Assembly (NCBI GenBank): GCA_029243385.1
Contig: JAQWSC010000008.1
Location: 171,612 to 235,611 of the forward strand
DNA length: 64,000 nucleotides
Reading direction: 5' to 3'
From: Flavobacteriaceae bacterium
GTDB taxonomy: Bacteria > Bacteroidota > Bacteroidia > Flavobacteriales > Flavobacteriaceae
Below, one piece after another: positions 1-64,000 of this stretch. The translations under genes were made by a program, and so were the position numbers. The notes under the pieces are model-generated. The model did no database searches. It worked only from the letters and a program-made list of their open reading frames with translations, and was not told the DNA's origin. The number at the start of each line of letters is the position of its first letter. Position 1 is the stretch's first letter.

Positions 1-1
1 A

Positions 2-868
2 GCCACTTCGTCTGACTTCATGGATGAGTGGAGGCAATTTCTCAAACAACAACCCTTCGGAAACCTGTTTGACTGGTACCAATTGCTTGGTATTGAAAAC
101 AAACAAGGGCAAATTGGAGTAGATGAAGCACAAAGCATTGTAAAAAAACTTTCTCTAAAATCGTACGAAGGTGGATGGAAAGTGGTTATTGTTTGGTGTG
201 CCGAAAAACTAAATATCGCTGCGTCAAACAAACTTTTAAAACTTATTGAGGAGCCTCCAGAAAAAACATTGCTCTTGCTTGTCGTAGAAAATGAAGAATT
301 GCTTCTAGAAACACTACGGTCGCGATGTCAAAAAGTGTTGTTGCCCTCGCTTTCAGCCCCTATCATTGAATCGGGGTTGTTGTCACTTGGTTGTGAAGCT
401 AATGAAGCTAAAAAAATTGCTTTTCAAGCTCAAGGAAATTTTAATAAAGCTGTTGACTTGCTCAATAATGACAGTGAAGATTTACATTTTGAAAAGTGGT
501 TTGTCTCTTGGGTTCGAGCAGCATTCAAGGCGCGGGGAAATAAATCTGCTATTTTGGAATTAGTCGCTTGGAGTCAACAAGTGGCAGGATCAGGAAGAGA
601 AACCCAAAAAAAATTCCTGGATTATTGTGTCGTGTTTTTTCGTCAAGCTTTATTGGTAAATTACGATGTTTCGGAATTGGTTTATTTGGAACCTAAAACA
701 AAGTTTGAACTTTGGAAATTTGCACCCTTCATACATGGGAATAATATTTTAGATATTGTTAAAGAACTTGAAGAAGCGAATTATCATATTGAGAGAAATG
801 GAAACGCGAAAATGATCTTTACGGACTTATCTATTAAGTTGACACGACTCCTTCACAGACCTTCCTAA
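2..868 (+). CDS. holB: DNA polymerase III subunit delta' (5'-truncated by window edge)
   Basis: Clamp-loader subunit of the replicative polymerase. The reading frame is open from base 2, so the ATG at 20 is an internal Met and the real start lies before the window. The P-loop region is lost. What remains shows the AAA+ core with the conserved NKLLKLIEEPP segment and the SRC motif (LRSRCQK) that carries the arginine finger, then a helical C-terminal collar domain. The sequence around EGGWKV and the LLGI segment look like Bacteroidota delta' proteins. It is followed by about 150 bases without a convincing gene, then by the convergent methyltransferase gene. Confidence 0.9.
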   Translation, partial: ATSSDFMDEWRQFLKQQPFGNLFDWYQLLGIENKQGQIGVDEAQSIVKKLSLKSYEGGWKVVIVWCAEKLNIAASNKLLKLIEEPPEKTLLLLVVENEELLLETLRSRCQKVLLPSLSAPIIESGLLSLGCEANEAKKIAFQAQGNFNKAVDLLNNDSEDLHFEKWFVSWVRAAFKARGNKSAILELVAWSQQVAGSGRETQKKFLDYCVVFFRQALLVNYDVSELVYLEPKTKFELWKFAPFIHGNNILDIVKELEEANYHIERNGNAKMIFTDLSIKLTRLLHRPS

Positions 869-1024
869 TGGCTTTTATCAATACAAAAGTTTTTTCTTAT
901 TCTTTTTTTATACACCATAACTATTTCTTATTCTAAATGCATAAAAATAATGCGTTTTAAGAGCTTATTTCTCTTTTTAGGTGCTTTGTGCTGTGTCTTT
1001 CTAAAAAACCACTTCTAAGAAAAG

Positions 1025-1879
1025 TTATGTGCGTTTTTTGAACTCATACTGAAGCGAAGAATACATTCCGGTTCGACGAGCACGCCAATTGGATCGGATA
1101 CCGTTTATCAAACCGAATAAAAAAGAAGGTTTGCGTTTGTTTATTTTTTCAGAAAGCATTGAAACATAAAATGCGTCCCAGAGCATAGGAGCTTTTTTTA
1201 CTAACACAAAACCCACTTCAGAAAAAATTCGCTCAACGGCTTTGGGAGAAAAATGCCATAGGTGACGAGGCACGTCATAGGCCGCCCATTTATTTTCATA
1301 ATACTTTGCATCCCAAGACAAAAAGTTGGGAGCCGCAATCACTATTCTTCCGTTGGGAGAAAGCACTCGGTTCATATTCTCAAAAAGGGTGGTTAGATCA
1401 GAAACATGCTCCAAAACATGCCAAAGGGTAATGCAGTCCATTGAGTTGTCATTGATGTCTTTAAAAGAGTCAATGTATGAAACCCCTTTTGCTTGGCCTT
1501 GTTTTTTTGCAAACGCATTGGGTTCCATTGCGAACGCTTTCCATCCTTTTTGTTGGCAGCCAATCACAAAGTCGCCTGTTCCTGAACCTATGTCAAGTAA
1601 GGTTCCTTTGTTTGGAAACAAGCGAGCTAATTTTTTGATTTTAGTATTGGTTTGAATCGTTTTGACCGTATGGTAAGTAATGTCTAAAAAGGATTTCCTA
1701 GTGTTGGTGTGAGAAACATAATTTGGGCTTTTGTAATACGCTGGAAGTTGTTCTAGACTCGGTTGTGGGTGTGTAATTAACATGTCCTTTTCTAAGTTAA
1801 CAACCAATTCAAATACTTCCCCTGTAACCAAATGATCGGTACATAAAAATAGTGCTGTCTGTAAATTATTGGTGTCCAA
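1025..1879 (-). CDS. class I SAM-dependent methyltransferase
   Basis: 284-residue methyltransferase of the Methyltransf_23/UbiG-like fold. SAM motif I is LLDIGSGTGD (residues 94-103); motif II/III region is CITLWHVLEHV followed by a P-N-G-R strand and the AAPNFLSWD loop. The first 60 residues (CTDHLVTGEVFELV) are a lineage-typical N-terminal extension that may recognise substrate. It is the last gene of the ybeY-mnmG transcription unit, 55 bases after mnmG, and that gap contains a parS-like site. The acceptor substrate cannot be told from sequence; related flavobacterial proteins are annotated only as methyltransferases. Confidence 0.8.
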   Translation of the reverse strand: MDTNNLQTALFLCTDHLVTGEVFELVVNLEKDMLITHPQPSLEQLPAYYKSPNYVSHTNTRKSFLDITYHTVKTIQTNTKIKKLARLFPNKGTLLDIGSGTGDFVIGCQQKGWKAFAMEPNAFAKKQGQAKGVSYIDSFKDINDNSMDCITLWHVLEHVSDLTTLFENMNRVLSPNGRIVIAAPNFLSWDAKYYENKWAAYDVPRHLWHFSPKAVERIFSEVGFVLVKKAPMLWDAFYVSMLSEKINKRKPSFLFGLINGIRSNWRARRTGMYSSLQYEFKKRT

Positions 1880-1912
1880 TTGGGTTACTTTTTTGGGTTC
1901 TTTAATACCTAT

Positions 1913-1928
1913 TGTTCCACGTGGAACG
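1913..1928. promoter_or_regulatory. parS-like ParB-binding site (15/16)
   Basis: TGTTCCACGTGGAACG matches the bacterial parS consensus TGTTNCACGTGNAACA at every defined position except the last. It sits in the gap between mnmG and the methyltransferase. A second, perfect site lies 1.9 kb away, which argues against chance. Confidence 0.75.
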
Positions 1929-1934
1929 AATCAC

Positions 1935-3806
1935 TTACCGCCCCATATAAACAAGCAACACACTAATGTCGCTTGGAGAAACGCCGCTAATTCGTGACGC
2001 TTGTGAGAGCGAAGTTGGCCGAATGTCTTCTAGTTTCATTCGAGCTTCTGTGGACAACGACTTTAGCTTTCGATAGTCAAAGCCGCTAGGTATTCGAATG
2101 TTTTCTAATCGATTGAGTTTGTCTGCATTGTTCTTTTCTTTCTCTATATAGCCCGCGTATTTGACCTGGATTTCTGTTTGCTCCAATACCTCTTCATCTA
2201 GGTCATGAGCCGATGTATATTCTGCTACAGCAGGAATGTGTTGAATGTCCTGCATGCTAATGTTGGGTCGTGAAAATATCTTATGAACTTTGTTTGACTG
2301 CTTCATGGGAGAAGAGTTTTTTTGAGACAAAATTGGATTTGCAATTTCTGGAGAAACGCTAAGCGACTTGAGGTGCTTTACAAAATGATCGGAGGCGTTT
2401 TTCTTGTGTTCCATGCGCCTGAGGCGTTGATCAGATGCTAACCCTAATTCATTAGAAACAGGGGTAAGCCGGAGATCAGCATTGTCTTGACGAAGAAGGG
2501 TACGATATTCAGCTCTTGAAGTAAACATTCGATAAGGCTCTTCGGTTCCTTTAGTGATCAAATCATCAATAAGAACACCGATATAGGCTTCACTTCGTTT
2601 CAGCACAAAAGGTGGTTGGTCTTTAATGAATAAATGCGCGTTCATTCCTGCCATAAGCCCTTGGGCGGCCGCTTCTTCATAGCCTGTTGTTCCATTAATT
2701 TGTCCCGCAAAAAACAAACCGTTAATGAGTTTCGTTTCCAACGAATGCTTGAGTTGTGTTGGGGGGAAATAGTCGTACTCAATTGCATAACCGGGACGAA
2801 AAAACTTCACATTCTCAAACCCTTTCACAGAGCGTAACGCTTTGAATTGGATGTCTTCAGGTAGCGATGTGGAAAATCCATTAACATACACTTCGATGGT
2901 GTTCCAGCCTTCGGGCTCAACAAAAATCTGATGTCTGTTTTTTTCGGAAAACCTATTAATTTTATCCTCAATAGATGGACAATAACGCGGCCCCACACTT
3001 TGAATACTCCCGTTGAACATAGGAGATCGATCAAAACCTTCACGGAGTAGATCGTGAACTTCTGGGCTTGTATAGGTCATGTGACAACTCCGTTGGGTTT
3101 CGAGGGGTTTAGAAGTTTCCAGATACGAGAATTTCGCCGGTTTGCTATCTCCGGGCTGCTCTTCCATAAGTGAATAATCCAAAGAGCGTCCATCAACTCT
3201 TGGAGGTGTCCCCGTTTTCATACGGCCCGAATCAAATCCAGCTGTCGCCAATTCCTCGGTAATGCCAAAGGAAGCGCTTTCCCCTGCTCGTCCGCCACCA
3301 AATTGTTTTTCACCTATATGTATCAGTCCATTTAGAAAGGTTCCGTTCGTTAAAACCACAGTCTTGGATTTGATGGTAATGCCCAATGAGGTTTTTACGC
3401 CAACCACGCGGTTTTTTTCTATAAGAAGACCAGAAACCATCTCTTGATAAAAATCCAAATTAGGAGTTCCTTCTAACATCATTCTCCACGTTTCGGCAAA
3501 GCGCATTCGATCGGACTGTGCCCGAGGACTCCACATTGCGGGTCCTTTGGATTTATTAAGCATTTTAAATTGGATGGCTGTTTGATCGGTTACAATTCCG
3601 CTATAGCCGCCTAGGGCGTCAATCTCTCGGATAATTTGCCCTTTGGCAATTCCACCCATAGCCGGATTGCAAGACATTTGGGCAATGTTTTGCAGATTCA
3701 TTGTAATAAGAAGGGTTTTACTCCCCATATTAGCGGCGGCAGCAGCGGCTTCAGAACCGGCATGACCAGCACCCACAACTATAACATCGTATTCGGACTC
3801 AAACAT
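1935..3806 (-). CDS. mnmG: tRNA uridine-5-carboxymethylaminomethyl modification enzyme MnmG (GidA)
   Basis: FAD-dependent partner of MnmE that installs the cmnm5 group on wobble U34 of tRNAs. At 623 residues it has the full family length. The N-terminal FAD-binding Rossmann motif VVGAGHAGSEAA begins near residue 10; the family signatures MSCNPAMGGIAKG and GTPPRVDGRS are present, and the C-terminal helical domain ends with the RPTSLSQASRISGVSPSDIS segment. The start overlaps the end of ybeY by 8 bases, so the two are translationally coupled. parS-like sites flank the gene. In many bacteria gidA is origin-proximal. Confidence 0.97.
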   Translation of the reverse strand: MFESEYDVIVVGAGHAGSEAAAAAANMGSKTLLITMNLQNIAQMSCNPAMGGIAKGQIIREIDALGGYSGIVTDQTAIQFKMLNKSKGPAMWSPRAQSDRMRFAETWRMMLEGTPNLDFYQEMVSGLLIEKNRVVGVKTSLGITIKSKTVVLTNGTFLNGLIHIGEKQFGGGRAGESASFGITEELATAGFDSGRMKTGTPPRVDGRSLDYSLMEEQPGDSKPAKFSYLETSKPLETQRSCHMTYTSPEVHDLLREGFDRSPMFNGSIQSVGPRYCPSIEDKINRFSEKNRHQIFVEPEGWNTIEVYVNGFSTSLPEDIQFKALRSVKGFENVKFFRPGYAIEYDYFPPTQLKHSLETKLINGLFFAGQINGTTGYEEAAAQGLMAGMNAHLFIKDQPPFVLKRSEAYIGVLIDDLITKGTEEPYRMFTSRAEYRTLLRQDNADLRLTPVSNELGLASDQRLRRMEHKKNASDHFVKHLKSLSVSPEIANPILSQKNSSPMKQSNKVHKIFSRPNISMQDIQHIPAVAEYTSAHDLDEEVLEQTEIQVKYAGYIEKEKNNADKLNRLENIRIPSGFDYRKLKSLSTEARMKLEDIRPTSLSQASRISGVSPSDISVLLVYMGR

Positions 3807-4236
3807 TGGATTTCGATTTGTGTTTCACGTGGAACAATCGGATCTTTTCTTCTTCTTTTAGGGTCATAAGTTGTTTTTCATCTTTTGATTTGTCTGAAAA
3901 ACCGCAAAAATGCAACAAGCCGTGAACCATTACTCGAAGCAACTCCTGTTCAAAAGGAACTTCATACGCCGAGGCGTTTTCACGAACCCTGTCTATGGAT
4001 ATTGCAATATCTCCTTGTAGGTTTTTTCCCACGGTGTTGTCAAATCCGATAACGTCCGTTAATGTATCATGATTAAGGAATTGGATGTTCATATCATACA
4101 ACTCCTGATCGGAAACAAATGCGTAAGTAATTTCTGAAACTTCAAAGCCCTCAGATTGAGCAACCTGAATAAGCCAACGTGAAAAGACATCTTCGGCAGT
4201 GAGCTTAAAGTCTGTACTGTAGTAGTAGTGGATCAC
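3799..4236 (-). CDS. ybeY: endoribonuclease YbeY (16S rRNA maturation)
   Basis: 145-residue metal-dependent RNase of rRNA processing and ribosome quality control (UPF0054). The zinc motif is HGLLHFCGFSD (residues 105-115): the first two histidines are canonical, and Asp115 replaces the third histidine of the usual HxxxHxxGxxH, which I recall as common in Bacteroidota. The C-terminal tail (LFHVKH, residues 134-139) is encoded by the perfect parS site, so the tail sequence may be shaped by ParB binding. First gene of the ybeY-mnmG-methyltransferase unit, with a -7 promoter element just upstream. Confidence 0.93.
   Translation of the reverse strand: MIHYYYSTDFKLTAEDVFSRWLIQVAQSEGFEVSEITYAFVSDQELYDMNIQFLNHDTLTDVIGFDNTVGKNLQGDIAISIDRVRENASAYEVPFEQELLRVMVHGLLHFCGFSDKSKDEKQLMTLKEEEKIRLFHVKHKSKSNV
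3821..3836. promoter_or_regulatory. parS ParB-binding site (perfect consensus)
   Basis: TGTTTCACGTGGAACA fits TGTTNCACGTGNAACA at all defined positions. It lies inside the last codons of ybeY, just before mnmG starts. A centromere-like site for the ParABS chromosome-segregation system is the natural reading; no parA or parB is in this window. Confidence 0.82.
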
Positions 4237-4251
4237 TTATAAAAATTTTCA

Positions 4252-4259
4252 CAAAGGTA
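4252..4259 (-). promoter_or_regulatory. promoter of the ybeY-mnmG-methyltransferase operon
   Basis: On the minus strand reads TACCTTTG, a perfect Bacteroidota -7 element (TAnnTTTG), with a TTG 21 bases upstream (4281-4283) as the -33 element. The YbeY ATG is 15 bases downstream. Confidence 0.6.
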
Positions 4260-4337
4260 CGTTTTGTAAAGCTATTTATACAAGGTGTTTGAAAAATTGG
4301 CGTTTTATAGAAAAAAATGTAGTTTTAGAAAAATAAG

Positions 4338-5390
4338 ATGGGGATGAAAGAGTTAAAATATTTGGCGGCATATACGATACCTGTTGCGGCAGGGATAGCG
4401 ATTTACTTTAAAGGAGCCTGGTCATTCGCTGGGGTGGCTTATCCCTTCATTGTAATTCCAATTTTGGAGTTGCTTCTTGGAACTAACAATGATAATTATT
4501 CGGAAACAACTATTGAGAAGCGGTCTGCAAACCCTGTATTTGACTGGATGCTTTACGGAAATATACTGTGGGTTTTTGGGTTGTTGTTTTACGGTTTTAG
4601 GGAACTTGCGAGTTCACAACTTTATGTGTTTGAAACAATCGGCTTGGTGTTGTCGTTGGGTATTTTGTTGGCAACAAACGCCATAAACGTTGCGCACGAA
4701 CTGGGCCATAGAAACAATAAAAAAGATCAATTTTTAAGCAAACTATTATTATTGCCTTGTTTGTATGTTCATTTTTTTGTTGAGCATAATTACGGACATC
4801 ATCAGAAGGTTGCCACCCCTGAAGACCCTGCATCTGCTCGCTTTAATCAAAGTGTGTATGCGTTTTATTGGCAGTCTGTATTTGGTCAATACCAAAGCGC
4901 CTGGAAGCTTCAAAAAAAACTGCTTCAAAACTCTGGAAGCCCATTTCTTTCTATCAAAAACATAGTGTTTTGGGGTGCTATTGCCCAAATAGTATACATT
5001 CTTGTGGTGTTTTATGTGTTTGGAACCTTTGTTGGTATCTTGGCTGCTGTAATAGGTGTCGTTTCTTTTTTAATGCTAGAAAGCATCAACTATATAGAAC
5101 ATTATGGATTGTTGCGAGAAAAAACAGCATCGGGTCGTTATGAAAAGACACAAGATAAACATTCGTGGAATTCAGACCATGTAATCGGTAGAGTCGTGTT
5201 ATATGAACTTACCCGACATAGCGATCATCATTTCAAAACTTCAAAAAAATATCAGGAATTGAATTATTACGATACCAGCCCGCAGCTTCCTTACGGATAT
5301 CCAACTTCTATACTGTTGGCGTTAATTCCTCCGCTTTGGTTTCGAATTGTAAACCCACATGTTCCCGAGTCCATGAAAAACAACTTTTAA
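4338..5390 (+). CDS. alkB: AlkB-like membrane non-haem di-iron hydroxylase (alkane 1-monooxygenase family)
   Basis: 350-residue integral membrane hydroxylase. The AlkB histidine boxes are present in order: HELGHR (H120, H124), EHNYGHH (H150, H154, H155) and RHSDHH (H294, H297, H298), plus the NYIEHYGL signature at 251-258 that separates AlkB from fatty-acid desaturases. Several hydrophobic helices fill residues 5-115 and 205-250. The family hydroxylates terminal carbons of alkanes or similar chains using electrons from rubredoxin. No rubredoxin or rubredoxin reductase gene is nearby, so the electron donor must be encoded elsewhere. Neighbours (ybeY, gltX) are unrelated; substrate is inferred from family only. 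Confidence 0.85.
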   Translation: MGMKELKYLAAYTIPVAAGIAIYFKGAWSFAGVAYPFIVIPILELLLGTNNDNYSETTIEKRSANPVFDWMLYGNILWVFGLLFYGFRELASSQLYVFETIGLVLSLGILLATNAINVAHELGHRNNKKDQFLSKLLLLPCLYVHFFVEHNYGHHQKVATPEDPASARFNQSVYAFYWQSVFGQYQSAWKLQKKLLQNSGSPFLSIKNIVFWGAIAQIVYILVVFYVFGTFVGILAAVIGVVSFLMLESINYIEHYGLLREKTASGRYEKTQDKHSWNSDHVIGRVVLYELTRHSDHHFKTSKKYQELNYYDTSPQLPYGYPTSILLALIPPLWFRIVNPHVPESMKNNF

Positions 5391-5413
5391 GAGTTCCAAT
5401 TCATTTTCTGGAC

Positions 5414-5421
5414 TATCTTTG
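5414..5421 (+). promoter_or_regulatory. promoter -7 element of gltX
   Basis: TATCTTTG, a perfect TAnnTTTG, 17 bases before the gltX ATG. No clear -33 TTG. Confidence 0.5.
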
Positions 5422-5438
5422 CATCATAAACAAAAACT

Positions 5439-6965
5439 ATGACTCAAGCAGTTCGTGTACGTTTTGCTCCTAGCCCTACAGGACCTCTTCATATTGGTGG
5501 GCTTAGAACCGCATTGTACAATTATTTATTTGCTAAAAAACACAACGGTGATTTTATTTTACGAATTGAAGATACCGATCAAAATCGTTTTGTTTCAGGA
5601 GCAGAAGACTATGTTGTCAATGCATTAAAATGGTGTAACATTCCTTTCGATGAAGGCCCTGGTACGGAGGATAAAAAAGGCCCCTACAAACAGAGTGAGC
5701 GAAAAGAACTTTATAAAAAAGCGGTTCGGACATTAATCCAAAAAGGGCGTGCTTACTACGCATTTGATTCGTCTGAGTCTTTGGAAAAACACCGTGTTTC
5801 TCACGAAGAAAAAGGGAAAACGTTTATATACAATTGGCACAATCGGTTAAAACTCGAAAACTCCTTGTCACTTTCAAAAGAAGAGGTACAAAAAAGAATT
5901 GATAATGGAGATCGTTATGTGATTCGGTTTTTAATGGTAGAAAACGGAGGTGTAGAAAACTTTATAAATTCAACTGATTTAATTCGAGGTACTCTTCGAG
6001 TTGATTTGAACCTATTAGACGATAAAATTTTATTCAAAAGCGATGGTATGCCCACCTATCATTTGGCAAATGTTGTGGACGATCATGCTATGGAAATTTC
6101 GCATGTCATTCGTGGTGAAGAGTGGTTGCCTTCCCTAGCGCTTCACCACCAATTGTATATCGCTTTTGAGTGGAAAACCCCTCAATTTGCACATTTACCG
6201 CTGTTGTTAAAACCAACAGGTAAAGGAAAACTTTCTAAGAGAGATGGTGATAAATTAGGGTTTCCTGTTTTTCCTTTAGACTGGCGAGATCCGGAAACAG
6301 GAAAAGTATCACCCGGCTACAAGGAAGCCGGATATGTTCCTGAAGCGGTAGTAAACTTTTTAGCGCTGTTAGGGTGGAACCCTGGTACGGAACAAGAAAT
6401 ACTAACGTTAAGCGAATTAATCGGTTTGTTTTCTATTGAACAGGTACATAAGTCGGGGGCGCGTTTTGATCCTGAAAAAAACAAATGGTTCAATCAACAA
6501 CATTTACAACATATAGAAGAATCTGTGTTGGAACAGCAATTGATAAAAGACGCTAAAGCGTTTGACATCGTTGTTTCGCCCGAAAAAGCGCAAAAGGTTG
6601 TGCGTTTGGTAAAAGAGCGCGCTTCGCTGTTAACAGAACTTTGGGGTTTGTCCTCTTATTTTTTTATGGATCCTGAGGGTTATGATGCTAAAGCAGTGCG
6701 CAAACAATGGAAAGAGGGAACACCTGAAGTTCTTACTAAATTTCTTACCTTTTTAAAGTCGGCATCCTTGTCTGAGCCAAGCAATTTTCAAGCTGAATTT
6801 AAAACATGGATTGCCGATGAATCGATATCGTTCGGACAAATCATGGCTCCACTGCGTTTGTGCCTAGTGGGAAAATTGTCCGGAGCTGATTTGTTTGAAA
6901 TTATCTGTTTTCTAGGGCACAAAACCGTAACATCTCGAATCCAAAAAGCGCTTCAGAATATTTGA
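5439..6965 (+). CDS. gltX: glutamyl-tRNA synthetase
   Basis: Charges tRNA-Glu with glutamate. 508 residues, usual for Bacteroidota GluRS. Class I signatures: HIGH equivalent PLHIGGLRT near residue 18 and KMSKS equivalent KLSKR near residue 265; the LFAKKHNGDFILRIEDTD segment is diagnostic. glnS is 1 kb downstream on the other strand, so glutamine can be charged directly by GlnS rather than through misacylated Glu-tRNA-Gln and GatCAB. Monocistronic from its own promoter. Confidence 0.97.
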   Translation: MTQAVRVRFAPSPTGPLHIGGLRTALYNYLFAKKHNGDFILRIEDTDQNRFVSGAEDYVVNALKWCNIPFDEGPGTEDKKGPYKQSERKELYKKAVRTLIQKGRAYYAFDSSESLEKHRVSHEEKGKTFIYNWHNRLKLENSLSLSKEEVQKRIDNGDRYVIRFLMVENGGVENFINSTDLIRGTLRVDLNLLDDKILFKSDGMPTYHLANVVDDHAMEISHVIRGEEWLPSLALHHQLYIAFEWKTPQFAHLPLLLKPTGKGKLSKRDGDKLGFPVFPLDWRDPETGKVSPGYKEAGYVPEAVVNFLALLGWNPGTEQEILTLSELIGLFSIEQVHKSGARFDPEKNKWFNQQHLQHIEESVLEQQLIKDAKAFDIVVSPEKAQKVVRLVKERASLLTELWGLSSYFFMDPEGYDAKAVRKQWKEGTPEVLTKFLTFLKSASLSEPSNFQAEFKTWIADESISFGQIMAPLRLCLVGKLSGADLFEIICFLGHKTVTSRIQKALQNI

Positions 6966-6977
6966 TGTATTTTTTCG

Positions 6978-6985
6978 TAACTTTG
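6978..6985 (+). promoter_or_regulatory. promoter -7 element of the SPFH gene
   Basis: TAACTTTG, a perfect TAnnTTTG, 24 bases before the ATG at 7010. No TTG at the usual -33 spacing. Confidence 0.45.
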
Positions 6986-7009
6986 AGATTCACTTAAATC
7001 CTATATTTT

Positions 7010-7939
7010 ATGAGTTTTACTTATTATGCTATCATTGCTCTTGTTGTGCTTGTTGTTATAAGCGCTTTTTTTATCGTAAAACAGCAGACAGCTGCTGTGA
7101 TTGAACGCTTTGGAAGGTTTGTGAGTGTTCGGCATTCTGGACTGCAAATCAAAATTCCAATTATTGATCGAATTGCAGGAAGATTGAGTTTAAAAATTCA
7201 ACAGCTGGATGTAATTGTTGAAACAAAAACCAAAGACGACGTATTCGTTAAACTAAAGGTTTCGGTTCAATTTAAGGTTATTAGAGATAAAGTGTACGAC
7301 GCTTTTTATAAGCTCGACTATCCGCATGACCAAATCACTTCTTATGTGTTTGATGTCGTTCGTGCAGAAGTTCCTAAAATGAAGTTAGATGATGTCTTTG
7401 AAAGAAAAGACGATATTGCTATTGCGGTTAAAACCGAGTTGAATGAAGCAATGCTTAATTACGGTTATGATATTATTAAAACGTTAGTTACCGATATTGA
7501 CCCTGATGAACAGGTTAAAAATGCCATGAACCGAATCAATGCTTCTGAACGAGAAAAGGTAGCAGCTCAATACGAAGGAGATGCTGCTCGCATTTTAATC
7601 GTAGAAAAAGCAAAAGCTGAAGCCGAGAGCAAAAGACTTCAAGGACAGGGAATAGCGGATCAACGTCGAGAAATCGCTAGAGGACTTGAGGAGTCTGTAG
7701 AGGTTTTGAACAAAGTAGGCATCAACTCTCAAGAGGCGTCTGCGTTGATTGTGGTAACCCAACACTACGACACTTTGCAGTCGATTGGGGAACACGTGAA
7801 CAGCAACCTAATCTTATTGCCTAATTCGCCTCAGGCAGGATCAGACATGCTCAACAACATGGTGGCTTCGTTTACTGCAAGTAACCAAATCGGAGAAGCA
7901 ATGAAAAAAGCTGAAAAAAAGAAAAACGGCGATAGTTAG
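7010..7939 (+). CDS. SPFH/Band 7 (stomatin-like) membrane protein
   Basis: 309 residues. A single N-terminal membrane anchor (about 5-24) is followed by an SPFH domain beginning at the QQTAAVIERFGRF segment, then an Ala/Glu/Lys-rich coiled coil (residues about 180-230, with EKAKAEAESKRLQGQG). This is the stomatin/prohibitin/QmcA type that forms oligomers at the inner membrane, often linked to protease control or membrane microdomains. No NfeD-type partner is adjacent. Its stop overlaps the glnS stop by 4 bases in convergent orientation. Function beyond the family is not determinable. Confidence 0.88.
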   Translation: MSFTYYAIIALVVLVVISAFFIVKQQTAAVIERFGRFVSVRHSGLQIKIPIIDRIAGRLSLKIQQLDVIVETKTKDDVFVKLKVSVQFKVIRDKVYDAFYKLDYPHDQITSYVFDVVRAEVPKMKLDDVFERKDDIAIAVKTELNEAMLNYGYDIIKTLVTDIDPDEQVKNAMNRINASEREKVAAQYEGDAARILIVEKAKAEAESKRLQGQGIADQRREIARGLEESVEVLNKVGINSQEASALIVVTQHYDTLQSIGEHVNSNLILLPNSPQAGSDMLNNMVASFTASNQIGEAMKKAEKKKNGDS

Positions 7940-9615
7940 TTGTTTTTCTTTGCCCAAGTGTCGCGTAATCCCACTGTTTTATTAAAAACAAGATTGCCCG
8001 GCTTGGTGTCTGGATCAGTTATGAAATATCCCAAACGTTGAAACTGGAAGTGTACTCCTGGTAAAGTGTCTTGTAAACTTGGCTCTACCCAACCTTCTTT
8101 AGTTGAAAAGGAGTCTGGATTGATATGGTCCATAAAATCAACCTCTTTATCTGCATCGGGAGATGGGTGTAAAAACAAGCGGTCGTATGAGCGGATTTCG
8201 GCTGAAATTGCGTGTTTGACTGAAACCCAATGAAGCGTTCCTTTTACTTTTCGCTGACTGGCCTCTGTACCGCTCCCGCTTTTACTTTCCTTGTCGTAGG
8301 TACAATGGATTTCTGTAATATTGCCCTCGTTGTCTTTTACAACCGATTCACCTTTAATAATATAGGCGTTTTTTAAACGCACCTCTTTATCTAAGGTAAG
8401 TCGGAAAAATTTTCGGTTTGCGGATTCTTTAAAATCTTCACGTTCGATAAACAGTTCTTTTGAAAAAGGAACTTCACGACTTCCAGCTGATGGGTCTTCG
8501 GGGTTGTTTTCTGCAATTAAAATCTCTTCGTAATTTTCTGGATAATTGATAATTACCAGTTTTATGGGGTTAACAACAGCCATAACTCGCGGTGCTTTTT
8601 TGTTTAAATCCTCACGGATACAAAACTCTAATAACGACGCATCAATTACATTTTCTCTTTTGGAAACTCCAGCAGCTTCGGCAAAGTTTCTGAGGGATTC
8701 TGGAGTGTATCCTCTTCGTCTTAAGCCCGAAATTGTTGGCATTCGTGGGTCGTCCCAACCTGTGACTACGTTAGCCTCAATCAATCGAGATAGTTTTCTT
8801 TTGCTTGTTACCGTATAGCTAAGATTGAGTCGAGCAAATTCTCGTTGTTTGGGTCGTAACAAATCCGGATTGTGTATATGATCTAAAAACCAATCGTATA
8901 AATCACGATGCGGTTTAAATTCCAAAGAGCACAATGAGTGCGTAATTTGTTCTATGTAGTCCGATTCACCATGAGTCCAGTCATACATTGGGTAAATGCA
9001 CCAAGTGTTTCCTGTTCTGTGGTGTGTTTTATGAAGAATGCGATACATAACAGGGTCTCGTAATAGCATATTGGGAGAACTCATATCAACTTTTGCTCGT
9101 AAGACGTGCGTTCCTTCTGTGTGTTTTCCTGCCTTCATCTCTGCAAACAATCGAATGTTCTCGTCTGTTGGTCGATTTCTAAACGGGCTATTTATTCCTG
9201 CTTGAGTCGGTGTGCCTTTTTGATGCGCGATATCTTCCGAAGATTGTGAATCAATATAGGCGCACCCTTTTTCTATAAGCTGTACAGCCCAATCGTAAAG
9301 TTGCTGGAAATAGTCAGAAGCATACCGCTCTTGCTCCCATTTGTATCCCAACCAATCAATGTCGTTTTTGATGGCATCGACAAATTGTTGTTCTTCTTTA
9401 GCGGGATTGGTATCATCAAATCGAAGGTTGACAGGCGCGTTGTATGTGAGACCTAAACCAAAATTAATACAGATCGCTTTTACGTGGCCTATATGAAGAA
9501 AACCGTTGGGTTCAGGGGGAAAGCGAAAACGCAATTTATCCTGAGAAAGTCCTTGGGTTAGGTCCTCATCAATAATGTGTTCTATAAAGTTTTTGGCTTT
9601 TTTTTCTTCTGACAT
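7936..9615 (-). CDS. glnS: glutaminyl-tRNA synthetase
   Basis: 559-residue class I synthetase, full length. HIGH motif GFLHIGHVKAI lies near residue 40, followed by the FDDTNP segment that is diagnostic of GlnRS; the KMSKS-like loop is TSKRKL. The C-terminal anticodon-binding beta-barrels include the HWVSVKHAI segment. glnS was acquired by bacteria from eukaryotes and is found in only some phyla, Bacteroidota among them. The gene is divergent from folB, and both have -7 elements in the shared 79-base gap. Confidence 0.97.
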   Translation of the reverse strand: MSEEKKAKNFIEHIIDEDLTQGLSQDKLRFRFPPEPNGFLHIGHVKAICINFGLGLTYNAPVNLRFDDTNPAKEEQQFVDAIKNDIDWLGYKWEQERYASDYFQQLYDWAVQLIEKGCAYIDSQSSEDIAHQKGTPTQAGINSPFRNRPTDENIRLFAEMKAGKHTEGTHVLRAKVDMSSPNMLLRDPVMYRILHKTHHRTGNTWCIYPMYDWTHGESDYIEQITHSLCSLEFKPHRDLYDWFLDHIHNPDLLRPKQREFARLNLSYTVTSKRKLSRLIEANVVTGWDDPRMPTISGLRRRGYTPESLRNFAEAAGVSKRENVIDASLLEFCIREDLNKKAPRVMAVVNPIKLVIINYPENYEEILIAENNPEDPSAGSREVPFSKELFIEREDFKESANRKFFRLTLDKEVRLKNAYIIKGESVVKDNEGNITEIHCTYDKESKSGSGTEASQRKVKGTLHWVSVKHAISAEIRSYDRLFLHPSPDADKEVDFMDHINPDSFSTKEGWVEPSLQDTLPGVHFQFQRLGYFITDPDTKPGNLVFNKTVGLRDTWAKKNN

Positions 9616-9634
9616 TGCTGTTGATTAATAATTG

Positions 9635-9642
9635 CAAAGTTA
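9635..9642 (-). promoter_or_regulatory. promoter -7 element of glnS
   Basis: Reads TAACTTTG on the minus strand, a perfect TAnnTTTG, 19 bases before the glnS ATG. Confidence 0.5.
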
Positions 9643-9674
9643 AACAAAAACAGATGCTCTCGTTGGGTTTATTG

Positions 9675-9682
9675 TATCTTTG
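9675..9682 (+). promoter_or_regulatory. promoter -7 element of folB
   Basis: TATCTTTG, a perfect TAnnTTTG, 12 bases before the folB ATG. Confidence 0.5.
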
Positions 9683-9694
9683 TAAAAAAATATA

Positions 9695-10057
9695 ATGGGT
9701 ACTATTTATTTGGAAAACATACAGCTGTTTTCACATCACGGATGTTTGGAGGAAGAAGCGATTATTGGTAGTGATTATCGTGTAGATTTATGGGTTGATA
9801 GTTCGCTAGAACAACCGGCTAAAAGCGATGCTTTGGAAAATACAGTGGATTATGTATATCTAAATCGTGTTGTTGAAGAAGAGATGGCTGTTCCTTCCAA
9901 GTTGTTGGAGCATGTTGGTCAGCGAATTATAGACCGCGTTATAAAAGAGTCTGAACGGGTAGAGAAAATTAAAATCTCCATTGCCAAAATCAATCCGCCT
10001 ATTGGGGGGCATGTAGCTTCTGTTTCTGTGATCATGAAACAAGTTCGGCAAGAATAG
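9695..10057 (+). CDS. folB: dihydroneopterin aldolase
   Basis: Folate-pathway enzyme that cleaves 7,8-dihydroneopterin to 6-hydroxymethyl-dihydropterin and glycolaldehyde. 120 residues, typical length. Family marks: the N-terminal strand followed by SHHGCLEEE (the conserved HG[VC]xxxE of FolB), the DYVYLN segment near residue 51, the LLEHVGQRI helix, and the PPIGGHV loop near the C-terminus. Stands alone between glnS and a tRNA-Cys gene. Confidence 0.93.
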   Translation: MGTIYLENIQLFSHHGCLEEEAIIGSDYRVDLWVDSSLEQPAKSDALENTVDYVYLNRVVEEEMAVPSKLLEHVGQRIIDRVIKESERVEKIKISIAKINPPIGGHVASVSVIMKQVRQE

Positions 10058-10077
10058 GTAAAAGTTTTAAAAAGTAT

Positions 10078-10085
10078 TACTTTTG
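10078..10085 (+). promoter_or_regulatory. promoter -7 element of tRNA-Cys
   Basis: TACTTTTG, a perfect TAnnTTTG, 10 bases before the mature 5' end of the tRNA. Confidence 0.5.
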
Positions 10086-10095
10086 TGCTGAAATT

Positions 10096-10166
10096 GGCAC
10101 CGTGGCCGAGTGGCTAGGCAGAGCTCTGCAAAAGCTTGTACAGCGGTTCGAATCCGCTCGGTGCCT
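10096..10166 (+). tRNA. tRNA-Cys (GCA)
   Basis: Folds as a cloverleaf: acceptor GGCACCG/CGGTGCC, D stem GCC/GGC, anticodon loop CTGCAAA with anticodon GCA on stem GAGCT/AGCTT, T arm AGCGG-TTCGAAT-CCGCT. The discriminator base is T (U73), as expected for tRNA-Cys. The CCA end is not encoded. The LysE gene on the other strand ends 2 bases after it. Confidence 0.96.
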
Positions 10167-10167
10167 C

Positions 10168-10854
10168 TTATTTGTTCTCTATTCTTATTTCTTGAATAGC
10201 ATTTTTTATCTTCTCTTTTTCTTTTGGGAAAAATCCTTGAAAAATCAATACCAATCCGCAAATAAACAAAAAGGTGTTTACTACTTGTTTGATATTGAAT
10301 ATTCGTGAAGGGGTAAGTTTGTGTTTGAGTTGTTTGGCTATGGATATTTTAATGAGGTCTATCAAAAAATAAATAGAAAGAACCATTATAAAAAAAGTGG
10401 TTATTCTAACCGAATTCATTTCTAATTTTGGTCCAACCAGTAAAATAATACCCAACCAAAATAAGAGAACACCGATATTAATAAGGTTGAGAAAAAAACC
10501 TTTTAGGACCTGAGTTAAGTAGTTTGTTTTCTTTACTGTTTTGGTGCGATTGGTTTGCGGTTGTTTTTTTTTCTCTTTGATCGTTTGAATAAAGGTTATG
10601 CATCCGTAAGAAGCTAGTAAAACACCCCCAAATGCAAGCCATGACGGATCGTCTTTTATTTTGGTAAGTAACTGATTAGTGCTAAAATAAGCAATAGCAA
10701 TAAAAACAATATCGGCGAGTATAACACCTAAATTAAAAAAGATAGCGGACCGAATTCCTTTAGTGATACTTGTTTCTAGTAACACAAAAAAAACCGGGCC
10801 TAATGTAAAGGAAAGAAAAAAACCAACCGGTAGTGCTGTCCAGAAATCACTCAT
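10168..10854 (-). CDS. LysE family transporter
   Basis: 228-residue inner-membrane protein with about six hydrophobic helices. The N-terminal GFFLSFTLGPVFFVLLETSI segment is the LysE/RhtB signature (small residues and GP in helix 1). The family exports amino acids or related metabolites. A charged loop (about residues 95-108, KEKKKQPQTNRTK) splits the two halves as in other LysE proteins. It follows the GIN protein by 5 bases and probably ends an rnr-GIN-LysE transcription unit. Substrate unknown. Confidence 0.85.
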   Translation of the reverse strand: MSDFWTALPVGFFLSFTLGPVFFVLLETSITKGIRSAIFFNLGVILADIVFIAIAYFSTNQLLTKIKDDPSWLAFGGVLLASYGCITFIQTIKEKKKQPQTNRTKTVKKTNYLTQVLKGFFLNLINIGVLLFWLGIILLVGPKLEMNSVRITTFFIMVLSIYFLIDLIKISIAKQLKHKLTPSRIFNIKQVVNTFLFICGLVLIFQGFFPKEKEKIKNAIQEIRIENK

Positions 10855-10859
10855 GGTGT

Positions 10860-11525
10860 TTATTCAAGTTCAATAACACTTCCGCCTAAGAAAACGGTTT
10901 TATTCAATTGAAGTGGTTTTCCATAAACCCTAACAATACCACCCGCTCTAACTGTAGCTTGGACTACTTTGCTTGCGTTTATATACGCATTTCCTCCTGC
11001 GTTTATGGTAATCGAGGTTTGTTCTGTTAGTAAGTCTTTTGTTTTGGCTGTTGCTCCTGTAGAGATTATTAAATCTTGATTGGTTGCTGCTCCTTTTAAG
11101 GTTAGTATTCCTCCAGTTACAGCAGAGGCATCTACTTTTTCTACATCTAAAACTAGATCTATTTCTGCTCCTTCTTTGGTTTCTAACTCAATTAATGGTT
11201 GTAATAAAACATCTTTGCTTGAAATAAACGATCCTTCCCGCGCCTCTATTTTTTCTATGTTTCCTGAATAAAACAATTCAACTGTGGTATTAAATCCACT
11301 AAGAATTCGTTTGGTTTTCATTCGTAATTTTAATCGTTTTCCTTTATTAATAACTACAACATCGTCAATGTGTTTACCAGAAATAATAAGTTTATTTTCA
11401 TCAGAAGGAACAAGTGTAACTTGTATTCCGTCTTTAACTTTTAGTTCGTCAAACTCTCCAATAGCTATTTCTTTCTCTTGAGCAACAACAAGTAATGAAA
11501 ATAGAAAAATGAATATATTCTTCAT
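10860..11525 (-). CDS. GIN-domain (DUF2807) head protein, exported
   Basis: 221 residues with an N-terminal signal peptide (KNIFIFLFSLLVVA). The rest is a repetitive beta-helix of short strands with Gly/Asn turns typical of DUF2807 'head GIN domain' proteins of Bacteroidota, often described as putative auto-transporter adhesins. Predicted to sit in the periplasm or at the cell surface. Function is not known experimentally for this subgroup. Located between rnr and the LysE gene, spacings 12 and 5 bases. Confidence 0.8.
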   Translation of the reverse strand: MKNIFIFLFSLLVVAQEKEIAIGEFDELKVKDGIQVTLVPSDENKLIISGKHIDDVVVINKGKRLKLRMKTKRILSGFNTTVELFYSGNIEKIEAREGSFISSKDVLLQPLIELETKEGAEIDLVLDVEKVDASAVTGGILTLKGAATNQDLIISTGATAKTKDLLTEQTSITINAGGNAYINASKVVQATVRAGGIVRVYGKPLQLNKTVFLGGSVIELE

Positions 11526-11537
11526 GATTATAATTTT

Positions 11538-13724
11538 TTAATTTTCTTTTTTTCCTATCAATTGTAAATCCAAATGTCGTTTTATGATATCTGTTTTTAA
11601 AACTTTTACCACAACTTCATCTCCTAATTGGTATGTTTCTTTGGTTTTTCTGCCTACAAAAATATATTCTTTCTCGTCAAAAATAAAGAAATCATTAGGA
11701 ATATCTTGAATACGAATCATTCCTTCACATTTATTTTCTATTATTTCTACATACATTCCTCGCTCTGTAGCACCAGAAATTACGCCAACAAACTGCTGGT
11801 TTATGTACTGAGACATATATTTTACCTGCATATATTTTATAGAGTTTCTTTCTGCTTTTGTGGCTACTTGTTCCATAAAAGAACTGTGTTTACATATTTC
11901 TTCGAGCGACTCTTTAGTTGATGGTTGTTGGTTGTTTAAATAAGTTTGCAATAAACGATGAACTAACACATCGGGGTAGCGACGGATAGGGGATGTAAAA
12001 TGCGTATAATAATCAAAAGCCAAACCGTAATGTCCAATGTTTTGTGTTGTATATTCTGCCTTACTCATTGTTCGGATAGTTAAAGTATCTACCAGGTTTT
12101 GTTCTTTTTTACCTTGTACATCTTTTAATAATCTATTCAATGAAGATGAAATATTTTTTTCGTTTGAAAAATTAAGTTTGTGACCAAATTTTCCAACAAC
12201 TCGTTGGAGCTGTGCTAATTTTTCAATATTAGGTTCGTCATGAACCCTATAAATAAATTTTTTGATGGGTTCTTGTTTTCCTATAAATTCTGCTACTTTT
12301 TTATTAGCTAAAAGCATAAATTCCTCAATCATTTTATTAGCATCTTTTGCTTCCTTAAAAAACACATTGGATGGATGATTGTTTTTATCGAGAATGAATT
12401 TTACTTCTATTTTATCGAAAGAAATAGCACCTGATTTCATTCTTTTCTGTCGCATTTTTTTAGCTAATTCGTTCATAACACAAATAGCCTCAACGAGGGG
12501 TTGAGCAATGGAATACGTCTGTTTGGTTAAAGATATTTCTTGAGGAATTTTTGGTGTTTGCGCTTCTATTACGTGTTGAGCTTCTTCATAAGCAAAACGT
12601 TGATCTGATAAAATGACGGTTCTTCCAAACCACTGATTTTTTATTTTTCCGTCTTTATTTATTACAAAAACAGCTGAAAATGTATATTTTTCTTCGTGCG
12701 GACGTAAGGAACACGCTTGGTTTGATAATATCTCTGGAAGCATAGGTACTACGCGATCAACTAGATATACAGAGGTGGCTCTTTGATAGGCTTCTTTATC
12801 TAAAATTCCGTCTTTTTCTATATAATGAGACACATCAGCAATATGAATTCCTATTTCATAATCACCATTTTCAAGGACTTGAAAAGATAAAGCATCATCA
12901 AAATCTTTTGCATCTTTTGGGTCTACAGTAAATGTTAATACATCTCTAAAGTCGCGACGTTTTTTTATTTCCTTTGTTTGTATAGAAGTGTCGATTTCAT
13001 TGGCCGCTTTGAGAACTTCTAGTGAAAATTCATACGGTAACCCAAATTCTTCCAAAATCCCGTGAATTTCTGCATGATGAGTTCCTGGTGTACCTAAAAA
13101 TTTAACAATCTTTGCTTGAGGTGATTTTTTAGGATTGTTCCATTTCTCTAGCTCTATAACTACTTTTTGCCCTTCTTTTTCAACATCTATATTGGTATTA
13201 TTTATAAAAAAATCTGGATAAATATTTCCGTTGCCAACACAAACAAAAGCTGTATTGTTTTGTAATTGAAGAATACCTACAAAACGGGTTTTGGATCTTT
13301 TTACTACAGATAAGATCTCTGCTTGTTCTTTCTTTTTTCCTCTTGTTTTAAAAAGCCGAAAAGAAACAGTATCTCCATTAAAAGCGGTTAATAATTGTTT
13401 TTTTTTTATAAAAATATCATCTTCAAACTCCTCAGAAACCAAATAACCATTTCCGCTTTGGGCAACATCTAATGTTCCTTCAAATAATAATGGTTTTTGT
13501 TTGAGTGTATATTTACCTCTAACGGTTTCATTGAGTTCTTTTTGAAGAGTAAGTTTTTTGAGTGATTTTACAATTTGGTTGCGTCCGCTTGGATCATTGA
13601 TACCGAGGGATGCGGCAACTTGTTTATAGTTTAAAGAGGTTTTGGGTTGATTTAAAAAAACTTCTTTAATTTTTTTGGTTAAACTCTCCCCTTTTGTTTT
13701 ATTCTTCTTTTTTTTTCTTCCCAT
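11538..13724 (-). CDS. rnr: ribonuclease R
   Basis: 728-residue 3'-5' exoribonuclease of the RNB family that degrades structured RNA. Domain order: N-terminal winged-helix region (about 15-75), cold-shock/OB domains (about 75-240), RNB catalytic domain with the acidic cluster DPKDAKDFDDAL (residues about 265-276), and a C-terminal S1 domain (GVISGATERGMYVEI). Lys-rich N-terminus. The gene is more AT-rich than the housekeeping genes to its left. A TAACTTCG sequence 15 bases upstream is a one-mismatch -7 element. Confidence 0.95.
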   Translation of the reverse strand: MGRKKKKNKTKGESLTKKIKEVFLNQPKTSLNYKQVAASLGINDPSGRNQIVKSLKKLTLQKELNETVRGKYTLKQKPLLFEGTLDVAQSGNGYLVSEEFEDDIFIKKKQLLTAFNGDTVSFRLFKTRGKKKEQAEILSVVKRSKTRFVGILQLQNNTAFVCVGNGNIYPDFFINNTNIDVEKEGQKVVIELEKWNNPKKSPQAKIVKFLGTPGTHHAEIHGILEEFGLPYEFSLEVLKAANEIDTSIQTKEIKKRRDFRDVLTFTVDPKDAKDFDDALSFQVLENGDYEIGIHIADVSHYIEKDGILDKEAYQRATSVYLVDRVVPMLPEILSNQACSLRPHEEKYTFSAVFVINKDGKIKNQWFGRTVILSDQRFAYEEAQHVIEAQTPKIPQEISLTKQTYSIAQPLVEAICVMNELAKKMRQKRMKSGAISFDKIEVKFILDKNNHPSNVFFKEAKDANKMIEEFMLLANKKVAEFIGKQEPIKKFIYRVHDEPNIEKLAQLQRVVGKFGHKLNFSNEKNISSSLNRLLKDVQGKKEQNLVDTLTIRTMSKAEYTTQNIGHYGLAFDYYTHFTSPIRRYPDVLVHRLLQTYLNNQQPSTKESLEEICKHSSFMEQVATKAERNSIKYMQVKYMSQYINQQFVGVISGATERGMYVEIIENKCEGMIRIQDIPNDFFIFDEKEYIFVGRKTKETYQLGDEVVVKVLKTDIIKRHLDLQLIGKKEN

Positions 13725-14248
13725 ATTCTAAATTCTTCACGAAGTTAGTTTTATTTTATGAATAGCATCTTTTAAAGTTTTTTAACTATTAACAATATCA
13801 TTCTTTTTTTTAATTTAAAATTTAAAATAATGGGTATTATTATTGGTTGTTTATAATGCTAAAAACTTTTTTATTAAAACTTAGACAGTTTTGATATTAA
13901 AAAATAAAGAACATTTATAAACATATTTAGTTAAATTTAAAATACTTAAAATCATATAAATAAATCAATTATTAACTTCTGTTTATAATTTAAATTGTTG
14001 GTAAATAGTTGTGTAATTCTACATTATATATGTTTATAAACAATTTTTTCTTGTTTAAAAATTACCAATTAAAAAAAATAAAAAAATCGGTTTTTTATAT
14101 TCTTTTTTTCAATGGATGATTTATTTATTAAATCGTATTTTTTTTATCATATAATGTCCTGTTTTATTAACAATATTACTTTATAAAAAACAATTGATAA
14201 TGAGTTATTTAAAAAAACAATACACATTCCTATTAAAAAGTACTTTAT
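13725..14248. other. long AT-rich intergenic region with repeated TGTTTATAA motifs; candidate origin or regulatory region
   Basis: No gene is visible. TGTTTATAA occurs at 13848-13856 (+), 13915-13923 (-), 13980-13988 (+) and twice as the perfect palindrome TGTTTATAAACA at 14031-14042. Long A and T runs dominate. There is no TTATCCACA-type DnaA box in the gap. Nearby mnmG, rnpA and parS-like sites are classic origin neighbours, so an oriC or its unwinding element is one reading; a multi-site regulator region is another. Confidence 0.4.
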
Positions 14249-14256
14249 TACCTTTG
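14249..14256 (+). promoter_or_regulatory. promoter -7 element upstream of rpiB
   Basis: TACCTTTG, a perfect TAnnTTTG. If used, transcription starts near 14262 and rpiB has a 5' leader of about 160 bases that includes the hairpin at 14342-14376. Confidence 0.5.
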
Positions 14257-14341
14257 TAGGTATAATACAAAATAGATTAAACGAACATTAACAAATTTTA
14301 AAAATACACTCACAAAAGAGAATGTTTAAAATTTTTAATGA

Positions 14342-14376
14342 GAGAACGCGTACAGCGAGAGGTTGCACACGTTCTC
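14342..14376 (+). promoter_or_regulatory. structured hairpin in the rpiB leader
   Basis: GAGAACG pairs with CGTTCTC (7 bp). After a C/A mismatch, GTACAGC pairs with GTTGCAC with one A/C mismatch and one G-U, closing a 5-base loop (GAGAG). It is the only GC-richer island in 700 bases of AT-rich DNA. No strong T run follows, so a plain terminator is unlikely. It could be a leader regulatory element or part of a small RNA. Confidence 0.45.
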
Positions 14377-14423
14377 AATTTTATAATGATCATAAAATCA
14401 ATTAATTACTAAAATTCAAACGT

Positions 14424-14858
14424 GTGAAAATAGCAATTGGCTGCGACCATGCAGGACCCGAGTATAAAAATGAAATTAGTAACTTACTTAAATCAAAAGG
14501 TGTCGAAGTTATTAATTATGGAACCGATCGTTTTGAGAGCGTAGATTATCCTGATTTTATACATCCCACCGCAAAGGCGGTCAATGATCATATAGCAGAT
14601 AAAGGAATTATTATTTGCGGTAGCGGAAACGGAGCAAACATGACCGCTAATAAATATAAAAACGTCCGATCGGCATTGTGCTGGAATAAAGAAATAGTTT
14701 CTCTTGCACGTAGCCATAACGATGCGAATATATTAAGTATCCCTGCCCGTTTTGTTTCTCTACCTCAAGCACTTGAAATGGTTAACACCTTTTTAGAAAC
14801 ACCTTTTGAGGGAGGAAGGCATACCCAACGAATCAATAAAATACCAAACACCCACTAA
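14424..14858 (+). CDS. rpiB: ribose-5-phosphate isomerase B
   Basis: Interconverts ribose-5-phosphate and ribulose-5-phosphate in the pentose phosphate pathway. 144 residues, normal for RpiB. GTG start followed by the CDHAG motif (residues 7-11), the DYPDF segment, the ICGSGNGANM phosphate loop and RSALCW strand. In this last motif many RpiB proteins read CGTGIG, so the exact substrate preference could differ. The GNAT gene starts one base after its stop, so the two are co-transcribed. Confidence 0.92.
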   Translation: MKIAIGCDHAGPEYKNEISNLLKSKGVEVINYGTDRFESVDYPDFIHPTAKAVNDHIADKGIIICGSGNGANMTANKYKNVRSALCWNKEIVSLARSHNDANILSIPARFVSLPQALEMVNTFLETPFEGGRHTQRINKIPNTH

Positions 14859-14859
14859 A

Positions 14860-15339
14860 ATGGGAACACACCATCGGAAAGAAGGAAGTAAATTATTAGC
14901 GTGGAGTATAAAATCGTGGGAAGAATTAACAAAAAGAGAGCTGTATAGTATTTTATCATTACGTTCTGAGGTTTTTGTGGTTGAACAAACCTGTATTTAT
15001 CAAGATATAGATAACAAAGACCAGAAAGCCCATCATGTTCTAGGGTTCGATGACAATCAACTTGTAGCCTACTCAAGAATATTTAACGAAGTCGATTACT
15101 TTAAAGAGGCAAGCTTTGGAAGAGCAGTTACTTCTCCAAAAGTACGAGGAACAGGCGTCGGACACCAACTTGTAAAAGAAACGCTTCAAAAAATGGAGCA
15201 ACTTTACCCAAAATCATCCATCAAAATATCAGCACAAGCTCACTTACAAGGTTTTTACAGCAAACACGGTTTTAAAACAGAGGGAACCACTTACCTAGAA
15301 GACAACATTCCTCATGTCGCAATGTTTATAAGGAAGTAG
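14860..15339 (+). CDS. GNAT family N-acetyltransferase (ElaA-like)
   Basis: About 159 residues from the ATG at 14860, which follows the rpiB stop by one base; an upstream in-frame ATG at 14806 lies inside rpiB and is less likely. The N-terminal LYSILSLRSEVFVVEQ segment and the YQDIDNKD motif place it in the ElaA subgroup of GNAT acyltransferases. The acetyl-CoA loop is VRGTGVGHQLV. Substrate unknown. The 3' end overlaps the rnpA 3' end by 14 bases in convergent orientation. Confidence 0.87.
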   Translation: MGTHHRKEGSKLLAWSIKSWEELTKRELYSILSLRSEVFVVEQTCIYQDIDNKDQKAHHVLGFDDNQLVAYSRIFNEVDYFKEASFGRAVTSPKVRGTGVGHQLVKETLQKMEQLYPKSSIKISAQAHLQGFYSKHGFKTEGTTYLEDNIPHVAMFIRK

Positions 15340-15697
15340 CTACCGCCCATTTTTGCAGAATAGCCTCTATCGCTTGGGTTATTTTTTCTTCATCCTTCTT
15401 TTTTTTAGAAGTGTAAATAAAAAAACCGTACCCACAAAAGTCATTTACCAAAAACCTTTTTTTTTCCAATCGATACGCTTCTCTCAATTTTCTTTTTAAT
15501 CGATTTCTCTCAGAAGCTAATTTTATATTTCGTTTAGGAACTGAAAATCCAACCTCTAATGAAGAAACTTCCTTTTTCCCCCCTTTCATATATACAAAAC
15601 GCACAGGAAAAGAAGAAATAGAAGCCCCTTCAGAAAACAACAAATCAATTGTTTTCTTTTTTCGAAGCACCTCTTTTTTGGAAAGACTTAAACTCAT
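15326..15697 (-). CDS. rnpA: ribonuclease P protein component
   Basis: 123-residue basic protein that binds RNase P RNA for tRNA 5' maturation. The RNR signature is RNRLKRKLREAYR near residue 57, and the FSVPKR segment precedes it. Usual length. In many bacteria rnpA sits beside rpmH and yidC near oriC; here its partners are a GNAT gene (convergent, 14-base overlap) and an M1 peptidase gene upstream (4-base overlap, co-transcribed). Confidence 0.94.
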   Translation of the reverse strand: MSLSLSKKEVLRKKKTIDLLFSEGASISSFPVRFVYMKGGKKEVSSLEVGFSVPKRNIKLASERNRLKRKLREAYRLEKKRFLVNDFCGYGFFIYTSKKKKDEEKITQAIEAILQKWAVATSL

Positions 15698-17532
15698 TCT
15701 ATTTCCACAAAATTATTACTCATATCCACATCAGCCATTAATCCAGAAGGATCTATTGATATAGAGGAAATGGTTTTTGGATCTTTTGATATTTCAAACG
15801 AATAAGAAGGACTTCCCCAAAACCAATCATCCAAAACGGTTCGTTTTATGGAAGGGTATGGGTTTTCTTTTTCTCCCAACATCATCTGCAAAGGAATATA
15901 AAAACTTTCCTGCGAATCGTCTTTATATACCACCAAAATATCAATAGGCATAGGCATTAAACCAATACGCTTTAACGAAACTAAGGTTTTCTTTTTCTTT
16001 TTTTCGATTTCGATAGCATAATCAATGGTGTTTGTTGTTTGCGTCCAGTCAGTGAGATACCACCCCAGCCGGAAACCGGAAACTTTTTCCGCAGTTCTTT
16101 TAATATCATTCGGTGCTGGGTGAGTAAATTTAAAATCAGCGTAATATTTTCTTACGGTTTCCATTGCTTTATCCATTCCTATAATATATCCAAGCTGTGC
16201 TAAAAAAATAGCTCCCTTACTGTAGGCCGATGCGCTATAAGCTCCGTTGTATTTGTAACGATCCGCATGAGTAGTCTGCGGTTGTTCTTTTCCTGAATTA
16301 GCAAGATAGCGATAACTCCTGTAACTATCTTCCCACGGATTGTTCTTTTCAATATTTAAAAGTTTGTTTTCAATAATCGTAGAAATAAATGTGGTAAAAC
16401 CCTCATCCATCCACTCGTGTTTAGCCTCGTTGGTTGCTAAGATATGTTGAAACCAAGCATGCGCCATTTCGTGAGCCGTTACCCCGAGTAAACTTGGGTA
16501 AGATCGATTCCCAGTAATAAGCGTACACATTGCATATTCCATTCCGCCATCTCCTCCTTGAATTATCGAATACTGTTTCCAGGGATAGGCACCGATGTTT
16601 TTATTAAAAAAATCCAACAAGGCAACGGAATCTTCTTGCAACTTTTGCCAATTTTCTTTTATTTTTTCATCATCGTTATAAAGAAAATGAAGAGTTACTC
16701 CACTAGGCCCTTCTAGGGTATCGTGAACAAAATCAGGATCAGCTGCCCAGGCAAAATCGTGTACATTGGGCGCATAAAATTCCCAGCGAAGCCTATCGCC
16801 TTTGGGGAGCTTTACTACTTCATTTGGGTTTTCATATCCGTGGCCCACTTCTTGAGGATTTTGTAAATAACCCGTTCCTCCAACGACATACGTTTTATCC
16901 AAAGTCAAAGAGACGCGATAATTTCCCCAAACGCCGTGAAATTCACGACCAATATAAGGGTCTGTGTGCCACCCTTCATGATCGTACTCAGCCATTTTAG
17001 GAAACCACTGAGTCATAGATAAAGAAACGCCTTCTTTGTTGTCTCTTCCGCTTCTGCGAATTTGTTTTGGAATTTGTCCCTCAAAACGCATAGACAAAGT
17101 AGTACTTTCGCCCGGCTGTAAAGGCTTGGAAAGAGAAACACTCGCCAAAGTACCTTCTTCTTTGTAAGTCAAAGGTTGGTTATTTTGACTTAATGAGGTG
17201 ATATTGAGCTTCCCTATTTCGTTTTCTTGTAAGCCCAATATTCGGTCGCCCACTCTTTTATCGGGATCAGCAATGGATCGAGAACGAATATCCATTTGGC
17301 TTCCGGGTTGAAAAGCATTGAAATAAAGGTGGTAATAAACCCTTTCTAACACATCAGGAGAATGGTTTGTATAAACCAATTCCTGTGTACCCCAATACTT
17401 AAAAGAATTTACATCTACCTCAACATCCATTGTGTAATCTACGTGTTGTTGCCAATAACCAGGATTAGGATGTTGTGCAAAAGACATATTTAATCCCAAA
17501 AACAGCACTAAAAAAGAGAAAAGAAGTTTCAT
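15694..17532 (-). CDS. M1 family metallopeptidase, secreted
   Basis: 612 residues with a signal peptide ending at SFAQ (residue about 19). The catalytic zinc motif is HEMAHAWFQH followed after 18 residues by the third ligand Glu (HEWMDEGFTTF), the gluzincin HExxH-x18-E pattern. The exopeptidase GxMEN loop appears as GGMEYAM, a variant. Probably an aminopeptidase in the periplasm or outside the cell. It overlaps rnpA by 4 bases and is preceded by an S8 peptidase gene at 4 bases, so a peptidase operon is likely. Confidence 0.9.
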   Translation of the reverse strand: MKLLFSFLVLFLGLNMSFAQHPNPGYWQQHVDYTMDVEVDVNSFKYWGTQELVYTNHSPDVLERVYYHLYFNAFQPGSQMDIRSRSIADPDKRVGDRILGLQENEIGKLNITSLSQNNQPLTYKEEGTLASVSLSKPLQPGESTTLSMRFEGQIPKQIRRSGRDNKEGVSLSMTQWFPKMAEYDHEGWHTDPYIGREFHGVWGNYRVSLTLDKTYVVGGTGYLQNPQEVGHGYENPNEVVKLPKGDRLRWEFYAPNVHDFAWAADPDFVHDTLEGPSGVTLHFLYNDDEKIKENWQKLQEDSVALLDFFNKNIGAYPWKQYSIIQGGDGGMEYAMCTLITGNRSYPSLLGVTAHEMAHAWFQHILATNEAKHEWMDEGFTTFISTIIENKLLNIEKNNPWEDSYRSYRYLANSGKEQPQTTHADRYKYNGAYSASAYSKGAIFLAQLGYIIGMDKAMETVRKYYADFKFTHPAPNDIKRTAEKVSGFRLGWYLTDWTQTTNTIDYAIEIEKKKKKTLVSLKRIGLMPMPIDILVVYKDDSQESFYIPLQMMLGEKENPYPSIKRTVLDDWFWGSPSYSFEISKDPKTISSISIDPSGLMADVDMSNNFVEIE

Positions 17533-17536
17533 AACA

Positions 17537-19126
17537 TTATTTTTTTGAGGCTAAAACAAGAGCATTGTATGCGTTGACCACACTGCCTGATTTACTAATT
17601 GAACTAAATGGAACAGCATTCCCATCTTCACCCACGACGACCGTTTTTTTAATAGGAAGCCCAGAATTCATGAGAATCATCTTTACTTCAGCGGCAGTCA
17701 ATTTGGGATAGTATGAACGTACCAGAGCCGCCACACCCGAAACAGCAGGAGCCGCCATAGAGGTGCCACTAGCAAAATCATATTCATTATTGGGTTTACA
17801 AGACCAAACATCACTTCCAGGAGCAAAGACATCGACGTTTTCTTTTCCATAATTGGAAAACGAAGAAACCATTTCTCCTCCATATTCAGACGCCAAAGCA
17901 CCGACGGTTAAAAACGAATTAGACACAGAAACTCCACCTAATTGATCGTTCGGATAAATAGGGTTGTCTTCCAAGTCAATGTTTTTTGAGTCGTTTCCTG
18001 CGGCATTAATAATAAGTACATCCTTTTTAGCGGCGTATTGAATAGCTTCTGTAACCCATTCTTTTTGGGGAGAATACCCTTTACCAAAACTAGTGTTGAT
18101 AATTTGAGCACCATTATCAACCGCATAACGGATTGCCAACGCGACGTCTTTATCGTATTCATCACCGTTTGGAACCGCACGAATTGCCATGATTTCAACA
18201 TTGTTTGCAATACCGTCAATACCCACTCCGTTGTTTCGCTTGGCGGCGATGATTCCTGAAACATGTGTTCCGTGATCCGCTTCTTTTTTATCAGGTCCAA
18301 TCACATTGGCGTTGCCGTAATCTGTGTCAGAAAGATCGTCGGGGTCGTCACCCAAAATAGCTCGATCGTCAAAATCCAAATTATAATGATAGTTGACTTG
18401 ATCTGCTAAATATTTTTGATAATCCATAGCGCCCTCTAAATCCAAATTATTTGATTTTAAAAACAACAACAACCCTTTGGCTTCGTTGACTTTAGGGTCA
18501 TCACTTTGAATAGCGTTCAAATCATCTGCTGAAAAAGAGTCTTTTTTTAAGTGATCTTTAATTGTTGTTTCAGCATCGGGAATTGCATTTACAATATAGT
18601 CAACCTGTTTTTTTTGAGCGGAAGAGGATGCAAGTTTTCGTTCTCGTTCGGCCTTTGCTTTTTGATATTCTTTAGAGCCGTCATCTCCTTTTTTCAAAAT
18701 TCGAGTAAGCTCAAAAGCAGCCCCTGTCATATCGCCTATAAAGTTCCAACCGTGAATATCGTCTATATACCCGTTTTGATCGTCGTCTTTTCCATTGTTG
18801 GGAATTTCATCGCTATTTGTCCAAATCACATCACGCAAATCTTCGTGTTCGATATCAATTCCAGAATCAATTACCGCAACTACCACCTTAGCTCCTTTTT
18901 TGTTTTGAAGCAGTTCAGCATAAGCCTTTTCAACGCTCATTCCTGGGATAGTGTCTTTGATAAGGTCTTTGTGGCTCCATTGTTTTTTTTCATCCTCTTC
19001 AAGAGGAATAATTTTCAAAGGAACAGAGTCAATATTTTCTTTAGGGATACTAACCAACGAGGTGCTTCCACAACCTGCCAATAACAGTGAGGATAGAAGC
19101 GTAATAAGAAATAGGTTTTTATTCAT
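17537..19126 (-). CDS. S8 family subtilisin-like serine peptidase, lipoprotein
   Basis: 529 residues. Lipobox LLAGC puts Cys19 at the mature N-terminus, so the enzyme is membrane-anchored. The catalytic triad is Asp87 (AVIDSGID), His285 (DHGTHVSG) and Ser456 (GTSMAAP), with Asn377 (AAGND) as oxyanion-hole residue. The distance from Asp to His is about 200 residues, much longer than in plain subtilisins; the insert (about 135-275) is rich in Asp and Lys. Same strand and close spacing with the M1 peptidase. Confidence 0.92.
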   Translation of the reverse strand: MNKNLFLITLLSSLLLAGCGSTSLVSIPKENIDSVPLKIIPLEEDEKKQWSHKDLIKDTIPGMSVEKAYAELLQNKKGAKVVVAVIDSGIDIEHEDLRDVIWTNSDEIPNNGKDDDQNGYIDDIHGWNFIGDMTGAAFELTRILKKGDDGSKEYQKAKAERERKLASSSAQKKQVDYIVNAIPDAETTIKDHLKKDSFSADDLNAIQSDDPKVNEAKGLLLFLKSNNLDLEGAMDYQKYLADQVNYHYNLDFDDRAILGDDPDDLSDTDYGNANVIGPDKKEADHGTHVSGIIAAKRNNGVGIDGIANNVEIMAIRAVPNGDEYDKDVALAIRYAVDNGAQIINTSFGKGYSPQKEWVTEAIQYAAKKDVLIINAAGNDSKNIDLEDNPIYPNDQLGGVSVSNSFLTVGALASEYGGEMVSSFSNYGKENVDVFAPGSDVWSCKPNNEYDFASGTSMAAPAVSGVAALVRSYYPKLTAAEVKMILMNSGLPIKKTVVVGEDGNAVPFSSISKSGSVVNAYNALVLASKK

Positions 19127-19137
19127 GATATTATAAT

Positions 19138-19998
19138 TTAATTAAAGATTTCTTCAAAAGTAAAAGACTGATCCAAACGCACTCCTTTTTCAGTGTGTTT
19201 TACAGTAATTATAGGGTTATATGCGTCGTGTTCCAAAAATAAGTAATATCCATTATCTGCAGCCTCCTTCAAAAAAAATTCTTTTTCTGTCATTGAAATA
19301 AGAGGGCGCGTATCGTATCCCATAATAAAAGGAATAGGTATGTGTCCAGCAGTAGGAATAAGATCCGCAGCAAACACCAAGGTTTTATTTTGATAACGAA
19401 TATGAGGGATCATTTGTTTGTCAGTATGTCCATCAACGAATAAAACACCAAAACCCAACCCCGTTTTTTCAAGGTAAGGACTCGCTTTTTTTTCAACAAA
19501 AGACAATTGCCCAGACGCTTCAATAGGAAGTAAGTTTTCAGACAAAAAAGAAGCTTTTTCTCGCTGATTAGGCTGAGTCGCCCACAACCAATGCTCTTTA
19601 TTGGTCCAATAAGTTGCGTTTTTAAACACCGTATTATAGCCTGTTCTATCGGCATTCCACTCGACACCACCGCCACAATGATCAAAATGCAAATGCGTCA
19701 GAAATACATCCGTAATATCGTCTCTATGAAAACCTGCTTTGGCAATGGATTGTTCCAAATCGTCCTCACCCCAAGGTTTATAGTATCCAAAAAACTTATC
19801 AGACTGCTTGTTTCCCATTCCGGTATCAATCAAAATCAATCGATTTCTTTCTTCGATCAACAGGCAACGTGCACCAATGTCAATAAGATTGTCTTGATCA
19901 GCAGGGTTTGTGCGAGACCAAAGACTTTTGGGAACCACACCAAACATGGCGCCGCCGTCAAGTTTAAATTTTCCAGCCTCAATAGGATAACATTTCAC
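19138..19998 (-). CDS. MBL fold metallo-hydrolase
   Basis: 286 residues with no signal peptide. The metal-binding motif THLHFDHCGGG is the HxHxDH signature of metallo-beta-lactamase fold enzymes; a further ligand is in the DGHTDKQ segment and another in AADLIPTAGH. It resembles the lactonase/hydrolase branch used on small metabolites. 11 bases upstream of the S8 peptidase gene on the same strand, so likely the first gene of that operon. Exact substrate cannot be assigned. Confidence 0.85.
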   Translation of the reverse strand: MKCYPIEAGKFKLDGGAMFGVVPKSLWSRTNPADQDNLIDIGARCLLIEERNRLILIDTGMGNKQSDKFFGYYKPWGEDDLEQSIAKAGFHRDDITDVFLTHLHFDHCGGGVEWNADRTGYNTVFKNATYWTNKEHWLWATQPNQREKASFLSENLLPIEASGQLSFVEKKASPYLEKTGLGFGVLFVDGHTDKQMIPHIRYQNKTLVFAADLIPTAGHIPIPFIMGYDTRPLISMTEKEFFLKEAADNGYYLFLEHDAYNPIITVKHTEKGVRLDQSFTFEEIFN

Positions 19999-20157
19999 AC
20001 GATTAAATTTTGATAATGAATCTAAAAATAAGTTAATATTTGTTTTACGGAATGAATATGTTATGCAAATTAATCAAAAAGGATAACATTTGATTAAAGC
20101 TTTGAACTAAATAAATTATTTCTATTTTTATGGTTTACAAAACAAAAAAAAGATCTA

Positions 20158-22362
20158 TTGAAAAAATTGAAGCGTAGTTTAACCCTTTCCTCTGTTATTG
20201 CAATCAGTATCGGCGGAATGTTAGGAAGTGGAATTTTTGTTCTCCCAGGATTGGCAGCAGCAAAAACAGGTCCATCGGTTTGGTTGGCGTATATATTAGC
20301 GGCGGTATGTGTTCTTCCTGCAGCAATTTCAAAATCTGAATTAGCCACAGCTATGCCTTCATCGGGAGGCGCCTATGTTTATATCGAACGCGCTTTTGGA
20401 CCTCTTTTTGGAACCATTTCAGGAATAGGACTTTGGCTTTCTATTTTACTTAAAAGCTCATTTGCCTTGGTGGGTTTTGGTGCGTATCTATCGGTTCTTG
20501 TTAACATTGACCCCACTGTAACCAAATATGTTGCGCTCATTTCGTTGGTAGGCATCCTTTTTCTAAACATTTTTGGCGTTAAAAAAGTAGGTAAAGTTCA
20601 AACCGTTATTGTCATCATTAGTATTACAGCTTTGGGAATACTAACAGCCTTTGCTTTGCCCAAAGCTACGGTTGACACCACTATTCCCTTCCTGATCGAC
20701 GACCAAACAGGATTGATAGCAACCATTGCGTTTGTTTATTTGTCCTACGCTGGAGTTACTAAAGTAGCAGCGATAGCAGGAGAAATCAAAAACCCAAGCC
20801 GAAATCTTCCAATCGCTATGATGGCTTCTTTGTTTTTGACAGCTTCCATTTATGTTTTTGTTGCGTATGCTCTTGTGCATAATTTACCCTTAGAGTCTTT
20901 GCAAACAGATATTCACCCCATATATACACTTTCTGAAAGCATAGGAGGAAAAATAGCAGGCTATATAGCCGCTGTTGTGGGTGTGTTGACACTGATTTCA
21001 GGTGCAAATTCTGGAGTTTTAGCGTCTTCAAGATTTCCTTTTGCCATGGCAAGAGACAAACTTTTACCTAAATTTTTAGCAAAAATCCACCCCAAACACA
21101 TGACACCTGTCATTACAATTGTACTTACCTGTGTGATTATGGCAATTGTGATTTTATTCTTAGATGTTGTTAAAATTGCCAAACTTGCTAGCGCATTTTT
21201 AGTGCTTATTTTCATTTCCATGAATGTAGCGGTTATTATATTAAGAGAAACCTCTGCGCAGTGGTATCAACCAACGTATAAATCCCCTTTGTATCCTTTA
21301 GTACAAATATTTGGCTTGGTAAGTGGTGTTGTTTTACTTGTCTATTTAGGAATGTTAGCTCTTGTTTCCATACTACTCATAGTTGCTTTGGGATATGTTA
21401 TTTATCGTTTTTTTGGTAAAAATGCATTGCGAACAGGCGTTTTACGAGATTACGGGCATCGGCCTGCGGTGTATTTGTTTTATAAAAAAGGAAAAACAAC
21501 TGAGACACAAACCCCTAAGTTGTCTCCCAAACCAAAACTAGACGACAACTTGGTTTCAAAAGCGGGAGCAATTGTACCCCTTTTAGGGAACGAAACCTCT
21601 GTTGAAGCTCTTGTAGAAATGGCGGCAGCGATGAATAAGCGCGATAAAATTCAGGCGGTAAACATCACAGAAGTTCCCAACCAAACGTTTTTGGATGCAG
21701 TTTCTGAAAACACCCCACGAACCGCAGCACTCCAAAGACGAATTAAACGATTGTCTGATCCAAACCAATTGGACATTGATTTTGAAGCAGTGGTTACACA
21801 CGAATTATCAAACACCATTCACGCCTTAAGCGATCAAACACATTGCGATTGGCTTGTAATGGGATGGAACGGACGAGCGCATAACGGAATTTTGGTTCGC
21901 AACCCAATTGGCTGGTTGCTAACCAACATCAACTCTGACTTTGCCCTGTTTAAAGACAATGGCGTTCGTCATTTTAGCAAAGTTTTGCTGGCACTTCGAC
22001 CTGGAAGAAAAGACAAAAACTTTATAGCAATTGCCGATCGTATTTGTAAGTTTTATGGCGCATCATTGACGCTACTGCACGTTGTCCCCGAAAAAGCAGC
22101 TAATGAGGTAGTACAAAAAATGAAAGCAAAATCAGAAACGTTGCTTCAGAAAGCAACAGTCAATAATGAGGTTGTAATTATTGCGAGTAACAACCCCGTA
22201 AAAACCGTTTCTAAACAATCTTCAAGTTACGACTTATTGATACTGGGTACTCCTGAGAAAGATAATTGGTTGAGCGTTCTTTTTGGAACAGGAAAAGACA
22301 AATTTACTGACAACTCAGAGTGTTCAGTACTTCGATTAACCATGAAGTCCAAAGGAAATTAG
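20158..22362 (+). CDS. APC family amino acid permease with C-terminal Usp-like domains
   Basis: 734 residues. Residues 1-430 form an APC-superfamily transporter of about 12 helices with the helix-1 motif GGMLGSGIFVLPG and the SGGAYVYIERAFG segment. Residues about 470-734 are two universal-stress-protein-like alpha/beta domains (DWLVMGWNG and YDLLILGTP segments), a fusion seen in other bacterial APC permeases. The start is TTG; no in-frame ATG lies upstream. Likely imports or exchanges amino acids, with the tail as a cytoplasmic nucleotide sensor. Divergent from the MBL gene. Confidence 0.87.
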   Translation: MKKLKRSLTLSSVIAISIGGMLGSGIFVLPGLAAAKTGPSVWLAYILAAVCVLPAAISKSELATAMPSSGGAYVYIERAFGPLFGTISGIGLWLSILLKSSFALVGFGAYLSVLVNIDPTVTKYVALISLVGILFLNIFGVKKVGKVQTVIVIISITALGILTAFALPKATVDTTIPFLIDDQTGLIATIAFVYLSYAGVTKVAAIAGEIKNPSRNLPIAMMASLFLTASIYVFVAYALVHNLPLESLQTDIHPIYTLSESIGGKIAGYIAAVVGVLTLISGANSGVLASSRFPFAMARDKLLPKFLAKIHPKHMTPVITIVLTCVIMAIVILFLDVVKIAKLASAFLVLIFISMNVAVIILRETSAQWYQPTYKSPLYPLVQIFGLVSGVVLLVYLGMLALVSILLIVALGYVIYRFFGKNALRTGVLRDYGHRPAVYLFYKKGKTTETQTPKLSPKPKLDDNLVSKAGAIVPLLGNETSVEALVEMAAAMNKRDKIQAVNITEVPNQTFLDAVSENTPRTAALQRRIKRLSDPNQLDIDFEAVVTHELSNTIHALSDQTHCDWLVMGWNGRAHNGILVRNPIGWLLTNINSDFALFKDNGVRHFSKVLLALRPGRKDKNFIAIADRICKFYGASLTLLHVVPEKAANEVVQKMKAKSETLLQKATVNNEVVIIASNNPVKTVSKQSSSYDLLILGTPEKDNWLSVLFGTGKDKFTDNSECSVLRLTMKSKGN

Positions 22363-22369
22363 AAACAAA

Positions 22370-23209
22370 TTATTGTTGATAGACGCGAACCCAATCAACA
22401 TACATATGTTTTGGAAACTCAGTTGTGGCATCGGGACGACCGGCGTTTTTCCCACCCACAGCGAGGTTTAATAAAATGAAAAAAGGCTGGTGAAATTCCG
22501 TAAACTCATCGCCTATAATTGAAGCAGAAGCAAACTGATTTCCATCAACAAACCAGGTGAGTTGATTAGCACTCCATATGAGCTCAAATAAATGAAAATC
22601 ATCTTCAAATATACCTTCGTTAAGGCGAAATTTTTTAGCCCCCATCATTTTATGCGCATTGTTTTTGTCGGCATAATGAATATTTGCTTCCACAACAGCG
22701 TTGTCTTTAGAGCCATAAAACTCTAAAATATCAATTTCTCCTGTTTCAGGCCACGGGGTATCTCCTCCGTTTTCATTGATGTTGGCACCCAACATCCAAA
22801 ATGCAGGCCACATTCCGTTTCCTTTAGGCAATCGAACACGAGCGGATATTTTTCCGTATTTCCAAACATGCTTATTTGCTGTGTGCAATCGCGCCGAGGT
22901 AAATTGATTCATTCCAAAATCATCGCTTTCATGAATAGCTTTGATCACCAAATTACCATTTTCGACATAAGCGTTTTTGGGATTATCGGTATATCGTTGC
23001 CACTCGTCATTAAACCGCCCAGCTTCCTCTATTTGATGGGTCCAGTTGTTGAGGTTTAATGAATCGCCATCAAATTCATCGGACCAAACGAGTTTCCAAC
23101 TAGCACCCGTATCTATAGCTTTAGTGGAGTTGTTTTTTTGAGAGTTGTTTATACATGAGGCAACGGTAAAAACGATTAAAAGCACACATAGGTGTCGCAC
23201 CGTATACAT
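22370..23209 (-). CDS. glycoside hydrolase family 16 lipoprotein (laminarinase-like)
   Basis: 279 residues; lipobox VASC puts Cys19 at the mature N-terminus. The GH16 catalytic motif EIDILE gives nucleophile Glu158, Asp160 and acid/base Glu163; Trp-rich strands (MWPAFWML) line the cleft. The ExDxxE form without a beta-bulge-less variant fits beta-1,3-glucanases (laminarinases). No SusC/SusD pair is nearby, so this is a stand-alone enzyme rather than part of a polysaccharide utilisation locus. Convergent with the APC permease, 7-base gap. Confidence 0.92.
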   Translation of the reverse strand: MYTVRHLCVLLIVFTVASCINNSQKNNSTKAIDTGASWKLVWSDEFDGDSLNLNNWTHQIEEAGRFNDEWQRYTDNPKNAYVENGNLVIKAIHESDDFGMNQFTSARLHTANKHVWKYGKISARVRLPKGNGMWPAFWMLGANINENGGDTPWPETGEIDILEFYGSKDNAVVEANIHYADKNNAHKMMGAKKFRLNEGIFEDDFHLFELIWSANQLTWFVDGNQFASASIIGDEFTEFHQPFFILLNLAVGGKNAGRPDATTEFPKHMYVDWVRVYQQ

Positions 23210-23221
23210 AGAGAAATTATT

Positions 23222-24298
23222 TTAGTCCTTATTTTCGTTGCTTTTCATATTAAACTTATCAATAACATGATATTTTGCTTGTTTTGCTTTCCATTTTTCA
23301 CGAGCGTATTTTTGCATGTCAATAATGGTGTCTTTTTCGTCAACAATCTCAAGACCTAGCAAGGTTTCAATAACATCTTCCATGGTAACGATACCGTCCA
23401 CACCGCCGTATTCGTCAACAATCAGCGCAATGTGTTCTTTCTTTTCTAGCAACTTTTCCCACAAAGAAAACAACACTTTGGAAGAAGGAAAGACTAAGAT
23501 CTCTCGTTTAATATCTTTTAACGACAACTCGTAATTGTCCTCAGCCAAATTTTCAAAAACTTCTTGCCTAAAAACATAGCCCGAAATATTTTCTTCGTTT
23601 TCAGCATAAATAGGTATTCGGGAAAATTTTAGATAATCTTTGTTTTTTAGAAAATCACTCAAAGAAAGGGTTTCATCAGCAACAGCAACAACAACTCGCG
23701 GCGTCATGATGTCTGAGACTTTAATGTTTTTTAGCTTCAGGATATTTTGAATTATCTTGTTTTCTTTATCTGAAAACAAACCTTCATCTGTTCCAATACT
23801 AGCTAGGGCAGCAATTTCTTCTCTACTGGTTGTTTGTTCTTCCTGATTATTTGTAATTAACTTTGTAATGAGCGCCGAAACCACCACCAAAGGATACGAT
23901 AGCACAACCATGCCTTTTATCGTATAATAACAAACAGCAGAAAGGCTTCTCCAATACTGCGCTCCAATTGTTTTGGGAATGATTTCGGTGATTACCAAAA
24001 TTAAAAGCGTCAGTACCGCCGAAACAACACCAAACGAAGCCTGTCCAAAAACCGCAACAGCCTGAGCCCCAACACCCGCAGCACCAATGGTGTGAGCAAC
24101 GGTGTTTAGAGACAAAATAGCAGAAAGGGGCTTGTCAATATTTGTTTTATACTCCAAAAAAGGCTTGGCCCACTTAAACCCTTTTTCTTGTTGTATTTTC
24201 AAATACGACAAAGGAGTGGAAAGCAGCACCGCCTCCATTATTGAGCAGAGAAAAGAAACAAATAACGCTAGAAAAAGATAGGCAAGTAATGCGACCAT
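23222..24298 (-). CDS. CNNM/CBS-pair membrane protein (hemolysin, CorC family)
   Basis: 358 residues. N-terminal CNNM (DUF21) domain of about four helices with SLNTVAHTIGAAGVGAQ, followed by two CBS domains (DIMTPRVVVA and VDEYGGVDGIVTMEDVIETLLG). Proteins of this class are thought to handle Mg2+ or Co2+ efflux. The usual C-terminal CorC_HlyC domain is absent: the protein ends about 45 residues after the second CBS domain. Upstream of GH16 by 12 bases on the same strand, though the functions look unrelated. Confidence 0.87.
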   Translation of the reverse strand: MVALLAYLFLALFVSFLCSIMEAVLLSTPLSYLKIQQEKGFKWAKPFLEYKTNIDKPLSAILSLNTVAHTIGAAGVGAQAVAVFGQASFGVVSAVLTLLILVITEIIPKTIGAQYWRSLSAVCYYTIKGMVVLSYPLVVVSALITKLITNNQEEQTTSREEIAALASIGTDEGLFSDKENKIIQNILKLKNIKVSDIMTPRVVVAVADETLSLSDFLKNKDYLKFSRIPIYAENEENISGYVFRQEVFENLAEDNYELSLKDIKREILVFPSSKVLFSLWEKLLEKKEHIALIVDEYGGVDGIVTMEDVIETLLGLEIVDEKDTIIDMQKYAREKWKAKQAKYHVIDKFNMKSNENKD

Positions 24299-24368
24299 TT
24301 TTATTTCAAATATACAATTTTGATTTCCTTTTTTTTCACACAGTTAAGAGGCAACAATCGAAACAAGC

Positions 24369-26165
24369 TTAGTCATTCAGTTTCAACACTGCCATAAAAG
24401 CCTCTTGTGGAATTTCTACGTTTCCTACTTGACGCATTTTCTTTTTCCCTTTTTTCTGTTTTTCCAACAACTTTCTTTTTCGGGAAATATCACCTCCATA
24501 ACATTTGGCAGTTACGTCTTTTCGAAGCGCTTTAATGGTTTCGCGTGAAATGATTTTGGCGCCGATTGCCGCCTGAATAGGAATATCAAATTGTTGTCTT
24601 GGAATAAGTTTTCGAAGTTTTTCACACATTTTTTTCCCGATGGTATAAGCGTTGTCTTTATGAATCAACGCAGAAAGCGCATCGACCGAATTACCATTCA
24701 ACAACACATCCACCCGCACCAAGTGAGAAACACGCATGCCAATACGCGAATAATCAAAAGAAGCATAACCTTTAGAAACCGTTTTTAGGCGGTCGTAAAA
24801 ATCAAAGACAATCTCAGCCAAAGGCATATCAAAACTCAACTCAACCCGCTCTGGCGTTAAGTAAGTTTGATTGGTTATTTGTCCTCGCTTTTCAATACAC
24901 AAACTCATTACATTTCCCACAAAATCAGATTTGGTAATAATAGAAGCTTTAATGTAAGGCTCTTCCACACGATCTACTCCAGAAGGATCGGGAAGGTCCG
25001 ATGGGTTGTTTACCACGATGATTGTATCGGGATTTTTTCTTGTGTACGCGTGATAGGAAACGTTGGGAACCGTAGTAATAACCGACATGTTAAACTCTCT
25101 TTCCAAGCGCTCTTGAATAATTTCCAAGTGTAACATTCCCAAAAACCCACATCGAAAACCAAATCCAAGGGCGGCCGAACTTTCCGGTTGAAAAACAAGG
25201 GAAGCATCGTTGAGCTGCAGTTTTTCCATGGAATTCCGAAGCTCTTCGAAATCGTCGTTATCTACCGGATAAATACCAGCAAACACCATCGGTTTTACAT
25301 TTTCAAACCCATCAATAGGTTGTTCTGTTGCATTTTTGGCGTCGGTAATCGTATCACCGACCTTTACCTCTTTGGCTTCTTTGATACCTGTGATGAGGTA
25401 GCCCACATCACCGACTTTAATTTCTTTTTTAGGAGATTGTTGTAGGTTGAGCGTCCCCACCTCATCGGCTCCGTATGTTTTTCCGGTAGCCATGAACTGA
25501 ATTTGTTGTCCTTTTTGCATGGAGCCGTTAAAAACACGAAAATAAGTTTCTACCCCTCGAAACGGATTGTAAACCGAGTCAAAAATTAGTGCTTGAAGCG
25601 GCGCATTAGGATCGCCTGTTGGAGCAGGAATCCGCTCAATAATAGCCGTTAGTATTTCTTCTATTCCTAAACCTGTTTTGGCAGATGCAGGAATTACCTC
25701 ATCAATTCCACAGCCTAATAAATCCACAATATCGTCTGTGACCTCTTCAGGATTAGCAGACGGTAAATCGACTTTGTTTAACACAGGAATAATTTCCAAG
25801 TCGTTTTCTAGCGCCAAATACAAATTCGAAATGGTTTGAGCTTGAATGCTTTGTGCGGCATCAACAATCAACAGGGCGCCTTCGCAAGCTGCAATGGAAC
25901 GCGAAACTTAGTACGAAAAATCGACATGACCGGGCGTGTCAATTAAATTAAGAATATAATCGTTTCCTTGGTAGGAGTATTCCATTTGAATGGCATGCGA
26001 CTTAATCGTAATGCCCCGTTCGCGCTCCAAGTCCATGTTGTCGAGAAGCTGGTCTTGTTTTTCGCGATCTGTTACCGCGCCAGTGAAGTCCAACAGCCTG
26101 TCTGCCAACGTACTTTTACCGTGGTCAATATGCGCAATAATACAAAAGTTGCGAATGTGTTTCAT
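24369..26165 (-). pseudogene. lepA: elongation factor 4 (LepA) interrupted by an in-frame TAA
   Basis: LepA is a ribosome-associated translational GTPase. The gene would encode about 598 residues from the ATG at 26165 (the upstream Met at 26186 is less likely). G1 AHIDHGKS (11-18), RGITIKS and DTPGHVDF are all present, but codon 86, normally the conserved Glu of HVDFSYEVSRS, is TAA (complement at 25908-25910). The frame is unchanged on both sides and the remaining 512 codons are intact, ending with the basic LepA tail. GAA to TAA is a single G-to-T change. It could be a recent null mutation or a sequencing error. The downstream fragment lacks the P-loop and would not be a working GTPase. Confidence 0.9.
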
Positions 26166-26183
26166 GAACCGAATTTCAAGGAA

Positions 26184-26191
26184 CAAATATA
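26184..26191 (-). promoter_or_regulatory. promoter -7 element of lepA
   Basis: Reads TATATTTG on the minus strand, a perfect TAnnTTTG, 18 bases before the ATG at 26165. A TTTG lies 15 bases further upstream. Confidence 0.45.
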
Positions 26192-26230
26192 AGCCATTTC
26201 ACACGGCAAATCACTATGCGCTAAAAAGTT

Positions 26231-26238
26231 TACTTTTG
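26231..26238 (+). promoter_or_regulatory. promoter -7 element of dusB
   Basis: TACTTTTG, a perfect TAnnTTTG, 29 bases before the TTG start of dusB. Confidence 0.45.
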
Positions 26239-26267
26239 CAGAGTAAAATACAACGAAAAAAAACACT

Positions 26268-27260
26268 TTGGTAAAAATTGGCAACATAGAATTGGGAGAA
26301 TTTCCATTGCTTTTAGCCCCAATGGAGGATGTAAGCGATCCGCCATTTCGCGCCCTTTGTAAAGAACAAGGCGCCGATGTGGTTTATACCGAGTTTATTT
26401 CCAGCGAAGGACTTATTCGTGATGCCGCCAAAAGCGTTATGAAGCTCGATATTTATGAAAAAGAGCGCCCTGTAGGAATTCAAATTTTTGGCGCTAATTT
26501 AGATTCCATGCTCCGATCGGTAGAAATAGTGGAAGCTTCAAAGCCGGATATTATAGACATTAATTTTGGTTGTCCTGTTAAAAAAGTCGTTTCTAAAGGC
26601 GCGGGCGCAGGAATTTTAAAAGACATTGATTTGATGGTTTCCCTGACCAAAGCCATGGTTGAACATACGCATTTGCCCGTTACCGTTAAAACCCGACTGG
26701 GTTGGGATCACGACTCAATTCGAATTGTGGAAGTTGCCGAGCGTCTTCAGGATGTTGGCGCACAAGCCATAGCCATTCATGGGCGTACACGCGCACAAAT
26801 GTACAAGGGCGACGCCGACTGGAAACCGATTGCTGAAGTAAAAAACAATTCGCGAATGCACATACCCGTATTTGGAAATGGCGATGTGAATAGCCCAGAA
26901 AATGCCATGGAAATGCGAGACCAGTTCGGTTTGGACGGTGCAATGATTGGCCGCGCCTCTATTGGCAACCCTTGGTTTTTTAAACAAGTAAAGCATTATT
27001 TTCAAACAGGAGAACACTTAGTGCCTCCCACTATGCAGGAACGATTAGACGCCGCTCGAAGACATTTGCAAATGGCCATTGATTGGAAAGGTGAAAAACT
27101 AGGCGTTTTTGAAACACGACGGCATTATACCAATTATTTTAAAGGAATTCCCAATTTTAAGGAATACCGCCAACGAATGGTAACCAACGATCATTACCAA
27201 GATGTTTTTGCAGTTTTTGACGAAGTTGAAAACAAGTTTTTAGACCATCAATTTGTCTAA
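26268..27260 (+). CDS. dusB: tRNA-dihydrouridine synthase
   Basis: FMN/NADPH enzyme that reduces specific uridines in the tRNA D-loop. 330 residues with the TIM-barrel marks APMEDVSDPPFR, the catalytic-Cys loop INFGCPVKKV, the KTRLGWD strand, HGRTRAQ and the FMN-phosphate loop GNGDV/GRASIGNPW. The family subgroup is DusB-like. The TTG at 26268 is the best start because VKIGNIELG leads straight into the first barrel strand. Convergent with the permease, one base apart. Confidence 0.93.
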   Translation: MVKIGNIELGEFPLLLAPMEDVSDPPFRALCKEQGADVVYTEFISSEGLIRDAAKSVMKLDIYEKERPVGIQIFGANLDSMLRSVEIVEASKPDIIDINFGCPVKKVVSKGAGAGILKDIDLMVSLTKAMVEHTHLPVTVKTRLGWDHDSIRIVEVAERLQDVGAQAIAIHGRTRAQMYKGDADWKPIAEVKNNSRMHIPVFGNGDVNSPENAMEMRDQFGLDGAMIGRASIGNPWFFKQVKHYFQTGEHLVPPTMQERLDAARRHLQMAIDWKGEKLGVFETRRHYTNYFKGIPNFKEYRQRMVTNDHYQDVFAVFDEVENKFLDHQFV

Positions 27261-27261
27261 A

Positions 27262-28464
27262 TTACGACAGTAGATTTTTTCGAACTACCGAAGCAGCTGT
27301 TTTGGAAGCAAGCCCCCCCAATAGCACAAAAGTGACGGTTACCAAAGCCAAATTCTTCCATTCCAAAATAACAGGGTAGGGCAATTCGGTTCCAGGAATT
27401 ACAATCCACTCACCGTATTGTTGAGCACCAACCACCACCAACCCCACAAAAAGCCCCAACGCACCGCTAATTACCGTCAACACAAACCCGTGTAGAAAAA
27501 AGATACGCCGAATTTTTAACACCGGTGTCCCTAAGTTATAAAGCGTTTTTAAGTGTGATTTTTTATCAAGCACCGTCATAATCACTGAACCGACTACATT
27601 GAAAAGCGCAATAATAAGAATGAGCGTTAGGATTGAATATATAGCAGCCACTTCGGTGTTTAGCATTTTGTAGAGCGTTTCGTTGAGCTGTTCTTTGTCT
27701 TTTACAATTACCTCCTCTCCAAAAACCTCTTGAATCGCAGCTACCAAAACTTTTTCATTATAAGATTCTTCAAGTTTTAGGGAAATGTACGAAACTTGAC
27801 GACTAGGAAGTTCCAACAATTTTTGTGCAAAAGCAATATCTGTAAAAACAAACTTTTTGTCAAGCTCTTCGCTAATTTGATAGATTCCCACAGGCATCAA
27901 CGATTGAATGCGGAAAGGTTTTTGTAAGCTTAGCGCATTGGATGTTCCTTTTTTAGGAACCACAACATCCAACGAATTTTCGAGATGAAAAAGCCCTAAA
28001 TTCAATGTGTTGGCAATTCCATATCCAACAACCGCTTGTTCGAGACCTTTTTCAAACCAACGTCCCAACGCCATTACGCTATCTGCCGAAATCACTTTAC
28101 CAAAGTTAGTATCCACCCCATTCAAATAGGCGAAGGTGTTTTTATCTTTATAATGCAACATCACACGTTCTTCAATGATTTTGGTATAAGCGACAACGCC
28201 TTCTAATTGTTCTAGCTTGGCAAGTTGCGATTCGTTGGCCTCAAACGTTTTCCCTTTTGCAGCCACAACTTTAAGATCGGGATCGAAGGCAGTAGAAAAA
28301 GAAAGTCCGAACTCTTTGAGTCCTGAAAAAACAGAAAGGATAGTAAAAAAGGCAGCCACTGCCACAACGACCACAAATCCAGCAATTCGACTAATGAGAT
28401 TGACAGCGTGCAAGCCGCTTTTGGCAAATAAAAATCGTTTGGCAATGTAGAGCGAAATACGCAC
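27262..28464 (-). CDS. FtsX-like ABC transporter permease (LolC/LolE type)
   Basis: 400 residues. One helix near residues 25-50 (VVVVAVAAFFTILSVFSGLKEFG), a large periplasmic MacB-like domain, then three C-terminal helices (IYSILTLILIIALFNVVGS onward) in the FtsX arrangement. This is the LolC/E or MacB type, which moves lipoproteins or other envelope substrates with a separate ATPase; no ATPase gene is adjacent. Two bases downstream of rbfA on the same strand, a pairing that may be only transcriptional. Confidence 0.87.
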   Translation of the reverse strand: MRISLYIAKRFLFAKSGLHAVNLISRIAGFVVVVAVAAFFTILSVFSGLKEFGLSFSTAFDPDLKVVAAKGKTFEANESQLAKLEQLEGVVAYTKIIEERVMLHYKDKNTFAYLNGVDTNFGKVISADSVMALGRWFEKGLEQAVVGYGIANTLNLGLFHLENSLDVVVPKKGTSNALSLQKPFRIQSLMPVGIYQISEELDKKFVFTDIAFAQKLLELPSRQVSYISLKLEESYNEKVLVAAIQEVFGEEVIVKDKEQLNETLYKMLNTEVAAIYSILTLILIIALFNVVGSVIMTVLDKKSHLKTLYNLGTPVLKIRRIFFLHGFVLTVISGALGLFVGLVVVGAQQYGEWIVIPGTELPYPVILEWKNLALVTVTFVLLGGLASKTAASVVRKNLLS

Positions 28465-28466
28465 GA

Positions 28467-28859
28467 TTAGATTTTTTTTCTTTTAGCAAGTAAAGAAGGG
28501 TCTTCAATGGGGTTTTCTTCTCCTTTTAGGGAGCGATCAATCTGATCGATATATTCCAATGATTCGTCCAAATAGAACGTAAGATTGGGCATTTTTCGAA
28601 GTTGGTTTTTGACTCGAAGTGCCAAGGCATGTTTTATAAGCGGTCCGTTGGACTTAATGCCTTCCAGTAATTTAGGCCCTTCAGAAGCGGGAAAAACACT
28701 CAGGTTTACACGTGCTAGCGACAAATCCACCGTTACGCTAACTTTGGTTACAGAAATCATAAGATTTTTAACACCCTCATCGCGAAGGGAACCTTGAAGG
28801 ATTTCTACCAAATCTTTTTGAAGAATGCCCCCTATTTTCTTTTGCCGATTACTTTCCAT
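28467..28859 (-). CDS. rbfA: 30S ribosome-binding factor A
   Basis: 130-residue KH-fold protein that helps mature the 16S rRNA 5' region. The start QKKIGGILQKDLVEIL and the VSVTVDLSLARVNLSVFP strand region fit RbfA, as does the RKMPNLTFYLDESLEYIDQID C-terminal strand/helix. A -7 element ends only 4 bases before the ATG, so the message may be leaderless. First gene of an rbfA-permease unit. Confidence 0.92.
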   Translation of the reverse strand: MESNRQKKIGGILQKDLVEILQGSLRDEGVKNLMISVTKVSVTVDLSLARVNLSVFPASEGPKLLEGIKSNGPLIKHALALRVKNQLRKMPNLTFYLDESLEYIDQIDRSLKGEENPIEDPSLLAKRKKI

Positions 28860-28863
28860 TCAG

Positions 28864-28871
28864 CAAAAGTA
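28864..28871 (-). promoter_or_regulatory. promoter -7 element of rbfA (possible leaderless start)
   Basis: Reads TACTTTTG on the minus strand with 4 bases (CTGA) before the ATG. With normal Bacteroidota spacing the transcript would begin at or next to the ATG. plsC and the HU/SPOR gene show the same layout. Confidence 0.45.
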
Positions 28872-28895
28872 AGGAATATTCACAAGCCCTTGGAA

Positions 28896-28912
28896 TATTG
28901 TGGCACACAATA
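28896..28912. repeat. perfect inverted repeat TATTGTG-GCA-CACAATA
   Basis: Seven-base arms around a 3-base centre, between the pyk 3' end and the rbfA promoter. No T run follows on either strand, so it looks more like an operator than a terminator. Confidence 0.35.
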
Positions 28913-28994
28913 CCGTATGCACAGACATCGGTAATACGGTTTTATTATCTTTAATGTGAGCAACAACTCATAGCCCCGAGACCACTCCCAACCA

Positions 28995-30425
28995 TCAATC
29001 AATCTGAGAAACTCTAAGAGTGTTAACCATTCCTTTTTTGACGACGGGCATGGCTGCTAAGTTGACCAGCATGTCACCTTTTTCGACATAGTGTTGTTTG
29101 AAGGCAATTTGGTTTATATCTTCCACCGTATCGTCGGTACTTACAAAGCGATCGTAATAAAAAACAGTCACCCCCCAAAGAAGATTGAGTCTTGTTAAAA
29201 TTCGTTTGTTGGATGTAAAAACAAGAATTTGCGCAGAAGGTCTCCAGGCAGAAATTTGAAAAGCAGTGTATCCACTATTGGTAAGAGTACAAATGGCTTT
29301 TGCCGAAATTTCATTGGATATAAGCGCAGCGTGGTAACAAATGGATTTTGTGATATAGCGATTGGTTTTGATATGCGGAGGATTTTGGGGAACTTCAATC
29401 AAAGAAGAATTTTCCACTCCTCTAGCAATCTTAGCCATTGTTTCAATAACTTCTACAGGATATTTTCCAACGGAAGTTTCTCCAGACAGCATTACGGCAT
29501 CGGCACCGTCCATAATCGAATTGGCAACATCGTTTACTTCGGCTCGCGTTGGCGTAAGACTATCAATCATCGTTTCCATCATTTGCGTGGCAATGATGAC
29601 AGGAATTCGCGCTTTTTTGGCCGAAAGCACCAACTGTTTTTGAATCAAAGGAACTTCCTCAGCGGGAATTTCCACTCCCAAATCTCCCCGAGCGACCATC
29701 AAACCGTCCGAGTTAGATATGATTTCTTTGATATTTGTAATGGCTTCAGGCTTTTCTATTTTTGAGATGATTGGAATTTTGTAGTCAGATTGCTTATCAA
29801 TAATTGCTTTTAATTCCAACAAATCTTCTTTGTGTCGCACAAACGAAAGGGCAATCCAATCCACTTTTTGTTCAATTGCAAAGTGTGTATCCTTAATGTC
29901 TTTTTCTGTCAATGCAGGAAGCGAAACATTGGTATTGGGAAGGTTTACTCCCTTTTTGGATTTTAGCACACCGCCTTGAATAACTTTGGTAACGACCTTT
30001 TTCTTTTTATCGGTGCTAACAACTTCAAAAATCAATTTTCCGTCGTCCAAAAGAATTTTTTCTCCAGGATTAACGTCTTGTGGAAACAGCGCATAGTTCA
30101 TATATACTTGCGATGCGTCACCCTCTTCAACTTTTTCGGTCGTAAAACACACTTCGTCTCCAGGAGCAACGTTTACGCTGTCTTTCATAATCCCGACCCG
30201 CAACTTGGGCCCTTGAAGGTCTGCAAGTATAGACACATTAAGGCCTGTTTCTTCATTGAGCGAACGAATGATTTCAATGCGTTCTCGCACATCGTCGTAA
30301 GAAGCGTGCGAAAAGTTAATTCGAAAAACGTTCACTCCTGCAAACATCATTTTTTTGAGTGTTTCTCTTGATGAGGATGCAGGGCCTAAAGTGGCTACTA
30401 TTTTGGTTTTTTTAGTTATTGGCAT
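28995..30425 (-). CDS. pyk: pyruvate kinase
   Basis: Last step of glycolysis: phosphoenolpyruvate + ADP to pyruvate + ATP. About 476 residues from the ATG at 30425, which lies one base after the upstream gene's stop; a TTG at 30434 is in frame but would overlap that gene. Signatures: TKKTKIVATLGPAS start, ILADLQGPKLRVG, the active-site ISKIEKPEA segment with catalytic Lys, MVARGDLGVE, and the MLSGETSVGKYPVE motif. Co-transcribed with the IPExxxVDY gene. Confidence 0.96.
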   Translation of the reverse strand: MPITKKTKIVATLGPASSSRETLKKMMFAGVNVFRINFSHASYDDVRERIEIIRSLNEETGLNVSILADLQGPKLRVGIMKDSVNVAPGDEVCFTTEKVEEGDASQVYMNYALFPQDVNPGEKILLDDGKLIFEVVSTDKKKKVVTKVIQGGVLKSKKGVNLPNTNVSLPALTEKDIKDTHFAIEQKVDWIALSFVRHKEDLLELKAIIDKQSDYKIPIISKIEKPEAITNIKEIISNSDGLMVARGDLGVEIPAEEVPLIQKQLVLSAKKARIPVIIATQMMETMIDSLTPTRAEVNDVANSIMDGADAVMLSGETSVGKYPVEVIETMAKIARGVENSSLIEVPQNPPHIKTNRYITKSICYHAALISNEISAKAICTLTNSGYTAFQISAWRPSAQILVFTSNKRILTRLNLLWGVTVFYYDRFVSTDDTVEDINQIAFKQHYVEKGDMLVNLAAMPVVKKGMVNTLRVSQID

Positions 30426-30426
30426 A

Positions 30427-30885
30427 TTATCCAAAAATTAAATTGTTTTTTGATTTCAAATGATTTAGGCGTAGTTCATAGCAGGCGCTAATTTGAGGAA
30501 TTTTTCGTAGAATCTCAAGACAATTCTCAATTGATATGCTGCCGAGAGTAAATTTTAAAAAAGAGTCAACTTCTTTTTTTTCAGGAATAAGATAAGACGC
30601 CATAGGACTTTGTTCAAAAAGAGTTTTGGAATCGTTAGCTTGGGGCTCTAGAAACGATTTGTTACTAAACAACTGCCAGCTTTGCTGTCTCAAAACATCT
30701 TCATACTCGTAAGCTTGAAACAACTCTTGGGATGTTTTTGCAACATCCTCAGAAGCTCTTTGCAATCGAACGTCTAGAAACGAATTTATTAAAAAAGCCA
30801 ACTGAAAAGTTTCAATAGAATGATGAATTCCTAAAAGCAAATAGTTAGTGTCTTCTATGTGTAAAGGAAGCTTTCGAACAGTCAT
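30427..30885 (-). CDS. IPExxxVDY family protein
   Basis: 152 residues. The family signature appears near residue 98 as IPEKKEVDSFL, with Ser in place of the usual Tyr. The family is confined to Bacteroidota and is typically found directly before pyk, as here (one base between stop and ATG). The role is unknown; the fixed neighbourhood suggests a link to pyruvate kinase or central carbon metabolism, which is inference. A TATCTTCG sequence (30902-30909, minus strand) may serve as its -7 element. Confidence 0.83.
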   Translation of the reverse strand: MTVRKLPLHIEDTNYLLLGIHHSIETFQLAFLINSFLDVRLQRASEDVAKTSQELFQAYEYEDVLRQQSWQLFSNKSFLEPQANDSKTLFEQSPMASYLIPEKKEVDSFLKFTLGSISIENCLEILRKIPQISACYELRLNHLKSKNNLIFG

Positions 30886-30953
30886 TCATTCAATTAATTT
30901 ACGAAGATACAATTTATTGTTTTGGCATTTTTTCAAATAGTCCGTTTTTCGAC

Positions 30954-31703
30954 CTAATGATTCAGCATGGAGCCATTTATTTGATCTTGGTACATATAAT
31001 AGGCGCGTTGTGAGGCTTTTTCCACAGCTCTTTTCTTGCTTGTTTCGCGGGCTTTTGCGACAACTTTTCCGTTGACAAACAGCCTAGCTCCGTGGTGTTT
31101 TTGAGACTCATTTCCTGTGTCGTCAAAAAGCTCGTAATTATAGGTCATTTTATTTCTTTGAAACCAATTCATCAGCAGCGCCTTGTAACTGAGCACCTTG
31201 TTTTCCAAGGCTTCCAGATTCACGTGCGGATCAATCACTTTGGTTTGAATAAAATTTACACAAGTGTCGTATCCCATATCAACCAGCACCGCTCCAATAA
31301 GAGCTTCTAATAAATTTCCATGAATGTCCTCACCATAATGTTGGTGAATGACATTGGAACGAAGCAGTTTTTGAAGCCCAAGCCCTTTGCCGATTTCGTT
31401 TAAAAAATCCCGACGTACAATTTTTGATCTCATTAAAGTAAGATATCCTTCATCTTTTGTCGGAAGGTTTTCAAACAAATAGCTAGAAATCACAGTGCTT
31501 AATACAGAATCCCCCAAAAACTCAAGACGTTCATAGTTGATTCGAACACCTTTGTCATCGGTTTTATCAATCGATCGGTGAGTGAAAACACGTTCGTAGA
31601 GCTGAGTGTTTTTTGGTTTAAAGCCAAGAATGCTTTGGACAGAATTACCGAAGTCAGTGTCTTTTGAAGGGGCTTTCCAAAAAAATCTTTTGATGCGTCC
31701 CAT
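30954..31703 (-). CDS. rnc: ribonuclease III
   Basis: 249-residue double-strand-specific endoribonuclease for rRNA and mRNA processing. Signature ERLEFLGDSVL near residue 60 carries the catalytic acidic residues; a second acidic site is in NLLEALIGAVLVD. The C-terminal dsRNA-binding domain (about 170-240) includes KKRAVEKASQRAY. Third gene of acpP-fabF-rnc, an order conserved far beyond this phylum. Confidence 0.95.
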   Translation of the reverse strand: MGRIKRFFWKAPSKDTDFGNSVQSILGFKPKNTQLYERVFTHRSIDKTDDKGVRINYERLEFLGDSVLSTVISSYLFENLPTKDEGYLTLMRSKIVRRDFLNEIGKGLGLQKLLRSNVIHQHYGEDIHGNLLEALIGAVLVDMGYDTCVNFIQTKVIDPHVNLEALENKVLSYKALLMNWFQRNKMTYNYELFDDTGNESQKHHGARLFVNGKVVAKARETSKKRAVEKASQRAYYMYQDQINGSMLNH

Positions 31704-31711
31704 GCAAAAAA

Positions 31712-32962
31712 CTATTCCATTTTTTTAACCAAAACACAAGCGTTGTGACCTCCAAATCCGAATGTATTGCTCATGGCAATGCGCACGTCTCTTTTTTGAG
31801 CCTTATTGAAGGTAAAATTGATTTTAGCGTCAATTTGATCATCGGGAGTTTTGTGATTAATTGTTGGAGGAACGATTCCGTTTTTAACGGCCAAAATGGA
31901 AGCAATTGCTTCAATAGCCCCAGCAGCTCCCAATAAGTGTCCTGTCATCGATTTTGTAGAATTGATATTCATTGAATACAAATGATCTCCAAACACTTCT
32001 TTGAGTGCTTTGGACTCAGCAATATCTCCCAAAGGGGTTGACGTTCCGTGCATATTGACAGCATCCACCTGATCGAAAGTCATTCCTGCATTATCCAAAC
32101 AGTTTTTCATTACATTGATGGCGCCCAACCCTTCTGGGTGAGGAGCTGTCATGTGATGCGCATCTGCCGACAATCCACCTCCACCGATTTCGGCATAAAT
32201 GGTAGCCCCTCGTTCGACGGCGTGTTCGTAGGACTCTAAAACAAGCGCTCCAGCGCCTTCACCCAACACAAAACCGTCGCGTGTTTTATCAAAAGGACGC
32301 GAAGCCGTTTTGGGATCTTCGTTTCGAGTAGAAAGCGCATGCATGGCATTAAAACCGCCCATACCAGCAATGGTAACTGCAGCTTCAGAACCTCCAGTGA
32401 CAATCACATCGGCATATCCCAAACGGATATAATTCAAAGCATCAATAATAGCGTTGGCCGATGACGCACAAGCAGAAACCGTTGTGAAATTAGGCCCTCT
32501 AAAACCGTGTTTGATAGAAATCATTCCTGGAGCAATATCCGAGATCATTTTAGGAATAAAAAAAGGATTGAATCGAGGGGACCCATCACCAGCAGCGAAG
32601 TTGAGCACTTCGTTCTGGAAAGTTTCCAAGCCTCCAATCCCTGCGCCCCAAATGACACCCACCCGATCTTTATCGAGTGAATCCAAATCGAGTTGGGAAT
32701 CTTCAATGGCTTCGTCAGAAGCTACAATAGCGTATTGACAAAAAGGATCTAGTTTTCGAGCCTCTTTCCGGTCAAAATGGTCCAGTGGATTGAAACCCTT
32801 TAATTCACAAGCAAATTGTGTTTTAAATTTAGAGGCATCAAAGCGCGTGATAAAATCTGCACCGCTTTTGCCCGCAACTAGCCCATTCCAATATTCTTCA
32901 ATATTGTTTCCGATGGGGGTCAACGCCCCCAGTCCGGTTACAACGACTCGCTTAGAGTTCAT
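31712..32962 (-). CDS. fabF: 3-oxoacyl-[acyl-carrier-protein] synthase II
   Basis: Condensing enzyme that elongates acyl-ACP with malonyl-ACP. 416 residues, standard KAS II length. Catalytic Cys in TVSACASSANAI, the two histidines in MHGTSTPLGD and KSMTGHLLGAAGA, and the Gly-rich C-terminal NTFGFGGHNA. Sits between acpP (17 bases upstream) and rnc (8 bases downstream) in one operon. Confidence 0.97.
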   Translation of the reverse strand: MNSKRVVVTGLGALTPIGNNIEEYWNGLVAGKSGADFITRFDASKFKTQFACELKGFNPLDHFDRKEARKLDPFCQYAIVASDEAIEDSQLDLDSLDKDRVGVIWGAGIGGLETFQNEVLNFAAGDGSPRFNPFFIPKMISDIAPGMISIKHGFRGPNFTTVSACASSANAIIDALNYIRLGYADVIVTGGSEAAVTIAGMGGFNAMHALSTRNEDPKTASRPFDKTRDGFVLGEGAGALVLESYEHAVERGATIYAEIGGGGLSADAHHMTAPHPEGLGAINVMKNCLDNAGMTFDQVDAVNMHGTSTPLGDIAESKALKEVFGDHLYSMNINSTKSMTGHLLGAAGAIEAIASILAVKNGIVPPTINHKTPDDQIDAKINFTFNKAQKRDVRIAMSNTFGFGGHNACVLVKKME

Positions 32963-32979
32963 AAGAAAAAGGGGTGTTA

Positions 32980-33213
32980 TTATTTTGCGCTTTCGATATA
33001 CTGAACAGCTTGCCCTACAGTAGCAATGTTTTCAGCTTGATCGTCAGGAATTTGGATATCAAATTCTTTTTCAAACTCCATGATAAGCTCTACAGTATCA
33101 AGTGAGTCTGCGCCAAGGTCGTTGGTAAAACTAGCTTCAGTTACCACTTCGTTTTCATCAACTCCTAATTTGTCTACAATAATTGCTTTTACGCGTGATG
33201 CAATGTCTGACAT
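32980..33213 (-). CDS. acpP: acyl carrier protein
   Basis: 77-residue acidic four-helix protein that carries growing fatty acyl chains. The phosphopantetheine site is Ser37 in [12 protein letters not shown]. First gene of the acpP-fabF-rnc operon, with a well-formed promoter 30 bases upstream. Confidence 0.97.
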
Positions 33214-33243
33214 AATATTTGATTTTTAAATTAAAATTGTTGG

Positions 33244-33272
33244 CAAAAATAAAAATTTATTGATACTTTCAA
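33244..33272 (-). promoter_or_regulatory. promoter of acpP-fabF-rnc
   Basis: On the minus strand: TTG (33270-33272), 18 bases, then TATTTTTG (33244-33251). One of the best-formed -33/-7 pairs in the window. Confidence 0.6.
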
Positions 33273-33371
33273 TGTTTTTGTTGGAATATCTTCATTACGA
33301 AGATACTATTTTTTGAACTTCATGTGCCCAAATTGAAAATTAATTGTTTTAATTTGTAAACGAATCACATT

Positions 33372-33956
33372 ATGAAGGCTTTGAAATCCAATACTATCGT
33401 ACTTTTTGCATCAGGCTCAGGAACCAATGCGGAAAACCTTATTAGCTATTTTAAAAAAACCAAAACAGCAAAAGTTACCCACGTTTTTTGTAACAATCCC
33501 AATGCAAAAGTGATTTTTCGGGCAAAAAAACTCAATGTGCCCGTCACGGTTTTTGACAAAAATGATTTTTTAGTAAAAAAAACAGTTCAAAACAAACTGA
33601 AAGAATTATCTCCCGACTGGATAGTGTTGGCAGGATTTTTATGGAAAATAACACCAGAAATAGTTTCTCAATTTCCCAATAAAATTATAAACATTCACCC
33701 AGCCTTGCTGCCCAACTATGGAGGAAAAGGAATGTATGGCATGCACATTCACGAAGCTGTTGTTAAAAACAAAGAATCCACAACAGGAATTACCATTCAT
33801 TATGTAAACGAAGCCTACGACGAAGGGGCGATTATTTTTCAAGAAGAAGTTGCGCTTTCTGAAAATGACACGCCGCAGGATGTAGCCAGAAAAATACACG
33901 AATTGGAACAAACGCATTTCCCAAAGGTTATAGAATCATTACTTGACAATGAATAA
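33372..33956 (+). CDS. purN: phosphoribosylglycinamide formyltransferase
   Basis: Transfers formyl from 10-formyl-THF to GAR in purine synthesis. 194 residues. N-terminal phosphate loop FASGSGTNAENL; active-site region INIHPALLPNYGGKGMYGMHIHEAV; the TGITIHYVNEAYDEGAII segment supplies the catalytic Asp. Divergent from acpP and overlapping rnhA by 8 bases, so purN and rnhA are translationally coupled. A PurF-like gene lies 1.5 kb downstream. Confidence 0.94.
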   Translation: MKALKSNTIVLFASGSGTNAENLISYFKKTKTAKVTHVFCNNPNAKVIFRAKKLNVPVTVFDKNDFLVKKTVQNKLKELSPDWIVLAGFLWKITPEIVSQFPNKIINIHPALLPNYGGKGMYGMHIHEAVVKNKESTTGITIHYVNEAYDEGAIIFQEEVALSENDTPQDVARKIHELEQTHFPKVIESLLDNE

Positions 33957-34437
33957 GCCAAAAATACATATATATACAGACGGTTCTGCTCGAGGAAACC
34001 CAGGTCCTGGAGGCTATGGTATTCTGATGGAATGGTGTGGGAAAGGATACGTTAAAGAATTTTCGGAGGGATTTCAGCATACTACCAACAATAGAATGGA
34101 GTTGATGGCGGTCATTGAGGCGTTAAAAAAACTCAAAATCGCTTCGGAAGTGGTTGTCTTTACCGATTCTAAATACGTTTCCGATTCTGTCGAAAAAAAA
34201 TGGGTGTTTCAATGGGAACGCAAGGGTTTTAAGGGCAAAAAGAACGTTGATCTGTGGCGAGAATTTTTAAAAATCTACAAAAAACACAGCGTGTCATTTC
34301 GATGGGTAAAAGGGCATAACGACCACCCTCAAAACGAACGTTGTGACAAGCTGGCTGTGGCAGCTTCAAAAAACAACAATCTTTTAATAGACAAAGGATT
34401 TCAGAAAGAAGGCTCGCTTTTTAAGTCTTCTAACTAA
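33949..34437 (+). CDS. rnhA: ribonuclease HI
   Basis: Cleaves RNA in RNA-DNA hybrids. About 162 residues from the ATG at 33949; a TTG two codons upstream is also in frame. Catalytic acidic residues: Asp in IYTDGSARGNPGPGG, Glu in NNRMELMA, Asp in FTDSKYV, and the final Asp in NERCDKLA; the handle region KGFKGKKNVDLW and WVKGHNDHP histidine loop are typical. Overlaps purN and is followed at 30 bases by the sugar kinase gene. Confidence 0.94.
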   Translation: MNKPKIHIYTDGSARGNPGPGGYGILMEWCGKGYVKEFSEGFQHTTNNRMELMAVIEALKKLKIASEVVVFTDSKYVSDSVEKKWVFQWERKGFKGKKNVDLWREFLKIYKKHSVSFRWVKGHNDHPQNERCDKLAVAASKNNNLLIDKGFQKEGSLFKSSN

Positions 34438-34467
34438 AGAGGAAATTGTATCTTCGCCAAAAAAAAG

Positions 34468-35394
34468 ATGAACAAACTTTTAGTAGTAGGCACAGTAGCT
34501 TTCGATGCTATTGAAACTCCTTTCGGAAAAACAGACAAAATTTTAGGAGGAGCCGCCACTTATATTGCACTTTCAGCTTCTCATTTTGACGTCAACACGG
34601 CAATTGTCTCAGTAGTTGGAGGCGATTTCCCAGAGGAATATTTGACATTGTTAAAAAACAAAAATGTTGACATTACTGGACTGGAGGTTGTCAAAGAGGG
34701 AAAAACTTTTTTTTGGAAAGGAAAATACCACAACGACCTCAACATGAGAGACACCCTAGATACGCAATTGAACGTATTGGAAAACTTTCAACCTGTAGTG
34801 CCTGAGGCTTATACCGACTCGGATATTGTAATGTTAGGAAATCTTCATCCGGCGGTTCAATTGAGTGTATTGGAGCAATTGACTGAAAAACCCAAAATGA
34901 TTGTCCTTGACACGATGAATTTTTGGATGGAACACGCATGGGATTTATTACTTGAAGTGATTAAGAAAGTAAATGTTATTACAATCAACGACGAAGAAGC
35001 CCGGCAACTTACAGGAGAACATTCTTTGGTAAAAGCCGCTCAAAAGATTGCTACAATGGGTCCAGAGTATGTTGTTATCAAAAAGGGAGAGCACGGCGCA
35101 TTGTTGTTTCATGGCAACCAAATTTTTTCTGCCCCAGCCCTTCCACTCGAAGAAGTTTTTGACCCCACTGGAGCTGGAGACACTTTTGCAGGAGGATTTG
35201 TTGGATTTGTTGCCCAATCAGGAAACATATCTTTTGAGAATCTTAAAAGTGCTGTAATCTATGGGTCTGCATTGGCTTCTTTTTGTGTCGAAAAATTTGG
35301 AACAGAACGAATGGAAAGCCTTGAGAGCAATTCGTTGACAAGCCGATTGCAACAATTTCAGGAGCTTACTCATTACGACATCTTATTGAAATAA
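34468..35394 (+). CDS. PfkB family carbohydrate kinase
   Basis: 308 residues of the ribokinase/PfkB fold. The anion-hole and catalytic Asp motif is DPTGAGDTFAGGF near residue 232; N-terminal strands include LGGAATYIALSA. Substrate could be a sugar or nucleoside and cannot be fixed from sequence. A TATCTTCG sequence 11 bases upstream may be a weak -7 element, so it can be transcribed alone or with purN-rnhA. Confidence 0.88.
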   Translation: MNKLLVVGTVAFDAIETPFGKTDKILGGAATYIALSASHFDVNTAIVSVVGGDFPEEYLTLLKNKNVDITGLEVVKEGKTFFWKGKYHNDLNMRDTLDTQLNVLENFQPVVPEAYTDSDIVMLGNLHPAVQLSVLEQLTEKPKMIVLDTMNFWMEHAWDLLLEVIKKVNVITINDEEARQLTGEHSLVKAAQKIATMGPEYVVIKKGEHGALLFHGNQIFSAPALPLEEVFDPTGAGDTFAGGFVGFVAQSGNISFENLKSAVIYGSALASFCVEKFGTERMESLESNSLTSRLQQFQELTHYDILLK

Positions 35395-35432
35395 TAATTT
35401 ATTGAAAAAGAATAATCTTTAGGGATATTTTT

Positions 35433-35440
35433 TAACTTTG
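35433..35440 (+). promoter_or_regulatory. promoter -7 element of the PurF-like gene
   Basis: TAACTTTG, a perfect TAnnTTTG, 17 bases before the ATG. Confidence 0.5.
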
Positions 35441-35457
35441 TACATCAATAAACCGAC

Positions 35458-37356
35458 ATGAGCGATGCGATTAAGCATGAGTGTGGAATAGCACTCATTA
35501 GACTTCTCAAGCCTTTAGAATACTACAAAGAAAAATACGGGAGTGCGTTTTATGGAGTTCATAAAATGTACTTGTTAATGGAGAAGCAACACAACCGAGG
35601 TCAAGATGGCGCTGGTTTTGCAAGCATCAAACTCGATACTGAGCCTGGCTCTCGCTTTATGAGTCGTGTTCGTTCTGCCAAACAGCATCCCATCCAGGAT
35701 GTTTTTTCTAAAATCAACGATCGCATCAATACTGAACTGGAACAACACCCAGAATACATCGACGATGTTGCCGCACAAAAACGCAACTTACCCTATGTGG
35801 GCGAAGTGCTTTTAGGACATGTTAGATACGGAACGTTTGGCAAAAACAGCATTGAGAGCGTCCACCCTTTTTTGCGTCAAAACAACTGGATGCACAGGAA
35901 TTTGATTGTTGCTGGGAATTTTAATCTTACAAACGTTTCAGAGCTGTTTGACAATTTGGTTCGATTGGGACAACATCCAAAAGAAAAGGCAGACACGGTA
36001 ACGGTGATGGAAAAAATCGGACACTTTTTGGATTCGGCCGTTGCAAAATTATACAAACAATTTCGCGATCAAGGATATACCAAAGCCGAGGCTTCCCCTT
36101 TGATTGCAGAAGAACTAAACATAGCCAAGATTCTACGAAAGGCATCTAAAATTTGGGATGGAGGATATGTGATTGGCGGAATGTTTGGCCATGGCGATTC
36201 TTTTGTCATGCGCGATCCAACAGGCATTAGACCCGCCTATTATTACAGAGATGACGAGGTTGTTGTGGTGGCTTCTGAGCGCCCCGCTATTCAAACGGTG
36301 TTTGACGTTCCACTCGAAGCTGTCGAGGAGTTGCAACCAGGAAAAGCAATTATCATTAAAAAAGACGGAGTCGTTTCATTAAAAAAAATTCAAGAACCTA
36401 CCGACAAGAAGGCATGTTCTTTTGAGCGTATTTATTTTTCGAGAGGGAGCGATGCAGACATTTATAAAGAACGAAAAAAAGTAGGCGAACTTCTTCTTCC
36501 TAAGATCACAGAATCTATAGGAGGAGATTTTCACAACACGGTTTTTTCTTACATTCCCAATACTGCAGAAACCTCTTTTTACGGTTTGGTGGGAGAAGTA
36601 CAAAGCCAAATGAATCGTGAAGCTGAAGCATTGATACTTAAAGAGGGAAATAAGCTTACGCCCGACCGTCTTCGTGCTATTTTGGACAGCCGCCCACGTA
36701 TAGAAAAAATTGCCATCAAGGATGCCAAATTAAGAACCTTCATCTCTGAAGACAGCGGAAGAGACGATCTGGTAGCGCATGTCTATGATATAACCTACGG
36801 AGTTATTAAGCCAACTGACAATTTGGTAATCGTCGATGATAGTATTGTAAGAGGAACTACTTTACAAAAAAGTATTTTACGCATGCTTGACCGATTGAAT
36901 CCAAAAAAAATCACGGTAGTATCAAGCGCACCACAAATTAGATATCCAGATTGTTACGGGATTGACATGGCTCGTTTGGAAGCATTTATTGCTTTTAGAG
37001 CTACACACGCCTTGCTAGAAGAAACGGGTCAAATGAAAGTAGTTGAAGAGGTTTATAAAAACTGCAAAGAGCAACTTTTATTACCAGACAACCAGATGAC
37101 CAACGGTGTTCAAGGTTTTTATGCTCCGTTCTCAGCAGCAGAAATCTCTGTTAAAATTGCTCAAATTATCAAAACATCATCCATTCAGGCGGAAGTTGAT
37201 GTAATCTATCAAACGGTGGAAAATCTGCATATAGCTTGCCCAGAAAACCTCGGAGATTGGTATTTTACAGGAAATTACCCCACTCCTGGAGGTAACCGAG
37301 TGGTCAACCAAGCCTTCGTTAATTTTTATGAAGGCAGAACGGAAAGAGCGTACTAA
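35458..37356 (+). CDS. amidophosphoribosyltransferase (PurF-like, long form)
   Basis: 632 residues, about 130 longer than typical PurF. N-terminal nucleophile Cys9 follows HE (HECGIAL), as after propeptide removal in class II glutamine amidotransferases; NRGQDGAGF and GHVRYGTFG build the glutaminase site. The PRPP-binding loop VIVDDSIVRGTTL sits in the C-terminal phosphoribosyltransferase domain. Extra residues are spread through the glutaminase domain (about 60-110 and 175-225) and the C-terminus. This long form is known from Bacteroidota; whether it is the pathway PurF or a paralogue cannot be decided here. Confidence 0.82.
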   Translation: MSDAIKHECGIALIRLLKPLEYYKEKYGSAFYGVHKMYLLMEKQHNRGQDGAGFASIKLDTEPGSRFMSRVRSAKQHPIQDVFSKINDRINTELEQHPEYIDDVAAQKRNLPYVGEVLLGHVRYGTFGKNSIESVHPFLRQNNWMHRNLIVAGNFNLTNVSELFDNLVRLGQHPKEKADTVTVMEKIGHFLDSAVAKLYKQFRDQGYTKAEASPLIAEELNIAKILRKASKIWDGGYVIGGMFGHGDSFVMRDPTGIRPAYYYRDDEVVVVASERPAIQTVFDVPLEAVEELQPGKAIIIKKDGVVSLKKIQEPTDKKACSFERIYFSRGSDADIYKERKKVGELLLPKITESIGGDFHNTVFSYIPNTAETSFYGLVGEVQSQMNREAEALILKEGNKLTPDRLRAILDSRPRIEKIAIKDAKLRTFISEDSGRDDLVAHVYDITYGVIKPTDNLVIVDDSIVRGTTLQKSILRMLDRLNPKKITVVSSAPQIRYPDCYGIDMARLEAFIAFRATHALLEETGQMKVVEEVYKNCKEQLLLPDNQMTNGVQGFYAPFSAAEISVKIAQIIKTSSIQAEVDVIYQTVENLHIACPENLGDWYFTGNYPTPGGNRVVNQAFVNFYEGRTERAY

Positions 37357-37369
37357 AAAACAACAGGCC

Positions 37370-37389
37370 TTGTAAGCATATGCTTACAA
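37370..37389. repeat. perfect 20-base palindrome downstream of the PurF-like gene
   Basis: TTGTAAGCATATGCTTACAA reads the same on both strands. It begins 14 bases after the stop codon. An A run, not a T run, follows on the plus strand, so it is not a standard terminator for this gene; a regulator-binding site or mRNA-end hairpin is possible. Confidence 0.45.
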
Positions 37390-37432
37390 AAAAACCGATT
37401 ACCTAATATAACAACATTTAATCGAATTTCTA

Positions 37433-37462
37433 TTGGTGAATTCACAACATTGTGTACTTTAG
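37433..37462 (+). promoter_or_regulatory. promoter of the putative small RNA
   Basis: TTG (37433-37435), 19 bases, then TACTTTAG (37455-37462), which differs from TAnnTTTG at one position. The spacing is that expected for a Bacteroidota promoter. Confidence 0.45.
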
Positions 37463-37467
37463 CAAAG

Positions 37468-37540
37468 CCATAGCATAAGTAGGTTAAGTTCATGGTAAGA
37501 TTTGGGGCAAAAAAGGTGGAAGCAATTCCACCTTTTTTAT
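37468..37540 (+). ncRNA. putative small RNA between the PurF-like gene and superoxide dismutase
   Basis: A promoter and a strong intrinsic terminator frame about 70 bases with no open reading frame. The transcript would start near 37468 and end in the T run after the hairpin at 37508-37537. Near its start GCCAT can pair with ATGGT about 20 bases later. I cannot match it to a known family by eye. Alternatively the terminator only ends read-through from the gene upstream. Confidence 0.4.
37508..37537. terminator. intrinsic terminator (bidirectional)
   Basis: AAAAAAGGTGGAA and TTCCACCTTTTTT pair around a GCAA loop: a GC-containing stem flanked by A and T runs, so it can act on either strand. 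Confidence 0.85.
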
Positions 37541-37576
37541 TTTACATCAATTATTTAATGCACATTCAAAAACAAA

Positions 37577-37598
37577 AAAGCGGGAACAATCCCGCTTT
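37577..37598 (-). terminator. intrinsic terminator of superoxide dismutase
   Basis: AAAGCGGGA pairs with TCCCGCTTT around ACAA, flanked by A and T runs; it lies 27 bases past the dismutase stop on the minus strand and can also act on plus-strand transcripts. Confidence 0.8.
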
Positions 37599-37624
37599 TA
37601 TATTTTCTTAAGAAATCAGTTTCT

Positions 37625-38233
37625 TTATTTGTGAGCGTTGTATAGCTCAGAAACTGCTTCCCAGTTGATAACGCTAAAAAAAGCATTTATATAGTCAGGT
37701 CTTCGGTTTTGGTAATTAAGGTAGTAAGCGTGCTCCCAAACATCAATTCCCAAGATAGGAGCTCCTCCACATCCAATGCCAGGCATCAAAGGGTTGTCCT
37801 GATTTGCAGTTGCGCAAATATCTACAGTTCCTCCTTTTTGAACACATAGCCACGCCCATCCTGACCCAAATTGAGTAGCAGCAGCTTTGCTAAAGGAGTC
37901 TTTAAAGTTTTCAAAAGAACCGAACGCTTTTTGAATAGCCGCTCCCAATTCTCCAGAAGGTTCCCCGCCTCCGTTTGGACTCATAACATTCCAGAACAAA
38001 CGATGGTTAAAATAACCACCTCCATTGTTTCGGAGGGCTTTGTTGTTCATATCTAAGTTTTCAAGAATTGCTTCGATGGATTCGCCCTCTTGAGAAGATC
38101 CTGCAATTGCATTGTTTAAATTGTTGGTGTAGCCGTTATGATGTTTTCCGTGGTGGATTTCCATAGTTCGAGCGTCAATATGTGGCTCAAGTGCATCGTG
38201 AGCATAGGGTAATGGTGGTAATTCAAATGCCAT
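37625..38233 (-). CDS. superoxide dismutase (Fe/Mn family)
   Basis: 202 residues. Metal ligands are in HHGKHHNGY (first His), the [10 protein letters not shown] helix (second His) and [18 protein letters not shown] (Asp and His). Active-site segment GSGWAWLCV and the NQDNPLMPG loop are typical. No signal peptide, so cytoplasmic. Fe versus Mn preference cannot be read safely. Own promoter and terminator. Confidence 0.95.
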
Positions 38234-38268
38234 GTTTTTATTTTTTAATTAAAATATATTCTAAGCTT

Positions 38269-38276
38269 CAAAGTTA
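38269..38276 (-). promoter_or_regulatory. promoter -7 element of superoxide dismutase
   Basis: Reads TAACTTTG on the minus strand, a perfect TAnnTTTG, 35 bases before the ATG. Confidence 0.45.
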
Positions 38277-38308
38277 TACATTAAACACGTATTTTTATAG
38301 AATTACTC

Positions 38309-41300
38309 ATGAAAAATTCTGAATCGAAGCTTTTGAATGCAACTCCATTTTCTGTTTTTAACGCCTCGGCTGGTTCGGGAAAGACCTATACTTTGGTCAA
38401 AGAAGTGTTAAAGGTTCTTTTACAAACCCCAAACGCTCAAAATTACCAACACCTTCTTGCCATTACGTTTACCAACAAGGCAGTTGCCGAAATGAAAGAA
38501 CGTGTTCTATCTAACTTACATTATTTTTCCAGCTCCAATTCATGTGACCAACCTTCTGAAATGATGCAGTCTTTATCAGAAGAATGTGATTTGTCTTTAG
38601 ATAGCCTGCATCGCCGATCAAAACGAGTTTTACAATCCATTCTGCACAATTTTTCTGCCCTAGAGATTTCCACGATTGATGGATTTACGCATCGAGTAAT
38701 TCGAACTTTTGCTAAGGATTTGGGACTTTCTTCAACCTTTGAAGTTGTTTTGGATGCTGAGGCACTGTTAAAGGAGGCAGTAGATGCGTTGATTTCGGAT
38801 ATTGACGAAGACCCTTTTTTAAAAAAGGCAATGATTGCATTTGCCCTTGAAAAAATAGCAGACGATAAGTCTTGGGATATTTCAAGAGATTTTTTTGAAA
38901 CTTCAAAATTGATGTTGGATGAAAATCATTACCAACAGCTGCATGCTCTTAAAAATAACACGCCGATAGATTTTTTAAATCTTCAAAAAAGTATCAACAC
39001 TTCATACAAAAACAAAGAAGCCGCTGTTTTTCAGGAGGCACAAAAAACGCTCGATACAATTTCCGAACTTGGGTTAGAAGCGACTGATTTTGCTTATAAA
39101 GATTTTCCAAAATTTTTACAAAAATGCACGAACAAAAAATGGGACGGTTTACAAACCAAAAGGCTTTCCGATCAAATTGATTCAGGAGCGCTTTATTCAA
39201 AGAGTACACCTGAGAACAAAAAAGCTATTTTAGACGCCCACTTTTCGTTCTTGTCTGATTCGTACCACCAGCTTATAAAGCTTTGTAGCCAAGCGCTAAT
39301 GGTTCAAACCCTTAAAAAAAGTTTGCCTACATTTTCATTGATTAATGCGATTCGAACTAAATTAGATTCCATTCAAAAAGAACAAAACATCATGTTGATT
39401 TCGGCATTTAACAAGCTGATTTCAGAAACGATCAATGAGCAACCCACTCCCTTTATTTATGAGCGATTGGGCGTTAAGTTCCAACATTATTTTATTGATG
39501 AATTTCAAGACACGTCTCAATTGCAATGGCAAAACTTAATTCCACTTATAGGCCACAGCCTGGAAGGTGCTTACAACCCCGATTTAGGATCGTTGCTCTT
39601 GGTTGGAGATGCGAAGCAATCGATATATCGTTGGCGCGGTGGACGTGCGGAACAGTTCATGGCACTTTCAAACAAACAAAGCTCTTTTTCTACCGAAACA
39701 ACCCTTTTTGATTTGACTAAGAACTATCGAAGTTATACCGAAGTCATTCAGTTTAACAATTCGTTTTTTCAATTTGTTTCATCGCTTTTTCAAGATCCCA
39801 AGCACCAACAGTTGTTTGCTAAAGGGAGTCAACAAGAGGTAAACAACAAAGTAGGAGGGTATGTTTCTTTGGACTTTATCGAAGCTGAAAACGCGGAAGA
39901 AGAAGCCGAGCAATATTCACAAAAGGTGTTAGAAACGATTCGGTTTTGTTGTAAAAAAGGATTTTCATACGCCAATCAATGTATTTTAACCCGAACCAAG
40001 AAGCAAGGAATTGCTGTTTCTGAGTTTTTGATTAAAAACAATATTCCCGTAATTTCTTCCGAAACCCTTTTGTTAAAAAACTCAAATGAAGTGCAGGTTT
40101 TGTTGGCTTTACTTCAATTGCAAGTTTTTCCTGAAGAAAACCAAAGCCGAAGCACCATTCTGAATCATTACTGGAGCACCCACAACCCAACGGATGACTA
40201 TTATCAATGGTTTAAACAACGGTTGGATTTACCAATTCAGCAATTTTTCAACGCATTGCCCCTCAATGGTAAGGCTTTTGATTTTGGCCTGTTTGTTTCC
40301 TCTTCGTTGTACGATTCATTGGAAATGGCTATTGCTGAATTTAGGCTGACTACAAACTCAAACGCACACATTCATTATTTCATGGATGCTGTTTTTGAGT
40401 TTTCACAAAAGCACTCCACAAGTGTTTCTTCGTTTTTAGCGTATTGGGAAAAACACAAAGACAAGCTAACAATTGCTTCAGACGAAGAAAGTCAAAATGC
40501 GGTACGCGTAATGACTGTTCACAAATCTAAGGGGTTAGAGTTTGACGTTGTGATTTTTCCCTATGCCCAAACCAAGATTAATGACAGTAAAAACCAACAG
40601 TGTTGGTTACCAATAGACCCCAAACAGCACGGAGGATTTTCAAGCATATTGATTCCCATCAACAAAAAAACGGAAAACATGGGGGAAATTGGGGAGCAGA
40701 TTTATAAAAACCACCAAAGTCAAGAGGAGCTGGATGCGTATAATTTACTGTATGTCACATTGACTCGAGCAAAAGAACAGTTGTACATTATTTCCCAAAA
40801 AAAGTCAAAAAGCAAAGAATCAAAGCCCCTGAGTTTTGCCTCAACTTTTCGAATGTTTTTGGAGCAACAAGGACAGTGGAATGAAGATCAGACCCATTAT
40901 TTTTGGGGAGACGCGACACGAGTTTCTCAAAAAACGGGTATTCAAAAGTCATCAATGCCATTACTATGGACAAACAATGATGTAAATCTTAAAAACATCT
41001 TGGTAAAAAAGACCCATTATTGGGAAGAAAATCGAACGGCTGCGATAGATTTTGGTTTGCTTTTTCATGAAATTATAGCCAAGGTTCGTTTTTCTTTTGA
41101 AGTCCCTCAAATTATTGACACATACCGACTAGAGGGATCGCGAAAGGAAAGTGATTTGAATCAAATTGAGAAGGCAATTTACAGCGTTGTAAATCACCCC
41201 AAGCTATCGGCATTGTTTTCCGAAAACAACAAGGTTATTAACGAAAAGTCAATAATAACCAAAGAAGGAGAATGGTTGATTCCAGATCGAATTGTAACAA

Positions 41301-41473
41301 ACGAAGAAGGTCACACCACAATTTTAGACTACAAAACAGGCAGTCCACAGGCTAGCCACAAGCACCAAATTAACGCTTATGGAAAAGCACTTTCTGAGAT
41401 GGGATTTACCGTTACAAACAAGTGGATAGTATACTTGGAAAATGAGATTATTATTAAAGAAATAGGCGTTTAA
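38309..41473 (+). CDS. UvrD/AddA-like helicase-nuclease (RecB family)
   Basis: 1054 residues. Superfamily 1 helicase motifs: Walker A ASAGSGKT (19-26), TFTNKAVAEMKER, Walker B DEFQDTS (about 396-402), GDAKQSIYRWRGG, and motif VI LYVTLTRAKEQLY. A C-terminal PD-(D/E)xK nuclease site is visible as ILDYKTG (about residue 1006). This is the AddA-like half of a double-strand-break resection enzyme. The AddB-like half lies 1.5 kb downstream on the same strand with an OmpA gene between them. Confidence 0.9.
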   Translation: MKNSESKLLNATPFSVFNASAGSGKTYTLVKEVLKVLLQTPNAQNYQHLLAITFTNKAVAEMKERVLSNLHYFSSSNSCDQPSEMMQSLSEECDLSLDSLHRRSKRVLQSILHNFSALEISTIDGFTHRVIRTFAKDLGLSSTFEVVLDAEALLKEAVDALISDIDEDPFLKKAMIAFALEKIADDKSWDISRDFFETSKLMLDENHYQQLHALKNNTPIDFLNLQKSINTSYKNKEAAVFQEAQKTLDTISELGLEATDFAYKDFPKFLQKCTNKKWDGLQTKRLSDQIDSGALYSKSTPENKKAILDAHFSFLSDSYHQLIKLCSQALMVQTLKKSLPTFSLINAIRTKLDSIQKEQNIMLISAFNKLISETINEQPTPFIYERLGVKFQHYFIDEFQDTSQLQWQNLIPLIGHSLEGAYNPDLGSLLLVGDAKQSIYRWRGGRAEQFMALSNKQSSFSTETTLFDLTKNYRSYTEVIQFNNSFFQFVSSLFQDPKHQQLFAKGSQQEVNNKVGGYVSLDFIEAENAEEEAEQYSQKVLETIRFCCKKGFSYANQCILTRTKKQGIAVSEFLIKNNIPVISSETLLLKNSNEVQVLLALLQLQVFPEENQSRSTILNHYWSTHNPTDDYYQWFKQRLDLPIQQFFNALPLNGKAFDFGLFVSSSLYDSLEMAIAEFRLTTNSNAHIHYFMDAVFEFSQKHSTSVSSFLAYWEKHKDKLTIASDEESQNAVRVMTVHKSKGLEFDVVIFPYAQTKINDSKNQQCWLPIDPKQHGGFSSILIPINKKTENMGEIGEQIYKNHQSQEELDAYNLLYVTLTRAKEQLYIISQKKSKSKESKPLSFASTFRMFLEQQGQWNEDQTHYFWGDATRVSQKTGIQKSSMPLLWTNNDVNLKNILVKKTHYWEENRTAAIDFGLLFHEIIAKVRFSFEVPQIIDTYRLEGSRKESDLNQIEKAIYSVVNHPKLSALFSENNKVINEKSIITKEGEWLIPDRIVTNEEGHTTILDYKTGSPQASHKHQINAYGKALSEMGFTVTNKWIVYLENEIIIKEIGV

Positions 41474-41567
41474 GCGGATTTATGTTAATAAAACAGCTCA
41501 TTTTTTGTATCTTAGCATAAAACAAACTATTTTTGCAATTAATCTTAACGTAAAACAATTAATCGTG

Positions 41568-42911
41568 ATGAAAAATTTATGCAGATTTTTTCTTGCTTTT
41601 TTTGCAGTAGCCCTAACAACTACAGCAACAGCTCAAGACAAAAACAACCCATGGCAAGTAAGTTTTGGGGTTAACGCTATCGATGTTTATCCAACCAATC
41701 AACCAGGTTACGGCGGATGGTTTAGTGAATTTTACAATGTCGAAGACCACTGGAACATTTTACCCTCAATCTCAACAATTAGTGTTTCTCGCTACATTGA
41801 TTCAGGATTTTCTTTTGGAGTTCAAGGTTCCTTGAACACAATTGATCGTCTTGGAGACAACGATGTTAGTGACATTTCTCACTACGCACTTGACGCTTCT
41901 CTAACCTACAGTTTGTCTGAATTAGTCAAACTCGGAAAATTTGACCCATTTGTCTCTGTTGGAGGTGGGGTTACTTGGTTAGATGATGATGGAGCTGGAA
42001 CCTTTGATGGAGGACTTGGACTTAACTACTGGTTCAACGACAACATTGGATTGACTTACAGTTCTACTTACAAACACGTATTCGAAGACAAAGGAATACC
42101 ACATTTCCAGCACGTAGCAGGAGTTTCTATCAAGTTTGGCGGAAAGGACACTGACTCAGATGGAATTTATGATAAATACGATGCATGTCCAGAAGAAGCC
42201 GGTCTTCCTGCATTTAATGGATGTCCTGACAATGACGGAGACGGTATTGAAAATAGCAAGGACGAATGTCCTGATCAAGCAGGAGCTCTTGAAAACGGAG
42301 GCTGTCCTGACTCAGACGGAGATGGAGTTGTTGACAAAGACGATGCGTGTGTAAACGAAGCAGGTCTTGCTTCTTTGGCAGGTTGTCCTGACGCTGACGG
42401 AGACGGTATTGCTAACAAAGACGATGCTTGTGTAAACCAAGCAGGTCCAGTTGCTAACAACGGATGCCCTTGGAAAGATACAGATGGAGATTCTGTTTTA
42501 GATAAAGACGATGCTTGTGTTAACGAAGCGGGTCCAGTTGCTAACAACGGATGTCCTGATATCCAAGCAAAATTAGACGCTATTGGCCCAGTAATTCCTT
42601 ACGGCACTGAAAAAGCTGAAATTTCTCAAGAAGCGAAGCAGATTATTGACGAAGTTTATGCATTGCTACAAAACTACCAATCATCTAGCGTTATTATTGA
42701 AGGCCACGCTGATAGTAGAGGTTCTCAGGGGTACAACCAAAAACTTTCAGAAACACGTGCAGCAGCAGTTAAAGCTTATTTGGTAAGCAAAGGACTTGAC
42801 GCGTCACGTTTGTCAACGAAAGGATATGGGGAAACTCAACCAGCAGCCACTAATGTAAACAGAGAAGGTCGTAAACAAAACCGAAGAGTAGAGTTTAAGG
42901 CAGGGAATTAA
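41568..42911 (+). CDS. OmpA family outer-membrane protein with thrombospondin type 3 repeats
   Basis: 447 residues from the ATG at 41568, which begins a proper signal peptide (FFLAFFAVALTTTATAQ); an earlier in-frame ATG at 41505 would give a poor leader. After an N-terminal beta-barrel (about 25-205) come about five Ca-binding type 3 repeats of the form DxDGDGxxDxxDxC. The C-terminal OmpA peptidoglycan-binding domain has IIEGHADSRGS and the LSETRAAAVKAYL helix. A strong terminator follows. Likely an abundant cell-wall-anchoring protein. Confidence 0.93.
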   Translation: MKNLCRFFLAFFAVALTTTATAQDKNNPWQVSFGVNAIDVYPTNQPGYGGWFSEFYNVEDHWNILPSISTISVSRYIDSGFSFGVQGSLNTIDRLGDNDVSDISHYALDASLTYSLSELVKLGKFDPFVSVGGGVTWLDDDGAGTFDGGLGLNYWFNDNIGLTYSSTYKHVFEDKGIPHFQHVAGVSIKFGGKDTDSDGIYDKYDACPEEAGLPAFNGCPDNDGDGIENSKDECPDQAGALENGGCPDSDGDGVVDKDDACVNEAGLASLAGCPDADGDGIANKDDACVNQAGPVANNGCPWKDTDGDSVLDKDDACVNEAGPVANNGCPDIQAKLDAIGPVIPYGTEKAEISQEAKQIIDEVYALLQNYQSSSVIIEGHADSRGSQGYNQKLSETRAAAVKAYLVSKGLDASRLSTKGYGETQPAATNVNREGRKQNRRVEFKAGN

Positions 42912-42943
42912 TTTTCTAGCTTTTCTTACAATAATATTTTAGA

Positions 42944-42971
42944 AAAACGCATCGGGTAACCGATGCGTTTT
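42944..42971 (+). terminator. intrinsic terminator of the OmpA gene
   Basis: A 12-bp perfect stem, AAAACGCATCGG with CCGATGCGTTTT, closes a GTAA loop and is followed by CTATTTTT. The next gene starts 14 bases later, so it probably uses its own promoter or read-through. Confidence 0.9.
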
Positions 42972-42984
42972 CTATTTTTATAAA

Positions 42985-45747
42985 GTGAAATCATTTTTAG
43001 AAGAAGTTGTTGATCAAGTGATTTCTCAAGATCATGATCTTGGGGAACTCTGCTTTATTCTCCCGAGTAGAAGAGCGGGAGTGTATGTTAAGGAGCTCTT
43101 TTTAAAAAAGATTTCTAAAACCTCATTTCTCCCACAAATAATAAGCATTGAAAGCTTTATTGAGTCGGTTTCAGGACTAAAAGTATTGCCCAATACAACC
43201 TTGTTATTTGAATTGTACGAAGCGTATCTTTCTGTTATTCCAAAAAAAGAACAAGACACATTTGCATCATTTTCGAGTTGGGCACCCACCATTCTTCAAG
43301 ACATCAATGAAGTAGATCGCTTTTTAATTCCTCAACAAAAGATATTTACATACTTATCAGAAATTCAGGACCTCAATCATTGGTCATTAGAAAGTGAGCC
43401 AACACCTTTTGTTAAAAAATATCTTTCCTTTTGGAAATCACTGCCCAACCTTTATCAACAATTTTCTGATCGACTTCTTTCAAAAGGCCATGCCACACAA
43501 GGCCTTTGTTTTCGCGAAGCCTTCGAGAACATCGAACATTATATTCAGTCTACCCCCAACAGGCATCATGTTTTTGCGGGATTTAATGCCTTGAATACAG
43601 CAGAACAGCATATTATTGAAGATCTGCTTCAGCGTAAAAGAGCCGCTATTTATTGGGATATTGACGCCCAATTTTTATCAGACTTGGGTCATGCAGCTGG
43701 GCACTTTATTCGAAAGTATAAAAACGAGTGGAAACACTATCAAGAAAATCCATTTCAGTGGGAACACACCCATTTTTCGAAGCCCAAATCCATTCAAATC
43801 ATAGGAACGCCTAAAAATATTGGACAGACCAAACAAGTAGGAGCGATACTAAATCAGTGCATAGAACAAAAGATGAATATGAGTCGTACTGCTGTAGTTT
43901 TGGGCAATGAGACCTTGCTTCAGCCGACACTTCATTCGTTACCAGTATCTGTGCCTTCGGTCAATGTTACTATGGGTTTTCCTCTAACAGGCGCTTCTTT
44001 ATCGACATTTTTTGATCAATTGATATCGCTACATGCTGATAAGTCTTCCAAGGGTTTTTATTATCAAGGCGTCCAACATCTTCTTTCTCATCAGAACCTA
44101 CGAGGACTTTTGATAAAAGACACAACGGATGAAGGAATGCAGTTTATTCAATCCATTCGAAAAGAAAACACGGTCTATATAACACAATCGTATGCCGAGT
44201 CCTACTTCTCAAAAGAAAACCGCTCAATAATTGGGTTGCTTTTTGGAAATCTAACAAGTCCCCAACAAGTGATTGCCATGCTTCAACAAATGGTTCAATT
44301 GTTGAAAGACGCATGGATACAAAACCCCAAACAGTACGGACTAGAGCTTGAACAATTGCACCTTTTTTATGAGACCTTTAATCAATTGGCCTTGCTAACA
44401 AAAGCCTATCCTTATGTCGAGGACATCAAAACATTGCGAGTGTTATACAAAGAATTGCTTACTACTCAAACCTTGCATTTTCAGGGAGAACCTCTCGAAG
44501 GATTACAGTTAATGGGAATGCTTGAAACACGCGCCATTGATTTCGATACGGTTATCATCACATCTGTAAATGAGGGAACACTTCCAGCTGGGAAACAGCC
44601 TCCCACAACGATTCCATTTGATGTTAAGAAGCAATTTGGCCTACCAACTTTTGAAGAAAAAGATGCAATATATACGTATCATTTTTATCGATTGTTGCAA
44701 CGCGCCCAAAATATTTATTTGATTTACAACAGCACATCTGAAGGGCTTGATGCAGGAGAGAAAAGCCGTTTTTTGTATCAGCTACAAATGAACCCATTGC
44801 CGCAACACGATTTAAAATCATTTTTTGCAAGTCCTTCCGTTTCTATAAAGCAATCCCAACCAAGAACGGTAGCAAAAACACCTGCTATCATGAATCGGCT
44901 ACAAGAAATGGCTAAAAAGGGGATATCTCCGTCATCGCTCAATCAATACATTCAAAATCCCATTGCTTTTTTTAATCAAAGAGTACTGGGTGTTCAGGAG
45001 ATGGAATCTGTTGAAGAAAGCCTTGAGGCGGCGACTTTTGGAACCATAGTACACGAAGTTTTAGAGGTTTTGTACACCCCATTCATAGGAAAACATCTTA
45101 CAGAGAAGGAGTTGGAGTCTAAGCGACAAGAAATTCCTCAAATAACCCAAGAAGTGTTTTCTAAACACTACCATTCTGAAATGTATAAAACGGGTAAAAA
45201 CCAAATTGTCTATGAGGTTATTAAACACAATATAGATCAGTTTGTCAGCGCAGAAATAAAGGAACTTCAGAAAGGACATACGATCAAAATTATAGCGCTA
45301 GAGCAAAAGATTTCAAAGACCTGTGAATTTGATGAACTGAGCCACTCGATTCGATTTTCGGGGATTGTAGATCGTATAGACCAGCGCGATGAGGTGTTGC
45401 GAATTATAGACTATAAAACCGGTCAAGTCAAAGCACACGATCTTGCTGTAATGAATTTGCAGGACAGCATTTCAGACGAAAAATACAGCAAAGCCTTGCA
45501 AGTACTATTATATGGAATGATGTGGCAATCTCAAAACCGTGATCAACACCCTTTTGAGGCAGGCATTGTATCGTTTAAAAACCTCTCTTCAGGATTTATA
45601 CGATTTGGCATTAAAGAAAAACCAAGAGCGCTTCCCATAGATTACAGCATCACTTCGGAACTCGTAGCTGCTTTTGAGGAGAAATTAAAACAACTTCTTT
45701 TGGAAATTTTTGACCCAACAATTCCCTTTATTGAAAAGCTACCTTAG
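42985..45747 (+). CDS. AddB-like PD-(D/E)xK nuclease family protein
   Basis: 920 residues with a GTG start. N-terminal half is a degenerate UvrD-like helicase lacking a good Walker A (FILPSRRAG replaces it), as in AddB proteins. The nuclease domain begins near residue 640 (ISPSSLNQYIQNP) and contains the active-site strand IIDYKTGQ (about 806-813). Partner of the AddA-like protein in end resection. No cluster of four iron-sulphur cysteines is seen around the nuclease domain, unlike Firmicutes AddB. Confidence 0.87.
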   Translation: MKSFLEEVVDQVISQDHDLGELCFILPSRRAGVYVKELFLKKISKTSFLPQIISIESFIESVSGLKVLPNTTLLFELYEAYLSVIPKKEQDTFASFSSWAPTILQDINEVDRFLIPQQKIFTYLSEIQDLNHWSLESEPTPFVKKYLSFWKSLPNLYQQFSDRLLSKGHATQGLCFREAFENIEHYIQSTPNRHHVFAGFNALNTAEQHIIEDLLQRKRAAIYWDIDAQFLSDLGHAAGHFIRKYKNEWKHYQENPFQWEHTHFSKPKSIQIIGTPKNIGQTKQVGAILNQCIEQKMNMSRTAVVLGNETLLQPTLHSLPVSVPSVNVTMGFPLTGASLSTFFDQLISLHADKSSKGFYYQGVQHLLSHQNLRGLLIKDTTDEGMQFIQSIRKENTVYITQSYAESYFSKENRSIIGLLFGNLTSPQQVIAMLQQMVQLLKDAWIQNPKQYGLELEQLHLFYETFNQLALLTKAYPYVEDIKTLRVLYKELLTTQTLHFQGEPLEGLQLMGMLETRAIDFDTVIITSVNEGTLPAGKQPPTTIPFDVKKQFGLPTFEEKDAIYTYHFYRLLQRAQNIYLIYNSTSEGLDAGEKSRFLYQLQMNPLPQHDLKSFFASPSVSIKQSQPRTVAKTPAIMNRLQEMAKKGISPSSLNQYIQNPIAFFNQRVLGVQEMESVEESLEAATFGTIVHEVLEVLYTPFIGKHLTEKELESKRQEIPQITQEVFSKHYHSEMYKTGKNQIVYEVIKHNIDQFVSAEIKELQKGHTIKIIALEQKISKTCEFDELSHSIRFSGIVDRIDQRDEVLRIIDYKTGQVKAHDLAVMNLQDSISDEKYSKALQVLLYGMMWQSQNRDQHPFEAGIVSFKNLSSGFIRFGIKEKPRALPIDYSITSELVAAFEEKLKQLLLEIFDPTIPFIEKLP

Positions 45748-45794
45748 GCAATTTATTTCAGTAATTTATCAGATTTAATTATAGGGATTATATG

Positions 45795-45802
45795 TATCTT
45801 TG
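45795..45802 (+). promoter_or_regulatory. promoter -7 element of the 29-residue gene
   Basis: TATCTTTG, a perfect TAnnTTTG, 17 bases before the ATG at 45820. Confidence 0.5.
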
Positions 45803-45819
45803 CTGTCTATTAAAAAGAG

Positions 45820-45909
45820 ATGAATATGGGAGTTGGAGGAATTGTTTGGGCGAGTCTTGCCCTTTGTATTTTGGTAGCGATTGTAATCGAAATTAAAGAG
45901 CGAATTTAA
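45820..45909 (+). CDS. small single-helix membrane protein (29 residues)
   Basis: A short reading frame between the AddB-like gene and the tRNA. It starts MNMGVGG, has one hydrophobic helix (about residues 7-23, with IVWASLALCILVAIVI) and ends in a charged tail, EIKERI. Support: a perfect -7 element 17 bases upstream, an uninterrupted helix of the right length for a membrane, and a positive/negative charged end. It is too short for usual gene finders. Function unknown; small membrane peptides often regulate larger membrane complexes. Confidence 0.6.
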   Translation: MNMGVGGIVWASLALCILVAIVIEIKERI

Positions 45910-45951
45910 TTTCATTTTACAAAAAACTTTTTTAAGACATTAAATATTGGT

Positions 45952-45959
45952 TAAATTTG
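45952..45959 (+). promoter_or_regulatory. promoter -7 element of the tRNA
   Basis: TAAATTTG, a perfect TAnnTTTG, 12 bases before the tRNA 5' end. Confidence 0.5.
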
Positions 45960-45971
45960 CATTGCCAATGA

Positions 45972-46048
45972 GGTCCTATAGCTCAGTTGGTTAGAGTAGC
46001 TGACTCATAATCAGTTGGTCCCTGGTTCGAGCCCAGGTGGGACCACCA
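45972..46048 (+). tRNA. tRNA with CAU anticodon (Met elongator, or Ile2)
   Basis: Cloverleaf with acceptor GGTCCTA/TGGGACC, anticodon stem GCTGA/TCAGT around loop CTCATAA (anticodon CAT), T arm CCTGG-TTCGAGC-CCAGG, discriminator A and an encoded CCA. Elongator Met and lysidine-modified Ile2 share this anticodon; acceptor and arm details do not settle which. It is not initiator-like, since the first pair is G-C. An AT-rich gene block begins 100 bases after it. Confidence 0.95.
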
Positions 46049-46050
46049 AC

Positions 46051-46081
46051 AAACCCTCTAAGTCCTTGACTATGAGGGTTT
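46051..46081 (+). terminator. terminator of the tRNA
   Basis: AAACCCTC pairs with GAGGGTTT across a 15-base loop, followed by TTGTTTTT. Its outer sequence resembles the terminator at 49013-49045 at the far side of the AT-rich block. Confidence 0.75.
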
Positions 46082-46151
46082 TTGTTTTTATTGATTTAAT
46101 TGTCGAACAAATGGCATATATTTATGTCACAAATAATCAAAAAAATATCAA

Positions 46152-46427
46152 ATGGAAGATAATCTTATGTTTTTTGGAATAATAGGGATATTATTTCTTT
46201 ATTCAGTTGTTCATTACATAATAATTTCTTTTTCTAAAACATGGACTCAAAGAACAGGTTATGAAAAAGTTGTGACAGTTACTGGAATAGTTGTAATAAC
46301 CTTAATTTTTAAACACAATGTTTCCAAGTTAAATCAAATAAACAGACTTACGGAAAATCTTAAAATAGTTGAGTGGTTAAAATCTCATTATACTATTCAC
46401 AACATTTTTTTTATTATAATTAAATAA
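46152..46427 (+). CDS. hypothetical small membrane protein, first gene of the AT-rich block
   Basis: 91 residues, not recognised. Two hydrophobic helices: about residues 5-27 (LMFFGIIGILFLYSVVHYIIISF) and 40-55 (VVTVTGIVVITLIF), joined by a basic loop (SKTWTQRTGYEK). The C-terminal third (KLNQINRLTENLKIVEWL) is amphipathic. Base composition is far more AT-rich than galE or the AddB gene. 10 bases before the TerB-like gene on the same strand, so probably in one operon. Confidence 0.6.
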   Translation: MEDNLMFFGIIGILFLYSVVHYIIISFSKTWTQRTGYEKVVTVTGIVVITLIFKHNVSKLNQINRLTENLKIVEWLKSHYTIHNIFFIIIK

Positions 46428-46437
46428 AATATTTAAA

Positions 46438-47442
46438 ATGAATCAACAACTAGTCAATTTCATTGAACTATGTCTAATGGATGGAATTATAACTGATAAA
46501 GAAAGAGAAGTAATTTTTCGAAAATCAAAGGAATTTGGAGTTCCTGATGATGAATGTGAAATTATTTTGGAAGGGATGATTTCACAACAGAATTTATCGA
46601 ATTTAGATCAAAAACCAGATAAAGTCGAAAAGGACAAACCAAAAAAAAGTAATAGTTATAAACGAAGAAAAGTTCCAGAATTACAATTAATTAATCTTAA
46701 CAACAGCCAAAAGTTAAAAGAAGAACAAAAATCATTAAAAGAAGAGAATGATAGTTTATTAAATGAAAACAATAAATTAAATAAAGAGATCTCGGACAAT
46801 ATCAAGCTGATTGAAGATAATTCCATGAACTATCTTAATTCACTAAAGTTTAATGACAAAGTCTTAGACGGATTTGTTGTAAGCGATATAATTGAAGACA
46901 TAGACGAGATTGACTTGTATAAAGAAGAAAAAGGGACTGTAACTTGGGATTTACAGAAAAACACAACCAACCATATAGAACCTGTTTTACCTCATCCTTT
47001 TTTTGTTATTTATAACTATGTTGAAACAAGTTTTTTCAAGAAATACGATATTAACTATGGAGTTGATAGAGGAAAATATATAGAACAAGGAGGGATTTTA
47101 AATACGCCAATTTTTTCAAGAAAGGTAAATTTTGAATACAATATAGGGTATCAACGAACATCCATAATTCCTGAAAAATATAATGGAGCAAATCCTTTAA
47201 AAATAATCATTTCAGAAAAAAACAAAACGAAATTAGTTATCTACATATTCAAGGATGATTTCTTTGTTATCGAATTAAAATATTCAGTTAGTTTTAAAAA
47301 TTCAGACTTAAGAACGTGGGGAGATTTAGGAGGAAAAATGATAGGATATAACTCTAATGATCATGGTAATTACTATTGGTATTCTGTCACAAGAGTTGAA
47401 CATTTTATACACACTAATCTTTTAAAAATATTAAACATATGA
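46438..47442 (+). CDS. hypothetical protein with N-terminal TerB-like motif and coiled coil
   Basis: 334 residues. Residues 5-47 (IELCLMDGIITDKERE followed by KEFGVPDDECEIILE) fit the short TerB-like helical motif [A/C]xxDGxIxxxE...Gixxdexexil common in Bacteroidota and linked to stress or conflict systems. Then come a Lys-rich linker (58-78), a coiled coil (about 88-128, LKEEQKSLKEENDSLL), and a C-terminal globular domain of about 180 residues rich in Tyr, Phe and Asp that I do not recognise. No catalytic motif is evident. It overlaps the next gene by 4 bases (ATGA), showing translational coupling. Confidence 0.65.
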   Translation: MNQQLVNFIELCLMDGIITDKEREVIFRKSKEFGVPDDECEIILEGMISQQNLSNLDQKPDKVEKDKPKKSNSYKRRKVPELQLINLNNSQKLKEEQKSLKEENDSLLNENNKLNKEISDNIKLIEDNSMNYLNSLKFNDKVLDGFVVSDIIEDIDEIDLYKEEKGTVTWDLQKNTTNHIEPVLPHPFFVIYNYVETSFFKKYDINYGVDRGKYIEQGGILNTPIFSRKVNFEYNIGYQRTSIIPEKYNGANPLKIIISEKNKTKLVIYIFKDDFFVIELKYSVSFKNSDLRTWGDLGGKMIGYNSNDHGNYYWYSVTRVEHFIHTNLLKILNI

Positions 47443-48089
47443 AGGACCTTATAGAAGTTAGGAACGAGATTTTACAAAAAAGGAAAAAAGTTGAAGTGCA
47501 TTTAAAAAAAGTTGAAGACAACAAAAAATCCATAAAACTTAAATTAAAATCAATCAATTTGGAAAAGGTTTTAAACAGTTTCCCTTCTAGGGGAATAGGT
47601 TCAATTATTTCTTACAATAAACTTAATGAGAAATACGATGTTTATGACACATTTCAATTTAATAAGATTATCAGATACGTTGTTTTTATCGAAAATCTTG
47701 AAAATGAATATTTCAATTTAGTTAAAAATTCAAAAAACGAATATATTTCCAATCCTGATTCAAAGTTGTTTGAAAAATTAATAAACAAGTACAATTTTTT
47801 GTCTTTGAATTATCAGTTATTAAAGATATTAACTGATGAAGTTGAAGGAGATAAATTGTTGTTTAATAAAGTATTTAATGAATTAGAGGATCAAGGAATG
47901 TTTTTAAGTAAAGTAGAAACGTTTAATATGGAAACCTTTAAATCAATTAACAATTCTTTGGGGAGTGTGGTTAATTTGTTGGGTAATGTAAATGACAACA
48001 TTACCAGTCTTTCTGTTGATGTAATGACCACAAATGACTATTTGAGCGATATAAATTCAACTCTTTGGAACCTAGAAACTAAAAACTAA
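47439..48089 (+). CDS. hypothetical coiled-coil protein of the AT-rich block
   Basis: 216 residues, not recognised. The N-terminal 45 residues are strongly basic and helical (KKVEVHLKKVEDNKKSIK). The middle is Asn/Tyr/Phe-rich and helical. The last 50 residues (NNSLGSVVNLLGNVNDNITSL onward) have a regular hydrophobic heptad-like pattern, suggesting oligomerisation. No membrane helix or signal peptide. Translationally coupled to the TerB-like gene (4-base overlap) and followed after 4 bases by a second TerB-like gene. Confidence 0.6.
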   Translation: MKDLIEVRNEILQKRKKVEVHLKKVEDNKKSIKLKLKSINLEKVLNSFPSRGIGSIISYNKLNEKYDVYDTFQFNKIIRYVVFIENLENEYFNLVKNSKNEYISNPDSKLFEKLINKYNFLSLNYQLLKILTDEVEGDKLLFNKVFNELEDQGMFLSKVETFNMETFKSINNSLGSVVNLLGNVNDNITSLSVDVMTTNDYLSDINSTLWNLETKN

Positions 48090-48093
48090 AAAC

Positions 48094-48504
48094 ATGAAAG
48101 AAAAATTAGAAAAATTAATAAAACTATCTCTTGATAAAGAGAAAGATTGGGAAGAAATAGAAAAAGCGGTTTTAAAAAAAGCGACTTTATTGGGAATATC
48201 TGATGAAGATTGTAAATTGATTCTTGAGAACAACAAACCCAAACCTCCTCCAATTGAGGATATAAAATCTGAAAATCAAATTGAAAATTTAAAATCCGAA
48301 AACTCTATTGAAGACACTATTAATTCTGTTAAAGGAAAACTTAACTCTTTATTGAAAGAATCACAAGAAAAAATAACCGATAAAAATAAATCCAAAATCC
48401 CTCTCAATAAAAACATTAAAATAATTCTAGGAGTCTTGTTTTATCCTTATGGGGTGTATCTATTGTATTTATGGTTTAAGAAAAATAAGAAAACAAAAAG
48501 TTAA
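48094..48504 (+). CDS. hypothetical TerB-like membrane-anchored protein
   Basis: 136 residues. Residues 5-45 (EKLIKLSLDKEKDWEEIEK, then LLGISDEDCKLILE) align with the N-terminal motif of the 334-residue protein two genes upstream: the same Lys/Glu helix, then G(I/V)xD(E/D)(D/E)C(K/E)(L/I)ILE. The DGxIT turn is replaced by DKEKDW. A Lys/Glu-rich linker follows, then one C-terminal helix (about 108-127, IILGVLFYPYGVYLLYLWF) and a basic tail. So it may recruit a soluble partner to the membrane. Function unknown. Confidence 0.6.
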   Translation: MKEKLEKLIKLSLDKEKDWEEIEKAVLKKATLLGISDEDCKLILENNKPKPPPIEDIKSENQIENLKSENSIEDTINSVKGKLNSLLKESQEKITDKNKSKIPLNKNIKIILGVLFYPYGVYLLYLWFKKNKKTKS

Positions 48505-48516
48505 GGGTGTAAAAAA

Positions 48517-48918
48517 ATGAACCTCCTAAGAGAACTGTTAAACCAGACAATAAAAGTTCATTTTTCCAAGAGTAAATTTAACATATTCGGTAAACTTGAA
48601 TGGTATCCACCCACCGAAAAAGAAATAAAGAAAACATTCGAAAAAAGAGGGATTAAGATATCCCAACAAAGAGTTAGGTATTTCAAAACAGATGAATTTG
48701 AAATTAATTCTGAAGTGAATTCATCTGTTTTTTATCAGTTATTAATCAGTCAAATAGAAGAGGATGGAATCTTTTATTGTGTTTCTGATCATAAATCAAT
48801 GGGTAATGTGGGACAAAAAATAAGATATAAATTTCAAATAAAAAACTTTCAAAAATCAACAAACCCCTTTGACTATAAGATTGAATTATTAGAGGAAGAG
48901 ATGATTATGACTCGATAA
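48517..48918 (+). CDS. hypothetical protein, last gene of the AT-rich block
   Basis: 133 residues, not recognised. No membrane helix or signal peptide. Predicted mixed alpha/beta: an N-terminal helix (LLRELLNQTIKVHF), a basic segment (EKEIKKTFEKRGIKISQQRVR), then beta strands with conserved-looking aromatic residues. The C-terminus is acidic (ELLEEEM). 12 bases after the membrane-anchored TerB-like gene. About 90 bases after its stop lies a decayed tRNA 3' end. Confidence 0.55.
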   Translation: MNLLRELLNQTIKVHFSKSKFNIFGKLEWYPPTEKEIKKTFEKRGIKISQQRVRYFKTDEFEINSEVNSSVFYQLLISQIEEDGIFYCVSDHKSMGNVGQKIRYKFQIKNFQKSTNPFDYKIELLEEEMIMTR

Positions 48919-48982
48919 GTTAGTTGTCGCTCTTTGAGTGTCAATTTGGGTTTAACACATAAACAATCAACTACATAGCACG

Positions 48983-49013
48983 ATGGCTCTAGCTAGGCGG
49001 GGCCACCAACAAA
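48983..49013 (+). repeat. decayed tRNA 3'-end copy (candidate attachment site)
   Basis: GGCGGGGCCACCAACAAA (48996-49013) matches GGTGGGACCACCAACAAA at the 3' end of the tRNA (46036-46053) at 16 of 18 positions, including the CCA and the bases after it. Upstream the match fades: only a TCTAGC-like T-loop remains and no cloverleaf can be drawn. The two copies bracket the five-gene block, the arrangement left by insertion at a tRNA 3' end or by tRNA duplication and decay. Confidence 0.6.
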
Positions 49014-49045
49014 AACCCTTAACCCCCATAGTTGGTTAAGGGTTT
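49013..49045 (+). terminator. terminator at the right edge of the AT-rich block
   Basis: AAACCCTTAACC pairs with GGTTAAGGGTTT (12 bp) over a 9-base loop. Same AACAAA...CCCT...GGGTTT framework as the tRNA terminator at 46051-46081, so the duplication includes the terminator. Confidence 0.8.
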
Positions 49046-49094
49046 GTTATATCCATAAGACTTACCGATTTAAGAGAATTTTAAACAATAACCG

Positions 49095-49102
49095 TATCTT
49101 TG
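49095..49102 (+). promoter_or_regulatory. promoter -7 element of galE
   Basis: TATCTTTG, a perfect TAnnTTTG, 25 bases before the ATG. Confidence 0.5.
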
Positions 49103-49127
49103 AAAATCAAAATCAATACCAAAAAAC

Positions 49128-50168
49128 ATGTCGCACTCTTACCTTAAAAAAATTCTAGTAACTGGAGGATTGGGGTTTATCGGATCTCATACAGTCGTTG
49201 AGCTTCAACAACAAGGGTTTGAAGTCATCATTATTGATGATTTATCGAACTCTTCTAAAGAAGTTCTAAACGGAATTACTGCCATTACCCAACAAACTCC
49301 TGCTTTTGCCGAAATTGATTTGAAAGACAAACAAGCGGTTTCAGCTTTTTTTTCAAACCATTCGGATATTGGCGGAATCATTCACTTTGCCGCATACAAG
49401 GCCGTTGGAGAAAGTGTTGAAAAACCATTGCAATATTACGACAACAACTTGGGAGGGATCGTCAATCTTCTTTTAGAAGCAGAAAAACTCAATCGTTCAC
49501 TTCCCTTTATTTTTAGTTCGTCTTGTACGGTATATGGGCAAGCAGATGCCCTTCCAATTACAGAAGATGCACCCATTAAAAAAGCCAATTCGCCTTACGG
49601 AAACACAAAACAAATTGGCGAAGAAATTTTGTTTGACGTAACACAGAGCAAAGATATTGTCAACGTGATTTCATTGCGTTACTTCAACCCAATCGGAGCA
49701 CACCCTTCCTTAGAAATAGGCGAACTCCCTATTGGAAAGCCGCAAAATTTGGTACCTTTTATTACGCAGACTGCAGCAGGATTGCACGACAAACTCACTA
49801 TTTTTGGAGATGACTATCCAACAACAGACGGCACTTGTGTTCGGGACTACATACATGTAGTGGACCTTTCCAAAGCTCATGTAGTTGCTTTGCAGCGCTT
49901 GTTGAACCAAAAACAAACGTCCAATTACGAAGTGTTCAATTTGGGCACAGGAACAGGAAGTTCTGTTTTGGAAGTGGTTCAGAGTTTTGAGCGAACTTCA
50001 GGACGTTCATTGGCCTATGAAATAGGTCCTCGACGAACGGGCGATGTGATTGCAGCTTATGCCGATACTTCAAAAGCTAACAATGAGTTGGGTTGGAAAA
50101 CAGAAAAAACCCTCGACGAAGCGGTAGATTCTGCTTGGAAGTGGGAGCAAAAAATACGAGGCATTTAG
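49128..50168 (+). CDS. galE: UDP-glucose 4-epimerase
   Basis: Interconverts UDP-glucose and UDP-galactose. 346 residues, extended SDR family. NAD-binding motif VTGGLGFIGSHT (11-22), the SSCTVYG strand with catalytic Ser, the active-site Tyr/Lys in SPYGNTKQ, the RYFNPIGAH loop and DYIHVVDL segment that identify GalE. A perfect bidirectional terminator separates it from aconitase. Confidence 0.95.
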   Translation: MSHSYLKKILVTGGLGFIGSHTVVELQQQGFEVIIIDDLSNSSKEVLNGITAITQQTPAFAEIDLKDKQAVSAFFSNHSDIGGIIHFAAYKAVGESVEKPLQYYDNNLGGIVNLLLEAEKLNRSLPFIFSSSCTVYGQADALPITEDAPIKKANSPYGNTKQIGEEILFDVTQSKDIVNVISLRYFNPIGAHPSLEIGELPIGKPQNLVPFITQTAAGLHDKLTIFGDDYPTTDGTCVRDYIHVVDLSKAHVVALQRLLNQKQTSNYEVFNLGTGTGSSVLEVVQSFERTSGRSLAYEIGPRRTGDVIAAYADTSKANNELGWKTEKTLDEAVDSAWKWEQKIRGI

Positions 50169-50173
50169 AAAAA

Positions 50174-50199
50174 AAAATCCAATCAATTGATTGGATTTT
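50174..50199. terminator. bidirectional terminator between galE and aconitase
   Basis: AAAATCCAATCAA and its exact complement form a 26-base palindrome flanked by A and T runs. It serves the convergent galE and aconitase genes. Confidence 0.85.
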
Positions 50200-50223
50200 A
50201 ATTTTTATAGCTTCGGATGTGGG

Positions 50224-52491
<2,268 letters not shown>

Positions 52492-52593
52492 AGTTCAAAA
52501 TTTTGCCGTAAATTTAACAATATAATTCAGAAGATGAATCCATCGCTCAGGAAAAATCACGGATTTGTTGCTAAAAGTGTTAGAATGATAAAA

Positions 52594-52677
52594 TTATAGG
52601 CTGGTCAGGACGCGATAAGCAAAATAAACTCCTAAAATTATCCAAATTACCCAACGATTCTTAATGTACCATTCCAT
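52594..52677 (-). CDS. small single-helix membrane protein (27 residues)
   Basis: A short reading frame 11 bases after the thioesterase stop on the same strand. It begins MEWYIKNRWV, has one hydrophobic helix (about 9-21, WVIWIILGVYFAY) rich in Trp and Tyr, and ends RVLTSL. The positive N-terminus and aromatic belt fit a one-pass membrane peptide. Close spacing suggests co-transcription with the thioesterase. No homologue can be named from memory; it could still be a chance frame. Confidence 0.5.
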   Translation of the reverse strand: MEWYIKNRWVIWIILGVYFAYRVLTSL

Positions 52678-52688
52678 GTTTTTTTATT

Positions 52689-53198
52689 TTAGTTAAAGAG
52701 TGCTTTCAATTCGGTTGCGTCTTGAGGGCTTAATTTTTTTGCCAAGACCAAACTCAGTTGTTTTCTGCGCAAAGCAGCGTCGTAGCGTTCTTTCTCCAAA
52801 GCCGATTCGGGAACCAAAGGCGGAACGGCAATGGGCTTTCCGTTGGAATCCACCGCAACAAAGGTGTAAATAGCTTCGTTGACTTTTTCCAACGTTTTAG
52901 ACAAGGGGTCTTCCATCCAAACGTCTATAAAAACTTCCATGGAGGTGGTAAAGGCACGGGAAACTTTGGCCTCTAAGGTCAATACGCTTCCCAAAGGAAC
53001 CGATTTGCTAAAATGAACGTGGTTGATAGACGCCGTAACAACAATGTTGTTGGAGTGGCGCTCGGCGGCAATACAGGCCACTCGATCCATACGGGCTAGC
53101 AATTCCCCTCCAAACAAATTGTTCAGCGGATTGGTGTCGCTCGGCAATACCAAGTCGGTAGTAATGGTCTTTGATTCGCTGGGTGTTCGTGCTTTCAT
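52689..53198 (-). CDS. acyl-CoA thioesterase (hotdog fold)
   Basis: 169 residues, one hotdog domain of the YciA/BACH type. Marks: NPLNNLFGGELLARMDRVA (catalytic-helix region with Asn/Gly/Asp), then VVTASINHVHFSKSVPLG and the extended strands to EAIYTFVAVD. Hydrolyses acyl-CoAs in the cytoplasm; chain length preference is unknown. A TATTTTCG sequence 7 bases upstream is a one-mismatch -7 element. Confidence 0.9.
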   Translation of the reverse strand: MKARTPSESKTITTDLVLPSDTNPLNNLFGGELLARMDRVACIAAERHSNNIVVTASINHVHFSKSVPLGSVLTLEAKVSRAFTTSMEVFIDVWMEDPLSKTLEKVNEAIYTFVAVDSNGKPIAVPPLVPESALEKERYDAALRRKQLSLVLAKKLSPQDATELKALFN

Positions 53199-53281
53199 CT
53201 GGAAGCGAAAATACGGCTTTTTTGATTAACGGTTTGTGTATGAAACGTAGCGTGCAAAAAGACACTAACTTTCGGATTAAC

Positions 53282-53420
53282 ACATAGCCAAATTTTTATA
53301 TTTTGTTTTTAATTTTTTATCCTAAAAGCCAAATTTAAAAATTTGGCGATCTTTGTAAATGAGTATAAACCTCTCAGTTTAGCACTTATTAGCTATGTTT
53401 TATACACCGTGTTAGCAATA
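53282..53420. repeat. cassette-boundary repeat region with palindromes
   Basis: Non-coding and AT-rich. It contains the palindromic GCCAAATTTAAAAATTTGGC (53328-53347), a second copy of AGCCAAATTT (53286-53295), an ACATAGC/GCTATGT inverted pair (53282-53288, 53391-53397), and ends with GTTAGCAATA (53411-53420), whose inverted copy is at 54345-54354. I recall similar sequence as a recurrent gene boundary in flavobacterial genomes. The AAC/GTT-bearing arms resemble integron attC logic, but the canonical core is not met. Confidence 0.4.
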
Positions 53421-53421
53421 G

Positions 53422-54285
53422 TTATTTTTTTATCATTTTTGTAAACTTTTCAACGTATTTATCTTCGAAGCTATAAATTCCCATAATATGTTTACTATCA
53501 ATATTCCAAAATTCCGTATTACTTTTATTTGCTGCCTCAAATATTTCATATCCTAATTCATATGGGACTTGTTTATCAGTCTTACTATGAATAATAACTA
53601 TAGGGATTGTTAAATTTTTAATTTCTTCTTTTGCAGGAAAATCGTTGTTCATTATTAGAGGAACAATCCATTTAAAGTTTTCTAAATTTAATGCATTTGC
53701 ATATACTTTTCCTATGTCAGGAAATGAACCAAAAGTACCTTCTAATATTAATCCACTAACTTTTTCTTGTCGTTGATTTGCATTCATTGCTGCAAAAGTT
53801 CCACCTAAAGATTGCCCCCAAATTATAACAGGTTTTCCTGCAACATTTTCCATTGCTATTATTTTATCAAAAACGAAAAGAGCATCTTTTTTTAAGACCA
53901 AAGAATTATTCGCTTCTCAATTTGATTTTCCAAAATTTCTGCGTTCAAAACAAAAAACTTGAAAACCCTTTTTCAAAAGAGGTTTGTAAGATTCTTGAAC
54001 GGAAGACATTAAATGCATTCCTTTTCCCGAGTAATGAAAAATTGTTCCTATAGATGTAACTGAATCTGGTTTAAAAAGAACTCCGTGTAATTTTACATCA
54101 TTATCTACATCAAAATAAAATTCTTCATAATTCAATTCTGATTTAAATTCGATATAATCAATTCCATTCATTTGGTAAATCATCTTGTCCGAAAATCTTG
54201 AAAAACGAAAATATAAAATGGACAAAACTATTAAAGTGAAGATTGTAATTGTCAACCATTTTATAATTTTTAAAAACTTTTTCAT
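53422..54285 (-). pseudogene. alpha/beta hydrolase interrupted by an in-frame TGA
   Basis: The N-terminal part (53917-54285, 122 codons) has a signal-anchor helix and runs to RRNFGKSN, the strand before the oxyanion turn. An in-frame TGA (complement at 53917-53919) follows, and the same frame continues with EANNSLV and the nucleophile elbow WGQSLGG (Ser), then the acid/His region. The intact protein would be about 287 residues, like other membrane-anchored serine hydrolases. GGA to TGA would be a single G-to-T change at the usual glycine. The gene is AT-rich and bounded by inverted GTTAGCAATA repeats, so probably acquired. Confidence 0.75.
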
Positions 54286-54710
54286 ATGATGTTTGTCTTG
54301 TTAGACTAGATGATTTTTGTTTAGGTTACAGATTTTGTTTTAATTATTGCTAACTATTGTATATATACACCTTTATGGTGTTTATTTCCATTATATCGTT
54401 GTTTGGGTGGCACAATACATGCCAAATCGGGAAGTATTGTTGCACTTTTTGTTTTATCAAAAGAATTTTTGATTTTGGAAGCCCCAAAGACTGCGTTAGT
54501 AGAATGCAAAAGATTTCCTATTCTTAGAATAGGGGAAAGGTTCCATTTACCCTGTAAAAGCGCAATACGTTGCAGGTCGTTCATGAGTGTAGAATCGATT
54601 AGGGGTCGTTCTTAGGGCTAATTTACAAAAAAAAGAATAACAACAACAATCGGTTTATCGAATGAAAGGGGAATGGAAAATAAATAGAGGAAATGTGGGA
54701 GTTGCTATAC
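54286..54710. other. intergenic stretch with the right cassette boundary
   Basis: Contains TATTGCTAAC (54345-54354), the inverted partner of 53411-53420, then ATATATACACC. Beyond it a 76-codon frame (54354-54584, minus) and a 70-codon frame (54403-54615, plus) overlap antisense; neither shows a domain or promoter, and the first runs into the boundary repeat. I treat both as repeat-derived rather than genes. Nothing else is seen up to the HU/SPOR gene. Confidence 0.4.
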
Positions 54711-55577
54711 CTACTCAGAAGTCAAAATCCAAGCGTCTTTAGCCTCAAGTTTTTGAATGGTTCTCAACCGCTTGACAGCCGCATCTTTATCCGTAAAGCT
54801 TTCAAAAGCAACGGGGTGCAATCCGTAGGTATTGGCAGGAAGGCGTTTGGCATTGTAGCCATTCTGCAGCAATTGCTCCAGTTTTTTATCAGCATTAGCA
54901 GCCACTCTAAAAGCACCGGCTACGATATGAAAACGCTCTTTTTTGAGCGGCATGGTAACGGTAATGGAAGGAAGTGCTCCCAAATCAAAAACCGCTTTTT
55001 GTAGCGACGACTCTATGGCCGCTTGTTCTTGGTTGATGAGGTGCTGGTTTTCCCAATTAAAATAACTCAATCCCACAATTCCGATTGCCAAAACGCCTAC
55101 TGCTGCAACTTTCCAAAACGAAGTAGCAGAACTGTGCGGAGCTACTGCCGGAGCAACTCGAGCAATTTTGGGAGAAACCACTGCGCCCAATCCAAAGGAA
55201 GACATCAGGTGGTTGTGCGAATCGGAGGGGGCAAACACAATTTTTTGTTCGTTATTAAAAACAAACGTTCCCAACGAAACCAATTCAAGAGATCCTTTGT
55301 GAAGGGCTTTTTTCCAAGCCACAACTTCGGTATGAATTTCTTTAACTGCCTCTTCAAAAGCAATGGAATACACATCAGCAATATAGTGGGCAAGCAACCC
55401 GTCGTTGGAGCGCAATTGTTCGTTAAACGACACCCCTTTTGTGGGTGGGTAAAACGCATGTTGTGTCGCATCCAAACGCGCCGATTTGTAGTGCGTCAAA
55501 AAAGCACCAAATCCGGGAACCGTTACACATTCGTAACGGTAAAGCAACTCGCTAATGTGTTTTTGTAATTGCATCAT
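54711..55577 (-). CDS. HU-like/CCDC81-type DNA-binding and SPOR domain protein
   Basis: 288 residues. N-terminal two-part HU-like (CCDC81-type) fold with YECVTVPGFGAFLTHY and GSLELVSLGTFVF; a single membrane helix near 152-172 (VAAVGVLAIGIVGLSYF); C-terminal SPOR domain (about 215-285, FHIVAGAFRVAANADKK) that binds denuded glycan at the septum. This architecture is typical of Bacteroidota. Two Met codons are adjacent at the start; the -7 element ends 4 bases before the second (55574), which may be the true, leaderless start. Confidence 0.85.
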   Translation of the reverse strand: MMQLQKHISELLYRYECVTVPGFGAFLTHYKSARLDATQHAFYPPTKGVSFNEQLRSNDGLLAHYIADVYSIAFEEAVKEIHTEVVAWKKALHKGSLELVSLGTFVFNNEQKIVFAPSDSHNHLMSSFGLGAVVSPKIARVAPAVAPHSSATSFWKVAAVGVLAIGIVGLSYFNWENQHLINQEQAAIESSLQKAVFDLGALPSITVTMPLKKERFHIVAGAFRVAANADKKLEQLLQNGYNAKRLPANTYGLHPVAFESFTDKDAAVKRLRTIQKLEAKDAWILTSE

Positions 55578-55578
55578 T

Positions 55579-55586
55579 CAAAAATA
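55579..55586 (-). promoter_or_regulatory. promoter -7 element of the HU/SPOR gene (possible leaderless start)
   Basis: Reads TATTTTTG on the minus strand; 4 bases lie between it and the second ATG, the same spacing as at rbfA and plsC. Confidence 0.45.
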
Positions 55587-55644
55587 CATTTTTTTTCAAA
55601 AGGATGCTACCTGTACGGTTGTTTTTATTAACAGGAAGATTTTT

Positions 55645-55652
55645 TATTTTTG
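55645..55652 (+). promoter_or_regulatory. promoter -7 element of dprA
   Basis: TATTTTTG, a perfect TAnnTTTG, 17 bases before the ATG at 55670. This favours that start over the ATG at 55604. Confidence 0.5.
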
Positions 55653-55669
55653 AAAGCAATTCCCCAATC

Positions 55670-56770
55670 ATGAACGAAGACAAATTAGTTGCGATTTTAG
55701 CGCTCCAAGCGGCTCCGGGTGTGGGCGATCGCACGGCCAAAAAATTGATTGCTTATTGCGGAAGTCCGCAGGCGGTTTTTACGGCTTCCAAACGCGACCT
55801 AACTCGTGTGGATGGAATCGGTTCTTTTGTTGCCCAAGCACTGTCCAACGACACACTTTTTAAACAGGCCGAAAGCGAACTTTCATTCATTCGCAAAAAC
55901 AACATTCAATGCCATTATTTCGAAGACGCTTCCTATCCGTTTGCGCTAAAGCATTGCGTGGACGGCCCTATACTAATGTTTTCATCGGGCAACATTGCCA
56001 TCAACGACCAACCAATTCTCAGCATTGTCGGAACGCGAAGAGCGACCCCAAGAGGTGTGTCGTTTTGTGAAGAATTAATCGCCCAATTGGCGCCGTTCAA
56101 CCCTATTATTGTTTCTGGATTTGCCTACGGAATCGATATTGTGGCTCACAGGGCAGCTTTAGCAAACAACTTGCAAACCGTAGGTTGTTTGGCGCACGGC
56201 ATTCAAAAATGCTACCCTGCAAGCCATAGAAAATACCGATCCAACATTGAAAACAACGGAGGGTTTTATTCCGATTTTTGGAGCAATGCGCCTTTTGCCA
56301 AATCCAATTTCCTGAAATGCAATCGCATTATTGCCGGGCTTTCTTCGGCAACGCTCGTTATTGAATCTGACCAAAAAGGAGGCAGTTTGATTACAGCCAA
56401 TATGGCCTTTGATTACAACCGGGTTGTGATGGCAGTTCCAGGCAGGCCCTCGGACACCATGAGCAAAGGATGTAACGACCTCATTAAAGCACAAAAAGCG
56501 CATGTATTGACCTCAGCCGAAGATGTGATGCTTCAATTGAATTGGCATCAAAAACCAACGCAAACCCCTGTTCAAAAAAAATTGTTTGTAGAGCTTACCG
56601 ATCAAGAGCGCATCGTGTTGCAGGTTTTGCAAGAAACAGGCAAAGAACAACTGGACTTTATCGCGATAAAAAGCAATTATCCGATTTCACAAACGGCTAG
56701 TTTGTTGTTTGCATTGGAGATGAAAGGGGTGGTAAAACCGTTGCCAGGAAAATGGTATAAAATGATTTGA
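55670..56770 (+). CDS. dprA: DNA-processing protein DprA
   Basis: Loads RecA onto incoming single-stranded DNA in natural transformation. About 366 residues from the ATG at 55670, supported by the promoter. Domains: an HhH-like N-terminal region (APGVGDRTAKKLI), the Rossmann DNA-binding core with SIVGTRRATPRG and VSGFAYGIDIVAHRAAL, the VVMAVPGRPSD segment, and a C-terminal winged helix (QTASLLFALEMKGVV). Full length with all core motifs. recA lies 2 kb downstream. Confidence 0.94.
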   Translation: MNEDKLVAILALQAAPGVGDRTAKKLIAYCGSPQAVFTASKRDLTRVDGIGSFVAQALSNDTLFKQAESELSFIRKNNIQCHYFEDASYPFALKHCVDGPILMFSSGNIAINDQPILSIVGTRRATPRGVSFCEELIAQLAPFNPIIVSGFAYGIDIVAHRAALANNLQTVGCLAHGIQKCYPASHRKYRSNIENNGGFYSDFWSNAPFAKSNFLKCNRIIAGLSSATLVIESDQKGGSLITANMAFDYNRVVMAVPGRPSDTMSKGCNDLIKAQKAHVLTSAEDVMLQLNWHQKPTQTPVQKKLFVELTDQERIVLQVLQETGKEQLDFIAIKSNYPISQTASLLFALEMKGVVKPLPGKWYKMI

Positions 56771-56772
56771 AT

Positions 56773-57744
56773 TTAGGAAAACCCTAATTTTTGTCGGACT
56801 CTGTTTAAAACACTTTGAGCCACACTTTTGGCTTTTTGCGCACCCAATTGAAGCGTTTTTTCAACCTCATCAGGATGGTTCATAAAAAAATCAAACGCTT
56901 TGCGCTCTTCACTAAAAGTTGCTAAAATACATTCAAACAAATCTTGTTTGGCATGCCCGTATCCAAAACCGCCTTGTTCGTATTGTTGCTTCATCGTGGC
57001 TTGTTGCTCACTGCTGGCAACCAATTGATACAGTTTAAAAACGGTACAAGTGGTGGTGTCTTTGGGTGCTTCCAAGGGAGTACTATCGGTGGCAATTCCC
57101 ATGATTTGTTTGCGAAGTTTTTTCTCTGGAAGAAAAATATTGATGGTATTCCCTTTGGATTTGCTCATTTTTTCGCCATTGGTTCCAACCACATACATGG
57201 TTTCTTCCTGAACTTTTGCCTTGGGCAAAACCAGCGTTTCGCCAAGTTGATGATTCAGTCGGGCGGCAACGTCTCGAGCCATTTCTAGGTGCTGCAGTTG
57301 GTCTTTTCCCACAGGAACGATTTCGGCGTCGTACAATAAAATATCGGCAGCCATCAACATCGGGTAGGTAAACAATCCCGAATTAACATCCTCCAAATCT
57401 TTTGATTTATCCTTAAAAGAGTGTGCCAGTGTAAGCCGTTGGTAAGGAAAAAAACAATTCAAATACCACATCAGTTCGGTTACTTCTGCGACATCGGATT
57501 GTCGGTAAAAAACAGTTTTTTCGACATCCAATCCACAGGCTAGCCATGCAGCAGCAGTAGCCAAGGTGTTTGATGACAGGACTTCTTTGTTTTTGATCTG
57601 GGTCAAAGAATGCATGTCTGCAATGAACAAAAACGACTCGTGCTCATTGATTTGAGCCAATTTAATGGCAGGAAGAATAGCGCCTAAAAGATTTCCAAGA
57701 TGCGGTGTTCCAGTACTCTGAACTCCCGTTAAAATTCGAGCCAT
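56773..57744 (-). CDS. trpS: tryptophanyl-tRNA synthetase
   Basis: 323 residues, class I synthetase. HIGH equivalent TPHLGNLLGAI near residue 13 and KMSKS motif KMSKSKGNTI near residue 193; the LMAADILLYDAEIVPVGKDQ segment lines the Trp/ATP site. Convergent with dprA (2-base gap). Its promoter carries a perfect palindrome over the -7 element. Confidence 0.97.
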   Translation of the reverse strand: MARILTGVQSTGTPHLGNLLGAILPAIKLAQINEHESFLFIADMHSLTQIKNKEVLSSNTLATAAAWLACGLDVEKTVFYRQSDVAEVTELMWYLNCFFPYQRLTLAHSFKDKSKDLEDVNSGLFTYPMLMAADILLYDAEIVPVGKDQLQHLEMARDVAARLNHQLGETLVLPKAKVQEETMYVVGTNGEKMSKSKGNTINIFLPEKKLRKQIMGIATDSTPLEAPKDTTTCTVFKLYQLVASSEQQATMKQQYEQGGFGYGHAKQDLFECILATFSEERKAFDFFMNHPDEVEKTLQLGAQKAKSVAQSVLNRVRQKLGFS

Positions 57745-57759
57745 ACAAGGTGTTATTTG

Positions 57760-57775
57760 TCCTACAAAAGTAGGA
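57760..57775. promoter_or_regulatory. palindromic -7 region of the trpS promoter
   Basis: TCCTAC-AAAA-GTAGGA, six-base perfect arms. The minus-strand -7 element TACTTTTG (57765-57772) lies inside it, so a protein bound here would block trpS. It is also within 40 bases of the plsC start. Confidence 0.45.
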
Positions 57776-57800
57776 TTAAATATTATTAACTACAATTTCT

Positions 57801-57808
57801 TATTTTTG
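57801..57808 (+). promoter_or_regulatory. promoter -7 element of plsC (possible leaderless start)
   Basis: TATTTTTG with AGGG between it and the ATG at 57813, a 4-base gap as at rbfA and the HU/SPOR gene. Confidence 0.45.
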
Positions 57809-57812
57809 AGGG

Positions 57813-58568
57813 ATGCAAAAGGTTTGGAACTATCTAGTTTATGGATTGTGGAATGTGTGGTTTTATTTTTTAAGCATTGTAGGCATTCTATTTTTATTTC
57901 CCTTTTTGCTTTTGTTTTCTGCCCATGAAAAATGGTATCCTCAATTTTTTTGGCTTGCCCATACGTTTTGGGCGCCCTTTGTAATGTTCGGCATGGGTTT
58001 TTTCCCAAGCGTTCGGTTGAGTCAGCCTTTTGAAAAAGGAAAAAGCTATGTTTTAGTTGCCAATCACACCAGCATGATAGACATTATGTTGATGTTTTGG
58101 GTGTCCAAAAATCCAGGCGTTTTTGTTGGAAAAAAAGAATTGGTAAAACTGCCTATTTTTGGCTATTTCTATAAGCGTGTGTGCATTATGGTTGATCGTC
58201 AAAACATGAAAAGCCGAAAAGCCGTGTATGAACGAGCGAAAAAAAGACTCAGTCAAGGGTTGGGAATTTGTATTTTTCCCGAAGGATTGGTTCCTGACCC
58301 GTCCGAAGAGTTAGCTCCTTTTAAAGACGGCGCTTTTCGAATGGCAATTGATTTTCAAATCCCCATTGTACCTATAAGCTTTGTTGATTGCAAACGCAGG
58401 TTTCCGTTTCAGTTTTCAGCAAACTATTTCAAAGGCAATCCCGGAAGGTTGAGAGCTCATGTGCATCCTCATATCAGCACCCAAGGAATGACCTTAGCAG
58501 ACAAAGAAGCGTTGAAAAACAAAACGTTTGCGGTTATTTTAAACGAATTGAAAAAAGAAGGTGCGTAA
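57813..58568 (+). CDS. plsC: 1-acyl-sn-glycerol-3-phosphate acyltransferase
   Basis: Phospholipid synthesis: adds the second acyl chain to lysophosphatidate. 251 residues. One or two N-terminal membrane helices (about 8-35), then the acyltransferase motifs NHTSMID (NHxxxxD) and FPEGLVP (FPEG), plus VPISFVDCKRR. The first codons overlap the likely transcription start. Convergent with recA, 9-base gap. Confidence 0.92.
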   Translation: MQKVWNYLVYGLWNVWFYFLSIVGILFLFPFLLLFSAHEKWYPQFFWLAHTFWAPFVMFGMGFFPSVRLSQPFEKGKSYVLVANHTSMIDIMLMFWVSKNPGVFVGKKELVKLPIFGYFYKRVCIMVDRQNMKSRKAVYERAKKRLSQGLGICIFPEGLVPDPSEELAPFKDGAFRMAIDFQIPIVPISFVDCKRRFPFQFSANYFKGNPGRLRAHVHPHISTQGMTLADKEALKNKTFAVILNELKKEGA

Positions 58569-58577
58569 GAACTGTTG

Positions 58578-59576
58578 TTAGGAAGTTAACAGCTCTTTGA
58601 TTTTTCCTTCCAGTTCTTCGGAAAGTTCTGGATTGTCTTCCAGCAATTTTTTTACAGCATCGCGCCCTTGACCTAGTTTGGTGTCTCCATAGCTAAACCA
58701 AGAACCACTTTTCTTAATAATTTCGGCTTCGACACCAATGTCTAGGACTTCACCAAATCGAGAAATTCCTTTTCCATACATGATATCAAATTCTGCTAAT
58801 TTGAACGGAGGAGCGACCTTGTTTTTAACCACTTTGACACGTGTTTTGTTTCCTAAAACCGATCCGTCAGTGTTTTTAATTTGCGTAGATCTACGAATGT
58901 CCAAACGAACGGAAGCATAAAATTTGAGAGCATTTCCACCCGTTGTAGTTTCTGGATTTCCAAACATCACGCCAATTTTTTCTCTCAATTGATTGATAAA
59001 AATCACCGTACAATTGGTTTTGCTAATGGTTCCTGTAAGCTTACGCAAAGCTTGAGACATAAGGCGTGCGTGCAATCCCATTTTTGAATCACCCATTTCG
59101 CCTTCAATTTCGCTTTTCGGAGTCAAGGCAGCAACAGAGTCAATAACAACAATATCAATTGCACCCGATCGAATGAGGTTTTCAGCAATTTCGAGAGCCT
59201 GTTCACCGTGATCGGGTTGTGAAATAATCAACTGATCGATGTCCACTCCCAAATGTTCTGCATAATACCGATCAAAAGCGTGCTCGGCATCTATAAAAGC
59301 AGCAATACCACCTGCTTTTTGACATTCTGCAATAGCGTGTAACGTAAGAGTTGTTTTCCCAGAAGATTCCGGGCCGTAAATCTCAACAACACGTCCGCGA
59401 GGGTACCCGCCGACACCCAAAGCAGCATCCAATCCTAAAGAACCAGAGGAAATCACCTCTACTTGTTCTACGACAGAGTCGCCCATTTTCATGACGGCGC
59501 CTTTACCGTATGTTTTATCCAGTTTGTCAAGTGTGAGTTGAAGCGCTTTTAGTTTTGCATCTTTTTCTGAAGCCAT
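58578..59576 (-). CDS. recA: recombinase RecA
   Basis: 332 residues. Walker A GPESSGKT at 68-75, the [12 protein letters not shown] strand, DNA-binding loop L1 region [16 protein letters not shown] and L2 [22 protein letters not shown]. Central to homologous recombination and the SOS response; the AddAB-like pair and DprA in this window feed it. A TAATTTAG sequence upstream is a one-mismatch -7 element; no clear LexA box was seen. Confidence 0.98.
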
Positions 59577-59654
59577 GATATTTTTTTTGATCCGATTGGC
59601 TAAATTACAATTTTTTTAGCCTGATTCACAATGTTTTTTATTCACAACACACGG

Positions 59655-59688
59655 TTTTTGATAGAGCTAATTCAAATTCGTATCTTTG
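59655..59688 (+). promoter_or_regulatory. promoter of trhO
   Basis: TTTTTG (59655-59660), 20 bases, then TATCTTTG (59681-59688), a perfect -7 element; the ATG is 33 bases further. Confidence 0.55.
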
Positions 59689-59721
59689 GGCTTTTATTTT
59701 TAACCTTAATCGAAGTATAGC

Positions 59722-60771
59722 ATGCAACTGTACAATAAATTAAGCGCTAGAGAACGAGAAGTTTTAATTGAACAAGCAGGCGATGAGCGCCTCACTCTTT
59801 CTTTTTATCAATACGCGCACATTCCCAACCCACAACTTTTCAGAGATCATTTGTTTCTTAGTTGGAACCAACAAGATGTTCTAGGACGTATTTATGTTGC
59901 CTACGAAGGAATCAATGCCCAATTATCGGTTCCTGCCAAAAATTTTAGCGTATTCAAAAGCCATTTGGACAGCATTTCTTTTTTGAAGGACGTGCGTCTA
60001 AACATCGCCATTGAACAAGACAATAAGTCGTTTTTAAAACTTAAAATCAAAGTGAGAGACAAAATTGTTTCTGACGGCCTGAACGACGCAACTTTTGACG
60101 TGACCAACAAAGGAGTGCATCTTTCTGCTGAAGCGTTTAACAATTTGGTAGAAAAGCCTGAAACCATTTTGGTAGATATGCGAAATCATTACGAAAGCGA
60201 AATAGGTCATTTCAAAGGAGCAATTACACCCGATGTGGATACCTTTCGAGAATCGCTTCCCATTATTGAAAAAGACCTTTCGGATCACAAAGAAGATAAA
60301 AACCTAGTCATGTATTGTACTGGAGGAATTCGTTGTGAAAAAGCCAGTGCGTATTTCAAACATAAAGGATTCAAAAATGTGTATCAGTTAGAAGGCGGTA
60401 TTATTGAGTATGCGCGACAGGTTGAAAAACAAGACTTGGAAAACAAATTTTTGGGTAAAAACTTTGTATTCGATCACCGCCGCGCAGAGCGAATTTCGAA
60501 AGATATTATTGCTCAATGTCATCAATGCGGAGCTCCGTGTGATGTCCACGTAAATTGTGCAAACGAAGCCTGTCATTTGCTTTTTATACAGTGTGAAGAA
60601 TGTACTAAAAACTACGATCAATGTTGCTCCGAACCGTGTAAAGAAATTCATCAACTTCCTGAAGATCAACAAAAAGCACTACGGAAAGGAAAAGGAAATA
60701 GCAATAAAATTTTCAAGAAAGGAAGATCACCCCAATTGAAGTTTAAAAAAACAACGCAAAATCAGGCATAA
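59722..60771 (+). CDS. trhO: tRNA uridine(34) hydroxylase / rhodanese-related sulfurtransferase (TrhO, YceA)
   Basis: 349 residues. N-terminal UPF0176 domain (SWNQQDVLGRIYVAYEGINAQ), central rhodanese domain with the active-site Cys in MYCTGGIRCEKAS (first Cys of CTGGIRC), and a C-terminal Cys-rich tail (CHQCGAPCDVHVNCANEACH) that probably binds zinc. The family forms 5-hydroxyuridine at tRNA U34. The Lys-rich C-terminus is normal for the group. Confidence 0.92.
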   Translation: MQLYNKLSAREREVLIEQAGDERLTLSFYQYAHIPNPQLFRDHLFLSWNQQDVLGRIYVAYEGINAQLSVPAKNFSVFKSHLDSISFLKDVRLNIAIEQDNKSFLKLKIKVRDKIVSDGLNDATFDVTNKGVHLSAEAFNNLVEKPETILVDMRNHYESEIGHFKGAITPDVDTFRESLPIIEKDLSDHKEDKNLVMYCTGGIRCEKASAYFKHKGFKNVYQLEGGIIEYARQVEKQDLENKFLGKNFVFDHRRAERISKDIIAQCHQCGAPCDVHVNCANEACHLLFIQCEECTKNYDQCCSEPCKEIHQLPEDQQKALRKGKGNSNKIFKKGRSPQLKFKKTTQNQA

Positions 60772-60837
60772 AAACGGGCACAAAATTGCCTATATTTACC
60801 GTTATAATTATTAATTTTTGACCCTTTCCTGAAAAAT

Positions 60838-62010
60838 ATGGGATGTAGTAGCTGTAGTACGAATACCGATGGAACCCCTAGAGGCTGTAAAAACAATGGA
60901 ACTTGTGGCTCAGACGGTTGCAACAAATTGACTGTTTTTGACTGGCTAGCCAACATGTCCTCACCAAGCGGTCAAGAAGACTTCAATGGAGTTGAGTTGC
61001 GCTTTAAAAACGGGCGAAAATCATTTTTTTACAACACCGAATCGCTTTCTCTTAGTATCGGAGATATCGTTACAACGCAAGCCGCTTCAGGGTATGATGT
61101 TGGGATAGTAACACTTACAGGCGGATTGGTAAAAGTGCAAATGAAAAAAAAGAGTGTCCCCGAAGACAGCCCAGAGATATTAAAGATTTATAGAAAATCA
61201 TCGCAGTCCGATATTGATCGGTGGGTTTCCTCAAGAGATCGAGAAGAAACCATCAAAAAACGCTCGCGCGAAATGGCGATTGCACTTTCGCTAAAAATGA
61301 AAATTTCGGATGTTGAATTTCAAGGAGACGGCTCCAAAGCTACTTTTTATTACACCGCCGAGTCAAGAGTAGATTTTAGGCAATTGATTAAAAACATGGC
61401 GCAGGAATTTTCCATTCGAATAGAAATGCGTCAAGTAGGCCTTCGGCAAGAAGCTTCTCGACTGGGAGGCGTTGGCTCTTGTGGGCGCGAATTGTGTTGT
61501 TCTACTTGGCTAACCGATTTTAGATCCGTTTCAACTTCTGCCGCACGATACCAACAGTTGGCATTGAATCCGCAAAAGTTGGCCGGTCAATGCGGAAAAC
61601 TCAAATGTTGCCTGAATTTTGAACTTGACACCTATCAAGACGCCTTAAAAGGGTTTCCAAAATCCGATACCAAGCTGTATACTGAAAAGGGATTGGCCGT
61701 TTGTCAAAAAGTCGATATTTTTAAAGGGCTTATGTGGTTTGCTTACAAAGGCGATTGGGCAAATTGGCACACGCTTACTACTGATCAAGTGAAAGAAATC
61801 AAAGCGCTTAACGCAAAAAAATCACCAGTAGCTGCTTTGGAAGAATATACCAGTCAGTTAATTGTAGAAGAAAAATCGACTTTTGAAAATGTGGTAGGGC
61901 AAGACAGCTTAACCCGCTTCGATAGACCCAAAAACACCAAAAGAAGAAGGAATAAATCCAAAAATCGTAACCGTAAAAAACCCCAAAACAAAAACCAAAA
62001 GCCTACTTAA
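60838..62010 (+). CDS. PSP1-domain protein, RicT-like
   Basis: 390 residues. A Cys-rich start (seven Cys in the first 35 residues, GCSSC...CKNNGTC), then the PSP1 domain with GSCGRELCCSTWL and GQCGKLKCCLNFE, Cys pairs that can hold an iron-sulphur cluster as in the RicAFT complex. The C-terminal 60 residues are basic and low-complexity (KNTKRRRNKSKNR), suggesting nucleic-acid contact. In Bacteroidota this gene commonly precedes gldH, as here (3 bases apart). The cellular role in this phylum is not established. Confidence 0.85.
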   Translation: MGCSSCSTNTDGTPRGCKNNGTCGSDGCNKLTVFDWLANMSSPSGQEDFNGVELRFKNGRKSFFYNTESLSLSIGDIVTTQAASGYDVGIVTLTGGLVKVQMKKKSVPEDSPEILKIYRKSSQSDIDRWVSSRDREETIKKRSREMAIALSLKMKISDVEFQGDGSKATFYYTAESRVDFRQLIKNMAQEFSIRIEMRQVGLRQEASRLGGVGSCGRELCCSTWLTDFRSVSTSAARYQQLALNPQKLAGQCGKLKCCLNFELDTYQDALKGFPKSDTKLYTEKGLAVCQKVDIFKGLMWFAYKGDWANWHTLTTDQVKEIKALNAKKSPVAALEEYTSQLIVEEKSTFENVVGQDSLTRFDRPKNTKRRRNKSKNRNRKKPQNKNQKPT

Positions 62011-62013
62011 ACT

Positions 62014-62496
62014 ATGAAAATGCTTCGGATATTTTGTGCTTGTAGTATCTTTTTGTTAGGAGGGTGTATTGGTTCTTCCGGTTTTTTGGAATTTTACGAA
62101 ATGCCCAATGGGTGGAACAAAAATGAAACGGTAACGTTTTCATTTACTGCTCCTGATTATCCTTCCAAAAACAATGTATTTTTATACCTTCATACAGATC
62201 ACAAATATCCCTTTTCAAATTTGTTTGTCATTACAGATTTCGTACATCCTGACCGTCAAGTTCAAACAGACACATTGCAATTTGAAATGACTTCACCAGA
62301 TGGTTCTTCATTGGGAACTGGTTGGATGGATGTAAAAGAGCACAAGCTGTGGTGTTATGAAAACATTTCTTTGGATCCAAAAAAGAAATACACCTTTCGG
62401 GTAAGACAAGCAATGCGTATGAGTCATGACCCTCAGAGCATAGAAAACTTGAAAGGAATATTGGATATAGGTTTGGGAATAGAACCTGTAGAATAA
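62014..62496 (+). CDS. gldH: gliding motility lipoprotein GldH
   Basis: 160 residues with lipobox LLGGC (mature Cys18). The YPFSNLFVITDF segment and DTLQFEMTSPDGSSLGTGW core match GldH, which Flavobacterium needs for gliding and which is linked to the type IX secretion machinery. Sits between the RicT-like gene and a PBP1A gene, the usual Bacteroidota order. It supports the taxonomic call but does not by itself prove gliding. Confidence 0.9.
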   Translation: MKMLRIFCACSIFLLGGCIGSSGFLEFYEMPNGWNKNETVTFSFTAPDYPSKNNVFLYLHTDHKYPFSNLFVITDFVHPDRQVQTDTLQFEMTSPDGSSLGTGWMDVKEHKLWCYENISLDPKKKYTFRVRQAMRMSHDPQSIENLKGILDIGLGIEPVE

Positions 62497-62506
62497 TTTT
62501 TTAAGT

Positions 62507-64000
62507 ATGGCTAGAAAAAAATCCACCACCAAAAAAACCAACTCTCACAAACCTTATATCAAGGGTTTTTGGAAGCTATTTTCGTTAGGGGTTGTAACCG
62601 TATTTGGAGTTTTTCTTTTGGCTTCTATTGGCGCGTTGGGTGAAATGCCTGATTTTAGACAATTGGAAAATCCAGAGACCAATTTAGCCACCCAAATTTT
62701 GTCATCAGACAATCAGGTGCTGGGAAAATTTTACTTTAAAGACAATCGCACTCCGATACAATACGACGAATTGCCTCAAAACATGATTGATGCTTTAATT
62801 GCTACGGAAGATGAGCGTTATTACGATCATTCTGGAATTGATCTTAGAGGGACAATACGTGCCGTGGTTTTTTTAGGAAAAAAGGGAGGAGCAAGTACCA
62901 TTTCACAGCAATTGGCTCGCCAGTTGTTTGTAGGAGTTCGGTCTCGAAATATGCTTCAAGCCGTTTCTCAGAAAATAAAAGAATGGGTAATTGCCATTCG
63001 ATTGGAGCGTCAGTACACCAAAGAAGAAATTATTATGATGTACCTCAACATTTATGATTTTGGGTACAACGCCGATGGAATTCGATCTGCAGCGAGCATT
63101 TTTTTTAATAAAGAACCGAAAGAATTGAATGTTCAAGAGTCGGCGCTTTTAATCGGAATGCTTAAAAACTCTTCGTTGTTCAATCCGCTTCGTCGCCCCG
63201 AAATGGTCAAACAACGACGCAATGTGGTGTTGTCTCAAATGAAAAAAAACAACTATTTGACAGAAAGTCAAAAAGACTCTTTACAAAAAATGCCTTTGGG
63301 GATTGATTATCACCCGCAATCTCATCGAGAAGGATTGGCGACTTATTTCAGAGCGTATTTACAAAAATTCATGAAAACATGGCTGAAAAACAACCCCAAA
63401 CCCAATGGCGAAAAGTACGATTTGTACATGGACGGTTTAAAGATTTACACCACTTTGGATTCTAAAATGCAACGCTATGCCGAAGAGGCTACAAAGGCAC
63501 ATATGAAACAGTTGCAGAAAGAGTTTTTCAGACAAAATCAACCCAAATACAATCCTACGGCTCCCTTTCTGGACATAGAAGAAGAAGACATTGAAAACAT
63601 TTTAGACTTGGCCATTCGGAGGTCTGAACGTTATCGTAAATCAAAGCTATCGGGCAAATCGATGGAAGAAATTATAGCCAGTTTTGATGTTAAAACCCCG
63701 ATGACCGTATTTTCATGGAAAGGAGAAATAGATACTATCATGACTCCACTAGATTCCATTCGGTATTACAAGCATTTTTTACAAGCAGGAATGATGTCTA
63801 TGGAGCCGCAAACAGGACATGTAAAAGCATGGGTGGGTGGCTACAACTACAAGCATTTTCAGTTCGATCACGTCATGCAGGGCAAACGTCAAATAGGCTC
63901 TACTTTCAAGCCGCTAGTGTATGCGACAGCAATCGATCAACTCAAATTATCTCCTTGCGACTCTTTGCCTGATGCAATCCACTGTATTGAGCCTATGAAA
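62507..64000 (+). CDS. class A penicillin-binding protein 1A (3'-truncated by window edge)
   Basis: 498 codons are present and the frame is open to the last base. A Lys-rich cytoplasmic start is followed by one membrane helix (about 22-44). The GT51 glycosyltransferase domain carries Glu101 in TEDERYYDHSGID and the GGASTISQQLARQL motif. The transpeptidase active site begins with Ser465 of GSTFK (S-x-x-K). The SxN and KTG motifs lie beyond the window. 10 bases after gldH, so probably co-transcribed. ATG at 62507 chosen because it opens the Lys-rich tail right after gldH. Confidence 0.94.
   Translation, partial: MARKKSTTKKTNSHKPYIKGFWKLFSLGVVTVFGVFLLASIGALGEMPDFRQLENPETNLATQILSSDNQVLGKFYFKDNRTPIQYDELPQNMIDALIATEDERYYDHSGIDLRGTIRAVVFLGKKGGASTISQQLARQLFVGVRSRNMLQAVSQKIKEWVIAIRLERQYTKEEIIMMYLNIYDFGYNADGIRSAASIFFNKEPKELNVQESALLIGMLKNSSLFNPLRRPEMVKQRRNVVLSQMKKNNYLTESQKDSLQKMPLGIDYHPQSHREGLATYFRAYLQKFMKTWLKNNPKPNGEKYDLYMDGLKIYTTLDSKMQRYAEEATKAHMKQLQKEFFRQNQPKYNPTAPFLDIEEEDIENILDLAIRRSERYRKSKLSGKSMEEIIASFDVKTPMTVFSWKGEIDTIMTPLDSIRYYKHFLQAGMMSMEPQTGHVKAWVGGYNYKHFQFDHVMQGKRQIGSTFKPLVYATAIDQLKLSPCDSLPDAIHCIEPMK

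Follow-up and report, generated by a model that had tools for sequence, protein, structure and literature searches.

The window, that is the whole 64,000-nucleotide stretch that was analysed, comes from the genome of a Flavobacteriaceae bacterium (1.69 Mb, 99% complete). Five open reading frames lie on its plus strand between 46152 and 48918, downstream of a tRNA-Met gene, and the flanking genes, for an AddB-like protein, galE and aconitase, have housekeeping functions. The features of the locus are as follows.

45972-46048, plus strand: tRNA-Met (CAT), found with ARAGORN; the proposed insertion target, its 3' end being the left core copy
46035-46053, plus strand: left (proximal) core repeat AGGTGGGACCACCAACAAA, a direct repeat made of the tRNA 3' end and 5 further bases
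46049-46090, plus strand: proximal terminator, common to the mini-inserts of two other genomes, G280 and G081
46098-46112, plus strand: TAATTGTCGAACAAA, apparent remnant of a CGAACC-type repeat, by comparison with G280 (locus L184), where the repeat follows the terminator
46152-46427, plus strand: ORF1, 91 aa, two membrane segments, chimeric
46438-47442, plus strand: ORF2, 334 aa, TerB-like N-terminus, coiled-coil-like helix and a C-terminal part of no assigned family
47439-48089, plus strand: ORF3, 216 aa, orphan, overlapping ORF2 by 4 bases
48094-48504, plus strand: ORF4, 136 aa, similar to ORF2 at the N-terminus and with a membrane segment at the C-terminus
48517-48918, plus strand: ORF5, 133 aa, orphan
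48984-49019, plus strand: right (distal) repeat of the tRNA-Met 3' end, degenerate and including the beginning of the terminator, from a gapped alignment
49015-49046, plus strand: distal terminator, similar to the one that follows tRNA-Met in the sister species G043

The initial annotation had described five tightly packed same-strand genes, and both the reading frames and their spacing (10, -4, 4 and 12 bases in order) were recovered. The lengths are beyond chance: the longest random reading frame in 500 first-order Markov sequences of the same make-up was at most 151 aa, compared with 334 and 216 aa here. The codon-position composition is gene-like, with the G+C maximum at position 1 in all five frames. 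The overlap and short gaps from ORF2 to ORF5 are as in co-translated genes. The AT-richness noted beside the tRNA also held: the block has 26.7% G+C as against 38.3% for the whole window (0.25-0.29 per kb in the block, about 0.39 in its surroundings), and a maximal-score scan gave 46079-48891 as the best AT-rich segment of the entire window.

None of the five proteins had been recognised, and none reached a curated cut-off in Pfam or NCBIfam; matches in PADLOC and PHROGs were weak and partial, and no usable match came from family libraries, PDB sequences or Foldseek. Hydropathy analysis placed membrane segments at residues 3-29 and 40-58 of protein 1 and at 108-128 of protein 4, in line with the helices originally proposed for them, and the coiled coil of protein 2 was seen in a structure model as a coiled-coil-like helix at 80-135. 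Both models made were poor, except for the N-terminus and the coiled coil in protein 2. In this protein, helices were predicted at 3-15, 20-32 and 37-56, with pLDDT block means of 79-92 up to residue 50 and low confidence past the helix at 80-135.

A TerB-like motif had been claimed for both proteins 2 and 4. Residues 1-48 of protein 2 matched flavobacterial reading frames of 145-180 aa (E 0.003-0.008 per genome), one of which is a Pfam TerB protein (E 3e-8), and the first 45 or so residues aligned with the N-terminal half of TerB-family proteins from flavobacteria. The link of protein 2 to TerB is thus weak but present. The N-terminus of protein 4 is similar to that of protein 2 (pairwise E 1e-4) but has no counterpart of its DG-ITD segment. 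Neither protein gave a score with Pfam TerB (PF05099) or met its gathering threshold, so "TerB-like" is used here as a description and not as a statement of membership.

A direct-repeat search found the tRNA end at 46035-46053 again at 48995-49013, and a gapped alignment lengthened this distal repeat to 36 nt, covering T-arm, acceptor end and terminator start. It scored 19 in the alignment, whereas 66 control stretches from the window gave no more than 13 and 300 shuffles no more than 14. A degenerate second copy of the tRNA 3' end is therefore present on the far side of the block. Each core copy is followed by a terminator of its own, and the limits of the AT-rich segment nearly coincide with the two copies. 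If DNA integrates into a tRNA 3' end, the tRNA should be restored and the old end displaced. The tRNA-Met sequence is identical in sister species G043, whose terminator is closer to the distal terminator of the window (score 14.5, reached by none of 500 shuffles) than to the proximal terminator (8.0, reached by 7 of 500); the distal terminator is presumed to be the original one, displaced. The G043 contig ends 118 bases past tRNA-Met and so shows no empty site, its galE has a different upstream neighbour, and the galE neighbourhoods of 80 relatives held nothing informative on the site. No strong hairpin was found at the right end of the block, which folds weakly. A tRNA-Cys at 10096, also near AT-rich DNA, was considered as a similar site and rejected, having no second copy downstream and ordinary genes adjoining.

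The left end has close relatives in G280 and G081, which belong to two other genera. From tRNA-Met through the terminator the window is identical to them at 137 of 142 and 118 of 119 positions, respectively (97-99%), and the 40-nt proximal terminator scored 37-40 out of 40 in these genomes, against 5-21 at 35 other tRNA-Met genes from 35 further genomes. In both, the terminator belongs to mini-inserts (694, 746 and 1150 bases) ending in the same tRNA core. The single insert of G081 (L183, 8839-9640) carries a DUF1569-like gene, and the second tRNA end there lies 694 bases downstream. In G280 two inserts stand in tandem (L184, 8361-10420; tRNA ends at 746 and 1896 bases), one carrying a GNAT acetyltransferase gene and the other a DUF1569-like and a weakly VanZ-like gene. 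The DUF1569 cassettes of G081 and G280 agree at 95% of positions over 594 nt, although in the 19 kb around them just two matches were found, both short, weak and not collinear.

On the right, these mini-inserts resemble one another over 164-219 nt (74-83%), a stretch that is capable of folding into long, imperfect hairpins (GGTTCG/CGAACC) and finishes with the tRNA core. Beyond this core, the right end of the window block showed no similarity to them, and so common ancestry is established for the left end only. The CGAACC repeats of the mini-inserts sit where an integrase-bearing island in a further genome, G007, has its end motif. One remnant of them is seen in the window, TAATTGTCGAACAAA at 46098-46112, which is possibly an integrase arm site. 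Two further motif scans gave no matches, and viral contigs that matched the core motif were set aside as apparently unrelated, being G+C-rich and without tRNAs. A literature search of partial coverage, and hence weak as evidence, found no description of such cassettes.

Other arrangements were seen downstream of tRNA-Met. In G010 (L221) the gene at 6825-6899 on the minus strand is followed by two identical tandem units of 406 bp, each made of a terminator, a gene for a 96-aa GIY-YIG nuclease and a copy of about 37 nt of the tRNA 3' part, making a unit at this tRNA whose single cargo gene encodes a nuclease. In G019 (L204) and G008 (L162) a second tRNA-end copy lies 82-92 bases after tRNA-Met with no gene between, possibly as the scar of such an element.

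No integrase or fragment of one was found in the window block, using the ORF list, family libraries and a PF00589 search. The source genome has four PF00589 matches, all on other contigs: two full-length proteins, which we take to be Xer-like, one short C-terminal fragment and a 221-aa tyrosine recombinase (L124, contig 1 of G000, 34696-35178) that adjoins a tRNA-Leu and seems to lack its N-terminal part. Integrases do occur at the same tRNA elsewhere. A 6.7 kb island in G007 (L190, about 2076-8756) encodes a full integrase with arm-binding, SAM-like and catalytic domains, a replication protein, an HTH protein and an OLD-like AAA/TOPRIM ATPase. The motif GGGGACGA occurs in it twice, at both ends, a placement like that of integrase arm sites. 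A 24 kb island in G020 (L181/L182, contig 51, 3259-27318) runs from tRNA-Met to an exact 64-nt partial copy and has an integrase; SusC/SusD-like and sulfatase-like proteins, recognised on reading the sequences, make it look like a polysaccharide-use island. Taken together, the mini-inserts and the integrase-bearing islands show that tRNA-Met is a recurrent insertion target and make it plausible that the block moved in trans, by the recombinase of another element.

Among the five reading frames, clear relatives were found for ORF1 only. In its N-terminal part it corresponds to a membrane protein of 57 aa that is free-standing in G294 (62% over 37 aa), and the C-terminal part is what is left, in frame, of the DUF1569-like gene of the mini-inserts (88-91% DNA identity over 77 nt). 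On these alignments ORF1 is a chimera of two genes, and its make-up records a fusion or deletion inside an island of this kind. Searches at family, order or phylum level, each covering about 300-400 genomes, gave no relatives of ORF2-ORF5, and neither did plasmids, phages or viral contigs, the collections searched differing from protein to protein; weak matches of proteins 2, 3 and 5 were dropped as chance, being short, of low identity or inside long unrelated reading frames. Both halves of ORF1 occur in other genomes without genes 2-5. This argues against a five-gene unit and weakens the original proposal of a single system of sensor, adaptor and membrane parts; of that interpretation, the foreign, AT-rich, tRNA-adjacent and operon-like block with a TerB-like N-terminus still stands.

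The paired tRNA ends, the matching AT limits and the shared left terminator lead us to read the block as, probably, an integrase-less mobile element of about 2.96 kb inserted at the 3' end of tRNA-Met. That it is mobile cargo at a tRNA, with no integrase, is well supported. On the left, the incoming DNA would have brought a terminator of its own and a 3' end to replace that of the tRNA; the original 3' end, with its terminator, would have moved to the right, and the displaced tRNA end would then have decayed there. As the block has no integrase, it would have been integrated in trans by the tyrosine recombinase of another element using this tRNA, or its integrase gene has since been lost. It could instead be what deletions have left of a larger integrase-bearing island, rather than a mini-element that had no integrase from the start. 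We regard this as a reasonable possibility, if not one to expect: islands of 6.7 and 24 kb with integrases use the same tRNA, the right core is degenerate and ORF1 is a product of deletion or fusion, but mini-inserts of 0.7-1.2 kb, which are complete although they have no integrase, share the left end, and the block holds no trace of such a gene. A tandem duplication of tRNA-Met with decay of one copy, the AT-rich genes being native and no mobile element involved, would explain why the distal similarity spans both T-arm and acceptor end and why each copy has its own terminator. It is nevertheless very improbable, as the distal copy is the 3' part of the tRNA only, the G+C content falls just between the copies, the proximal terminator is that of inserts in other genera and the searches made found none of the block genes in the sister species.

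The cargo of the proposed element would be the orphan ORF2-ORF5 behind the chimeric ORF1, conferring an accessory trait. Our most likely guess, drawn from weak domain similarity, is that the proteins form a small membrane-linked complex: proteins 2 and 4 would make contacts through their TerB-like N-termini, protein 4 would serve as the anchor in the membrane, and the working domain would be the C-terminal portion of protein 2. It is rather doubtful that this cargo acts against phage. More broadly, ORF2-ORF5, with or without ORF1, might be an undescribed anti-phage or stress-response system in which a TerB-like protein senses or bridges and a membrane protein acts. This is compatible with a mobile island and we consider it possible but somewhat unlikely. 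The tight operon layout with its 4-base overlap and the TerB-like N-termini would suit such a system; against it, no PADLOC model was matched over most of its length, the family libraries revealed no recognisable nuclease, NTPase or other effector in the block, the ORF list showed no known defence gene among its immediate neighbours and ORF1 is chimeric. A defence role of the block is thus possible and unsupported, except circumstantially by the OLD-like ATPase on the G007 island at the same tRNA.

More tentatively, tRNA-Met in Flavobacteriaceae may be a dock for a family of minimal cassettes that stack in tandem and cross between genera by means of a recombinase supplied in trans, in an integron-like manner, the window block being a partly decayed member with an orphan TerB-like operon. 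Such cassettes would be of 0.7-3 kb with 1-5 genes, no integrase, their own terminator on the left and a tRNA end on the right. This suggestion, based on comparison of three genomes, deserves a survey. Inserts of few genes with no integrase are easily missed by island finders and may carry orphan genes among small-genome bacteria. The shared left end, the 95%-identical cassette in two genera and the tandem stacking on one tRNA make the question of the recombinase testable, and also that of whether orphan operons are regular cargo. As for the orphan operon, it is no more than a candidate for functional tests.

Among known systems, Flavobacteriales have integrative elements and genomic islands at the 3' ends of tRNA genes. 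One of them, ICECleSHZ29, is also inserted at the 3' end of a tRNA-Met-CAT gene and flanked by direct repeats of that end (PMC12561888). It is 75 kb long with an integrase and perfect 17-bp repeats, whereas the window block has 2.96 kb, no integrase and a degenerate right repeat; the repeat sequences also differ, so the tRNA-Met gene used is evidently another one. Tycheposons, described for Prochlorococcus and with tRNA-Met examples in Methylophilaceae (PMC10872708), are likewise tRNA-anchored cargo in genomes of aquatic bacteria, but they span 4-200 kb and have a tyrosine recombinase, so that the block, at its size and with no recombinase, falls outside them. Protein 2 compares with the TerB family (PF05099) over about half a domain, followed by unrelated regions. 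The inserts of G280 and G081 resemble integron cassettes in being small gene-plus-site units, in tandem at a fixed anchor and with palindromic right ends. They differ in that the anchor is a tRNA gene, and no integron integrase was seen beside tRNA-Met in the ORF lists of the window, G081 or G280; the window block, with no attC-like palindrome at its right end and no integron integrase with attI, is not an integron cassette. Having no integrase of its own, the block is classed as integrase-less and not as an autonomous element, and it shares with tRNA-targeted islands the anchor at a tRNA 3' end, the far copy of that end and a distinct composition between the two.
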